In this document: positions 1 to 64,000 of the stretch, in pieces
How positions within the stretch are numbered: the stretch's first letter is position 1
Layout: each line of letters opens with the position of its first letter
Assembly (NCBI RefSeq): GCF_003473485.1
Contig: NC_053046.1
Location: forward strand, 42,121,832-42,185,831
Direction of reading: 5' to 3'
DNA length: 64,000 bases
From: Medicago truncatula
Lineage: Eukaryota; Streptophyta; Magnoliopsida; Fabales; Fabaceae
The notes under the pieces: model-generated
Told to the model about the DNA's origin: nothing
Seen by the model: the letters and a program-made list of their open reading frames with translations, nothing else
Databases searched by the model: none
Position numbers and translations under genes: made by a program

Positions 1-2410
1 CTATAATTCCTTATTGTACTTTTTCTGCAAGTACAGTTGGCGCCTAACCTAGGCCACCCCTCACCTCTAAATCGCAAACCTAATCGCAATTTAGAAAGAC
101 AAATCACAACCTCTAAATCGCAATCCTAACCGCGATTTAGAAACACCCTTGCCCTTTCATCACCGTGATGTCTGACCGATTCGATGACGACATCGTAGAG
201 GCAATGAAAGAGCTCATCAGCCTGTGGGTCATCAATCCATCTCGCCAAGTTTCACATCGTAAGACTCTTGTACAATCGTTTGGTCCGATTTGTTTTGTTG
301 CTTGTTCTGCTGAAACCGCAACAAAAGCTCAAACAAAAGCTTCGATCAAAGCAGGTCCCAGGTTATATCTTTTTATTACTCGCGATATCAAGTATATGGT
401 TGTTTTTATTTACAAAGATGGCTACGATATCAGGTATCTATTTAAGTTTAGTTATGCTTCTGCATATTACACATGCTATGTCTAAGTTTCGTTTTCTTTT
501 TCAATATAAAGCTAAGTTTTGCAACGTGGCGTCGTCATCGAGCAGACTATATTGAATTGAGTTAATATTTTGGCTTTATCCCTTGAAAAATTGATTTATC
601 TTTCTCATGGACATATTTTTTTAAAGTCGTATTTGATAGCTGAATTGTTTTGTCCTTTTGTAAATTCCATTACCGAGATTCAATATTAACCTATATGTGC
701 CTTTGATTTAGTTTCCAAATTAAAACCACTCATGGGATCTTTAATTTTTGCTTCTGATTAATTGGTTTTAATTTTGTTGGATATCATTCGACACCAATTT
801 GAAATACTGAGTCAAGCGTTGATTCTGACCCATGATTACTTTAGCAACTTATATATTTTATTTGCTTTGATATCTGATATATTATTAAGTCCACATATTT
901 TCCTTGAAGCGTTTTATCGTGAGATTAATCAATACAATACCTCACTACAGTCCAGGGCCGTTAAATTTGGTTCGGGATCATATGCTCTATTTGGCTAACA
1001 TGACTTGTTCAAGTATGTATGTTGATGTTTTTGTCCGGAGAATTCTACAAAATAAGGTGGAACGAAGACTTCAACAAAGCGGCTACGATACTAAATTCAC
1101 GTACTCGGATGAACACTCCAAGGAAACACTGCACAACCGTAACAACGTCACTCGAGACTTAGAGAGAAAAATAACGTTCAGGTTTTATCTTTCCGATCTT
1201 TACGCGTAGGACAATTGTATATTGAGAACTGACTTATTCTTTGATAGCTTATTATATTTTTGTTTTTACTCGGATTGGCGAATAAATAGGATAATGGGCG
1301 AGTTAGTTCCAATTTCTTAATTATGAGAGAAAAGAGCACAACAAATAAGAAAAATAGGTAGAAGAAATAAGGCGAGTATTTACACTTTTTTGATTTGAAG
1401 AAAAATTTATGATCAATATTTTTTGTGACAATATATTTCCACTTTTTGATTAAAAGAGAATTTCTTGCCAGAAAATATATTTTGCAACTTAATTTCGAAG
1501 TCTCTTATCGATTTTGTTTATGTTGCAATTATTTTTTGGTGCATATACATCATATGTGGATAATAAGTCTTATAGTCAAATTAGCTGTACTTATCTATCT
1601 CTCTTTTTAAAACGTCACTAATTTGAACAACTAGAATTAATAGCAAGTGAAGCAAATTAAGTTAAAGCTACTCTAGGTAGAAATAAAGTGTAGTATTGTT
1701 AAAAAGTCACATGTGAGGGACTCTGGCGAGGAAAGTCTTGGTATTTAAGAGGTCCAGGCGACCCATCTCTCTTTCCTGGGAACCCCTTTCGTGTGCCGTT
1801 TACTTTACGAACTGTACTATTTGTTTGGTAAAAGCATAAATAATGGATAATTAGCACCAGACCCAAGTAGAAGAGTGAAATGGAACAGAAACCATAGTTA
1901 TAAACTTCATATAAGTAAATACGTAGAAGATAGTGGAGTGAGCGATTTAGTTTGGATTTAATAGGAGCATGACAAGATAATGGGTGAGACAGTCCCGAGT
2001 TAGAAAGAATAAATACTTTATTCAATTCTCATTTTAGTAGAAGAACGAAGATGAGAGGATGAAAGGAAGAGAAATACAAAGTATAGGCGAGCTAAATTAA
2101 AGAAGGCAAAGAATAGTTAGTTTCCATTAAATATGATTGCATATGATTAAGGACTCGTTTATTTATGATACTGATTACTTTGGAAGTTTGGAAGAATTTT
2201 TATATTTCAGATAAATCAAGGTTGGGATACTAACAAGCCCGCCAAGGGCTAGATGAATGAAAGGAGAGAACTTGCCAATCAACACGCCATAATTAAACGA
2301 GCATGGAAGCAACAGTCTCGCCATGGAAAACATAAAGATGAAACGCGGAATTATATTCTAAAATAACTTTTTCGACCTTTGAGATTTGGTTTGCAGGTTT
2401 TTTTAATAAG

Positions 2411-2765
2411 AAGACTGTCGAGAGGACGCCCAAACTGGGTCAACCTTTTATAGGCTCTGCACTCGGCGTCCCGACAGAAAGAAGATTATCGAGAGGACGC
2501 CCAAACTGGGTCAACCTTTTATAGGCTCTGCACTCGGCGTCCCGACAGAAAGAAGATTATCGAGAGGACGCCCAAACTGGGTCAACCTTTTATAGGCTCT
2601 GCACTCGGTGTCCCGATAAAAAGAAGACTGTCGAGAGGACGCCCAAACTGGGTCAACCTTTTATAGGCTCTGCACTCGGCGTCCCGATAAAATGAAGACT
2701 GTCGAGAGGACGCCCAAACTGGGTCAACCTTTTATAGGCTCTGAACTCGGCGTCCCGGTAAAAAA
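2411..2765 (+). repeat. Five tandem 71-bp repeats inside the LTR element
   Basis: The motif TCGAGAGG recurs at 2418, 2489, 2560, 2631 and 2702, an exact 71-bp period. Each unit carries GGACGCC near its start and GGCGTCC near its end, so each could fold as a hairpin with a 7-bp stem. The array ends about 125 bp before the right LTR. Copies are nearly identical, which indicates recent expansion or homogenisation. Confidence 0.95.
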
Positions 2766-2891
2766 CTCATAGTCATAAAGACATTTATGATTTAAAGTCG
2801 TCTGCAATTCGTTTAAAATAAAAAACGGACGCCAAAGACCTCATAAGCTTTAAAAGCACCACGCCTTGTACCAAGACTTGTGCTTGGGGGC

Positions 2892-3430
2892 TGTGGACCG
2901 CCGTAATATTCTTCAAAGCTTAGAAACCCTCGGAAAGGTCTTAAACGCCCTTCGTAAGGACCTAAAAGGTTTTCCAAAAGGGTTATTGGGTTTAGGCGCG
3001 CCCTCCTGAACCTTCAGAACTTGCCTGAAAGTATTATAAAGAAATTCTTAAGCTTTAAAAGCACCACGCCTTGTACCAAGACTTGTGCTTGGGGGCTGTG
3101 GACCGTCATAATATTCCTAAGGACCTGAAAGACCTTCAAAAGGGCTTTTAGACCTCTCAAGAAGGCCTTAACACCCTTAAAAGAAGCCATGGGCCTCGGG
3201 CGCGCATTATCCGCGGCGCCGCCTCAATAAATCTCTAGAATCTTCTAGAAATCGCCTATAAATACATAAATACCCCTATTACTTGGAGGCTAAGCAACAA
3301 AAACCCAAGCCCATAGAAGGCTATAAATACCACCCTTGAGAACAGTCTCAAGTATCCAATAATCAGTCTAAAACCCTAATATACTATTCTTAACCCTATA
3401 ATCCCTTATTGTACTTTTTCTGCAAGTACA
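2892..3430 (+). mobile_element. Right LTR with an internal duplication of its start and purine tract
   Basis: The LTR begins TGTGGACCG after the purine tract and ends GCAAGTACA, 539 bp. About 55 bp covering the purine tract and LTR start (2846-2912) is repeated at about 3053-3117, so a shorter 334-bp LTR from 3097 is the alternative reading. TATAAATA boxes at about 3257 and 3321 are plausible LTR promoter elements. The 3' flank starts ATAATTTACT. Confidence 0.7.
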
Positions 3431-4274
3431 ATAATTTACTTGTTTCTTTTGAGCAATTCATTTATCGTTATTTACACCGATTTCGATTGGGTTCAACTGG
3501 GTTGAATTCAATTACTTTTTTACTTTCTTTTATTTATCACGTTCTTCAATCGTAACAATTCTATCACAAATTCATGACAACAAAATTTCATAACAAACCT
3601 AAACTAATTGTAACGATTATACAACAATTCATCTAATCCTAAAAATTCTACCATAATTTCATAACAATTCTACAATTCTAACAATCTAAACAATTCTAAC
3701 CTAAACATAACAATTCAAACAACCTAAACTATCATAACATCATAAAATCAATAAACCTCTATAATCGCAATTTAACCAAAAAAAACTAACAAATCAATCA
3801 CAAAATAGCAATGCAATAGGATTCAAAAAACTTACTTGATTTTGTGCTTGAAATTGGCTTGGATAGACTTATGCTTTGTGAAATTCGAAGTAAAAAACGT
3901 AACAATGGAGTTTTGGAAACTCCCATACTATTTATATATTACGAACATAACTGCAGTTAACCGCCATACAACAAACATTTTTTTTTTTTTTTAGGGAAAT
4001 ACAACAAACATGTTAAACTCGTGATTGTTTAAAAAAAAAAAATGTTAAACTCGTGATAATATTATAAAAAAAAAATATTAAACGCAAGGGCAATTTGGTC
4101 AAAAAAACAAATTAGTAGCTTCTTCTCTACTGTAAACCCTTCCTGTTTTCCTTTCCCTTCTCTGTTCTGTTTTCCCGATAAACACAAACACAGTTTCTCA
4201 TAAACCCTTCTTCCGCATTGAATCTTCAATTCATCAATCATTCTAATCAAATTCTTCTTCAAAAATCCTTATCA
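3431..4274. other. Spacer and presumed GrpE promoter/5' UTR
   Basis: No gene is visible. 3540-3830 is a low-complexity stretch rich in AACAATTCTA-like words. 3900-4080 carries A and T homopolymers. 4130-4274 is CT-rich and runs straight into the GrpE start codon, so it is probably the 5' UTR. Confidence 0.5.
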
Positions 4275-7200
4275 ATGTTCTTCCATAAGCTTTTCTCCCG
4301 TGTTCCAGTTACCATTTCCGGAACCTCGATTCTCTCAGCTCCGCGAATCCCTCAACAACACTTCCACAACTTCTCCAATCAATTACATTCCCTCATCATT
4401 CCTCATTCTACCAACAAGGTTCATTTCTACATTTGCTCATAAATTTTTATTTTTTTGCATTTTTTTCGTGCTGTAGGATTTACCTAGGGCTATAGGTTTT
4501 TTTTTTTTTTTTTACAAGTTTAGAAATTTATGATTAGAAATGAAAAGAGTGTTGGGGTGGCACATATCGTAGAAAAGACGGTGGAAATTAGACTTACATT
4601 GTTTAGGCATGTAGAGAGAAGACAGACCTGTAGATTATGTAGTAAGGAGAGAGAGTAGATGATACCAAGGATAGTCAAATCGTTAGAGGCAGAGGAAGAC
4701 CTAGAAAAAATATAAGAGAAAGATCTAGAGATTAATGAGTTGGATAATATGGTGTATTTGATCAATGTATTGGACCACACTTAGTGCGATAAACCTTAGT
4801 TTGTTTGTTATTGTTGTAAGTTTTAAAATTTAGGGTTATGGTTGCTTCTATTTTGGATATTCAATTATTCATATTGTTCAAAGTTGTATTCTAGATTAGC
4901 TAACCTAATTATTTCTTTATCACCTTTTTTTCCGGGTTTTAAACTGTTTTGCAATTCCGTTTGAATTCTGATGTTTAGAAGGAATGAAAAAAACTATCTG
5001 AATGTCATTTTAGGGTTTAGAAAAGCAGCTGAATAATCTCTCATTGGTCCTTTTGCTGCTGTTGGTTTTGATTGTCCATTAAGCAAGTTTTTTTTTTTCC
5101 TTCTTTTTTTTTCTTTCCGACAAGTAAAAGAATTTTATTAATAATAATAATGGCGTCCGGTGCAGTATGAATGTAGACACACTCCACCCACCTTCTACGA
5201 AAGGTTGTAAAGGGTCTACGTTATCATGTGCTAGACACCCAGACAATCAAAAGTTACTAAGGCGAAGTCCACAAGACTCTATTCGATACAATATTCTTTT
5301 GACAAAATTCCTATAATACACCCTGAAGTACACCTGTAATACACCACTTAGATGAGATAAATTGCTTCAGGTGATATGAATTAGACTGCCTGCACCTTAC
5401 AGTAATTGTTGCACCAAGCCCTTTACACAATAACCACAACTACATAATGTCTACCCTTATTGACTACACGAGTATATATGATTTAAATTAAGTGGATTCT
5501 AAAAGATCAATCAATATGTATTTCATTTGCTCCTTCTTTTGCTCAACTGCATCTTCTCGTCTGTGGTAGAAGCCAACATTTAAAGCTCCATTCCAGTAGT
5601 AAATGAACTCCAAACAATTAGCATTTCCTGCACAAGCCACTTGAGTCTGATTTCTGAAACCAACCAGTAAGCATTTTATTTGAGCAATTATGCAGGCTGG
5701 AAAATAGTCCTCGGCAGCTTATCCATTGTTGCCATTGCAATTACAAAGTACAACCTCCCTAGAAAAAAGATAGCTTGTTTTATCCTACTTTCGCCAAGTC
5801 ATCTGCAACACTACTCGCCTCGCGGTTACCATGTAATAAGGAAACCTTCAATACTATTTGCCAAGTCACTCATCCTTCCATGTTTGGTCCTACTTTCGCC
5901 AAGTCACTTAATCAATATTATTCCGATCTGGCCGAAACACAGCTTGCACAGACTGCATAGTTTGCAGCAGTAGCACCCACATACATCAAGCACTAGACCA
6001 AAGCTAATATAGCCTCATCCTTGCTAAAAACCACACCTAACCGAACACACCAATCTTGGATACACTAAGGAATTCTCATATAGGCCAAATAAAAGCATAG
6101 CAACACATCAAACACAGGACATCCACTCCCACTTCATCATCAAAACTTTGACTTCAGGGGCACTTCCAAAACTCCACAGTTCCATTTTCTGGCCAACACA
6201 CTAACTTAGAATACACACCAAACTCATTTTCCAAAACAAAGTAAATAATGAGCTCATCAAGCTCCAACTACATCTCTTTAGCGAACTCCATACATGTATG
6301 CAACACAAATGCCACTCCAAATATACACATGCTCCTTAATAGCCACACACCGTAATCAATCCTTCCCAGCAAATAACAACATACATCAACATCCTCTCTA
6401 AACCTTGAATTTACTTCATTTCACTAATCCTTTTATTTTCTTTAATACTATCTATTGCAATTTGCAACAGACCGTAATTTCCAATGCTCCCATTGAGCAC
6501 TCCTAAATGTGCCAATGCTATTGCATCTACTACCGAAAATAAATCGAATTTCCATTGAAAGTTGGTCCTTCTTTTGCTAGCTCATCTGCTATGGAATTTC
6601 TTTCCACCAGTATGCTCGCGGCTGAGGCAGAAGAATCATACCGGTCTGGACACAACAGTACCCATGTACTCCGACTTATCCCAACAGGCCATATAGAAAA
6701 ACACTGTAGTTGAGCTTTCATCTTACGATGACTGATTTCCTCCATCCCCCCATTTTCATGTACTATTTTAGGGTTGTGTTTAATGTTTATTACTTTTCGA
6801 GGGATAGACAGCTTCTAGGGACTTTATATATATGAAGTTGTGATAATATGGAGATTATTTATAGGACTATTACTACTATTCTATACTTTTAGACCAAGTA
6901 TCTTAAAATTCTCTATTCAGTAAATTATTGATAATGCATTCTAAAATTCTCATTTAGTTCCATATATGCTTTTTAATATTCCAGCTATTTCCAGTTCAAG
7001 TCAATTTCTTATGTCCATCTATAAATTCATCAACTTCAAAATTTGGATTTTCTTCATCAGCCTCAGTTGAAACAGAAGGGAAAGAAGGGAATAATGTGCA
7101 TAATGGCAATTTCACAAGTGCTGACCCTGCAAAAACAAGTGAAGAAGCAGAGGAAATTGATCAGCCTGGACAAGCCAAGTCTGCAGATCAAACAGAAGAA

Positions 7201-9495
7201 TCAGGTTCTATTTCAGCAGATTCACATTCTCAAACTGTCAAAAGGAGGAGGAGGAGTATTAAACGAACTGCTTTTTCTGATTCAGATTCAGATAGTGAAT
7301 CGGATCTATCCAGGGATGATTTGATTAAGCTTGTAGCTGAGAAGGAAGAACTTTTGAAACTAAAGAAAAAAGAGATTGAGAAAATGCAAGATAAAGTTCT
7401 CCGTACTTACGCTGAAATGGAGAATGTCATGGACAGGACTAGACGTGAAGCAGAGAATTCAAGGAAATTCGCTATACAGGTCAAAATTTGAACATTTTTG
7501 TCCCAAATAACTTACTCATAATTTTTTTGCTGATTTATTTAAATGTGCTGTAGAATTTCGCAAAGAGTTTACTTGATGTTGCGGATAATTTGGGAAGAGC
7601 TTCATCAGTTGTAAAAGAAAGTTTTTCCAAAATTGATACGTCAAGTGACTCCTCCGCTGAAGCGGTGAAACTCCTGAAGACACTTCTGGAAGGTGTTGAA
7701 ATGACTGAGAAACAACTTTCAGAGGTAGAGTGTTATATATGTATAAATATATGATCATCGTAGCCATTCTATCATATAGTCTTTATTTTACTCGTTATGC
7801 GGTTAAGGTGTTCGTTCACATTCTGCTTTCAGCTATTGCTACAATGTTTCTCATTTATGGTTTTGTTTGGTCACCGAGAGGGATCGACGATTCATTGCAT
7901 GATTTTGGGGATAAGGGTTGTTGGGAACAGAGTTTTGATTTTGAAGCTCAATTCATGGTTGGTTGGGCGCTGTGGGATTATACTCATTTTTTTTCTTTTT
8001 CAAAAGCCAATTTCATTTTAAAACTTACAAACATATTGGAGATCTTTGCTGTCAATGTGGAAATGCGGCGCGGCGCGGGAGCGGGGCGCTATTTCGGTGG
8101 TGGGGCCACTAATAAATTTAATACTAAATACATTCAAAAAGAAATACTAAAATACCTTAAACATTACTCAAAATTTCATTAAGTATTCATAATATGAAAT
8201 AAAAGGGATAGCAAAATCAAAAATCGCTAATACCAATTATATACAACTAGTACAAGTTATTGTTTTACTATTGATGGGTCCGCTTTGACCGCTTTCCACT
8301 TATGACACACGCCGACGCGGTAGTCCTGATTTTTCCACTACGCTTCGCTATAGCAGCCGGCGTGGCCGCTTTTGACAACAGAGTTGGAGATGATCTTCTT
8401 ATTCTGATTTTTTTAACTATCTCCTATTGATGTTTTGAAAAAACTGGATGCTTTTTTGTTCTGAATTGCAGTGGAAAGGTTGTAAATATGATGATATGCT
8501 TACATTTGAAGTTTGATTGGTTAGATGGGTTCTGTGTGGAATTTGTGTAAGGACCTTCGCATCTTCCTGTGCTGTCATATCAACAATATGTTTCAAAGTT
8601 ATAATCTTATGAAATTATTTCAAAATATATCATCATCACATCATGTGCTTAAAAATGAAACTCTGGGGACAATATATTGCTTCAGGCTATTGTTTTGAAG
8701 GTAATGCTTATATTTACAGGCACTTAAAAAGTTTGGTGTAGAAAAATTTGACCCTACAAATGAGCCCTTTGATCCACATAGGCATAACGCAGTCTTCAAA
8801 GTTCCTGACGGTTCCAAGCCCCCAGGCACTGTTGCAGCTGTGCTGAAGGTAATTTAGATCATTGCTTGTGGAAGGACATGTTCTTTTTCCTTCCAATTTT
8901 AAAACTTGTTTCAATCAATAAAATCTTGATGTGCTATTTTGGTCTATGTTGCATGAACATTCCAAAACTTATGGGCATCTGTCATGTTCATATTCAATAT
9001 AACATTTTTATTCATACTTCTACCTTTTTCACATTGTAGCTATACTTTTATCGTTTAGGAAATTCATCACCCATCACCTCCCTTTAAAATAGTCTTGCAA
9101 TCTTGACACCCAAAAAACCACAGCAAAGGATATCATACTTTGATCCTCTTAGTGCAGTTTATTTTGTTAATGGCTTGATGCCCTTTCGATTTGCAATGTG
9201 ACAAGTTAGACAAGCTCTTGGTTTTATTATCTCAATCAATCATGCAGATACTTCCCACTTATGGTGGTCTATTAAAGATCCTTTGGATCAGAGGTTTTGT
9301 TTCATTGAATGTTGGAACAAACTTGTCCTTATTCACGATTTTGTTCGATAGGTTTATTTAGGAGATTGAAAACATGAATAAAAATCTATCCAACTGTTAT
9401 GTTTGCAGGCAGGATATTTGCTTCATGATCGTGTTATTCGGCCAGCGGAAGTTGGTGTAACCCAAGCAAAAGAAAATGGCAATTCAGCTGAATGA
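4275..9495 (+). CDS. MGE1: Mitochondrial GrpE co-chaperone (Mge1-like)
   Basis: Nucleotide-exchange factor for mitochondrial Hsp70, which drives ADP release during matrix protein import and folding. Five coding exons join in phase: 4275-4418, 6985-7479, 7554-7724, 8720-8848 and 9409-9495, giving 341 residues. Residues 1 to about 65 form a basic, serine-rich mitochondrial leader. Residues 75-158 are acidic and low complexity with an SDSDSDSESD run. Residues 160-235 form the long helix that dimerises GrpE, including RTYAEMENVMDRTRREAEN. The C-terminal beta domain (about 275-331) has NEPFDPHRHNAVF and RVIRPAEVGV, the family signature region. The start is the first ATG; the same frame is open for 19 further codons upstream but has no earlier ATG. 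Intron 1 (2.6 kb) is filled with LINE debris and intron 4 holds a hAT MITE. It resembles Arabidopsis AT5G55200 and AT4G26780. Confidence 0.95.
4528..4795 (+). mobile_element. LINE (RTE-like) ORF2 C-terminal relic in GrpE intron 1
   Basis: The plus strand encodes broken pieces such as LHCLGM, REDRPVDYVVRRES and, further on, KDLEINELDNMVY. These match the tail of plant RTE-type reverse transcriptases, which typically read RWFGHVERRPVDYVVRRV, then GRGRP, then KDLEVNEL. Several stops and frame changes break it (for example TAG after LHCLGM), so it is a fossil. A poly-T run at about 4498-4514 lies just before it. Confidence 0.6.
5090..6750 (-). mobile_element. LINE-derived block with repeated RNase H C-termini in GrpE intron 1
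   Basis: Read on the minus strand, 6530-6745 gives a frame containing RNSIADELAKEGP. 5770-5830 gives NREASSVADDLAKVG, and 5878-5905 gives LSDLAKVGP. These are copies of the conserved C-terminus of the RNase H (RVT_3) domain of plant L1 LINEs. The plus-strand left border, AATAAAATTCTTTTACTTGTC and poly-A when read in reverse (about 5090-5150), is a LINE-like 3' end. The order suggests more than one LINE fragment stacked in the same orientation. All are degraded. Confidence 0.5.
8044..8383. mobile_element. hAT-type MITE (340 bp) with 8-bp target duplication, GrpE intron 4
   Basis: The ends are CTTTGCTGTCAA and, in reverse complement, CTCTGTTGTCAA (10 of 12 match). TTGGAGAT flanks the element on both sides (8036-8043 and 8384-8391), the 8-bp target duplication expected of hAT. 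The interior is GC-rich near both ends (GCGGCGCGGCGCGG on the left, GCCGGCGTGGCCGC on the right) and has no coding capacity. Confidence 0.85.
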
Positions 9496-10876
9496 TGGTA
9501 AAGATAATATAGCTGATAAGGATTCGTATGATTAAGAGATTCCTGAGGGGCATCTTATTGGATATCATGCAACGTTTCCTTCAAAGTGCATCAGAAGCAT
9601 TGCAATCTTCCTTACTTGCTACCTTAATTGCATGTGAATTTCAATTCATCGTTGACTGTAATGGTATCAGAATTTTGATTCATCATTGATTGTAAATTTG
9701 CATTTCTATCATAAAAGGGTTGTTTGGCAAGACAAATAAGTTAGCTTATGACTTGTAGTTTATAAACTCATGACTAAAAAATACATGTTTGGTAGCGGGC
9801 ATTTCATCATTTTTCACCAGCTTAGAGTTTTTTTTGTTAAAATACTTAAAGTGTTGTTTGAGTTTATAGCTTATCATTTCTTCCGTTGATTTTATCCTTG
9901 TTATTTTAGCGAAGAACTTTACAACTTATAATTTAAAAAGAAATAGGTATGTTATAATTGTGAATAATTGTACCACTTTAGATGGTTATGGAGTTGGTAC
10001 TGGTGGTTAACAAATGCCTACTTATCACAATATTTCACACTATTTTAGCTGCACGTTTAAAATTTAGTAAGTGACGGGTTTGAAAATAATAAACACTTAA
10101 GTTATATTTCTATGTCTTGTTTTAACAAAAATGAGCAAAGCTGTGTTTCTGTAGTGTTTGGTTGGGTGGTGAAATTGTGTTTTTCCATGTCTAAAATCAT
10201 GTTACCGCATAAGCTATCTCTTGAAAGATTGTGTAAAAATCATTCTCTCCGAATTAATGTTTGCAAGCATGATATACATGTTCAATTAGGAAAGATATTA
10301 TTATAAAGCAAATATTTAAACTATTTTTATAAAGTTTAGCAAATGTCTTACTACTTTCCACTTAATTAAACGTTGAGCTATTACTACTTTCCACTTAATT
10401 AAACGTTGAGCTAGAATATTAATGTTGGATTAAACATTGAAAATGACATAATTAAGAACAAAATCTGTCTGCAAATTCCACAATTGAACAAGAATTGAGA
10501 AAGAATGTTGATTATATTAAAAGATGTTTCTAAGACACATTTGAATGGATGAATGGATAAAATATGTTTCTTGAAAATAGACCCAAAATAGTTAAACATT
10601 GAGAAATCCAAAATGCAAGGGAAAACAACTCATTCTCATTTCTCACTAATAGAAAAAGAAAGAAGAAAATAATACTAAAAGGTATTGAATATTGAAATAA
10701 GAGAAAGTTTTGTATGGTCACAAGAAAATAATAATTCAAAAATATGTTTTCTAACAGTAATTAAATGATGTATATTTTATAAGTGTGTGACCAAATACTC
10801 TTTAGTTACTACTTTCTTAAATTAGGAAAATTAGAACTGATGTTTGGGTTGACATCAACAAATAAAAAAAAGGAAA
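9496..10876. other. GrpE 3' flank and spacer
   Basis: The 3' UTR probably extends to about 9710. 9720-9990 resembles a degraded hAT-type MITE that begins GTTGTTTGGCAAG and holds TTAGCTTATGACTTG words. The rest is AT-rich with no supported gene apart from the 33-bp duplication at 10348. Confidence 0.45.
10348..10413. repeat. Perfect 33-bp tandem duplication
   Basis: A 33-base unit beginning TTACTACTTTCCAC and ending CGTTGAGCTA occupies 10348-10380 and is repeated exactly at 10381-10413. The copies are identical, so the event is recent. Confidence 0.95.
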
Positions 10877-11037
10877 TGTTAACGAGTGTTCTTATGACAC
10901 ACTTTAAATACTTTAGATAGTAAATTTTTATGGAAATTTGTACATTCAATGCATCGAAAATTGAAGCATTATACTTTTTCAATGAATAATTTCTTAATTT
11001 AGAATCCTAAAAAAGTGCCTTAGAACACTCGTTAACA
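10877..11037. mobile_element. MITE with perfect 16-bp terminal inverted repeats
   Basis: TGTTAACGAGTGTTCT at 10877-10892 is matched exactly in reverse complement at 11022-11037. The 161-bp element is AT-rich and non-coding. Its ends resemble those at 38333 and 45163, so at least three members of one family lie in this window. Confidence 0.85.
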
Positions 11038-11716
11038 AGACCAATAAAAAAATTACTAAAATCAAAGACAATTTATTCTGCATGAGTTGTCAAATGTGTA
11101 AGTTTATTTATAGGGAATGCATAAAAAAAAATGTAGCTTTGGGAATATGTATTGTAGTTAAAGTTACTAAATATCAAATCTGTTTCAAAAAGACAAAGTT
11201 GCATTGGGAATATGTTTTGCATTGGGAGCATGCAGTGGGAGTACTACTCTTTTAATTGTCGTTTTAAAGTTAATTACACATATCAATAAAACTAATAAAT
11301 TTATTATTTTTTATATATTTATTTGCCTTTTACCTTTTAACACTTAATTTGAATCGTTTGATTAACCCAAATTTAACTTGTGTAAAACAAGTCATGATCA
11401 GAGCATACGTACCGTATGATTGAATTCTAAATTATCATGGTTCTCTTCCCCTTAATAATCAAAAGGTTAACAAAAAATAGATTATACAAAAACATCGATA
11501 TTTCAAAAAGGAAAGGAGGAGTGTTCAAAGAAAAACATAAAATGAGGGAACATTGAAGAAGAAAAATAATACTAAAACTTGGACTTAGTTGAGGTAATCA
11601 ATTTCATTTTTTCAAATTTTTTATTATTGATAAAATGTTATAAATTATCTTTATTTTTTGGTCAAAAAGTAAATTACTTTTAGGAAAATTAAACACTTCT
11701 CACGTCATGATTATTC
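11038..11716. other. Upstream region of the first LTP gene
   Basis: AT-rich, non-coding. I see no repeat or gene that I can support. The proximal part includes CACGTCATGA at 11701, just before the TATA box, which contains an ACGT core. Confidence 0.4.
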
Positions 11717-11724
11717 TATATAAA
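11717..11724 (+). promoter_or_regulatory. TATA box of the first LTP gene
   Basis: TATATAAA lies about 105 bp before the ATG. The context TTCTATATAAA is shared with the other two LTP genes (19895 and 26336), so the core promoter was duplicated with the genes. Confidence 0.75.
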
Positions 11725-11827
11725 CTGTTATCTAGTGTTGCAGTTGTCATAAGTTAACAATCGTTCATCCTATTCCCACATATTAAGAATTGATTGTTAA
11801 TTTGAGAAAATACTAAGGTTTGTGATC

Positions 11828-12322
11828 ATGGCAACTAGATACTTAGGCTTTGCAACAGTTGTGCTTACTGCAAGCATTTTAGTGATAGGAATTTATGCTC
11901 AAGTTGAATGTGGTGGTAATATTCCTAGCATTATATCTCAATGTAAACGTTTCGTCGAAAAGGATGGGCCAAAGATTCCACCATCGAAACCTTGTTGTGC
12001 AGCATTGAAAGGTGCTAATGTTCCATGTTACTGCAAATATGTGACTCCTAGTATTGAGAGTATAATCAGCATAGACAAAGCTTTGTACGTAGCCAAAACT
12101 TGCCAATTGCAAAATATTCCTACAGACAAGTGTGGAAGTAAGTTAGCTTTCTATTTTCTTTTCTTTATGCCCTTATGATTTATTTATTAATCCTAAAAAA
12201 TATTTAATTTCATTTTTTAGGAAAAAAATATTCCTATGCACAATTCTAATATTGCAAAGTATAAATGTGACTATTTTTTTCCAGGTTATGTTATTCATCA
12301 TCCTGCACCTTCAATGGCGTGA
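11828..12322 (+). CDS. DIR1-like non-specific lipid-transfer protein, copy 1
   Basis: Small secreted lipid-binding protein of the plant LTP/2S-albumin superfamily. Exons 11828-12137 and 12285-12322 give 115 residues; the donor GTAAGT splits a Ser codon. Residues 1 to about 24 are a signal peptide ending YAQ. The mature part has eight cysteines spaced C-X10-C-X16-CC-X9-CXC-X22-C-X9-C. The CXC is CYC; an aromatic or hydrophobic middle residue is usual in type 2 and DIR1-type LTPs. The proline-containing pattern between cysteines 2 and 3 (PPSKPCC) and CKYVTP after CXC point to the DIR1-like group. The tail SYVIHHPAPSMA is encoded by exon 2. The apoplast is the expected location; the lipid ligand cannot be read from sequence. 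Confidence 0.85.
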
Positions 12323-13790
12323 TGACAACATTGAGCGCATGCAAATTATTGACATCCATTTATGTATATGGATAAAATAAAATAAACCCAACATGCGCCT
12401 TTTTAATTATATTTTTTATGTCTTCCCTTCCTTGTATTTGTATTAGCATGAGTTTAATGACATGATCATACTGTTATTAATTTAAAAAAGTTACAAGGTT
12501 ATATTTAGTAATCACATTAATTTGTATTTTTTCATACACAAGAGTCATGAATCGAATCTCTGATTGCATGTTAGTGGAGTCAAATCTCCAATTAATTGTT
12601 AGTATGTGAGACAATATGTTAATCTAAGATAAAATATTAACATGAAAATTAATTTGAGGAACAAGAAGAGATGAAAAAGGGATATCCATGACGGCAATAT
12701 TTTTATGAGTTTTTTAATGCATCGAATGAAAAAAGATAACCATTTGAGTTGGTTTAGTGATGTTGGAGTGTGATCATTTTTAAGATTTCATATTTGATTC
12801 TTCTCGATGTCAATTTGGATGGACTAATTTAACTTATTAAAAAAATTAAATAAAAGAAGATGGAAAATGAAGTAGAGTGGAAGATAAGGGTAACCGAAAT
12901 GGTCTATTTACCATTGTTAGCTCATTCACATGTTTCACTGAAAATTATTATCGTACACGTCAAAAATTAAGGAACTCATTTTATGTTATTAAATGAAGCC
13001 GGATGAAAGGAAGGGTAGCAAAAAATGTCCATTTATCATTGTCAGTTTTCATTGAAAATTATCGTAGTACACGTCAAGCATCTTCATTGATATGAATTTA
13101 AGGAACTCACTTATGTTTTTTAATGTTTCATGCATACCAGCTCAATTTTATAATACTAATCTAATTTTTACTTCAATGAAAGGTTTCATCCAAAGTTCCT
13201 TAACCCACATATATCATTTTTCTCTCTTCCATATTTCATGTTCACACTCCCATTTTAACACTTTTTAAATGCATAAAATCAATACTTTAATTTATCATTT
13301 TAAAATTCCTTGAATAAGCAATTTGACTAAATCTAATTCTATAGGATAATCCTTTATATCTAATCCTAGCAAACATGTTTACCCTAATTGCCAAACCCTA
13401 ATCTTAATTTTTTGGCTCCAAATCATTCTGGCCGTTAGATAAATCTATGTTGATCTCTACACAATCCATCTATTTCCAATAAACATTTTCTTTCAATTTT
13501 AAATCATAAGTGCATTGGTAACGTACGCTTCATACCAATATATTCTCCTCCACTTTCCCACGGCAGACTTCTCAACTTCTTCTGTAGGTTTCCCATGTAT
13601 TGCTACTATTTTCAAACAAAAAACTGATATAATTTTTTTAGGCTTCCTTTTCTAAAAAAAATTCTCTTTTCTTCTTTGTGTCCCAACCTTTCTCTTTCGT
13701 ATGATCTTCTCCATAACTCTTTCTTATGGAGCTTTTTCACCCTTCCCATCTGTTACATCCATTCATTTTTCTCCTTCTTCCACTTTGATT
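12323..13790. other. LTP copy 1 downstream spacer with an approximate 100-bp duplication
   Basis: 12890-12987 and 13016-13117 are diverged direct copies sharing CATTGTYAG, CACTGAAAATTAT-like, CGTACACGTCAA-like and AAGGAACTCA words. 13540-13790 is CT-rich and could be a leader for the fragment that follows. No gene is visible. Confidence 0.5.
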
Positions 13791-13799
13791 CGAAAATCA

Positions 13800-14190
13800 T
13801 AAACGCCATGTCCTTCTGATTCCTCTCTCCTCCGCGCCAACCACCTCCCCTCCACTGCCCGCCGCTTCTCCAAACAAGAACTCCGATAAAGCTCTCTTCT
13901 ATGGTATTGACAATCACCTCCGCAACGCTACTTCTCCGCCTCCGTTCTCCGGCATCGACGCTTCCATCGTCGTCTCCGTCCGTCCTGCATCGGAAGGATT
14001 ATCTTCTACTTTCACAGCCACGGAGAATGGTTCCACTTGGATTGCTATCGGTGGTCAACTCTCCAGCTACGACTGGAATCTAATCCATTCCGTAACCGTC
14101 CGTTCACATCTCGATGAAATCAATTCAATTTGCAGAGTCTGGCCAGAGAGTGCCGCCGCTGGAACTGAATCTGTTTCTGTTGCTGGTAAT
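13800..14190 (+). pseudogene. Unrecognised coding fragment at the head of the mosaic
   Basis: From about 13847 one frame stays open for over 110 codons with coding-like composition, rich in C at third positions unlike its surroundings. It includes DKALFYGIDNHLRNATSPPP, IVVSVRPASEGLS, WIAIGGQLSSYDWNLIHSVT and VWPESAAAGTE. It has no ATG at a sensible place in this frame and runs into AT-rich DNA after about 14190. I do not recognise the family. The continuous frame suggests a captured or truncated piece of a real gene. Confidence 0.5.
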
Positions 14191-14634
14191 TATTTTAAAT
14201 TACACAGAGAAAAATGTTTTGTTTATGATTTGTTTCTTTATTGAAACTCATTTGAATCTATGCTCATTTGGTGCTTTGCATTCAAACTGTTTGATTATAT
14301 GCTCATTGATTATGTGCTTAAAGTGAACATGTGATAGATGCAAACTTAAAGTAAAGGAAATCTTGAAAAAATTGACGGTCTCTAATATGATTTATTTACA
14401 TTCTTTAAATTAAAAATATATACATTATGCTGTCAATTGTTATTATCCGAAGTTAAACAAAACCAATTGTTCTTTGTATGTGATTTGTGTTGATTAATGA
14501 ATGACATGGGTATTTACAGCTGAGACAAATACATAACAGGGGAAGGTGACAGTTTCGGGGAATGTGGATCAGTTTCTTATATGGCAGTGTTTGTGAATCA
14601 ATTTTTTTTTCTTACTTTTGCCTCCACCACCTGC

Positions 14635-14739
14635 TTGATATAATCCTTTGATGAACTTTAACCTATAATTTGATTTTTCTATCAAATATTTGAAACTCAT
14701 TTCTAGAGTAATATGGAAATAGTCTTTGGAGGTATTTTA
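14635..14739 (+). repeat. 105-bp perfect direct repeat, first copy
   Basis: Identical base for base to 16116-16220, 1481 bp downstream, where it is part of an intron of the RPA-like gene. Here it lies upstream of the EGY3 fragment. Complete identity in non-coding DNA means a recent duplication or conversion. Confidence 0.95.
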
Positions 14740-14877
14740 GATACAGTTAATTCATGTTTTTGAAATTTCTAACCAGGATTGTTTTCTTTCTGTCATGTGG
14801 TGGTCGTATATACATTTGTTATTATACACTATCCTAAATTACTCTATCCACTAATGCTGCTAATTTGGTTTGTGCAG

Positions 14878-15092
14878 TTAAAGAGTTGTTTTGGTTTTGA
14901 CACATTTTTCACTACGAATGTTCGTAGATTTGGTGACGGAGGCATTTTCATTGGGAATTTAAGGAGACCAATTGATGAAGTCATTCCAAAGTTGGAGAAG
15001 AAACTCTCTGATGCAGCAGGTAGAGATCTCAAATTCATGGCAGAGAGTACCTGTTTGGTAATGCCATCTTTTTGTTCTTCTATGAACCACAT
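14878..15092 (+). pseudogene. EGY3: EGY3-like exon fragment with an inverted end
   Basis: After an acceptor-like TTGTGCAG, 14878-15028 encodes LKSCFGFDTFFTTNVRRFGD, GGIFIGNLRRPIDEV and IPKLEKKLSDAAGRDL. This matches the plastid site-2-protease-like protein EGY3 just before its membrane part. The residues that should follow are on the opposite strand: read in reverse, 15092 to about 15051 encodes MWFIEEQKDGITKQ and then a donor GTACTC. So the exon end and the start of its intron have been flipped in place. No other EGY3 exon is seen nearby. This is a dead fragment. Confidence 0.85.
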
Positions 15093-15975
15093 GCCTTAAT
15101 CATGTGGTATGAGATCAACTAAATAGTTAATTTTTCTTTGATTTTTGACATTGTGAAATTATTTGTTATTGCTTTATGGTGTTGTTTGACTCCAGTGAAA
15201 GTGATTATGAGAATAATAATCTACGTTTTCTTAACTATTTTTGCCAATTTTTACCTTAATGAAAACCTGCAATTTTGATCAGGCATTTTGAGAACTTTAG
15301 AAATCTATCAATTTGCCAAAAAAATCATTGATTTGAGTAGTTGATCATCAGGTTTATTTCAATGATGGTTGTAGGTATTGCAGTGACAATATAGTTTCGC
15401 ATGGTTCTCATCTCACACTTCGATTTTGATTTTTCTTTCACAAATAAAGGTAATTGTTGGGTTTTGTTTGTTTGTCAATTTAGGAATTTTTCGTACTGGG
15501 ATTTTGCAAACAGAAGTAATTTTTCTTTTTTCCTGTGAAGGTTTAGTGGCAAAGTAACTTTTAACAATTAAAATGTAAAGATTGGTGCAACGCATATGCA
15601 ACTTTATGAATGTATGATGTGCACGCATTGAAGGTACAAAAATACCCCAACAGGGAAGAGCTTTTTTAATATGCTACACATAGATTCTCATGTTTAGATA
15701 TGTATATCTTCATTCATTTTTTTTCTTGACCTTAACCCTCCTTTTCTACTTGAAGTTTTTGATTGAGTTTATGTCTTTCAAAACTATTTTGGAATCCACA
15801 GCTGAAAAAGATTAAACTTATGGGACTTACATTTTAAGATTTGAAGTACGATTTTTTCAGAGCAGGAATAATTAAGGGTCACGCTCATATAGGGTGATTT
15901 GATTACTGTATATATTTTGATTGCTTGGGTTGTTGTATTAATACTCATTGTGTCATTGTGTTGTTATCATTACAG

Positions 15976-16960
15976 ATTCAAGTTGCATGTCCAGGTGATG
16001 GACAATACAGGATCAACAAGTATTATCCTTTTTGACTGTAACATTGCAAATTATGTGGGAAGGAGTGTTCAAGACCTAATTGATGCTCAGGGGCAGGTGA
16101 TATAACTAAACATGTTTGATATAATCCTTTGATGAACTTTAACCTATAATTTGATTTTTCTATCAAATATTTGAAACTCATTTCTAGAGTAATATGGAAA
16201 TAGTCTTTGGAGGTATTTTAAACAAATTTGATCCTGTATTAACCTTGCCATTTCGTGGTATGATTTTTGAGCTCTGATGATTATCTGCTTACACTACAGG
16301 CCAACAATTCTCTTGGTTGCCCCAAAGAATTGGGGCTGTTGGTTGGTAAACAGATGTTGTTTAAAGTTGAGATCACTGATTGGAATTTGGTACACAATTG
16401 GCGAAATCATGGTGTCAAGAGGACTTCGGATGATGCTGATCTGATCAAAAGGTTTATTGAGAAACATAATATTAAGGAGGTAATTTTTTATAGGACTTTA
16501 TCATTAAGGTGGTAATTTTTTATAGGACTTTATTACGTAAATTAAATTAGATCATTCACTTTAAGAATAAAAAGTTCAAAATGTATTGTTTTCAGATTGC
16601 TGAAGAGGATGATTCTTGCAATAACAATGTTCCGCTAACACAAATTGGTGAAGCGCGATTGGAGGTATAAACGGTTCAGATTGCACTTTTTAAATGTTTT
16701 TAAAATATTCTAAACCATAGGAAATTAAACTAATAATGCAATATTTTCTCCATTTACAGAGCCGCCTTATTGAGTTTGGTGATTCAACCAAAACTGGGAA
16801 TGATCTGGTGGATAACGAGCAAACACCTGGTAGCAAATCTGGAGGGAAAAGGTTTGCTGATGCAGAGGATTCTGCTATACTTGGCACCGAAGAGATTGGA
16901 GATAGATCAATTAACAAGCTGCAGAAGATGATATGTGTCAAGGTTGAGAAACTGAACTAA
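15976..16960 (+). pseudogene. RPA70-like C-terminal domain, probably Helitron-associated
   Basis: Four exons join in phase (15976-16096, 16300-16479, 16596-16664, 16760-16960) and end in a proper stop. They encode FKLHVQVMDNTGSTSIILFD, GRSVQDLIDAQGQ, VGKQMLFKVEITDWN, NHGVKRTSDDADLI and a KRFADAEDS tail. This matches the last OB-fold of replication protein A 70-kDa-like proteins, which bind single-stranded DNA and have expanded in plants with Helitron transposons. The first two OB-folds are absent upstream, where the EGY3 fragment and the unrecognised piece sit instead. The part present has no internal stop. It could still be transcribed as a truncated protein, but I treat it as a remnant. Confidence 0.75.
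16116..16220 (+). repeat. 105-bp perfect direct repeat, second copy
   Basis: Lies within the intron between the first two RPA-like exons and is identical to 14635-14739. Because the intron here is intact, this copy is probably the source and the upstream one the duplicate. Confidence 0.95.
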
Positions 16961-18130
16961 TGGGGAGGATGAAGTCCATAATTTTAAATTTCTGTTTTGT
17001 CTGATACCAGATTCTGTGTTGGTTCTGGATCAATATGTTACGTTTATTTGCTTTAGACTATTTCCCATTTTGGTGTAATGTTTTTTGAACCTTAGGCCCT
17101 ACTGCCTTTTGTTTGTTGCCCGTTTATATTTCTGTCAACTGTTTTGTCTGAATCAATCTAAATATTTCCTCCTATTGATGTTTCAACTGTTTGAGGTTTT
17201 ACATTTATCAGTCTAAGTGTTTTACATATGCAATGTGTTTATTCTGACTGTTTTTGTAAGCCTATTAGCTTAAACACGTGATATTATTACAAAGCTATCT
17301 GCGCAGATGTTTCCGAATTTCATCTTTTACTATATGCGCATGATATTTGAGATGAATTTTGACAATTTGTTAATACTTTTTAGCAAATTGTTATGTTTGG
17401 TTACTTTTCAAGCATACTTTGACCCGTCAGTTTGTGAATGGTCATCTCCAATGCTCACAAATATTCATTTTGATAAATGGAACCTTGCATTTTGAAAAAT
17501 ATTAATTAGTTTATCTAAGTCCTGATTTTTTTTAGAGTTTATCACCTTATATTATAAGTATTTCATATTTTATATAGTCATTTATATGACAATTATAAAT
17601 TGATGAACATTTGACAACACGTTAAAAATCATTTTATTCCTAAATTTAATTATTCTACGTAAGTATAAAACTGTTAGGGACTATATACTTAATATTATCA
17701 TATAGTGGTTAGGTAAAAAAAAATTTGATCACAGTACGATAACTTACAACTTCAGATTAATATATGTTAAATATACTTTGATTACCGTCACATGATAAAC
17801 TATAGTTGGGGAAGCGTTAAGGACCTCCATGGATTGTAGAGGCTAAGCATGTAAACTACAAGCTGTATATGACTGTGTCTAATTAAGTTGTAAATGGATA
17901 GTTAATGCAAATTAGACTGCTTAAATGCAACATGACACATGTTTGGCGTTTTTAAATTTCTTGCTGAGTTATTGTGTTTCATCAAGCGAATTTATTTAAA
18001 AGCAATGTATCCAATACTGCCGCATCTTGATCGTACTTTATCAAACTCTACGTTAACATAATCGTGTTCTATCATAAAAAAACAACCACTGTCATTTATA
18101 TATCATCAAGTTACATTTTTAACTATATAT
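16961..18130. other. AT-rich stretch between RPA-like exons and Helitron end
   Basis: No gene found. Probably 3' UTR and tail of the RPA-like gene, and the distal part of the Helitron if the two belong together. A few short open frames have no recognisable similarity. Confidence 0.4.
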
Positions 18131-18162
18131 GACCCGTGCGGCAGCACGGGTAGACGATCTAG
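18131..18162 (+). mobile_element. Helitron 3' terminus (hairpin plus CTAG)
   Basis: GACCCGTGC-GGCA-GCACGGG forms a 7-bp-stem hairpin (18133-18150) followed by 8 bases and CTAG at 18159-18162, then T. A GC-rich hairpin about 10 bases before CTRR, with insertion before T, is the diagnostic Helitron 3' end. I could not find a convincing 5' TC end upstream, so the length is unknown. It may include the RPA-like and EGY3 fragments. Confidence 0.85.
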
Positions 18163-18420
18163 TGATATATATAGTGAAAAAATCCTAACAAAATTATCAC
18201 AAACAAGAGGAGAAGATAAGTTGTTAAAAGCCCCTACTAACCATTCACGCTAGCATGTGTTGAATACATACAATGGAAACCACTTCGTGACCGGTTGGGG
18301 ATAAAATCCCTCGCGACAACAAACATTATTCATTAAGAAAAAGTCGAGTTAAAGATTGGTATTGAATCCCGGACATTAAATTCCCTATGCAATATGATAC
18401 ACAAATACCAATAATATATA

Positions 18421-19060
18421 TACTACCTCCGTTCCTAATTATACGATCCTTTTGAAAAAATAACGAGAATTAAGATAGTGGATATTTGTATTAAATATGT
18501 TTGTAATTACAATTGTTTTTACAAATTTATCCTTCAAGAGAGAGAGTTGGTTTATATTTTCAACATGTTATTTATTGCTGATTGAAGAAAAAGATGAATA
18601 ATAAATAAGGGCATGTATGTAAAGAAATAATTAATGTAGTTGGAAATAGCAAAGAGGTCTTATAAAAAAGGACAAAAAAAATTCTCAAAAGGGTCTTATA
18701 ATATAGGCAAAATTACACTTTTAGTCCCTTAACTTAATTTCAGGTAACAGTTTGGTCCTTTATCTTTTTTTTCATTTCAATTTGGTCCTTTTTGTCCATT
18801 TTTATATACATTTTCAAGCTTCAAATCTAATATTCTTATGCAAACATAGACGAGGATCATAGATTTGAAGATTGAAAGACCATAAGAAAATAAAATCATG
18901 AATTTTAAGCTTAAAAATTCATATGAAAATGGACAAAAAGGACCAAATTGAAATGAAAAAAAGATAAAGGACCAAACTGTTGCTTGAAATTAAGTTTAGG
19001 GACTAAAAGTGTAATTTTGCTTATAATATAATACTTCATCCTTATTTTATTAGTATATTT
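18421..19060. mobile_element. Stowaway-like MITE remnant hosting a second MITE
   Basis: The left end TACTACCTCCGTTCCTAATT is close to the Stowaway (Tc1/mariner) consensus CTCCCTCCGTTCC. The interior TTATAA words are typical. The right end has decayed, and the element is split by the 315-bp MITE at 18706-19020. Confidence 0.55.
18706..19020. mobile_element. Mutator-type MITE with inverted repeats of about 95 bp
   Basis: GCAAAATTACACTTTTAGTC begins the left arm and its reverse complement ends the right arm; the match extends through ATTTGGTCC and TTTGTCCA. TTATAATATA (10 bp) flanks both sides (18696-18705 and 19021-19030), fitting the 9-11-bp duplications of Mutator-like elements. The arms make up most of the element. 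Confidence 0.85.
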
Positions 19061-19894
19061 TACTTTGAGAAAAAAAATAGTGACAAATTCAATGTCATTT
19101 TACAATACCAATAAAATATTGTTCTTAATTCATACGATGTGTTCGTCTGAATGCTAGTAGTATAATGACTCTCGCTGTAGCTTAGTGGTGAGATGTTGAC
19201 CGTGATTTCATGTACGCAAGTTCTAAGTTTCTTTTTGCATAGTTTTATTTTAGTTTTTCACTTTAATAAAACTGATAAAAATTAGGAAAGGAGTCGAAGC
19301 TGTATTTTCTTTAGTTAGGAATGAGTGCAAGCTATATGTTGTAACCAAAAGTATGAGAGGAAACAAACTTATAATCTAAAAAAGAGGTAAAACGGGACAT
19401 GAAAAAAACAAAAGACAAAAACATGTTAAAGAACAAGTGATATAAGGTTACGTAAACACTTATGATTAACGAAATCTTGTTTTCAAAAGAGTTATTATAC
19501 CTTCTAAAGAAAAAGAATTCGACAATTCGTATTTTAATATACATATAGGCATATATTATCTCCTTTTACACTACCTCATTGTGTGTGTATATATAGAAAT
19601 ACATTATCTCTTTCTTTAACTTCTATAACAAAAATAATTCATATTAGCCAATAAAGATGGATCAACCCTTTGTAAAGATTTTACCATATTTAAGTACTAC
19701 AATATGTTAGCTGTTTAAGGTTGCGAATTTTTTATGAATTTCATGATTTTGGGATTAACTAATTTGAGTTTTTGTTTAAATAAAAACTTCATATGCATTT
19801 GCAGCACGTCTCCTGCGGAATAAAATACTCATTTAGTAAAATATTGTTTTGATTTGAATTGCAATTTATACAATTTTTCATGTCATAATTTTTC
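19031..19894. other. Upstream spacer of LTP copy 2, with a possible SINE relic
   Basis: 19165-19230 holds TAGCTTAGTGGTGAG, like a tRNA A box, then AAGTTCTAAGT, a weak B box, spaced as in a plant SINE; I hold this only loosely. The rest is AT-rich without a gene. Confidence 0.35.
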
Positions 19895-19902
19895 TATATA
19901 AA
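19895..19902 (+). promoter_or_regulatory. TATA box of LTP copy 2
   Basis: TATATAAA, about 60 bp before the ATG at 19962, in the shared TTCTATATAAA context. ATGTCATAATT just upstream parallels ACGTCATGATT at the first gene. Confidence 0.75.
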
Positions 19903-19961
19903 GTGTTGTAGGTGTTATAACATTCATTACATGTGAGCATTAATACTAAGATTTGATCAAG

Positions 19962-20388
19962 ATGGCAACTAGATGCTTAAGCTTTGTAACATTAGTTATT
20001 ACTACAAGCATCTTAGTGTTAGGAATTTCTGGTCAATTTGAATGTGGTGGTGACTTGAATGGAATTGTATATCATTGTAAACCTTTTGTGAAAAAGGAAG
20101 GGCCATATGTTCCACCATCAAAGGAATGTTGTACAGCATTGAATGGAGCTAATGCCTTATGTTACTGCCAATATGTCACTCCTAAACTTGAGCGTAATAT
20201 CAGCATTGAAAAAGCTTTGAATATCGCTGGATATTGCAATTGCCAAGATATTCCTACGGACAAGTGTGGAAGTAAGTTCAATTATTTTTAAAGAGCTTAA
20301 TTAGCGGCCAAATTTATACATACTAATTAATCGCTCTTAAATTCTTTCAGGTTATACTATTCCTCATCCTCCTTCTCTAAAGGCTTGA
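19962..20388 (+). CDS. DIR1-like lipid-transfer protein, copy 2, with nine cysteines
   Basis: Exons 19962-20271 and 20351-20388 give 115 residues. The signal peptide ends at about ISGQ. The mature protein keeps C-X10-C-X16-CC-X9-CXC-X22-C and the final cysteine, but has an extra cysteine two residues after the seventh (GYCNCQDIP) where the other copies have leucine. An odd cysteine count could leave a free thiol or allow dimerisation; that is inference. The segment FECGGDLNGIVYHCKPFV is identical to copy 3, so these two are the closest pair. The 79-bp intron is short, and an alternative-looking second exon lies about 490 bp downstream of the true one. Confidence 0.85.
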
Positions 20389-20739
20389 TGCAAAAAATTG
20401 GGGGCGCATGGAACTTATATATATGAATAAAATAAAACATGTGTCTTTATAATTACTTATTCATGTATTTTTATGAGTTCAATGATGTAATCTCAGTGCT
20501 ACATAATTGCTTTGAGGAATAATATATAAAATATATTAAAAAGAATATCATGAGCAGAAGAGTATTAATAACGGTAACTTATCTTTCGAACCAATAAAAA
20601 AAAATCAGCATTAGCATATGTTAAATTTAATTGATAAATGATTATAAGTTAACTCATTAGCATATCTTTAGAACACTACGACAACATTTGATTCATGTAG
20701 CTGACATCATTTAGTGAGATAAAATTTAGTTGATGTTGT

Positions 20740-20931
20740 AACACAGTATGATTTTCAATCCAAAAAAAGATTAATTTATTTGTTTTACGAGCAGACACAT
20801 ATATATTTGTACTAATACCGTCTAGTATAAATGTGATTCTTTCATCTGTCAAAAAAAAAAAAGTGATTCTTTCAGGTTATAATCCTCCTCCTGCTTCTCC
20901 GAAGACTTTATGCAAAAAGCCAAAAACTTAG
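20740..20931 (+). pseudogene. Orphan intron end and second exon of an LTP gene
   Basis: 20740-20875 resembles the end of the copy-3 intron (TATGATTTTCAATCC, AAAGATTAATTTATT, GTGATTCTTTCAG). It is followed by GTTATAATCCTCCTCCTGCT at 20876. The frame would read SYNPPPASPKTLCKKPKT and stop at 20929, longer than the SYNPPPTSPKA of copy 3. No first exon adjoins it. It is either a relic of a fourth copy or a spare terminal exon usable by copy 2. Confidence 0.8.
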
Positions 20932-21904
20932 GTTGGGTGCATGCAACGTACTGTTTATCAAAACTTATTGATCTTAAGTGATCAGAAGAATAACTCACCT
21001 AGTGTGGTGAGTTTTAGGAGTCGTTTTGAAGACAAACAATTTTAAGTTGTTACTGATAGTTAAGTGTATTTAGTAGTAATTTAAATTGTTAAGTTAGTTG
21101 TATTAGCATACTGAGACGTTGTGTAGTTTAACTGGTTTGAGTTGAGGGTTAAAAAGTTGGAGGTTGAAGATTCAAGTCTTGGTAAAGAGAGAAAAAACTA
21201 ATATAATAATTAACATATTTACCATTAAAAAAACAGTCATATGCTAGCATACTGATAGTTGGAAATGAGATTATTATTGAACTTTAGTAGTTGATTATCC
21301 TGATAGAGATATTACTACTATTTAGCATACTGTGGGGACAATGTGGCCTACTTGAGGTATTTACATGAGAAATTTAAATAGTACTCCTATATACTCCATG
21401 TTTTAAACTAGAATGATTCTTTATCTTGAACCCTAGGATAAATGAATTGCATGAAGTTTCAATGAAGGGCTGAAGTTAATGTTATGTTTAAAAAACTTGA
21501 GACTTTTAATGTATAGTGTGTGAAAAATATGTATGAGGGCCAAAGTTATGATACTTTAGTTAATTAAGTTATTTTCTGTCGTAAGACCTAAATGTAATTC
21601 TGGAATGTCAACTAGAGCCTAAGAAACCCACTATATAGAGTGTTTCTTGTCCATCGACGGTTAAAAGTTGTTAAGTTTCCAAATTAAATGGATTGGTTTT
21701 GGTTGGAACATGATGATGACATGATGTAATTGACAATTATAAACTGTTCGGTTCTTATGAGATTTGAAGGTTTATGAAACAAGTTAAATAAGATGATTGT
21801 AAACCGTCAATTTTAATGTTGATTTAATAAATAAATGTGAGGTTATGTAGCCGATATAGTATTGTTTTATTATGTATAACTGAGTGTGAATGCACCGTTT
21901 TTTT
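20932..21904. other. Spacer with a possible tRNA-derived relic
   Basis: 21118-21190 has TGTAGTTTAACTGGTTTGAG and AGATTCAAGTCTTGG, spaced like the A and B boxes of a SINE, but both are imperfect. No gene found. Confidence 0.35.
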
Positions 21905-22195
21905 TTTTTTTATAGTCGGGTTTGAACTCCGAACCTTATATATATTATACATTTTTTTTTTTAACAATAAAAAATGGAACTTATATTAACAAGCCAAGGG
22001 CTCTCCCTAGTACAAGGTGTACCAAGGGATTCCAAAAAAATTACAGATATACAAAGTCAATCAAGAGTTAGCCAAGACCTAAACAATCCAAGGGTCTTGA
22101 CCACCACAAATCAGAACCAAAAACAAAAACGGCATGACCAAAAACAAAAAATTACATATATTATACATTGTTCCTACTAACTGAGCTAAACTCAT
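21905..22195 (-). mobile_element. SINE split by a LINE insertion
   Basis: On the minus strand TGAGTTTAGCTCAGTTAGTA (A box, at about 22172-22195) and GGTTCGGAGTTCAAACCC (B box, 21918-21936) have the order expected of a tRNA-derived SINE. A poly-T on the plus strand before 21912 is its tail. About 200 bp of LINE lies between the boxes, so removing 21953-22168 restores normal spacing. Confidence 0.75.
21953..22155 (-). mobile_element. 5'-truncated L1 LINE end inserted in the SINE
   Basis: A poly-T at the left border (poly-A in its own sense) and 13-bp target duplications ATATATTATACAT at 21940-21952 and 22156-22168 mark a target-primed insertion. The text GGGCTCTCCCTAGTACAAGG and CAATAAAAAATGGAAC fits the 3' end of plant L1 elements. 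Only about 200 bp was copied. Confidence 0.85.
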
Positions 22196-23356
22196 TACAC
22201 CTTTAAATCTTATCAACATTGATTTGATTATATACGAGTATTCAAATCTTTATATCCTTGAAATATAGGTATATATGACCATTTTTATGGTTTGGTAGGG
22301 ACTGTTTGAGATAACTAGATACCATCCCACTTTTTTTTCTTCCCTTCTTGAGATAGATAGGCAGGTAGAAGAAAAAAAAAAATTAGTTCTCGAAAGATTA
22401 GAAGACTCTTTATTTTGAACATTTAAAAAACGGTATGAATTACTCCCCTCCTTCTAAAATTATGTGTTCTTTTTCCTAACTTTTTTATTTTAGTAAATGA
22501 TATATTTTTTATCATTAAAATCAACATTATTAATCATTTATTTAATAATCGTATAAAACTCAAGCAGAACACCTAATATGAGACGCAAGCATGGCAATGG
22601 GGCGCGGTGGGGACAAGTTATACATTCTCTATCCATCCCCGATTCTTATATACTTACATGTTACCCTACATATACCCAACAAGGATGACAAATTGAATCT
22701 CATCCCTATCCCGGACGGATTCAGGTATCTCGGCCCAAACCCGACCTTGGGGGTGTGCAAGTAGCTCAACCAAACTGGACCTCCAAAAGCTATGGCCCTA
22801 AAAAAAAATTAAGTCTAATACCCACACCCCACTTAAATTAAAAAAAATATATATATATATATGTTACTTCTTTTTCTTTCTTCACGTTTGAGTTTTTTCT
22901 AGACTCTAGTTCTCCTTTGTGGACATAAATCTGATGCAATCAAACATTCTCCAATTTGTATAATCACTTAATCATTTAATTTGAAAAACTATTTCATTAA
23001 AAGAATCACAACAATCATTTCTTTTTTGCATACACCATTCGTTTTCCCCTTTCCCACAATGGAAGAGTGACAAATCCAAACGACGCCGTTAGATAAATTT
23101 CACCTCTCTTTCAAGTTAGGTAAATTGAACTTAAAACTTTGAGGAGTAGCACACTCCAAGGATCAAAGCCAAGGCCACAAAACCTCCCAAAATATGTTTT
23201 TGTAAGGAAAAACCTCCCAAAATGTGTTAGAATTCATTTAAACGTTAATTCTACCATAAAATAATTATACTTTTGGTCATAAAGTATAATTATTATTATT
23301 ATTTTTGTTAAAAAAAATAATAATTACACTTTGGATTAAGCATTAAATAGAATATT
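22196..23356. other. AT-rich spacer with degraded repeats
   Basis: 22440-22560 has a Stowaway-like TACTCCCCTCCTTCTAAAAT edge. 22595-22760 has GGGGCGCGGTGGGGAC and TCGGCCCAAACCCGACC, as in a common dispersed plant repeat that I cannot name. 22845-22862 is an (AT)n run. No gene. Confidence 0.4.
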
Positions 23357-24132
23357 GAGTAAATTACACTCCCCTCCCCTGAAATATACTTGAATTACAC
23401 TTCCCTTTTCTGAAAGAAACTTGAATTACACTCCCCTAAATTCTTATGTTAAAATATACACTCTCATCACTTGCAATGTAAAATTTATACTCCCCTCCCT
23501 CATAAGATGCTTGAATTACAACCCCCTCCCTTAATAATTAAAAATGCTCTACACTTTAATCTATTTAACATAAATAAATATTTTTATGATATATTTTAAT
23601 TTTGAACCACCATTTAAAAAAATCATTTCTTTATAATTTAAATATCAATGATAATTAAATTTTAATATTTTTCTATTGATTTTATAATTTAGAGTATAAA
23701 ATTAACTTTTAAATAACCCTAATTTGATGTCTTTAGTCATTTTTTACATATTTTAATTTTATTTTGGGTTGTTTCATTTTATAATAGGGTTTAAAACTAC
23801 ATGATCATGAAACTGTGAATAAAGCATAGTGAAAAATATGTATTTAATTTTTTGTTATATTAAAATAGACCTATAATACAATTTTTTTCGAAGTGTGGTA
23901 GATTATTATTATTTTTGCTAGATTATTATAAATAAAAAAATATTGATGGAGTAAAGTGTAGATTTTATTATAAGAGGGGAGGAGAATGTAATTCAAGCTT
24001 CTCTTAGGAGAGGGGTGTGAAAAGTTTGATAATATGTTTTGAATAAGAGAGGAGGAGATTGTATATTTTAACCTAAGAGGGGAGGTGAGTGTAATTCAAG
24101 CATCTTAGAGGGGAGAAAAGTGTAATTTACTC
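23357..24132. mobile_element. Non-autonomous Mutator-like element, 776 bp
   Basis: The left end GAGTAAATTACACTCCCCTC is the inverse of the right end AAAAGTGTAATTTACTC. Flanks TAGAATATT (23348-23356) and TAAAATATT (24133-24141) form a 9-bp duplication with one change. CTTGAATTACAC-like words are repeated inside both arms. There is no coding capacity. Confidence 0.8.
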
Positions 24133-24199
24133 TAAAATATTCATACGGTAAAGTAAACTTTTTTTTTTTTTTGGTACGTGAAGGATCAAAGTTATATAT

Positions 24200-25550
24200 T
24201 GATAAGTGCTAGAAAGTTGTATTTTAAATGATATATTTTAGGCACTTTTGTTACTTGTTTTGCAAGTTATTGAGGGAAAAGCCAAGAGATAAGTGATTAT
24301 TGCCCTTTTACGCTTTATCTATCTTACTTCACCAATTTGTGCAGGATTCGAACTCAAGACATCAATCAAAGAGAAGAAAATGGAAAAAAGTACAAAAAGG
24401 CCGAAAAATGAGATCACTCGCCTCCAACTCGCCATGGCAAGCAGAAAAGGCGAGCAATTCCAGAAAGCAACAAAGATTACACGCCACCAACTCACAATGG
24501 CGAGTGGAAGGCGAGCAAACTCGCCATGGCGAGTGGAATGACTCGCGAGGCGAGCTAGGGCGGTTTAGCCTCTCACAGCTGACGTGGCACAAACCCAATG
24601 GCGAAGGAACCTCAACTCGCCATGGCGAATGAATGAGCTCGCGAGGCGAGTTGATGCAGAGTCAAAATTCTATAAATAGCCCACTCAACCATTTCATTGA
24701 TATACTTAGTTTTTTCTCAGAGTTTTCCATAGCTTTTCATTTTACAATATTTCTAGAGAGAGAGATAGGGCTTGTTCTTCATAGAGTGAGAGTGATAGAG
24801 AGTGGATTCTTCATCTTTTGTTGAGAAATCACAAGTTGTAATGAATCTTTCTTCTTCAATTCATTCTTGCAAGGCTTCCATGACAGTGAGTAGCTAAATC
24901 TCCTTTGTTGGGATTAGAGGTACTTGATCTTAGCTTAACATGTAATCTTTTGATCTATAAATATATGGTTCTAGCATTTGATTTGATATTGATGTTATTC
25001 TTGCACTTTAATCTTTATCTTTGATTTAATTGTGATTGAGAAATACTTTTGAATCTAGGTTTAGAATAACCATCTATCAAAACATAGGTTCTAGACATGG
25101 AATCGATGTTTTGATAATCACTTTGTGTATCCAAACCTAAAGCTTTCTTATCATTCAATAGATTGAGAAATCATCGATTGAACGATAAGATCGACTCTTG
25201 AATCATTCAATGGTTTGAGACATCGACGATTGAATGATACAATTGATTTCACAATATTGTTTGGACACGAATAGTGTTGTCGAGGAATACGTGATAATAT
25301 CAAAGAAAAGCTAGAATCCATGTATGGTCATTAGGTTATGTGTGACGCTTGATCAAGGAACTCTAATCCTAACAAGTGTTACGCCCTATTAATCTCAATT
25401 TTATCATTTGCAATTTAGTTACTAAAACAAATAACCAATTATCTTTTAACTTGGAATGATATTTGGTGTCGAACGGTCCGCGATATCGCACTAGTCCCCG
25501 AGGAGACGATATAAATACTTATAATTGTTTGATGCAATAATACTACATCA
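24200..25550 (+). mobile_element. Solo LTR of an LTR retrotransposon, 1351 bp
   Basis: It starts TGATAAGTGC and ends ACTACATCA (TGAT/ATCA). It is flanked by TATAT on both sides (24195-24199 and 25551-25555), the 5-bp duplication of retroviral-type integration. No internal region or second LTR follows, so it is what remains after LTR-LTR recombination. 24415-24660 contains repeated palindromic words such as CTCGCCATGGCGAG and CTCGCGAGGCGAG. TATAAATAG at about 24672 is a likely LTR promoter. The long LTR suggests a Ty3/gypsy family, but I cannot fix which one. Confidence 0.85.
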
Positions 25551-25635
25551 TATATTCAGGGGATAAAATCAAGTTAATAGAGTATTTAAATAAATTATTC
25601 TACCATTTATTAATTCCATACTATTGTTTTTTTGT

Positions 25636-25725
25636 CCTAGTGAGGTTAGCTCAATTGGTATCGACAATGCATAATATATGCAAGATTCAGGGTTCAGACC
25701 CCGACCACCACGAAAATAAAATACA
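25636..25725 (+). mobile_element. tRNA-derived SINE
   Basis: TAGCTCAATTGGT (25647-25659) is an A box and GGTTCAGACCC (25691-25701) a B box, with the usual GCATAATATATGCA spacer between them and CCCCGACCACC after. This is the common plant SINE head; the 3' tail blends into AT-rich DNA. Confidence 0.75.
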
Positions 25726-25847
25726 AAATTTCGCAAGTTATATATTATCATATTCTTTACTAAAAAATAAATAGATTATAAATATTTGGTCTAAAAATAA
25801 ATCATCATTATAAAAGAAGTTTATTTTTTAGGGCCATTATAAAAAAG

Positions 25848-26375
25848 TTATACACCTTTTCATCGTTCTTCTAAATAAATTGTTCTCTAGTGCTGCAATT
25901 AATATTATTTTTTTTGTTTGAAAAGTTGTGCTGCAATTAATATTAGTTATAACATTCCTTATTATTTTGTCAAAAAAAAATTCCTTATTATAATTACTAA
26001 AAAACAAAACATTCCCAAAAAATTAAAAATATTATAAAAAATAATTAAATATTTAAATAAATTATTCTGTTAATTAATTCTATTAATGAAATATATTATT
26101 TTGGCAAGTTATAAATTATATATATCCTGGTCAAAAAATATTAATCTTTATAAAAAAATTATACACCTTTTCCTCATTCTTTTATGTAAATTCTTGTCTA
26201 CTGCTGCAATTAATATTATTTATAACATTCCTTATTATAATTTTCTTTTTGCAAGTTAATAAATGATCATTATTCTGGTAAAAAAAAAAACATTCTTTAC
26301 AAAAAATTATACACCTTTTCACACCATCATTCTTCTATATAAATGCTCTCTTGTGCTGTAATAAATATAAGTTGA
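25848..26375 (+). repeat. Three tandem promoter-like modules upstream of LTP copy 3
   Basis: TTATACACCTTTTC followed by TTCTTCTA/TATAAAT-like, CTAGTGCTGCAATTAATATT and usually TATAACATTCCTTAT recurs at about 25848-25965, 26159-26237 and 26307-26375. The last copy carries the TATA box used by the gene; the TATA in the first two is degraded (CTAAATAAAT, TTATGTAAAT). The last words also resemble the promoter of copy 2 (GTTATAACATTC). Confidence 0.75.
26336..26343 (+). promoter_or_regulatory. TATA box of LTP copy 3
   Basis: TATATAAA, about 100 bp before the ATG, in the conserved TTCTATATAAA context and inside the third promoter module. Confidence 0.75.
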
Positions 26376-26442
26376 CAATTCTTTGTTTTCGACCAAACTA
26401 AGTTGATTTTGAATTTGAGAAAAGAGTAAGATTTTGATCATC

Positions 26443-26974
26443 ATGGCAACTAGATACTTACACTTTACAACATTAGTTCTTGCCGTAAGCATCTTAGTGG
26501 TAGGAATTTCTGGTCAATTTGAATGTGGTGGTGACTTGAATGGCATTGTATATCATTGTAAACCTTTTGTCTTAAAGGATGGGCCAACTTTGCCACCATC
26601 AGATTTATGTTGTAATGCATTGAACGGTGTTGATGTCTCATGTTACTGCCAATATGTGACTCCTCGTCTTATGCAAAATATCAGCATTGACAAAGCTTTG
26701 AATGTAGCTCGAAATTGCGAATTGCAAGATATTCCTACAGGCAAATGTGGAAGTAAGTTAATATTTTTAAAGAGCTTAATAGAGTAAATTATACACACAC
26801 TAATCAGTTGGTTATTGAATAATATTATAAACTGTATGATTTTTAATCCAAAAGAAAGATTGATTTATTATATATATTAATTTATATTAATTTCTTTGTA
26901 CAATGCTAATCATGTTTAGTATAACTGTGACTCTTTCAGGTTATAATCCTCCTCCTACTTCTCCAAAGGCTTGA
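26443..26974 (+). CDS. DIR1-like lipid-transfer protein, copy 3
   Basis: Exons 26443-26752 and 26940-26974 give 114 residues. The signal peptide (1 to about 24) is followed by QFECGG. Eight cysteines show the C-X10-C-X16-CC-X9-CYC-X22-C-X9-C spacing of copy 1. The tail is SYNPPPTSPKA. Its 187-bp intron is longer than that of copy 2 and is the one that matches the orphan exon region at 20.8 kb. Predicted to be secreted and to bind a lipid; specific role unknown. Confidence 0.85.
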
Positions 26975-27399
26975 TGCAAAAATTTGGGCTGGGCGCATGC
27001 AACTTATATACATGAATAAAATAAAATAAAACATGACATGTATTCTAAAAGAAAAGCATGATGTACATGCGTCTTCTTAATTACTGATTTATGCTCTCTC
27101 TCCCTTTGATATGTATTTTTATTTTTATGAGTTCAATGATGTAATCTCAGTGCTATGAAATAGATTTGATAATAATACTCAAGCTATGGATCAATTGAAC
27201 TCGGTTTGAGAGAATACAACCATTTTTTACAATATTATGAGGGGAAGAGTAAGAATATCAAAACTTATCTTTCAAACCATTAAAAAAATCAGTATTTAAC
27301 ACCATGTTAAATTTAACCAATTTCCCCACTCCTTAGTTATTAATATTTACCTCATTGATAACTACAACAGTATAAATAACAGACCCAACAAGGTGCATC
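26975..27399. other. LTP copy 3 downstream spacer
   Basis: The 3' flank shares words with copy 2 (ATGTATTTTTATGAGTTCAATGATGTAATCTCAGTGCTA-type text, at 20463 and 27112), so the duplication extended past the gene. No further gene. Confidence 0.55.
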
Positions 27400-27920
27400 A
27401 ATTGCAATTCATTTATTTTTATTGGGTCCGAGGATCTAATGCATTTCATTAAAAATCAACGAGACAATCCAATATACCAATATAAGGTTGAGAATACGCG
27501 TTATATATTGCCACTTTTGCCAGATTATGAACAACTATATTAACTTCTCTTCTAAAGAACTCAATATAAGAGTTATTAAAAACGACAATAAAATGCTATG
27601 AGATTTAGATAAAATAGAACCTAAAGAGATTGACCATGCACTGCTCCGTTGAAAAAGTCTACTACATTTTTAGAGTAAAGAGTAAATATAATTTGTTTAA
27701 ACCCCGACTCTTTCATCCATTTAATAGAAGCCAACAATCCCACAATGTCTCCCACATTAATCTCCATTATTGGCCGAACCACCACCTTTTTGCTCTCATG
27801 AAAATCCCAAACTCATCGTGAACACATGATATGCCTATTCTCACTTTGTTTTGAGGCTCAGAGAACGACGCATCAATGTTGCATCTAACAAAGCTCGATG
27901 GAGACCGCTGCCATCTCTTT
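27400..27920 (-). mobile_element. 5'-truncated L1 LINE fragment with RNase H domain
   Basis: On the minus strand it encodes VRCNIDASFSEPQNKVRIGI, then CVHDEFGIFMRAKRWW, then pieces resembling GLLASIKWMKESGFKQIIF and HNLAKVAIYN. These are the start, middle and end of the RVT_3 RNase H domain found at the C-terminus of plant L1 ORF2. Several stops and frame shifts interrupt it. The 3' end, GGACCCAATAAAAATAAATG in its own sense, lies near 27410. Confidence 0.75.
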
Positions 27921-28840
27921 AAAACCTGAGGTTGTTGCTAATGTTGAGTGTGCCTGTCCATTGCTGATGTTTAGTTATTAGAATGAAGGGTATTTTGGCA
28001 GTTAGTCTTACATAGACACAATTGCAATTAAAATTATTTGGACACACAAAACAATGAAAGAAATTAAAAGATATAAATAAGTTAGTCATATCATCCAACT
28101 TCATTAAACCATTTTCTCTTTAAAAAAACATTTGTGAGTGTGTCCAATTTTTTTTATTTAGGTTTGTCTTTAAGCAAATATTTCTCGTATTTTGGATAGT
28201 TAAGAGTGTTTATAGGGGTACAAGTACAATCGCAAGGGTGTATAATTTAATTATAAATAAATATAGACCAACTCTTTTATTTGTATAGAAGTAATTCCTC
28301 ACACTCATTCAACTCTTTATTTTTTCTCTATCTATCTCTTTTTATCACATCACTTAATTCCTTTGAAGTGGTGAGTCTTATTGAAAAAACTCAAGTTCCA
28401 TATCAGATAGATAAGACTTTTGATAAGAGTTTATAACGAGGAGACACTTCTCACCTTTAGAATTTGGTTAAATCTAAAAAAACTCATATGCATCAATCAA
28501 AAAATAAAGTTCATATGTAGTCTAATTAAACTAGATTTATTTATACCCTGTTTTATGATAATTTTTTTCTATTTAAATATTAATTTATTATTGAAGAATG
28601 CTAAGAAGACATTTTGTGACACACATTCTTTATTGGTCGAAATTTATATGGGTTCAACCAAATTTATATAAGACATAATTTGATGAGTGAGTGATATGAA
28701 TTTCACCAAATAAAGTTGTTAAATAAATAAATAAAACGTAAAAATAATAATTGAAGAGAAAAATAGAAAATATGAATCTGGATTATATTCATTATCCGAC
28801 CAAGAGTAACTCTGTTTCAGCTAAAGTTGATTTTGCTGCC
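27921..28840. other. Spacer and 5' region of the trigger factor gene
   Basis: AT-rich and without a supported gene. An in-frame upstream ATG at 28772 would add 23 residues (MNLDYIHYPTK...) before the chosen start. Confidence 0.4.
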
Positions 28841-31800
28841 ATGGAGCTCTGTACTCGAACCTTCACAACTACTTCTCTTCCTTTCAACCCTTCTTTCTCT
28901 CTTCCTTCTTCTTCTTCTTCTTCTTCTTCAATTTCTCTTCATCTTCATTCCAATACTACTCTTAAACCCTTCAAATTCAATCTCTCATCTTCTTTCATTC
29001 AACCATCTCTTTATCATCACACTTCTTCTCCCTTCACTGTCTCAGCTTCTTCTTCTTCTTCAGTTGAACTTTTCCCAGAAAATGACCGTCTTCCTGCTCA
29101 ATTGAAGGTCACTGAAACAAAGGAATCCAATTCCAGAGTATGTCTTACTTTTTTTTTTTTTTTTACTTTATTTCAGTTTTATTTTATGCTGCATTGTTTC
29201 AATTTGATTTTTGGATTTTACAAGAACATGTAATGGCGGAAAAAAAGAGACAAGAAATTTCTTCATGTTATAGACCAAAATGTTATCTATTTATACATGG
29301 AACATCTATCTAGTGTTGCTTGTCCTAGAGGGAAATTACTTTATTTCCTGATTTTCAGTTTGTGATTTGAAAATAATTTGCTATGTTATTTTAATTATTT
29401 ATGAAAATCTATATTAAAACAATCAATAGTGTACACATATAACATTTCTTTATGTTATTCAATGGCTTCCATGAAAATGTGTTGGTATAAGTTTGTGCTA
29501 GTATCATTAATCAACTACAAATGAAACTCTTAAAATAAGACAATGCTAAGGTATTCATATTACTGAATATATATTTATGATATCTTGCAGGTTACATTGC
29601 ATGTGGAGGTTCCATCACTTGTATGCGAGGACTGTTATGAAAGGGTCCTAGTTGAGTTTACAAAGTTCGCCAAGGTATTATTCATTTATGCTTACATTAT
29701 GTTTATAGTATTATATAATATATCTTTCTCGTATTCAATCCAAACAGAATTCATTCAGGAAATTGTTTTTGTCTGCGAATAGAGTAATATTTATGCAGTC
29801 TTTCATTAGTAGTTAATAATTTCTGGTATCTAAATTGGAGGTTATAACCAGTCTGTCATACAAAATTTGAGGTTACTAAATTTTACAATCTTAAGATTTT
29901 TACCCTACCATATCATATACAAGTTTACTATTTCACCCTCTTTTAAGAAAACATGCTGCTTATAAGTTATAGTAATATGAGCTAATTTAACATTGTTTTA
30001 CATCAACAGGTACCTGGATTTCGTCCTGGAAAAAAGATCCCGGAAAGTATTCTTGTTGGTTATGTGGGGAGTAAAAATGTTCAAAAGGCTACGATCGAAT
30101 CAATATTGAGGAGGACACTTTCACACGCTGTAACAGCAGTATGTTGTAATCTGGTTTCCGTTTTCTCATTTCTGATGTCCTTGCGTTCTTTCTTGTTGTT
30201 AGCTTTTTAGACAATGTTGGGTTCACTCTGCTTATTTGCAATTATATCCGTGAGTGAAGTCCATGATAGTAAAATTTGTGTGAGATATATCTGTGAGCCT
30301 TTTAGACAATGTTGTACTAGAAATATGTTTGTTGGTCCATGCACATTGCACTAACACACACTGATAATCAACCATTCCACATTATCGAAGTCCATGATAG
30401 TAAATTTGTGTTAGATATATTTGCCAATGAAATGCCTTTAACACGGCGACTTGTTACTGATCAAAATATTTAATAATAATGATAATTATTTATTATAATT
30501 TTTCCGATCGTTTGTCCGAAGTTATTACTAAAAAAAGTGGATTATTGGATCAAGTAATATTTTGATCTTTCACTTGAACATCTCATAATCAATTTTGTTT
30601 TATAGGTTACTGGAAGGGCTTTGCAGGATTCTATACGTATAGTTACTAAATTTTCTGATATGGAGGATACCTATTCTTCTCTCGGATATCTTAGGTAATC
30701 AATAGGTTACTATTTGAAATTCATTTTCAGTGACGCTCATCTCTTCCTCCTTTTTTTTTGAGTCCGTTATACCAAAACTATCTACACTCATAAAATAGAG
30801 AAAAGGAAGATCATAATGAAGAATGCTCACATTATCAGCCGATGACTTCTACATTGCAGATTATATTAATTACTCTCGCTTATTTCACCTTTTCAGATAT
30901 GATGTGAGTGTTGATGTTGCACCAGAAATCAAATGGATTTCTGATGATGCATACAAAAACTTGAAGGTTGTTGTTGAGATAGACAATGAAATAGATGCTC
31001 ACATAGCATCTGAAAAAGAATTTAGACGGCGTTACAAGTCAGCCGGTGTACTGAAAGTTGTTACTGATAGAGGACTACAGGTGATTCGATTTAATCTGTA
31101 CCAGTCAACTAACTGACACTGATTTTCTTTTCCATTTTTAATGTGGTTGCTTATGCTATTCATTTCAAACCTACGTGAGTCATTTTATTCGTAACGTTTT
31201 CAAGTTTTACCAAACATGTGTTCAGAATCTATCCATATTTCCTCATGAACATGAATGTATTATATTTAGTCGCAGGCTCACAGCAAACTGTCTTCGTATG
31301 AATACCATTTCCTTTTATATGTATTTTATAATTTATACATCATCTTGATAATTATTGTGCGTATTTAATTTTACAGGTCGGTGATGTTGTTGTACTTGAC
31401 ATCTCAGCAACGACCGTTGATCAAGAATCAAATATCAAAAATATTCCTTCTGCTGAAAGTAAAGGTAGGTGATATGCTTGCAAAATGATATTTAACTGAT
31501 TTGTGATAGCAGTTATTTTGGGGCGATATATCATGATCATTTTTTCATCAAACATTATACTACATATGCAGGATTCAATTTTGATACAGAGGATAGTGAA
31601 ATATTAGTACCAGGTTTCCTTGATTCTATAATTGGAATTGGTCGAGGCGAAACAAAGTCATTCCCCCTTGTTTTTCCTGAAACATGGAAGCAGGAAAATC
31701 TCCAAGGTGTTCATGCTCAGTTTACTGTAAGTTTCTAATGCCGAATCAAAAGATTAATTATTTTAAAAACACGAGCCAGCATAGTAGTTTTTCTTTTGGT

Positions 31801-33679
31801 TTTATAAGATACCAACTTGTTCACCAACATGTATAGTTTATGGATTTTTGCTATAATTTTCTTGGGCCTTTGATCTGTGTTTGTGTATGCACACGAGCCC
31901 ATTGAACGTTAACTGAGCAACTAATTGAGCTTCTCTTTCATTTCTAACAGGTTGAGTGCAAAGAACTTTTTTACAGAGATTTACCAGAGCTAGATGATTC
32001 TATTGCTGATAAGCTTATCCCTGGATGTACCACAGTGCAACAGGTGACATTTTCTCCCTCAAGTGCAATTGTCATAGTAAAGTGTAAACTGAAGAATTAT
32101 TATATTTGTTGAATTGCAAGTAAAATTCTCCAGCATGAATTTCCAGGTCAAAGACTTATTGTTAGAAAGATTCCAAGAGATAGAGCAAACAGCTAGGGAA
32201 CAAGCAACTGATAATGCTATATTAGATCAGATTTCTAAGGTAACATTACATCATTAGGTAACAGTATTAAATTGAATCTGTCTTGTCTTCCAGATTAGAA
32301 TGTACCTCGCAACATCTTTTTCGATATGCATGCTTCTTTTACCTTGTGCATAATGATGTGTTTCTGACATGAACACACTTGAGTATTTTCTTTCTTTCTT
32401 TCTTTCTTTCTTTTTCTGGTAGGTATATATTCATATTATCATTCTTCAGTTTCTGTAACTTTTTCGCTTAGTATTCATATTGTCATTTCAGATGGTGGAA
32501 GTTGATATACCTCAATCCTTGTTTGATGAACAAGGTAGACAGCTATATGGATCCAGCCTATTAGAAATGCAGGTATTGATTCAAGTAGGAACATTCTTTG
32601 GCCAATCAGAAAACTTGGATTCCAACATTTAAAGGAAAAAAAAAAATCTCTCTCAGGCGCACACATTTATTTACTAGTTCTTATTTGGCACCATCGTAAT
32701 GATGCAGACAAAAATAAAACTAAGTGAGCAGCAGCTGGCTACTCTATCAAGTCCAAAGGCCGTGAATGAATATCTTGAGCATCATAGGGAAAATATTACA
32801 AATTTGATCAAACAGAACCTGGCAGTTGGTGACATATATAAGCGTGAAAATATGCAGGTATACTTGTCTGAGTAAGATATGTATTCTATACAAATAGTTA
32901 CTCAGGTCTTACTGACAACAAATATTTCCCATTGCCAAAAGATGATATGAGTGTATTAGTGCCACTCAGTTTAATCTGATTGAGAAATAACATTTGTTTT
33001 GCATATCACATTATTTATTATTAAACTGTCTAGTCTATTTTGTAAATTATTTGGCTTATTAGAATAATATATGTTGTTCTCTAGCTTCCTACTGAAGACA
33101 TCGTCAAAGAGGTTGAGAATTCCATTGCTGAATTCAAACGTCAAAAACAAGAATACGACGAGGAACGTGTAAAGGAACAGGTTTGCACCTTACTTTTGAA
33201 TTTGCTTACTGTTATTTTGTTTTTAAATTTTTGTTTTGGCTGCTTAATCATTGCATTTATGCATATCCGAAATAAAAAATATTATGAACCGTTTTTAAAA
33301 TGGACAATGTAGGGATATAAACACTTTCTACTTGCATAGTATTTTTTTCTTTTGAAACAGCAAAAAGAGATGTATATTCTAAATAATGGAATATAAAGGA
33401 TACTAAAACCCAAATACAAACTAAGAACAAGGGCTATCCAAAAGGATTGCATGGTATCTTCATTAACAAAAGTCACTTCATTTTGTAGGAAATGATAGTT
33501 AGGTTGCATTTTTCAATTTTAAGGTGGAAATCTGTGTCTTGAACTTCTCTCTTTCCTAATTTAAAGATTGATTGATATGATCTATTTGAACTTTCTTCAA
33601 GGTTCAAGAAATACTAGAAGGAGCTAAGGTGCTAGAGTGGTTGAGAGAACATGCAGAAGTTCAGTATATAACAATATGA
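28841..33679 (+). CDS. TIG: Plastid trigger factor-like chaperone
   Basis: Ribosome-associated folding helper and peptidyl-prolyl isomerase of the trigger factor family, here with a plastid leader. Thirteen exons join in phase: 28841-29137, 29591-29674, 30010-30138, 30606-30694, 30897-31080, 31377-31464, 31572-31726, 31951-32043, 32147-32239, 32492-32572, 32708-32857, 33085-33180 and 33602-33679. They give 538 residues. Residues 1 to about 75 are a Ser-rich transit peptide. The N-terminal domain carries VPGFRPGKKIP (128-138), the ribosome-binding signature. The FKBP-like domain is about 262-365 and the helical C-terminal domain about 366-538. The MELC start at 28841 is preferred over the in-frame ATG at 28772 because the family begins this way. 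It resembles AT5G55220. Confidence 0.95.
30206..30425. repeat. Diverged direct repeats in a trigger factor intron
   Basis: TTTTAGACAATGTTG occurs at 30206 and 30299. GAAGTCCATGATAGTAAA followed by TTTGTGTKAGATATAT occurs at about 30257 and 30388. The block was duplicated locally inside the intron. Confidence 0.7.
32388..32414. repeat. (TTTC)n microsatellite in a trigger factor intron
   Basis: About six CTTT units in the intron before exon 10. Confidence 0.9.
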
Positions 33680-34210
33680 GAGACAAGCACCGGCCAAACA
33701 AATTAGGAAAGTGAGATTGCAGATCCATTTAAAGAGTTTTCTTTCGGCCAATGTAAGTTTTAAGAAATTAAACAATTCTTGATTGAATTTTGTAGAAAGA
33801 ACATTAAGAATAGAAATATGTGTTACAAGTGATGATAAATCTTTTCTTGAAAGTAGAAAGCGGTAACAAAAACAGTAGGAAATAGTACAGAAAATCCTAC
33901 AAAGAGCTCCATTTGCAGCCACCCATTCCATGCTAGCAAGAAGTTACAGATTCTATTTAAAACCTCAAATCTTTCCAACAACTATGTATGCATCGAAAAA
34001 CACCGATATATTTCTCGCCACACACATGCTTAAAATGTCAATGTCAATCCCAAAATGGAAATAAGCAATGTGATATTCAAGGATCTCTGTACTCACTTCC
34101 AAATATACTCAGCAGTTAAAAAAGAGTGGCCTCAAAAAGATTCTTTATCAATCTTCATCATTTGTAACACCAATTGAAGCATGCTTGATAGAATGTACAT
34201 AGTGAACTTG
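33680..34210. other. Convergent 3' flank between trigger factor and CDP-DAG synthase
   Basis: The 531-bp interval holds both 3' UTRs. There is no repeat or extra gene, so the transcripts probably end close together. Confidence 0.6.
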
Positions 34211-36813
34211 TCATGTATGCATTAATTGCCTTTCATGTAATATCTGCCCAAGTCTTGTATAAAGAGCCAGCTGCTCCTCAAAACCAAGGTCCCTCATTAT
34301 CTACACGATAAATATAAAACAAAATTATTCCCAACCTATGTAACACAAACACTTATGACTAAAGTGTGTTTGGTGTCCGAGACTGACACATATAGTTTAC
34401 ATTCAATTTCTTCCATTTTTAAATTATTATCAGTGTCAGACGTGTATGTGTTAGTCTTTCAGAGTTCAAAACGAAACATTTGATTGTTTGGTCTCTGGAA
34501 TGTCCAGGGTGAATGAAAAGTATCATGTGGAAACAAAATCCTTTAATTTTTACATGATTGAAAACTATACAATAAATTGTTTAAACAAAAAAACTCACCT
34601 GGTCCAAAAGTACATCAATGGTATAGTCATGGGGGACAATAAATGACTGATGGTAAATGTAAACAAAAACTGCCATCACCATCTGAAAAATATGCAACAC
34701 TTGTCTTAATAAATACTATAAAAATATGAAAAGAACTGTGTCCTGAGTTAAATCATTTCCTGTTAAGATTCAAACTAAGGATTATTCTAGTACAAAACAA
34801 ATATATCTATGTGCAAACCTGGCAGTCCATTCTGTCAGTAAATCCACCATGTCCAGGTATACTGTCACCAAAGTCCTGGATTCATTGTGAGAGATTAATG
34901 CTATATTTGGAAGTTTTAAAGTGAAAGGTGAAAAGCATATGATTGCAAACTCAACCCCTACTATAAAGATCAAGAACATACCTTGATTTTAAAAGCTCTT
35001 TTGAAACCGCTAGCGAAAAATCCTCCGAATGGTGCTATGATGGATGCAAATAGTCCTAGCCACAAGGCATGCCACTGTACTGGCAAAACTGCGATCTCTT
35101 TCTCAGGAATCTACAAAATGTTGCAAGATGAAAAAATTAATATTTAAAGTTGTAAAATTATCATAAAGATCAAAATATGAATGCTAATCGCGTCAACAGA
35201 AAGATTCATCACTTACCCAATGAGAAACAAATCCTGGCATTGGAATGTACTCTGGCTTAAAAATTGGGTCAGGGTCACACTCAAGCCAACCAGTTGATAA
35301 ATCCTGAATTTATTGCACCATAGATTATCAACAAACATTAGGAGCAAAAATCAAATATGTCCTCTTAATCTTATATGACTTCACTCAATCAAAGTTGTTA
35401 CCTTCCTTGGACATGTTAACCAATTGAAGCGTCCCAAAAAGTTTGCAAACTGCTCAAATAATGGGAAATCAATTATATTTCCAGTTTGTTATTGCAATAT
35501 CTTATCAAATAGTTTGCTTTCATGGTGCATTATGTATCACTAATTGATTCTTACCGTAAATGCCGCAATCATAGTTGCAACAGATGCTCCAATAAAACCT
35601 TCCCATGTTTTCTTTGGAGATAACTTGATCAGAGGTGTTTTCCCAAAGAAGAAACCAAAGAAATATGCAGCAACATCATTCATAGCAATTAGAGATGCAG
35701 GGAAAAGAAACCTTCAAAATAATGTTAACATCTTCTATTATAATCATAATTGAAAGCATGAAGAATATAATGGTTAGCAGTGACAAAGAAATTAACAGTA
35801 ACAGAATGAATTAATATGTATCAGAAGTCATGTTACCAGAAAATTCCTTGAAATATATTAGCTACCGTGAATGCAGACTGTGTAAACACGACAATAAGTA
35901 TCATATGTGTCCATGCATACTGGCCAAATTGATATTTGTAGTATCTCTTCTTTAATGAAAGAATAAACCATACAAAACCTGAAACCATACATGAAAAGAT
36001 TTACTCAGAAATGAATTTATTATACTATAGGGAAAAACCTGAAATCATACAAGTAAAACACATTTACTAGTACTAACCTGCAATATATAAGAAGTAACAT
36101 ATAACCATCTGATACTTGATGAGGTTGCTGACAAGTCTATAGAAAAATTTATCTGATGTCACTGTATTCACAAGGTGTTGACTGAGAATACGGCCGTATA
36201 CGTATAGCATCGCCGTGAAGAAAAAATGCCTGGACATTGTTGTCTTCAAATCTTATATTTTCTTTTGTGAATTAAACATCATGAATTGAATATTTAGAAA
36301 TTGTATTATGATTAATAAATAATGATGCTTACCAATTCAAGAGCTTAAACTTGGGGAGACGTTTATCTTGACTAGCTATTCTCAATAGATTGAAGAGCTC
36401 ACTAGCCATAAATATTTGGATAACAACCACCATAGCCCAGATGTAAAGATGACCCATATATATGATAAGTGAGACAAATGCTAGCATCCATAGAGATGAA
36501 TATGCACGTATCCACATTGATCTGTATTTATATTTATCATTTACAAGTAAAATGGCTCCATTTGATTTGCTTATTTCAGGAGGAAACTGATACAGAAAAA
36601 AAAGGTAGAACCGTCAAAATACCGAAATTAATCATCTCAACTTACGATATTCAATATATGAATCACCTCTCCGTACATATGATTTGAATGTATTTGGTAA
36701 CATAGAAAGATACATGTTAACATTACGACACTAACCTCATTTGAGCGTCTTCTTTGCCGAAAATTTGGAGTTTTTGGTGAAATACAGCTATTATCTGAAT
36801 TCAAATCTCTCAT
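34211..36813 (-). CDS. CDS: Phosphatidate cytidylyltransferase (CDP-diacylglycerol synthase)
   Basis: Integral membrane enzyme making CDP-diacylglycerol from phosphatidate and CTP, the precursor for phosphatidylinositol and phosphatidylglycerol, probably in the ER. Eleven exons on the minus strand join in phase: 36813-36736, 36586-36333, 36229-36078, 35978-35837, 35711-35555, 35449-35402, 35303-35217, 35110-34982, 34875-34819, 34682-34599 and 34300-34211. They give 425 residues, the length of plant eukaryotic-type CDS1/2. Several hydrophobic segments occupy about 50-250. The family signature is complete across exons 8-9: [11 protein letters not shown], then [22 protein letters not shown] is also diagnostic. 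A 5' UTR intron is likely, with a donor CCAA|GTACGT near 37284. It resembles AT4G26770. Confidence 0.95.
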
Positions 36814-37566
36814 TGTTGAATTGATGATATAAAGTTCAAATATTTGTTGAGGTGTTATACATGCATGGAGACTGAGAACTCCCCTGAGACTTCAAATGGG
36901 AAAAGATTATATATTGAATTACCTTCATTCATGTGAACTTAGTACTCCTAATGAATATTTCAATCACTTTGGTAAATTAAATTGATATCCAAAATAAACT
37001 TTTGAACATATCTACTCAAAGAATTGCCTAATGCCTCCTGAAATTAGTATTAGAATGTTATTATTAAGAGTCACAAATGTACAAATAGTATTAAACACAT
37101 CTGTGACTGTAAGCAACATATAATTAAATCTACATTAGAATGTATCATTGAGAGTCACAAATGTACAAAATTAACCATAACATTTTTTCCCTTGTGTTAA
37201 AAAAAAAATGTATTCAAAAATTAATGGGATCCAAATTAACTCTAAGAATGAAACTGTAGAAATGAAAAAGAGTATACGTACTTGGAGAAATTCCTTGCTA
37301 GCTAGCACGGTGTAGAGATAGAAAATGAGAAAAAAGATGAAGGAACGTTGAAGATGAGGTTGTGTAATTGGATGTGGATTTGCTATGTTTGAGGAAAACT
37401 AAACAAGAATAACAGAAAACATGCAAGGACAAGAACAAGACATATGAGAGAGAACTTTAACTAACTACGAGAGATACGTGAAAGTCTTCATTGACCAATC
37501 AAGGCCCCTCACCTCACTCAAACTCTATTATATAAAGTTTTTTTTTTTTTTTTTTTTTAAGGTCTA
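36814..37566 (-). other. CDP-DAG synthase leader and promoter
   Basis: Probable untranslated first exon at about 37284-37400 (minus strand), spliced to an acceptor near 36888 (AAGTCTCAG). A poly-T run at 37539-37559 marks a mobile-element edge upstream. Confidence 0.45.
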
Positions 37567-37760
37567 CTCCCTCCGTATGATTTTAATTGTCCTTTTAAAG
37601 TTGTGCTACTTATTTTTTGGTCAAATAGTTTAATGTTATAATTTCACCATTTTAAAGTAAATAAGTGGAAAATTTGGAAATTTTAATCACCAACTCCTGC
37701 ATATATAATATAGTCTTTGTCTTGAAGAGAGAGCAACAACTGAAATTACAATAGGACATG
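37567..37760. mobile_element. Stowaway-like MITE remnant
   Basis: The left edge CTACTCCCTCCGTATGATTT is the Stowaway-type terminus. The right edge cannot be recognised. Confidence 0.5.
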
Positions 37761-38082
37761 CCACAAAAGAGGATTTGGTCTGAGAATGTGAATCCTAGAA
37801 AAGACTTTAAGTTCAAAAACTATACATGCGAAAGGGATTTACATTTACTTTTCGTCAATGGCACTAGTGGAGCTCGCACTGGCGGGACTCTAATGTGAAA
37901 CATGCATCCAAGTTCCACAAATAGTGTTGCGTAGCAAATGTGAATTAGATAAGAAGTCCTATCATTGATGAAAAAGTTAATGATGAGCAATATATAAGTG
38001 AAAAGAACCATAAATCCAATCATTGTGTTTGTCTCAAGGTTACCATCAACAATCATGGGAAAATGAAGTTAGGAATTTAACA
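37761..38082. other. Spacer with an unrecognised hydrophobic frame
   Basis: On the minus strand, 38053-37850 is open and encodes a hydrophobic stretch (NTMIGFMVLFTYILLIINFF). I recognise no family and see no splice context, so I do not call a gene. Confidence 0.3.
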
Positions 38083-38273
38083 CGAGGAGTGCTAGCAACA
38101 CTCTCTTTTGAACACTCTATCTAACACTCACTATTTTATTGGGTAAAATCAATGTAAGACCTACACTTTGGAAATGAAACTTACATAAAGTGGTGGGACA
38201 TACATTGATTTCACTCAATAAAAGAGTGAGTGCTAGAGAGAGTGCTCAAAAGAGAGTGTTGTTAGCATTCCTC
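38083..38273. mobile_element. hAT-type MITE, 191 bp, with 8-bp target duplication
   Basis: GAGGAGTGCTAGCAACACTC at the left matches the reversed right end GAGGAATGCTAACAACACTC. The inverted arms continue past TCTTTTGA and CACTCACT towards the centre. ATTTAACA flanks both ends (38075-38082 and 38274-38281). Confidence 0.9.
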
Positions 38274-38332
38274 ATTTAACATTATCATGTTTGATAAAAA
38301 TTGTTCTCAAATAGTATTATTTATTTGGGAAA

Positions 38333-38365
38333 TGTTAACCAGTGCCCCGGGGACACCGGTTAACA
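38333..38365. repeat. 33-bp near-perfect palindrome of MITE ends
   Basis: TGTTAACCAGTGCCCC is followed, after one base, by GGGACACCGGTTAACA. The two 16-base arms differ at two pairs. The arms match the terminal repeat type at 10877 and 45163, so this looks like two MITE ends with nothing between them. Confidence 0.85.
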
Positions 38366-38445
38366 CAACTCTATTTATTTTTAAGATTAAAATGTTCAAG
38401 CAACTTCCTTTTTTTTTTTTTTTTTCTTATTTCTATTTTATATTT

Positions 38446-38845
38446 GAGTTAAATAAGTTTTTCGTCCCAATCTACCAAAAAAAAAAGTTTTTCATCCTTA
38501 TAAATATAATAAATTTTGATTTTAGTCCCTAAAAAATAAAATGAGATGTTTTCATCCTCTCAATTTTTTTTATTTTAGTTTTGGCCCCTAATGGATTTAA
38601 TTTTGACATTTTTTAAACATAATATGAATATTATAAAAGTTGAACATAATAAACGGACATAATATAGATACATCTTGATTAGAAAAAAAATTATAATCTC
38701 TACATTCATATATAAACATAAATTGATCATTAAGGACCAAAACTAAAATAATTTTTTTTGTGAGGATAAAAACATTCTATTTTATTTTTTAGGGACTAAA
38801 ATCAAAATTCGTTATATTTATAGGGATGAAAAAATTATTTAACCC
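38446..38845. mobile_element. Mutator-type MITE, 400 bp
   Basis: The left arm GAGTTAAATAAGTTTTTCGTC pairs with the right arm GATGAAAAAATTATTTAACC; TTTTAGTCCCTAAAAAATAAA also has its inverse near the right end. TTTATATTT (9 bp) flanks both sides (38437-38445 and 38846-38854). Confidence 0.85.
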
Positions 38846-38854
38846 TTTATATTT

Positions 38855-39700
38855 TCAACTAAATAATTTTTTAAAAAATGCTCTTAAGAATATGAAAATT
38901 TTACCTAACAAATTTGTGGAAATAATATTTTTCGTAATAGAATTCTTAGGAAAGCTAATTTCAGAAACAAATTTTTGGAACAAAGCGGCAATGCGGTTCC
39001 AACACTTTTCGGCAGAGTCGTCGATCACAATAAGTATGGAATTAAGGATGTTTTGTGAGACATTTGCATATATCAATGTTATATGTAAAGGAAGTGGTTC
39101 CAACGATGAAGATGATGAAGAGGGGAGATAATTTGTAGTATGAATTTAGAGTTTATGGATCGAGAAAGTTGATACCATATAAATCTGTAATTATCTGATT
39201 TCTGATTTATGAAAAATATACAACTATTGTCATTTGTCAATCCTATTTTAGAAACTAAACAATTGCTCCTTCAAAAAAACTAAACAATTGCTAATGAATT
39301 GCTAACAAATATTTACAAATCACTTGTCAAAAAAAAATATTTACAAATCAAACATGTATACGATGAATATAAACATATTCCAATAATAAAACCGTGATAT
39401 AAACATGTCAAATATTTGTAGTTTTATGTTAATTAGAGTTCAACTCACTTAATGGTTACTTTTTTTTTTTTAGGGGATAATGATTACTTTTAGCTAGATG
39501 TGGATTATCTACATGCTGCCCTCGTGGATATAGTAAATTAATGTTGATTATGTTAGCCAAGACGGTCACTTGAACGATCCCCTAAAAACAATGGTCACTT
39601 GTAGGATGATTGGAAAATTAATAATTGAAATATACATATGCATGTGACTGCCTAAGAAATTGGGCATAATTGGCCGGTCAAGGCATGCAGCTATGCAAAT
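38855..39700. other. Spacer with an unrecognised open frame
   Basis: A plus-strand frame to 39131 ends GSGSNDEDDEEGR and contains FWNKAAMRFQHFSAESSI. It starts inside the neighbouring MITE and has no similarity that I know, so I leave it uncalled. The rest is AT-rich. Confidence 0.3.
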
Positions 39701-39705
39701 TCTGA

Positions 39706-41340
39706 AATTCATTGAGAAATTCTTAGATTGGAACGTAAGTAACATGTCAGCATTTACAAACGATCAATAAAAACATTAAACCTCATTTAATTTATTAAAA
39801 AAATATATAAAAAAAAATAAAGATGAAACTTGTCCTCCGTATTGCTTGCTATTCTTCCGCCATTATTTTGAGGAATTGTTTCCACATGGCAAAGTTTTTT
39901 TTTTTTTTTAAGAAGTTAAAATGGAATATATTACTGAAGCCTGGAAAGTTCAGCATAAGAAGTACAAAAATCCTAGCTGAAAGAGTATCAAATTACAACC
40001 TCAAAACAAAGGGTAACAAAATAAAAAGATCAAATGACAAACCACCCCATTACAGATAAATGCTCAGACAAGGTAAAAAGTTCAACCACCACAAATGGTA
40101 GGAAAAAGTAAAACTAGGACGGTTCGCTTTCAGCCACCAGTATGATTGAAGTTTAATTTTATCTAGTAATTGATGGAACGAGGCCTCTTTTTGATGAAAG
40201 ACCCGAGCGTTTCTTTCTATCCAAATAACCCACACACAAGAAAGCCATATGAGATTAAAAGCTGAGCGGTTGCTTTTGGAAAACCCACCTAAGGTGCCAA
40301 ATTGATACAAATGATCTGACACATGTTCAGGAAACACTATGTGGAACCTAAGTCAGTGAGAAATACCATACCACAGTTTACCAAAGAAATCACAAGAGAA
40401 AAATAAGTGTTTTGCGTCTTCCAGCATGCCACATCCGCCCACACAAAACTGAGCATTTGATTGTAAAATTTGTCTTTTAACTAAATTGTCTATTGTTGGT
40501 AATCTATTACACAACAGACGCCAAGCAAAAAGACTGACTTTTAAAGGCACTTCCTTATTCCAAATTTCAGTTATGTGATCAGCTGCCAAGTTGTTATTTG
40601 TTGATGACAACAAGTGGTTATAAGCACTTGTGACGTATTTGTTGGATGCATGTAAATGTCAAATCCACCTGTCAGAATGATTAGACTGCAAAACAATATT
40701 AGTTAAGAAATCACAATACTCCCGCACCTTCTCCTCCTCCCAAGCTAACAACCGACGCCGCCACTTCCAAGCTTCACCCTCCTCTCCCCACCCAAGTGAA
40801 TACATTTCAGCCACCGTTGCCATTTTATTAGTAGCAAGATCAAAAAGGCGACTGAAACTATTTTTTAAAACCATGCCATCAATCCAAGGATCCAATGGCA
40901 AAGTTAATATATGACATTGAGGATATTAATTCTCAAATTTTAATGTGTTGAATTCAATAGGTTCTGAAGTTAGTGACATAATAAGGTTTGATTTTAAGTA
41001 AAATCACCGAAGTCCTTCACACACATGAAAGTTTACAGTTACCAATCTGATGTAGTTTTTTTCTTCTTCTGTTTTTTGTGATTAATCTGATTCAGTTTCT
41101 ATTATTGCAAACCAATCATAATACTTGCTAAAAACAATGTAGAAGAAGATTAGTAATAAGAGCAAGCAAATTTCTCAAAATAATGGCGGAAGAGCAAGCA
41201 AAACGGAGGACACGTTTCATCTTTATTTTATTCTCTATTTTTTTAATAAATTAAATGAGGTGTAATCTTTTTATTGGTTGTTTGTAAATGCTGACATGTT
41301 ACTTACGTTCCCATCCAAGAATTTTTCTAAATTATTATTC
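39706..41340. mobile_element. Long-inverted-repeat element split by a LINE
   Basis: 39710-39875 and 41175-41335 are inverted copies. Examples are GGAACGTAAGTAACATGTCA on the left with TGACATGTTACTTACGTTCC on the right, and TCTTCCGCCATTATTTTGA with its inverse at about 41178. Without the LINE the element would be about 630 bp, mostly arms, as in a foldback or Mutator-type MITE. Confidence 0.8.
39895..40894 (-). mobile_element. 5'-truncated L1 LINE, zinc-binding RT tail, 1.0 kb
   Basis: The poly-T at the left border is its poly-A tail. ATGGCAAAG flanks both ends (39886-39894 and 40895-40903). The minus strand encodes WKWRRRLLAWEEEKV, then EIWNKEVPLKVSLFAWRLL, then CVGGCGMLEDAKHLFFSCDFF, then WLSCVWVIWIERNARVF. 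This is the zf-RVT region and C-terminus of plant L1 ORF2. Two stop interruptions are seen, after SDRWI and after WYGISH, so it is dead but fairly young. Confidence 0.9.
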
Positions 41341-42158
41341 CCTCTGTCGAGGCCACATGTAGCATGGCATCGCTCAACCTACATGTAGCATGGCGGAGAG
41401 TCGTGGTCTGTTTTTTATTTTTATTTTTTTTACAATAATCTATTCTTAGTCATTGGTAATCTCTTAAATTACATAGGCATTTTGCATTAAATTTTTTAAA
41501 ATTTGGGTTTCACGATCCGTTAAACCGCTGTTATCACATTATATTGTTATTTGACCATTAAGATCACACTTTAGATGTCAAATGTTAGATATGATAAATG
41601 TGTAAAGAGATCCACACATTGAATATGATAAGTGGTGTAAATATGTCAAATCAACCTATAGAGGGTTAGCATACGTCAGACTAAACCATTTTTATTTTTA
41701 TTTTTAAAAAAAAAACGGTGTTAATATGTTAGATCGGCCTATAGTGGTTTATCATACGTCAGACCCAAATTAGACTAGATTTTTTTTAAGAGAAAATAAA
41801 GAAGGATAAGACTTTTTATTTTATTATAACAAATTATATTATTAAAGGAAGTGGATGTTGAGATTAAATTATAAATTTGTTGATTTTTATAGCAATTTAA
41901 ATTTATTAATCCGTCTATATTAGTTTTTTTTTTTGCAATTTTAGATCTGTTAATAAAAATTAGAATTGAAAGTTAAATTTTTTAATTCATTAGTTTTTTT
42001 TTGTTACATATATATTTAATCTCATTAATGTATTAGTTTATTGGTCTATTTTGAGCATAATTCAAGTTATTTATTAAATATGTTCATATAAATGAGACAT
42101 TGAATAAACTAATAGGTCATATCGGATTTTCAAACGACTAAACTCGTGCATAAAATTT
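41341..42158. other. AT-rich spacer
   Basis: ACATGTAGCATGGC is repeated at about 41354 and 41380. 41640-41690 and 41715-41765 are diverged copies (CATACGTCAGAC). No gene. Confidence 0.45.
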
Positions 42159-42650
42159 AGGCTTAAATATGTTTTTGGTTCCTGTAAATATATCAACTTT
42201 TCGTTTTAGTCCCTCTAAAATTTTCCTTCAACTTTTAGTCCCTAAAAAATTTTCCATCTTCACTTTTGATCCCTCTTTTAAAGTAAACTCATATGTAGGA
42301 TTTATATTTTTGAATAAAATTTTGCAGAAAAACTCATAATATTATACGAATCTCTACAAAAAAAAAAATTAGAATTTTTGAACAAAACATGAATTTTTAT
42401 ATGTTTTATGATTAAAAATTCATAATTAATTTATGTTTGGTTAAAAAACTCTAATTTTTTGGACGATTTTTTTTTACAATATTCTACACATTTCTGCATA
42501 ATTTCATTAAAAAAATACAAAAATTAACTTAAAAATAGGGACCAAAAGTAGTGATTGAAATTTTATAGGGACTAAAAGTTGAAAGAAAATTTTAGAAGGA
42601 CTAAAACGAAAAATTGATATATTTATAGGGACCAAAAACATATTTATATG
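42159..42650. mobile_element. Mutator-type MITE, about 490 bp
   Basis: TTAAATATGTTTTTGGTTCC and TCGTTTTAGTCC at the left pair with GGGACCAAAAACATATTTA and GGACTAAAACGA at the right. The family is common in legumes. Target duplication not clear. Confidence 0.75.
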
Positions 42651-42879
42651 ACAAACTTCATGTCAAATTTAGACCTTCATTTTTTGACAAATTAGACTTA
42701 GGTCATACAACGTCTGTCCAACTTATTTCCACTTGTAGAAATAATAAGACCATAACATAAGTTTATAAGTGATATATTTCTTTAATTTTTTTTTATTTTT
42801 TATAAATGATATTGTCCATATATTACAAGTTAAGTTTGTTGAATTTAATTAAACCCAAATCAAATACTAAAAAAATTGT

Positions 42880-43245
42880 TATAAGAGCATCTATATTGGA
42901 AGGGTCTTTACCATTTAAGACCCGGTATCTAATAGGTACCTTCAATGTGGAAAAAAAATTGGAGGTCTCTTAAGACCCAATGTCTAACTTAATACCCCCA
43001 ATCTTAAGTGGACCCCACACCACTTTTCAATAAAATAATCATTATTTGAGTTGTTTTTGTTGTTTTTCATTAATAAATAATTATTAGTGAGACCTATTTA
43101 GACCTTTTGATAGAGGATGTCCATTGTAGTGGTTGAGTACCTATTAGTTACAATTATTTAAAAATAAAAAATAAATTATGTGTCCATGTGGAACCCATTT
43201 AAGACCTCAAATATGAGGGTCTCCATTGTAATAAGCAAATGATCA
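42880..43245. mobile_element. MITE-like block
   Basis: AGAGCATCTATATTGGAAGG with AAGACCC repeats at the left, and ACCTCAAATATGAGGGTCTC with CCATTGTAATAAG at the right, match a common plant MITE type. The termini are imperfect and no duplication is readable. Confidence 0.5.
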
Positions 43246-45162
43246 TCATATTATTAAAGAAAGTAGGTACTTCAGTTGTGCATTTTATTAATTGTATTTG
43301 ATTCGATGTGTCCCTTTTTCCTTTTCTTTTTCAATTTTGTTTCAATAATGTTGAGAACTCTACATTTGTTTTTTGTCTTTCGGTTAGCAAGGTGTAGACT
43401 TGTATTCTTAACAATAATAATATATGAACACCTCTAAATTTCACAGACACATTCAACATTAATTTTGTCTCGATCTCTTTCTTTCCATTATCACAAACAT
43501 ATTACTATATAGTACTACCACTTTATTCTTTATTACAAAGTGTATACGTCCATAACTCATAAGGGGTGTGTACACAAAATATTTTCTTATATTTAAGTAG
43601 TTGGGCATTGATTGCATTGTATATCACATGAGGTAGGAGTTAATCATTTTTTAGCTTTGAAGAACTCTTACAGATTAAGAAAAGTAGCAATTGAGGCATA
43701 CTCTTGGAACGAACATGAGAAATAACATTGTTTTTCAGAGGAGAAATTTTTAAGGAAGCCGTGTTGGTGGAGAACATTAAATTTATGTCTTGATCATGGG
43801 TTAATGAGGGGGAAAACGTAATCGTTGTAAAGAACATATATTTTTTTTTTATATTGTTGTAAAGAACATATCTTAAACATGCTCAATACCACCACCAATT
43901 ATACTAAGTTATCAGTACTGAACTAATATACTAAAAAAGAAGGCAGATCTAATTAATGATGAAGGGTTTTCTCGTGAGACCTTAAAAAGATGGCGGCTTT
44001 TATTATTTTGCTAACCAATTGAGAGGTTGGATCATTAAAAGGATCTATGTAATATTTGTACGTTTCTAACTAAAATGTAGGCATGCATGCACCTTTATTT
44101 ATTTACATAATTGATTCTTTATATATTAACAAGCATATCTCAGTTTGATGATTTGATCCAATCACTATAGTCATGATTATCAACACTTAACCAGACATTA
44201 TTAATAATAATAATAATAATAATAATAAAGCAATAATTGTTACATACTGATCTTGTTTTCCAACTTTGTAGTATACCATATAATTTTCAATACATTACTA
44301 AATTGAGAAAAGAACTTGTACCAAAAATATATATATAGAATAATTGATGAAGGAAGTAGGAGTATTATTTAAGTGTGACTGTGTGAGTCTCCTATATATA
44401 GATGCATATAATAATAAGTTTGGTAAAAAACTGAAATGTAGGCCATAAATCCCAACATCAACAATGATACATGATATATGCATTTCCCGTCCATGATCAT
44501 CATATATATAAAAAAATTATTGTAATAATGGAATATGCTTACGTAGAATCACAAGACAAGTAATGGTTGAAAGGAAAATGATATAAAAGGAAAATGTAAA
44601 CATGTTAATGTCGCAAAAGCTTATATATATCACACACACACTTAAGAGACAAAAAATATAGGTGGCAACAAAGGATGGTGTCATTACTCATTTGGACATA
44701 AACGTGTTTGATTCGTGATGACACCCAACTCCTGACCGTGACCTTTGTCTTTATCTGCTCTTCCTTTTTTTTTTTTCTTCTTATTATGCTTTTCCTTTTT
44801 CTTTCATTTGCATTTTTCCCTCAATTAATTAATAATAATAAATTAGAAAAAGATTTTTAATGACCCTGTCTTTTTGTTGTATTACAGTACTGTCCTTTTG
44901 AAAATTCTTGAACGATACTCCTCCTGCTCCACGTTCTTATGCTGTGCCCATATATATCCCAGCAGGTCCAACACACTCCCTACTTAGTTTTTCTTTAGGG
45001 GAATCTTTACTTAATTTGTCTCAACTCTAAAATCATAAATTATTGTTTTAACAAACAAATTTATAATATTTTTGTCTTCAAATTTGTAGTTTAATTCACT
45101 TTCAAATTAATTTACCCAAACAAAATTATTTTATCTTCAAATCACTTCAAACTATAGGGAAA
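43246..45162. other. Long AT-rich spacer without a gene
   Basis: It contains a (TAA)n microsatellite at about 44200-44230 and several AT microsatellite stretches. I see no coding region, RNA gene or bounded repeat that I can support. Confidence 0.5.
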
Positions 45163-45330
45163 TGTTAACTAGCCCCCATAAACTAGTTAAGAAATTATAA
45201 AAAGAAATAATTTTTAAAAATTGTGTATTTTATTTTTTAAAATTTGTAAAAATATTGCTTTTAATGCTAATTTTGCATTTTCTTTTTATTTTTAGTTGCT
45301 TATTTAGTGCCTCAAAAACACTGGTTAACA
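45163..45330. mobile_element. MITE of the TGTTAAC family, 168 bp
   Basis: TGTTAACTAG at the left and CTGGTTAACA at the right are inverse. The left end also holds CTAGTTAA 20 bases in, making a small terminal palindrome like the one at 38333. Confidence 0.7.
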
Positions 45331-45974
45331 TGATATTAAATTATAATCAATTCATTCAAAATCAAACATACACCAATGCTATACTTGGTTGGGTGTTGGA
45401 GTATTCTTTCTTGTGTTCCAAGACTTAAAAAACTTGAAAATATAGAAGCTCGAGTTTGGAGCATTAACCAAACGCAAGGTGGGGGAATTTTCCAACTTGA
45501 TTCCATTCGAGTTTAGTCTTCCTTTGCTCTTCTCTTTATTCTTCAATATACAAAAGTTGGAAATATCATCTATAGGTGTATTTTCCTAAAAATAAATCAT
45601 TTATAAATTTAATATGTCGTTTTTTTATAAAAGAAAAAAATTGTAATGTGTAAACTTATTCATGACTCATCGAACACGTGGTTAAACTGACACATGGTAT
45701 CAAATGTTTTTTTTTAAGGCATCATGGTATCAGTTTGATTTTATTTTTATCCCTAAATGTAAAGCCCTTTTCAAATTTCTAGATGCATTTATTTATTTAT
45801 TTTCCTAAACATACCCCTAATTAATACTACTATCTTGTCTTTAAATATGAAAAGTCAAATTTAATACACATACAAACAAAGGACAATTTCGTAATATTAA
45901 TACACAAAACATACATGTTAATTACCTTGACAACTTTTATTAAGAAATATGAAAAAGACAATGGATGCCTACAT

Positions 45975-46783
45975 TAAGAGTGTGTTTAGTTCAGCTTCTA
46001 CACCTCTTAAAAGCACTTATGTAGCTTCAAAAGTGAAAACTTGCAATTCCAACATGTTTGGTTCAGCTTATCAAAATCAATTCTCATCTCCAAAAGCAAT
46101 TCTGGATGAAGCTACAATTCCTAGCTTTTGAGTTAGCTATAATCAATTCTCCAATAAATTTTATATTTTGATTATTACAACCTATTATTCTCCTTTATTG
46201 CCCTTTATCAATTCTCCTTCTTTTTGCCTTGTATTTAATTTGATGAACCAAATTTAATCAGAAAACATAACAAACCAAATTACCCCCATAAAATATTTAT
46301 GGTCAAATTACCAAGTTTTGGATTTTCCTTTACGGTGTTTCCTTTCAAATTTACTGTATTTTTTTTACCTTTCTTTTACGCTCTATTTTTTCATTTTTGG
46401 CAACTAACTCTAGTATTATTTAACTTTAATATATTTTATCAAAAAATATAAAATATATGAACAAATATTATTTAAATTAAAATTGGTTTAATGATCGTAT
46501 TTAAAAAAAAAAATTAATATAGAAATTTTATTTATTTAGAATAAATAATATATCTACATTTAATATTGTTCTACATATACATTCAACTATGTCCATTTAT
46601 TTGTATTTAGCTATGTCCATTTTAGTAATTATACATTCAAAATCAATTTTGATCAAAACTATCCAAACAACATTTAATTTGTTTAATCAATTTTGCATTA
46701 TTGTATCCATACATAATTCAATTCTCTCAAAATCAATTTTATTAGAATCAATTATATTCAAAGCTGAATCAAACACACACTAA
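45975..46783. mobile_element. Large MITE-like element, about 810 bp
   Basis: TAAGAGTGTGTTTAGTTCAG on the left pairs with GCTGAATCAAACACACACTA on the right. CAAAATCAATTCT-like words occur near both ends in opposite sense. A Stowaway-like GGATGGAGGGAGTA edge abuts the right side. Confidence 0.65.
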
Positions 46784-47336
46784 GGGATGGAGGGAGTATA
46801 ATGGTTATGGTTATGTTAGGTTCCAAAAAAAAGTAATTTCGTTATAAGGCTTCAAGTTTGCATCAGTATGATTTTACAACGCAAACGTACTCTTTTGACG
46901 TGTGCACACATAATATAACTTTGGCCTAACACTTTTATATTTTTAGGTGTAGTAATAAAATCCATTTATGCTTCTAAGTGTAGCTTAGTTGGACAGGAAC
47001 AATGTATTATATAATTTTGTCTAATATGTGTAACATATGTTAAAACAACTAATATTAGTAATTATTTTAAAAAAATAATAATTAAATATTCAAAAGTTTT
47101 ATATTTAATATTATATGTGTAATTTTCAATACAAAATTTCTATTTTAAACTTTTTAATATGTGCAAATTTGCACATGATAGAAAAACTTTTATTATATAT
47201 AGAAGTCGGGATGTGAACACAAACACTTCACTTATTTATTTTATAAAAAACGAATTCTAGTCACTATCTCACTTGAAAAAAATAAACTTCATTTTCACCA
47301 ACAAAATACCATCTTTTTGACCAATGTATTTATTTA
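46784..47336. other. Spacer with a possible SINE A box
   Basis: GTGTAGCTTAGTTGGACAGG at 46978 looks like a SINE head, but no B box follows in the right place. No gene. Confidence 0.35.
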
Positions 47337-47633
47337 GAGTAAATTGTCCTTTAAGTTTGAGGTTTGTAATAGATTGATCATTTAAGTTATTTTGATCACA
47401 CATAAGTACTTTAAGTTTGAAATTTGTAATAAATTGGTCTTTTATGGTTTAGGAACCTAAACCCTAAACCATAAATCCTAAATACTTTTGATTTAGTCAT
47501 TTTGCCACATCATCGTTTTTGTAATGTGTGACTAACATAAAGACTAAATTGAAAATGTGTACAAGTTTAAGAACTTATGTGTTATAAAAATAACTTAAAA
47601 GATCAATTTATTACAAAAACTCAAACTTAATTA
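47337..47633. mobile_element. Mutator-type MITE, 297 bp
   Basis: The left part TTTAAGTTTGAGGTTTGTAA and the right part TTACAAAAACTCAAACTTAA are inverse, as are GATTGATCATTTAAGTTATT and its partner near 47592. ATTTATTTA (9 bp) flanks both sides (47328-47336 and 47634-47642). Confidence 0.8.
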
Positions 47634-49161
47634 ATTTATTTATTAGGATGTTTCAAAAAGTATTTGTTTATGGGAAAAGTATGAGGTAATTACGAGGGGA
47701 GAAGTGGACGGTGGTGAAATTCGGAGTGTCATATACGTAAATAAAATAGAAAATGCATGGCAATTAAAGAAATAAAATTATGATCATGAGACTAGTAGAA
47801 GATTGTTGTGGGTCCATCCCCGCACTGTACGCTCTCTGTCTTCTCTTCTTCTTGTTCATCTCGTTCTTATATCTAAAATCTAGCAGTAGTACTACTAATC
47901 TAATCTAATCTATTTATTAATCACTCGTCACTATAAACAATAGACTATACTAGACTTTGTCACTATTACACACTCACTCACTCTCAAGAAACACAACACA
48001 CACTCTGTTTCTTTTCAGATCTGAAACTTCACAAACCCTAACCCACGTTCATACGGTAACCATTCTATCTTCTTCTTCCTCTTCCTTTGATCTATACTCA
48101 TACCTCTAAGATCCACTTCTTCCTCTCTCTCTCTCTCTCTCACACTGCATGTTCTCTTTAATCTCAACTTGATTTCTAGCATTTCTTCAACTTTCTTTCT
48201 TTGATCGTTATTGCAATGCACTCCTTTTGCTTACTTGTTAATGGATTCATTTTGTTTTTCTTTGTTTGGTGAAGTTCGTTTCGTTTTCTTGTGATCCTTT
48301 CAACACTCACTTTGATTACCTTAGCTGTGCATTCAATTATGCTTATATATGCTTAATGAAGCTTGATTTGTTTAAAGATTTGATTTTTATATGCAATTAA
48401 TGGAATGCAACAACACAATTAGTAGTAGTAGTAATAATTTAGAAGATCCCTCGTTTAATTTGTTAGTTTTATGTATTGATATGGATAATTTAGGGCACTG
48501 GAATTCAATGTTTTTAGTTTTTACTTACATTGAATTTTGAGTTTACTTTGACTGTGGTTTTGTTGATTCTGAATTCAGTGTCTTTCTATTTTCTTGTTGT
48601 TTTAATCTTGTTTTTTGTGTGATTGTGTGTTCCCATAGTCTTTGACTAGTCAAAGTCGCTAGTTTTCATTCCCTAGAATCAGATGTAGAAATTTTTTCCT
48701 CTTTTTCCTTTTGTCTTTTGCTTTGTTTTAGTGCATTTTTGGATTTGCATTGGTTTGTTGAAATCATAGTTACTCATCATGATTTTGCATAGATTTTTGT
48801 AAAATCACCTGGTTCACTCTGATTTCAGCAGAAAAAAACTTGAATTTTGAGTTTGATTTCACTGTGGTTTACTTAATTCCGAATTCACATTGTATACTAG
48901 TATGGTTTAGTTGATTCCTATAGTCATAGACTTCGTTTTGGGTATAAAGATCAGTTTTTGGAAATTTGCTTTCAAAGATGAGTTTGTTTACGACAGTATT
49001 TGATTCATGTAGCCGACCCTACATAGTGTGGATAAATCTTGCTTCTTGTTGTTTTTGTTCGCTGTAGAGATTTTTCTATCTGTTGGGTTGATGGAGCAAG
49101 ACATTTCTGATTTTTTTTATTTTTTTGTGGGGTGTGCATGCTAGGTTGCTCTGGAACTTCA
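47634..49161 (+). promoter_or_regulatory. MAP65 promoter and intron-containing 5' UTR
   Basis: A (CT)n tract (48122-48142) in the likely leader is typical of plant 5' UTRs. A leader intron is likely, ending at GCATGCTAG (about 49145), 17 bases before the ATG. No other gene is seen. Confidence 0.5.
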
Positions 49162-52078
49162 ATGGCCGTAACTGAAGCTCAAAACCCTCTTATTGGAGAG
49201 AACACATGTGGTTCCTTGTTGAAGAAGCTGCAGGTAACTTCATTTGCTTATTCATCTTTGCAACATTAGATGCACATGACTTTTGGATTAATAGGTTTAT
49301 GTTATCTTTATTTCTTGTAGGAAATATGGGATGAGGTTGGTGAAAGTGACGAGGAACGGGACAAGATGCTTCTTCAGTTAGAGCAGGAGTGCTTGGATGT
49401 GTACAAGAGAAAGGTTGAACATGCTGCAAAGTCAAGGGCACAACTACTTCAAGCATTGTCTGATGCTAAGCTTGAGCTTTCAACACTTCTATCTGCTCTT
49501 GGTGAAAAGGGCTTTGCTGGAATTGTTCGTAACTAACTACTTAGCTTTTTCCTTTTATCAGAAACGTACATCACAGTTGCTACATATATAGCGTTATGAT
49601 GCATTAACATAATAAAATTATGAACTAATTTCTTTTATTCTTTCGCAGCCTGATAATACTTCTGGAACTATCAAGGAACAGCTTGCAGCTATAGCACCAG
49701 CACTTGAACAGCTATGGCAACAAAAGGAAGAAAGGATAAAGGATTTCTCAGATGTACAGTCACAGATTCAAAAAATATGTGGAGAGATAACTGGGAGCTT
49801 GAACCTTAATGATGTACCTGCAGTTGATGAGTCGGACCTGACCCTGAAGAAGTTTGAAGAATATCAATCTGAGCTTCAAGAACTTCAAAAGGAAAAGGTG
49901 ATTTTGGTTTTCATGTCCAATATTATATCATCTAGTCGCAGATTTGAAAACTCCATTTGATTTCATTTACTTAACAATGCATCGACAGTTTTCTTACATT
50001 GCTTTGTTTGGCAGAGTGACAGGTTGCAAAAGGTTTTTGAATTTGTGAGTACTGTGCATGATCTATGTGCTGTCCTTGGTATGGACTTCTTTAGTACGGT
50101 AACTGAGGTCCATCCAAGCCTGAATGATTCTACTGGTGTGCAATCCAAAAGCATAAGCAATGAAACTCTAGCCAGGCTTGCTAACACAGTTTTAACGCTG
50201 AAAGAAGATAAAAAGCAGAGGTTGCACAAGGTTGTTAACTATATGCTTTCAATTGTTTGTAATTTTTACATACTGTTGTTATCACACTTGGAAGAAATTT
50301 ACCTCTATCATTTTGAATTAATTTCTGATTGGCTTTCAGTCTATGGTATAATTTATTTTGCTTCAACCATTGCAGCTCCAAGAATTAGCTTCTCAATTAA
50401 TTGATCTGTGGAATCTAATGGATACCCCTCCAGAGGAAAGGAAACTGTTTGACCATGTTACCTGTAACATCTCAGCTTCTGTCGATGAAGTCACTATTCC
50501 TGGTGCCCTTGCTCTGGATCTGATTGAGCAGGTACTAGAGACCTTCTGAAGTTTAAAAGTTTGGGCTCCAAAACTTATGCTAACATATTATTTTATTCTT
50601 TTTATGAAGGCTGAAGTGGAAGTTGAGAGACTTGACCAGCTTAAAGCAAGCAGGATGAAGGAAATTGCTTTCAAGAAGCAATCAGAACTTGAAGTGATAT
50701 TTGCTAATGCTCATATAGAAATAGATTCGGATGCTGCAAGAGAGAAGATTATGGCATTGATTGATTCTGGAGACATTGAACCAACTGAATTACTGGCTGA
50801 TATGGACAATCAAATAGCGAAAGCTCAAGAAGAAGCTTTAAGCCGAAAAGATATATTGGACAAGGTTGAGAAATGGATGTCAGCATGTGAAGAGGAGAGC
50901 TGGCTTGAGGACTATAATCGGGTAATTATAATCTCCCTTGTGCATTTTTTCTTTGTGTTCGTGTTGTTGGTTGTGCACAGTTTTGGTGAGAGAGGTGAAT
51001 CAAGACATTTACTATCATGTTAGCGAAACTTGTAATCCTATGAACTGAGTCAATTTGCATTTCCCTTTCTTCTATAGCCTATCAGTATCAGTGATTTGCT
51101 TTTTGATAGTGCCTTGCCATATTTCCAGAATTACCAAGTTTTAGCTTTACTGCAAGTTTGATCATTGCATTAAATGATTGCTTAAGTTTGTCCAATATAT
51201 CATTTTGGATTTAATAATTTTGTCTTGCACAACAATGCAAAACAGGATGACAACAGGTATAATGCAAGCAGAGGTGCACACTTAAACCTCAAGAGAGCAG
51301 AGAAAGCTCGGATACTGGTAAATAAAATTCCCGGTATGTATGGAATGAAACCACAACCACCATCAGATACTGTTATTATTAATTATATTTGCTGTCAATA
51401 CTAAGTAAAACAAAAAGATGCTACATTACTGGAAGAATTAACATTGTTTCTTTTGGTGTATATGCAGCTTTGGTTGATACATTGGTTGCGAAAACACGTG
51501 CATGGGAAGAGACTCATGATATGTCATTCACATATGACGGCGTTCCTCTTCTTGCCATGTTAGATGAATATGCCATGCTTAGGCATGAACGGGAAGAAGA
51601 AAAACGAAGAATGAGGGTAAGTTTCATTGGTATGATGATTAGAATGACTGATTATCGAATTAACTGGAGCATTTGCTAATAATAAGACTGAGCAAAAGTA
51701 AACTGTCAACTTGAAGAAATTCTGTTCACTACACAGTTTTACTGACTCGTTTACTCTGGACTTCCCACTTTGTAGGATCAGAAGAAATTTCAGGAGCTGC
51801 AAAGCACGGAACCAGAGGCCCCCTTTGGTTCAAAACCCAGCCCTGCTAGGCCAGTTAGCGCTGCTAAGAAGGTAGGTGGCCCTCGTGCTAATGGAGGGGC
51901 CAACGGTACTCCTAACCGACGGCTATCGCTTAATGCTCATCAAAATGGAAGCAGGTCCATATCAAAAGATGGAAAAAGGGATAATAGACCAGTTGCTCCT
52001 GTGAATTATGTGGCCATGTCAAAAGAAGATGCTGCTTCCCACGTTTCTGGTACTGAACCCATCCCAACATCACCCTAA
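49162..52078 (+). CDS. MAP65-1: Microtubule-associated protein MAP65-1-like
   Basis: Dimeric bundler of antiparallel microtubules in the cortical array and phragmoplast (MAP65/PRC1/Ase1 family). Nine exons join in phase: 49162-49233, 49321-49524, 49649-49897, 50015-50230, 50376-50531, 50610-50921, 51246-51333, 51468-51616 and 51776-52078. They give 582 residues. The N-terminal half is coiled coil ([20 protein letters not shown] onward). The microtubule-binding core includes [16 protein letters not shown] and [16 protein letters not shown] (about 370-410). The tail is basic, Ser/Pro-rich and divergent, with SP and TP sites (KPSPARP, GTPNRR) that in the family are CDK/MAPK targets. Donors after exons 2 and 4 are the weak GTTCGT and GTTGTT. 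It resembles AT5G55230 and AT4G26760. Confidence 0.95.
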
Positions 52079-53552
52079 TGAGAGCTTAGTTTCCAACCTC
52101 AATTCATCTTTGTAGCGTTGTCATATTACTAGTTACTGTTTTAGGAATATAATATGTAAGTGACAAGTAATTAGAGAGGAACTGTTCTGAGCTGTGTATG
52201 GTATATTTTCCATTTGGAGGTTTACTAATACATGTTGGATTATTCCATTGAAGTCCTTAAGTATGAAAATATACGGTAGTAGTTTTGTCTTTTTTTCTTC
52301 TTCCAAATCTTAGCTTCTACCATTAATTGGTTGTGACAACATTTTTTCAAAAAAGTTCATTGTTTTTGTTACGCCTTCCCTTTTTTGTTTAATACCTTGG
52401 GACGGAGTATTTACTTATAGTAAAAGTTTAGGTACGTCAGGCCTTAGAGGTACATTGGGATCAAAGAAGGATTTAAGGGCCATTGATGCAATTATATAGT
52501 GGAATTTTATAAAATATGTTACAACTATGAATTGACGAACTATCTCCTTGTTTAGTTTAGTTGTGGAATGGAATGCATTCTCGTTTTTTAGAAACAAGAA
52601 AATCATGGCATTTAATAAATATAATTAAAGATGCAATACAAACTAGAGAGATTTGATAAGACTTAGGGACTAGTTGTGAATTGGACTGCTCGTGTTAATC
52701 GTTAAATACGTACACAACTTATTGTTCTAAGGCGAGGAGTAGTTGGTGTGTAGGATGGGTAAATGTAAATTTTGTTGCATTGAGTTCGAATTGTTATGAT
52801 AAAAAAAAGCTCAAAGGGTTTGAGTTACAGCGAGGAACACCCTTACACCTCAATGATGGCTCCAAAGGCAAATTCAATGAATGCAATGTGAGGATCGTTA
52901 ATGAGAACTCTTCCCAAGTTCACAGATGAGAGTCATTGAAGAGGATAACAAACCTAGGGCTTCACCTACCAAGACCTGGAGATTTTGTGAAAAAGTAAAC
53001 GTACATGCCGCATAGAAAACAACTTAAGAATCCAAACACACAAGACTCAGGAGGTACAGCTTGCTCTTCATAATATCAGAATCCGGTTGAAAGGTATGAA
53101 AATAATGTCTTACTCAACAGCTGAAATTAATAAATCTGAAGCTTTTATGAACCAAATAAAACTTCAATAATTTTTTTTACAAAAAACAAAATAAACCTTA
53201 GGTTAGTTAACCAAAAACACTTCAAAGCATTAAAGCTTTCACCCACTATCCATTATTACCACAATACAAACATAGATCCCACAACCGTGATACACAAACA
53301 GCATCCAAACTTTTAGACCCACCGCCCTGCGTTACAAAACATGCACCTTAAACAATTGATGCATTTAAATTTTAAAACCTAAAACTAGGAACGACATGGG
53401 GTGGAGGCTGCAAGCAAGAGCCTTCCCTGCATCCAACTCTATCTATGTTCATATATATTTATGAACGCTAATAACAATTTATTAAAAAAATAAATAAAAA
53501 TTCAAAAAGTCTAATTCAGTTCAAATGATACAAAACTAATTCGTATTAAGAA
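52079..53552. other. MAP65 3' UTR and spacer
   Basis: The 3' UTR runs to about 52300. 52740-53120 is less AT-rich and looks like a degraded repeat, but I cannot assign it. No gene. Confidence 0.4.
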
Positions 53553-53898
53553 GAAATTCAGTAAACATGACTTGAATGAAAATCATAAAATCTGTCTGGA
53601 GTGTCTACTTTTCATTAATATGGAAGTTATTGAGATTTATTTCTATGTCAATGGGGTTATGAGACATATGATATCTGATTGGTCAATTATTATTATTTTT
53701 ATTGGTCTTTTCTCTAAACTCAATTTAGGTATACTTTCATTCATCTATCGACCCTTGAGGAATCTGAATCTCAGCAGTAAAATTACTTGGTACGGCATAT
53801 AAAACTTCTTGCATAAGAAGTTCCATTCAGAGATTAGACCAACTACATTTCTGTTTATAAAGTACATTGATGTTAAGGATTGTTATAATTTTCACAGC

Positions 53899-54504
53899 TA
53901 GGGGTGTTCAAATCCAAACCGATCTAAAATAAAACCGCAAATCGATCCAAAAAAACCGAAAACCGCAAAAAACCGAATATTTTTGGATGTGTTTGGATGT
54001 TGTTTTGGAAAAACCGCTATGATCGGATCGGATTTCGGATTGCGTTTTCAAAACCGAACCGAACCAAACCGAACCGCAAAAGTAAATTTTTATACTTATT
54101 TATTATTTTATTAGTATTATATATTGCACTAATATATTGCTTATTGGTATTTAATCTTATATATTGCATTAATTTAATCTATATTATTACTACTTCATCT
54201 ATTTCAAATATAATCAATCATTTTCATTGTGTAATGTTAACTTTTTTAATAAATTTGTGTCATATTTTGTATCAAACCGATTATTTTATTGTGTATGAGT
54301 AATATTAATATTAAAAAAAAATTACATGTTACACTTTGGATATCCAAAAACCGATCCAAATTAAACCGCATATATTTGGGTCGGATCGGTTCAGATTTTT
54401 TTAACATAATCATCCAAACCGAACCGAACCGCACGTGATTTTTATTTTGGATCGGTTGATTTTTAACCTCAAAACCGATCCAAACCGGACCGCGAACACC
54501 CCTA
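53899..54504. mobile_element. MITE with long inverted repeats, 606 bp
   Basis: TAGGGGTGTTC at the left and GAACACCCCTA at the right are inverse. The arms contain AACCGATC/GATCGGTT-type words typical of a widespread legume family. TTCACAGC and TTCACAGT flank it (8 bp, one change). The paralogous site at about 59658 (TTTTTCACAACTGG) is empty. Confidence 0.85.
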
Positions 54505-54537
54505 TTCACAGTTGGGTAGACATAACCATATTTTTAT

Positions 54538-55630
54538 GAGTAAGTAGTCAATTTCCCTCCTGAGATTATAAGTTTCGTCAATTACCACTCTGAAATTAAC
54601 AAAATTTTAATTACCCCCTGAAATTGCATAACGTTAATCAATTTACGCCTCCGTCAAATTTTTCTTTTAACTGTTTATGGTTATGATCAAATACCCCCCT
54701 GAAATTTTGCACTTATGTGCAAAATGCCCCATAAACTTAAAAATTTAGATTTTTTTCTTACCAAAAATCATACATTTAGTTCTTCAAGTAGTATATTGTA
54801 CCTATTGTCATAAAAATTCTATTCACAAGAAAATGAATGAATTTATGCCAAAGAAATCATGGTTTTGTTATGTGCAGCCTTTTCATTCATATTTCATATT
54901 TATCAACAATGAGCAAGATAATTTTTTTACAAAGAAGGTAAAACTATAAACCAAACATTAAAAAGATATCAAGCTGTTGAAATAAACCAAGACAAGAATG
55001 TCATAACAGCAAAAAATTGATATCTATCACATAACTTTGTAGTACAATGTGATATACCGGCTTCATGCAGAAGGTCTATGACATAATCTATTTAACATGC
55101 TGCAGCTAATAGATATGACATTTCCTGCATTATAAAAATTATATCATTAATTAAGTTGCAGATTCACAAACCTAAGCCTTGTTTCTTCTTCCTTCTGCAT
55201 ATATTAACCTATGAATTTTCTTTATGGACACACATTTATCAAAGACTTGTGTACTTTATGACTGCATACTCTAACATAATTACCAACTTGTGTAAAAAAA
55301 GTCTTCTAAATATGTATATATTTAAAACACATGACAGTAACATACCTTCCATAAAGATTTATATGACAATAATTGTTAATTGTTTGCTTTTAATATCTTT
55401 TGAGTCAAGGATAAAAAAATATAAATTTTCAAGTTTGGGGGCATTTTGCACATAAGTGCAAAATTTCATGGGGGTATTTGATCATAATCGTAAACAGTTA
55501 ACAAAAAAATTTGACGGAGGGGGTAAATTGATTAACGTTATGCAATTTCATGGGGTAATTGAAGTTTTGTTAATTTTAAAAGGTAATTGACGAAACTTAC
55601 AATTTCAAGAGAAAAATTGACTATTTACTC
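54538..55630. mobile_element. Non-autonomous Mutator-like element, 1093 bp
   Basis: Inverted arms of about 200 bp run from GAGTAAGTAGTCAATTT / AAATTGACTATTTACTC inward through GCACTTATGTGCAAAATGCC. A 10-bp duplication ATATTTTTAT flanks it (54528-54537 and 55631-55640). The paralogous site at about 59672 reads ACATTTTTATTGAC without it. No transposase frame. Confidence 0.9.
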
Positions 55631-55770
55631 ATATTTTTATTGACCAAGTGGGACTAAAATGGAACAGCGTTGGTAAGTTGAAACCAAAGTCTGCATAAAT
55701 TTTTCAACAAACACTTGTGGAAAAATAAAACTTAAAATAATGTTGCAAATGAGTCTTCTAAATAAATAAA

Positions 55771-56179
55771 CTACATATTTCAACTTAATTAACATAATTC
55801 GACCAACTTATTCATTACAAAGTTATTCAAAACAGTGAGACTAAATATACCTTAAAAGTCAAAGATGGGTGAAAAGAGCTAGTTCAGCTCAAATCTAAGC
55901 TTTAAAAAAAGTTAACAAATCAAATTCAAACTAATCCTAATAAACTAATTAAGAAATCAAATTCAAAGTACTCCTAATAAACTAAGAACTTTTTCGAACA
56001 AAAAATCTTTTAAAACCAAAGACAATTTAAAAAGGTGTAACCAACACGTCAGCTATATACATTATTTATTTCTATTTTATTACGAAAATCAGAAGCTTTT
56101 TAGTTTTTTCTTCTAGTTGAAGGCAAAAGCGAATAAACGACGTCGTTTTTATGCAACAATTTCTCTCCGAGAATTTTCC
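55771..56179 (+). promoter_or_regulatory. LIP5 proximal promoter
   Basis: AT-rich. AACACGTCAGC at 56045 and AACGACGTCGTTTT at 56136 contain ACGT cores; the second is a palindromic ACGACGTCGT. No repeat or gene. Confidence 0.4.
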
Positions 56180-59100
56180 ATGGCGGAGAACGAACCCGCG
56201 AAGCCTTTGTTACCATACCTTCAACGCGCCGATGAATTACAGAAACACGAACCTCTCGTTTCTTATTACTGTAAGATCAATCCTTATGTTTGATTATAGT
56301 TTCTTGAATTCTCAATCCAAAATAACCTAATAATATTTATTATATTTTTTGTGAATTTAGGTCGATTATATGCGATGGAAAGAGGATTGAGGATTCCACA
56401 AAGTGATCGCACCAAAACTACTAATGCTCTTCTTGTTTCTCTCATGAAACAGCTTGAAAAGGTTCTTAATTTAATTAATCTAATTTTGTTTAACTATGCT
56501 AATTTTCTTTAATTCTTCCTAATCAAAATTAATTAAAATCACCGTGGATTTGTCACGTTACACTACACGCCGTAACTTCGTAGAAGCTACACTTTATAGC
56601 TTTTGAAAACTTACAGTGGCTCGTTGTGATTCTGACAAAATGACTGATACCAAACATGCACTCAGGTTTCTGGCTATCAAAATATTGTGGTGCGTAGTTA
56701 GTAAGTCAAAGATGTTGAATGAAAATTGAATTCATTGGATGTTTGATCTTCTTATTTAAGATCGAAGTACTCTGATACCATGCAGTCAAAATTTCGTATA
56801 GTTAGTTTAGTCAGTCCATCTAAACGCTTAGATAGAGGTCGAATGACTCACATCATGCATTGACAAATCAATAGATAGGAATCTCTATTTTAAGTTAGGT
56901 GAATCTGGTTAGATCGCTGACTAAAGTGACCGCTGACTGCAGTGTGGAAATGCACACATTCATGCAGTCACTGAGTCAACTTTTGAATGAAGATCGAACA
57001 ACTCATTTTAAGAAAAGTAAAACACGTTAAAAAAATGGAAACTTGAATTTGAGCTGTTTGATTTTCATCCGCCGGCTCAATGCACTGACTTGACTGCAAA
57101 GAGTTTGAATCCTTCAATTTACTATTATTTACAGTGAATGCGTCATTTTTTAGCTGTAGTGAATATGCCTCATGCTTGAATTTTGATGATGATAATGTGA
57201 AATTTTACATGACAACCTGTTTTTGTCTTTATCACTTGAAAACAATTTCAGTGGCTGACATAATTTGATTGGTTATGTTTGTTAGTTTTTTTATTTAACT
57301 GTATCCTCAATATGTTTATAAAATTATCTTTGTATTATCGTTTATAGGATAAAAAGGGACTCAAGTTGGGGCCTGAAGATAATTTATATCTTGAGGGATT
57401 TGCTTTGAATGTGTTTGGGAAAGCAGACAAGCAAGATCGTGCTGGAAGAGCAGATGTGTATGTTAAACCGCTTCTTTTTTAATGCAGATATACTATCATT
57501 ATATTCTTATAATACTCATGTTCCTTTGTTATGCCTATAACTGTGTTGTTAAATAGCAGCTATAGCGGCGCTATATCGCTAAATCGTAGTGGAATTTAGA
57601 CAAACCGCTATTCTTCTGTGACACGCTATTTAGTACAAAATGTTGTCAAATAGTGGGTATAGTGGTGCTATAGCCCTATTGCCTTGCGGAATTTTAAAAA
57701 TCCGCTATCCCAGATTGATACCACTTCTATCACATAACTTTCTTGAATATTAATTATTTCTTTCATGTGTGATAGTTTTTAAGATGTATTTCTGACCTTT
57801 TGCAGGAATACAGCAAAAACATTTTACGCTGCTAGCATCTTTTTTGAGATTCTTAATCAATTTGGTGAACTTCAGCCTGATGTATGTACTTCAATGCATT
57901 GAATTATTTTTAACAATGTCTCAATTGCATTTGCACAGTTGCTAGTCTGTCTTATATGGCAACAACTTGGGGCAATAATATACCTTTGTGTAATTGTATT
58001 TTTAATACTTCTGAGTTTATTTTCCAGCTGGAGCAGAAACAGAAATATGCAGTATGGAAAGCAGCTGATATAAGAAAGGCTTTGAAAGAAGGAAGGAAGC
58101 CTGTGGCTGGCCCACCTGCTGGTGACGAGGACCTGTCCGTTCTGTCGAGCTCTCCTAGTAATATATATGTATGATTCAAAACTCAACTCGGTCTGTTAGT
58201 GCATATAAATAAATAGATATATTAATAAATTATAAACAATTAAAATTCAACTGTTTATTCCTGCAGGATATTGGGACTACTGAAACTTCTGCTTCTGGTG
58301 CTGGGTCAGAATCCGATTCAACACATGGTTATCATAACCCTGTCAACTACCAGAATCTGCCAAGCATTCCTCCTGCACCTAAATTCAACGACACTCTTAA
58401 TGATCAAAATTCTGCAAACATTCCACCATCTTTGCAGTTTCATGATAGGGTAAATGATAATAAGCATTCTTCCATTGTTTCTCCATCATCTCACTCTTAT
58501 ACACCTGGAGTTTATCCTTCCCAAGACTACCATCCTCCTCCATCTTCCCAGGATTATCATCACCCACCACCTTCCCAAGAATACCATCCTCCTCCACCTT
58601 CCCAAGATTACCATCCTCCGCCACCTTCCCAGGATTATCCTCCTCCACCTTCCCAGGATTACCATCCTCCTCCACCTTCTCAAGATTATCAACCCCCTCC
58701 ACCTTCCCAAGATTACCATCAGCCTCCACCTGCAAGATCAGACAGTTCTTATTCCGAGCCCTACAACCACCAACAATACTCACCAGATCAGTCACAGAAT
58801 TTAGGTCCCAATTACCCTTCTCACGAAACTCCCCCTCCTTACTCTCTTCCCCATTTTCAATCTTATCCAAGTTTTACAGAAAGCAGCCTACCGTCGGTAC
58901 CAGTAAACCACACTTATTATCAAGGGCCCGATGCTTCATATTCTTCCCAGTCAGCTCCTCTGACTACAAACCATTCATTAAATACCCAAAACAGTTCCAG
59001 CAGCAGAAATGGTACTGTCCCAGAACCCAAGCCAACAACTCCGACATACCAGTATGACAGTAGCTACCAGCCACCACCTGAAAGAATAGCAGAGGCACAC

Positions 59101-59211
59101 AAAGCTGCAAGATTTGCCGTTGGGGCACTGGCATTCGATGATGTCTCAATTGCAGTAGACTACTTGAAGAAATCACTAGAGTTGCTAACAAACCCATCAG
59201 TTGGCCAGTAA
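56180..59211 (+). CDS. LIP5: LIP5/Vta1-type ESCRT cofactor
   Basis: Positive regulator of the SKD1/Vps4 ATPase that disassembles ESCRT-III in multivesicular body sorting. Six exons join in phase: 56180-56270, 56361-56461, 57348-57457, 57806-57881, 58028-58168 and 58267-59211. They give 487 residues. The N-terminal Vta1 domain (about 8-160) has PYLQRADELQKHEPLVSYYC and AKTFYAASIFFEILNQFGEL, the MIT-like repeats that bind ESCRT-III. A long Ser/Pro/Gln-rich linker (about 175-435) includes eight SQDYHPPPP-like repeats. The last 46 residues (RIAEAHKAARFAVGALAFDD and on) are the Vta1 C-terminal helices that dimerise and bind SKD1. It resembles AT4G26750. Intron 3 carries a hAT-like repeat. Confidence 0.95.
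57541..57735. mobile_element. hAT-like repeat in a LIP5 intron
   Basis: TGTTGTTAAATAGCAGCTAT, AGCGGCGCTATA and a second TGTTGTCAAATAGTGGGTAT match a repeat common in legume introns. Its ends resemble the MITE at 8044 (TGTTGTCAA). Exact borders unclear. Confidence 0.55.
58516..58730 (+). repeat. In-frame 27-bp minisatellite coding SQDYHPPPP
   Basis: Eight degenerate copies of about 27 bp in LIP5 exon 6. All keep frame, and indels are multiples of three (one copy reads SQDYPPP). Such tracts commonly vary in length between accessions. Confidence 0.9.
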
Positions 59212-59293
59212 GATTGTGTAAAAATTGGTACTGGTATACATGGTGTCCTGTTTTGTAATATATTATATTCCTTGTGCATGAAGCGTGAAGAAA

Positions 59294-59830
59294 TTCAGTA
59301 AACATGACTTGAATGAAAATCATAAAATTTGTCTGGAGTGTCTAGTTGTCATTAATATAGAAGTCATTGAGATTGATGTCTTTGTCAAGGGGTTATGAGA
59401 CATGAGATATCTGATTGATGAATTTCAGTTGTCTGTCTGGATCAATTTATTATTATTTTTAATTGGTCTTTTCTCTAAACTCAATTTAGGTCCACATACG
59501 TTCATTTTTTTACCCTTAAGGAATCTGAATCTCAGCATAAAACTTCTTTTTTAAGAAGCTCCATTCATAGATTAGTACAATTTGGTTTGGTATAAACTAG
59601 ATTAGTACAGTTTATAACTGCATTTTACTACTTTAGTTAAGGCTGGTTGTATTTTTCACAACTGGACAGCCACATTTTTATTGACTGGAATTGTCATAAT
59701 GAGAACGAAAGTGGAACAAACAGTTTTGGTAAGTTGAAACAAAGTTGTGCTTAAAGCTAGTTTGGATAAATTTTTCAACAGACACTTGCAGAAAAATAAA
59801 ACTTAAAATGATTTTCCAAACGAGTCTTCT
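59294..59830 (+). repeat. LIP5 downstream flank, repeat partner of 53553-55770
   Basis: This copy lacks both MITEs and shows the uninterrupted order of words, so it gives the empty-site sequence for each. It begins 83 bp after the LIP5 stop and therefore probably includes part of the 3' UTR. Confidence 0.85.
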
Positions 59831-61206
59831 TTATAAATAATGTTCTTCATTTGTTGGAGTTAGCTTCTGCATTTTAACTTTTTCATAAATTATTTTATTA
59901 TCTCTAACAGAAAGAAAAAAAAAAAATCTCTAACTGAACCATGAACACTTGTACATTTATAACAACCTATTATTAGAGAACCGTAGTCACCTATTTTGAT
60001 TTTCATGATGTGTAAAACGTAGTAATTACCTTGCTTTAGGATCTTTTATGGAATTAAATAAATGCTTGCTTTTAAACAACTTCAACCAGGCAAATGACTA
60101 GATTATAGATTGTTAAACAACTTCATAATGGAAGTGATTAATGTTTGCACTATTTTGAGACAGCTTCCGCTCTAGGTGCGAGAAGATAACATATTTGATT
60201 TTTAATGCATTCGGATGGCTACGGGACCATTATTGAATTCAGCATTTTCAGTTTAACATTTTCGCTCCTTGAAATGGTTACAAACTGCTCTCCTTGGAAA
60301 GAAGGGGAAATGACTACAAGCTTTCCATCAGACTGAAAATCCATATAGGTTGGTGGGTTGATTCACAAACACCAAAATATAAAGAAAAATATGTCCATGG
60401 TTAGGTAATTTGGGCATGAAACAACTTTGAATTCTCAAAGAGTTTGCCACTCATTTTGAATTTTCAAAGAGAGTTTGCTACTCATTTCAGTTCCACAAAA
60501 TTTGAATGATTGGCATCTACAGTTGTATTTATAAGATATCCAATTTATGTCAATAAATTGATAGATAAATCCGCATAATTGGTCTATAAATATTTTAAAA
60601 AAACATTGAAGTCCATTCTATAGTTTAGATTCTTTTTTTTTTCTTTTATATTCTCAGAAAAATCCAAAAAATTTTGCAGTAATTTTATTTGATTTATAGA
60701 ATTTTTTTTTTGTGGTATTTTTATATTTTTATTTGACAAGTTTTTATCGTTTTTTACTTTGTTTTTTGGTTATTTTTAAAAGCAAAATTCAAAACCGCTG
60801 AAATGGGAGAAATAATGATTACTGATTATATATAAACCTATTTTGGATTATAAAATCCAAACACACTTCGCATGTTTTTGGATTTTATAAACCGAATTCC
60901 CATGAACATTTTTGTAAAAATTATAGGACGCATAAAAAGTAGATAGGGTGGTAAAAGTAATTTTTATCTGTCCATCCAGCCCAGCCCATCAGACACACTT
61001 TCTTTCCAAAACTCATCATCGCGTTTTCTTCTTCTTTCCCAACACGCACGCGCAGCACACAACCTTTCCACCACCGTCACCCACCGTCGTCTCTCCTCTC
61101 AGCCCGTAGCCACCTCTATTCCTCCCTTATCCCTTCCCACCCTAACTAACCTACGCTTTCTCTCTTTTCATATACTTGTTCCATTCCACCACTCTTTAGC
61201 AAAGCA
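59831..61206. other. Spacer upstream of the PUR5-like gene
   Basis: AT-rich without gene to about 60950. 61010-61206 is CT-rich and less AT-rich, a likely 5' UTR. Confidence 0.4.
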
Positions 61207-63654
61207 ATGGAGTTTCGGAACTTGCACAGAGCTATCACATTTTCTTGCAGTTGCATCAGTTAAACTTAAATGCACTGCCACAATCACCCACAGTTTGCGC
61301 ATTGCAATCGGCCGTAACAACAGAGCACTATCAATGTCGAGCTCGAATAGCAGAGTTGTTGCTGTTAGAGATGAAGGTCAAGGTCTTACTTACAAGGACT
61401 CTGGAGTTGACATTGACGCTGATTCTCAGCTTGTTCGAAGAATTGCCAAGATGGCTCCCGGGATTGGTGGCTTCGGTGGTTTATTCCCCCCTTGTAACTC
61501 ATTTTTCTTTTGAACTTGTTTCTAACGTAAGGGTATGTTTGAATCGGCTTATTTCAGTTTATCTATTCAGCTTATGATTTTGTCACGAGTTGACTAAGAT
61601 AGCTTATAAAAACAGCTTATAGGTTGTATGAGACAAACTTGACTCTTTATATCTTGTATTATAGAAATAGCTTATCTATAAGCGCTTAATTAAGCTATTT
61701 GGATTATCAAGACCTCAAGCTGAGATTCATAGCTTTTGACTCTAGAATTGAATTTTAGTAAATTGAAGTCATTTTTTTTAGAATACTATTCCAACATACC
61801 CGAGTGGCCCACTGTAGAAATGTTTTATGCAATTCCAACCATGAAATTTAAAGATTCTTTTCTTTTAGACTTTCCTGACATTAAATTTCGGGATTAAAGG
61901 TACTTTTGGTCCCTAACATTTGGGCAAATCACCTCCCTGCCACATCATTTATTTTGTACAGTTAAATAACACGAAAGTCTAAAAGCAAAGAATCTTTAAA
62001 TTAAAAGGTTGGAATCTCAAAAAAGAAAATTACAGAGGGGTAAACTGGATTTCGATCAAATGTCGGGGGGCAAAAATGTATTTAACCCTTGTTTGTTTAG
62101 TTCCTTTTAATTGGATATTAATTTGACTTGTTTTGCGCAGGTGATTCATATCTCGTTGCTGGTGCTGATGGTGTTGGGACGAAGGCGATGCTTGCTTTTG
62201 AAACTGGCATTCATGACACTATTGGGATTGATCTGGTAAACATTTTGGATATCTGATTTTTTATTTTTGAAGTGTTTCGGTTTTCTTAGGGTTTGAGTTT
62301 TGATTGTTTTTCTCTCTAGGTTGCGATGAGCGTCAATGACATTGTTACTTCAGGGGCAAAGCCTTTGTTTTTCCTAGATTACTTTGCTACTGACATTTTC
62401 TGTTGTTCAGGTTATAAAAGGAATTGTTGATGGTTGTAAGCAATCTGATTGTGCTCTTCTCGGAGGAGAGGTATTGAAATATTTTGTGGTTTATTCTTGC
62501 CAATTGGATTTGCTGTCATGTATTCTTGCCAATTCATAATATGATCAATTTAGGGTAGACAAAATGAAGTAACTAGAGCATTCATTCTTAAAATATCTCT
62601 ATTTTTGAAAGAACTTATTGCTAGTATCTGATATTGAGGGGGCTTAGCATGAAGTATACGCAGGAAAGGTTGGAGGTATACTTATTGAGGTGTGATTTAG
62701 CTATTTGAGAAAACCACAGTAGAACAAAGGCTGCATTTGGATAAGCTCGAACCGGGTAGGGAAGAATTAAGAAATTTATTCAGTAAAAAAAAATTAACTA
62801 TTATAGAAGACCTCAATCTAAATGGTTTTATTGGAATTTGGTTTGTCCATGCAATTATTCATTCAAGTCGTATTCCTACTTATTAGGATAAGACATGTTC
62901 AATTCCTTTTTTGGATAGGACATGTTCAAACCCCATTAGGTTATTGAAATCTTATATTGTTGTCAAATAAATTAAGCACATGTCTCTATTTAAATACATA
63001 ACTTCATTTCTCACACGCGCGCAACTGCATGTTATTATAAATGTCGATGAAGATAGTGATTATTTATATTTCTCCTCTAATTAATTTTATACACCTTTCA
63101 GACTGCAGAGATGCCTGGTCTATACAAAGAAGGTGACATTCTTCATTATTTTATTTTTTAAACTCACTCCCATTTTGATCTTGAAGTCGTCTCTTGTCTT
63201 TTTGAAATAGGTGCCTGACATAGTCAGCAAAGGAGGGGAAAAGGGAATTGCCCATATAACTGGTGGCGGTTTCACAGACAATATTCCTCGAGTTTTTCCA
63301 GAAGGTTTTGGTGCTTCTATATGCAAAGACTCGTGGGAAATGCCTGCAGTTTTCAAATGGCTTCAGGAGGTAAATTCTTAAAATTTTGTTTTAAATTATT
63401 TATATCAATAATAATATACTTAAATTTGATCTTCAAATCTTTTGGAAACAAAAGTGCACAGTACTAATTACCTCTCACATTAGGCTGGGAAGATTGAAGA
63501 TTCTGAGATGATGCGCACTTTTAATATGGGCATTGGGATAGTCCTTGTAGTTACTCCAGAGGCAGCTAATAGAATACTTGAAAACGGAAGTGATACAGAT
63601 AAAGCCTACCGCATAGGTGAAGTTATTAGCGGAAAGGGTGTGACTTACTGTTAG
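61207..63654 (+). pseudogene. PUR5: Degenerate AIR synthetase (PUR5/PurM)
   Basis: Phosphoribosylformylglycinamidine cyclo-ligase makes AIR in plastid purine synthesis. Matching exons: to 61493 (YKDSGVDIDADSQLVRRIAK, GGFGGLFP), 62141-62235 ([18 protein letters not shown]), from 62320 ([20 protein letters not shown]), 62411-62470 ([20 protein letters not shown]), from 63102 (TAEMPGLYKEG), 63211-63369 ([20 protein letters not shown]) and 63484-63654. Damage: the transit-peptide frame starts one base off the ATG at 61207. The end of the third exon is fused straight to its intron tail, losing about ten codons and shifting frame. About 75 codons of the enzyme core, between EMPGLYKEG and the KGG before IAHITGGG, are absent. 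An ATG at 61334 could start a leaderless product but does not cure the core loss. Confidence 0.85.
61830..62095. mobile_element. MITE-like inverted repeats in PUR5 intron 1
   Basis: CCAACCATGAAATTTAAAGA and TTCTTTTAGACTTTC near 61837 have inverse partners near 61975-62015 (GAAAGTCTAAAAGC, AAATTAAAAGGTTGG). TACTTTTGGTCCCTAACATT and GGGGGGCAAAAATGTA at the outer right form a second nested pair. Borders uncertain. Confidence 0.5.
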
Positions 63655-64000
63655 TTTAGTTTGAGTGTAAGAGGTAGCTACTAGCTTGATACCTTTGGTG
63701 GGCATATGAACTTTCAAGTATTACTGTCATGTTCACTACCTATATATATTGCTAGGAATAGTACTTGCATTGCCTTCTAGAGTTCTAATTTATGAGAAAT
63801 GAGTTTTAAATGATGGTGCATACTTTTTACCCTCAATATTAATACATTATATTCATATCTTTGGCATAAATGCATGTATAGAAAGATCCAACTGAAGGCA
63901 TTCCATCAGATGTAGCAGACCTTCCCTCCTTAACTGAAGGAATTTTAGTACAATTTTTCCAGCACTGCTTAATGCAATTTGTGTTTTTTTCTTTATGTTT
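63655..64000. other. PUR5 3' flank to window end
   Basis: After CATGTATAG, a short open stretch at 63883-63960 (KDPTEGIPSDVADLPSLTEG) could be an exon of another gene continuing past the window. I do not recognise it. Confidence 0.3.

Follow-up and report, generated by a model that had tools for sequence, protein, structure and literature searches.

A split and partly reversed EGY3 exon inside a Medicago truncatula Helitron, with junctions suggestive of templated repair

Helitrons begin with TC at the 5' end and finish with CTRR at the 3' end, the latter preceded by a short hairpin, and they insert between A and T without target duplication. The mode by which they acquire fragments of host genes is still debated. 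Several described systems bear on the question. Plant Helitrons capture pieces of multiple genes and do so stepwise (PMC3288121, PMC2575219). For human-chimpanzee microinversions edged by short inverted repeats, microhomology-based break repair has been proposed (PMC8755829), and human Pol theta extends stem-loops that are begun by just two terminal bases (PMC11292364). The template switching treated in PMC13317346 is that of LTR retrotransposons.

We analysed a 64,000-nt stretch of the M. truncatula genome (C5:42121832-42185831, hereafter the window, whose positions are given without prefix) and searched the 430-Mb assembly of 42 contigs for related sequences. The original prediction for 14878-15115, a micro-inversion through the exon-intron border of an EGY3 fragment, was confirmed by alignment to a donor gene on C4. 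It overlooked that the fragment lies within a Helitron, that the sequence to the right of the inversion is a repeat family, here called R, not EGY3 intron, and that the right arm of the hairpin most likely comes from R; a simple in-place flip of EGY3 sequence does not describe the event. The features are as follows:

13350-18162, plus strand: non-autonomous Helitron, 5' end TCCTTTATATCTAAT..., 3' hairpin CCCGTGCGGCAGCACGGG followed by CTAG; recognized by a sister on C8 with different flanks and by many genomic copies sharing its ends
13823-14179, plus strand: coding-like patch, by sequence match 90% identical to C7:41102581-41102939
14629-14739, plus strand: copy of the Helitron's own segment 16110-16220 (109 of 111 identical)
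14822-14877, plus strand: 56 nt of the upstream EGY3 intron, acceptor AG included, matching C4 locus L008
14878-15026, plus strand: forward part of the EGY3-like exon, L008 4541-4689 (143 of 149 identical)
15024-15026, no strand: junction J1, 3-nt microhomology AGA that fits both the forward and the inverted piece
15024-15089, minus strand: inverted EGY3 piece with last codons, GT donor (15050/15049) and intron start, L008 4700-4763 (59 of 66 identical, 89%)
15025-15031, plus strand: GATCTCA, read from the letters as the left arm of an inverted repeat (7 nt) whose partner is TGAGATC at 15110-15116
15086-15108, no strand: hairpin at junction J2, ACCACATG-CCTTAAT-CATGTGGT, arms 15086-15093 and 15101-15108
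15095-15212, plus strand: piece of interspersed repeat R (L018-L021, L028, L030); 15095-15116 and 15110-15212 match R, with ~20 nt of R absent between them
15974-16477, plus strand: exon-like stretches 15974-16091 and 16339-16477, with sequence relatives elsewhere

The Helitron is 4.8 kb long and is composed of patches of various origin. Its 5' end, TCCTTT..., starts at 13350 after an A (13349); its 3' end is a CCCGTGC-GGCA-GCACGGG hairpin, then CTAG at 18159-18162, then a T (18163). The arrangement A|TC...CTAG|T is present both in the window and on C8, and the flanks of the two places are unrelated. By these criteria, 13350-18162 is a Helitron in its termini and its A|T target. Among 55 loci compared, a set that leaves out the 16 covering the window and C8 copies, 13 have a match that starts exactly at 13349 (L027 and L034 are one locus), and in 10 the match ends exactly at 18163. 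A genome search with the PF14214 (Rep) profile, in which 150 of 154 candidates were scored, listed 126 matches; none of those listed places a Rep/helicase within 13350-18162, and the element is therefore called non-autonomous. Three places that match the 3' end at 88% (C7:52150114, C7:36829141 and C3:21444788) have a PF14214 match ~4.2 kb upstream on the same strand and may be autonomous relatives. Another Helitron-like copy, L071 (C1:55096020-55097838), matches 16548-17888 at 92% and the 3' end (17956-18164) at 94%; the 5.5-kb stretch of it that was compared has no match to the EGY3 locus. Just outside the Helitron, at 18693-19034, a 100-nt inverted repeat (arms 84% alike, 142 nt between them) resembles a MITE-type element.

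The sister Helitron, C8:29459109-29464363, differs from the window copy at 44 of 4817 aligned bases (99.1% identity, gaps not counted) and carries an extra 411-bp tandem stretch that the window copy does not have. The interval 15000-15130, both junctions included, is letter for letter identical in the two. Since the sister has the same junctions, the inversion predates the separation of the copies, and the order that we prefer is one scar, now present in two places by Helitron transposition after the event. Neither an uninverted nor an empty copy of the Helitron was found in this genome among the best candidates scored.

With 14860-15135 as query, a DNA search hit the window itself, C8:29460646-29460921 (99%) and, as the third and last place, C4:2376022-2376262, to which the first 167 query bases align on the plus strand (96%) and the next 66 on the minus strand (89%). 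The C4 gene (L008) is continuous and open across the exon. Its name, EGY3 (an M50-like chloroplast protein), is presumed, having been carried over from the original prediction; its joined exons match PF02163 (M50) at 9.2e-06 and 25.6 bits, below the curated cut-off of 27.2, and single exons gave one Pfam match, at 0.0015. The forward piece, 14822-15026, corresponds to L008 4483-4689 (96%); the exon begins at 14878, preceded by ...TTTGTGCAG, and reads LKSCFGFDTFFTTNVRRFGDGGIFIGNLRRPIDEVIPKLEKKLSDAAGRD up to 15026. The codons that follow in the gene, and then the donor site, had been predicted to lie on the opposite strand, and they do: the minus strand from 15095 to 15051 reads GMWFIEEQKDGITKQ, followed by GT at 15050/15049, the last codons within the inverted piece being MWFIEEQKDGITKQ. 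That piece, 15024-15089, is C4 2376262-2376199 reversed (L008 4763-4700), and its exon part is identical to C4 at 37 of 38 positions. Absence of this reverse-strand match from the real gene had been named as grounds for abandoning the inversion; the intact C4 gene does contain the matching sequence, and the E-value of the match in the genome search (1.5e-15) means that it is not due to chance.

With the intact gene from the same genome as reference, both breakpoints could be mapped, and the inverted part proved shorter than the span first proposed: the flip lies inside that span, is confined to 15024/27-15089, and belongs to a patch that also takes in 56 nt of upstream intron. On C4 the two donor pieces do not overlap, nearly abut and point apart, which argues for one event or one captured molecule. 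The 10 bp between them, L008 4690-4699 (AGTTGTCTTA), are missing from the Helitron relative to today's C4 gene. A high-copy repeat in the C4 intron (L008 ~4334-4485; the best 40 of 1104 first-look candidates were scored) stops near the point where the captured homology begins on the left. It may have arrived after the EGY3 capture, and its position beside that edge makes 14822 uncertain as a capture edge. Open frames run over the patch on the plus (14773-15099) and minus (14844-15095) strands; annotators should take them for transposon cargo, not genes.

At J1, the GATCTCA/TGAGATC repeat brackets the inverted block. The ~22 nt at this end of the inverted piece score 24 when aligned to the EGY3 intron, a value reached by 1 of 2000 shuffles; against the segment of R that is missing on the right they score 25 with L018 (1 of 2000 shuffles) and 13-22 with the other four R copies. 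The letters CATGAATTTGAGATC belong to this end, which is contested between EGY3 intron and R.

At J2, the short inverted repeat predicted for the far breakpoint is present as ACCACATG and CATGTGGT. A perfect stem of at least 8 bp appeared in 23 of 2000 dinucleotide shuffles of 14822-15213, under criteria chosen after the fact (loop 3-12 nt, within 12 nt of the breakpoint on either side), so the stem is suggestive and not overwhelming. The left arm consists of CATG and TGGT: EGY3 has CTTA in place of CATG, and it is with TGGT (L008 4700-4703) that the homology to EGY3 opens. This arm stands left of the R-side letters CTTAATCATGTGG.

To the right, all or part of 15110-15212 matches six R loci at 79-88%, from a family spread over C1, C3, C4 and C7. 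That match led us to reject a clean flip within EGY3 in which intron sequence would pick up again after the inversion (GAGATCAA...), although by eye this had looked possible. In the multiple alignment R extends further left, as CTTATCATATGGTATCAGATC in L030, then ~20 nt, then ...TAAATAG; the Helitron has CTTAATCATGTGGTATGAGATC (15095-15116) and then AACTAAATAG. Comparison of 15095-15116 with five of the six R loci gave shuffles as good in 0 of 1000 for L030, 11 for L020, 51 for L018, 63 for L019 and 86 for L028, making the support weak in three of the five copies. Mixed as this support is, the right arm is most likely R, not EGY3, judging from the sequence comparison. A pattern search of the genome for a second R copy with the same ~20-nt gap (up to 3 mismatches) found the two Helitrons alone. 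A 9-mer, TCATGTGGT, occurs at 14793 and 15100 and was considered as a target duplication; the idea was dropped, as 126 to 290 of 300 shuffles, depending on which of five R copies was compared, matched R as well as the left flank did.

Elsewhere in the element, the patch at 13823-14179 sits in an open frame of 151 codons (13789-14244), and a Pfam search of 13801-14199 found no domain match. The 111-nt segment occurs twice in the window Helitron (14629-14739 and 16110-16220), with the last 105 nt perfect, and three times in the C8 sister (L009 5416-5526, 6897-7007 and 7308-7418), where one copy was added by the 411-bp tandem duplication; among the five copies, one of the 105 positions varies. 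The exon-like stretches at 15974-16477, possibly RPA-like, had no match in a Pfam search. Relatives of 15974-16091 lie at C1:51414308, C8:16656510, C7:24465675 and C7:9444788, two of them having a PF14214 match no more than 4 kb away. A near-tandem 31-nt duplication (97%) occupies 16471-16533, where the exon-like sequence ends and an intron-like one starts. On the left side, 14749-14809 has, besides the two Helitron copies, one weak relative, C7:47822577 (82%).

The reading that we prefer, and to which we assign an even chance, is that the scar was left by templated, microhomology-guided repair inside the Helitron during EGY3 uptake. The steps would be as follows, on the minus strand and starting from the R side. 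A broken R end, ...ACCACATGATTAAGGCATG, would snap back on its own CATG with a 7-nt loop, and copying of TGGT would give the perfect hairpin. The new TGGT would then prime on the TGGT of EGY3 (L008 4700-4703), and 64 bp would be copied to 4763, through the exon end and donor site into the intron. An AGA/TCT match would next let the end turn round and switch to the opposite strand of that donor, beside the entry point (4689), whereupon 207 bp would be copied back to 4483, with the 10 bp between the pieces left uncopied. The new end would finally be joined to the left side; later, transposition of the Helitron would put the single scar at two places. The fold-back template switch of the original prediction is plausible and is retained in this scheme, where it is refined with the jump into EGY3 and the turn-around. 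We infer the fold-back order, the occurrence of the event at capture, the enzyme (a Pol theta-like or break-induced-replication-like repair) and the identity of 15095-15116 as R.

This sequence of snap-back, jump and turn-around is preferred because it accounts at once for the hairpin, for the start of the EGY3 match at TGGT, for the 10 bp lost between the pieces, and for their AGA join and orientation. It also agrees with the rarity of the J2 stem among shuffles, with the CATG of the left arm being foreign to EGY3, with the match of 15095-15116 to R just upstream of its 15110 part (best in L030), and with the patchwork nature of a Helitron whose own 111-nt segment was copied nearby. Several observations weigh against it. 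The hairpin was tested post hoc, and the whole Helitron has 5 such stems (mean 1.3, largest 6, in 30 shuffles). Three of the five R copies back the R reading of 15095-15116 weakly, and the ~22 nt at J1 fit R (L018) as well as they fit EGY3 intron; if they are R, a fusion of EGY3 with R preceded the flip. The donor compared is today's C4 gene, whose letters at capture may have differed; the capture may have had its left limit somewhere other than 14822; and no uninverted copy that would time the event was present among the best candidates scored.

Another history, unlikely in our estimation and still the strongest competitor, is that one continuous EGY3 piece (~280 bp) was captured beside R and that a 74-bp segment was later flipped by two breaks, one inside the exon and the other where EGY3 meets R, with ~10 bp trimmed. 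A flip requires donor pieces that lie almost side by side and do not overlap, which is what C4 shows, and the microhomology at J1 is just 3 nt. However, CATG and the junction hairpin are then left to chance or end processing, and the uninverted Helitron that should have preceded the flip was not found in this genome among the best candidates scored.

Less probable again is an earlier fusion of EGY3 and R at a shared stretch, GAATTTGAGA, followed by a template switch at GATCTCA/TGAGATC that flipped the block. The 7-nt inverted repeat does lie on both sides of the block, the J1 end of the inverted piece matches the part of R that is lacking on the right (L018), R becomes continuous, in our reading, once the block is flipped back, and short inverted repeats can flip spacers by template switching (PMC8604942). 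Against this, just one of the five R copies tested outscores the EGY3 intron, and 15095-15116, if R, would have lain reversed between the exon halves, an arrangement that is hard to derive. This history, the two-break flip and templated repair must all precede the separation of the copies, since 15000-15130 is exactly shared.

Two independent EGY3 captures, in opposite orientations and at different times, would accord with the stepwise capture reported for maize Helitrons (PMC3288121), but unrelated events would have to land non-overlapping pieces from 10 bp apart side by side, and we consider this highly improbable. Assembly error, which the original prediction had allowed might hide the usual orientation, has next to no chance, as identical junctions at another locus, with different flanks and ~1% divergence, argue strongly against it.

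Returning to templated repair, a base-level junction with donor, recipient repeat and sister copy in one genome offers a case on which models of capture by templated repair can be tested. That the locus is the record of a single event of Helitron gene uptake, in which an end snaps back, jumps via 4-nt homology and copies outward both ways, is a tentative proposal that we think more doubtful than not. If it were general, Helitron capture would be a Pol theta-like templated break repair, and many divergent, near-abutting, inverted donor pairs would be expected.

The comparison with described systems is one of partial likeness. A search by titles and abstract openings found no report of an inverted half-exon in a Helitron; in the text consulted, 'inver' has 0 occurrences in PMC3288121 and 'invers' 0 in PMC2575219. 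The element resembles the gene-fragment Helitrons of maize and rice (PMC3288121, PMC2575219) in its ends, its A|T target, the lack of any Rep found, and a host-gene piece with intron parts; unlike them, it holds one captured piece that is split, with half reversed. Like human-chimpanzee microinversions (PMC8755829), it has a short flip edged by short inverted repeats, but those are 17-33 nt long and mostly pure in-place flips, whereas here ~65 nt are inverted, 10 bp are lost and a foreign repeat lies on the right. A template-switch microinversion in the strict sense is an exact flip between inverted repeats with unchanged flanks; in this Helitron the right flank is R, and 10 bp are missing relative to C4. 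Foldback templated insertions in yeast (PMC11724301) share the few-base snap-back priming and the short inverted copies, while here the process would be read from an old scar and would include, in addition to what is described for foldback insertions and Pol theta, a jump into a distant gene. Capture of genes by Helitrons is known, and so are microinversions; the present case is a well-resolved combination and an ordinary kind of scar.
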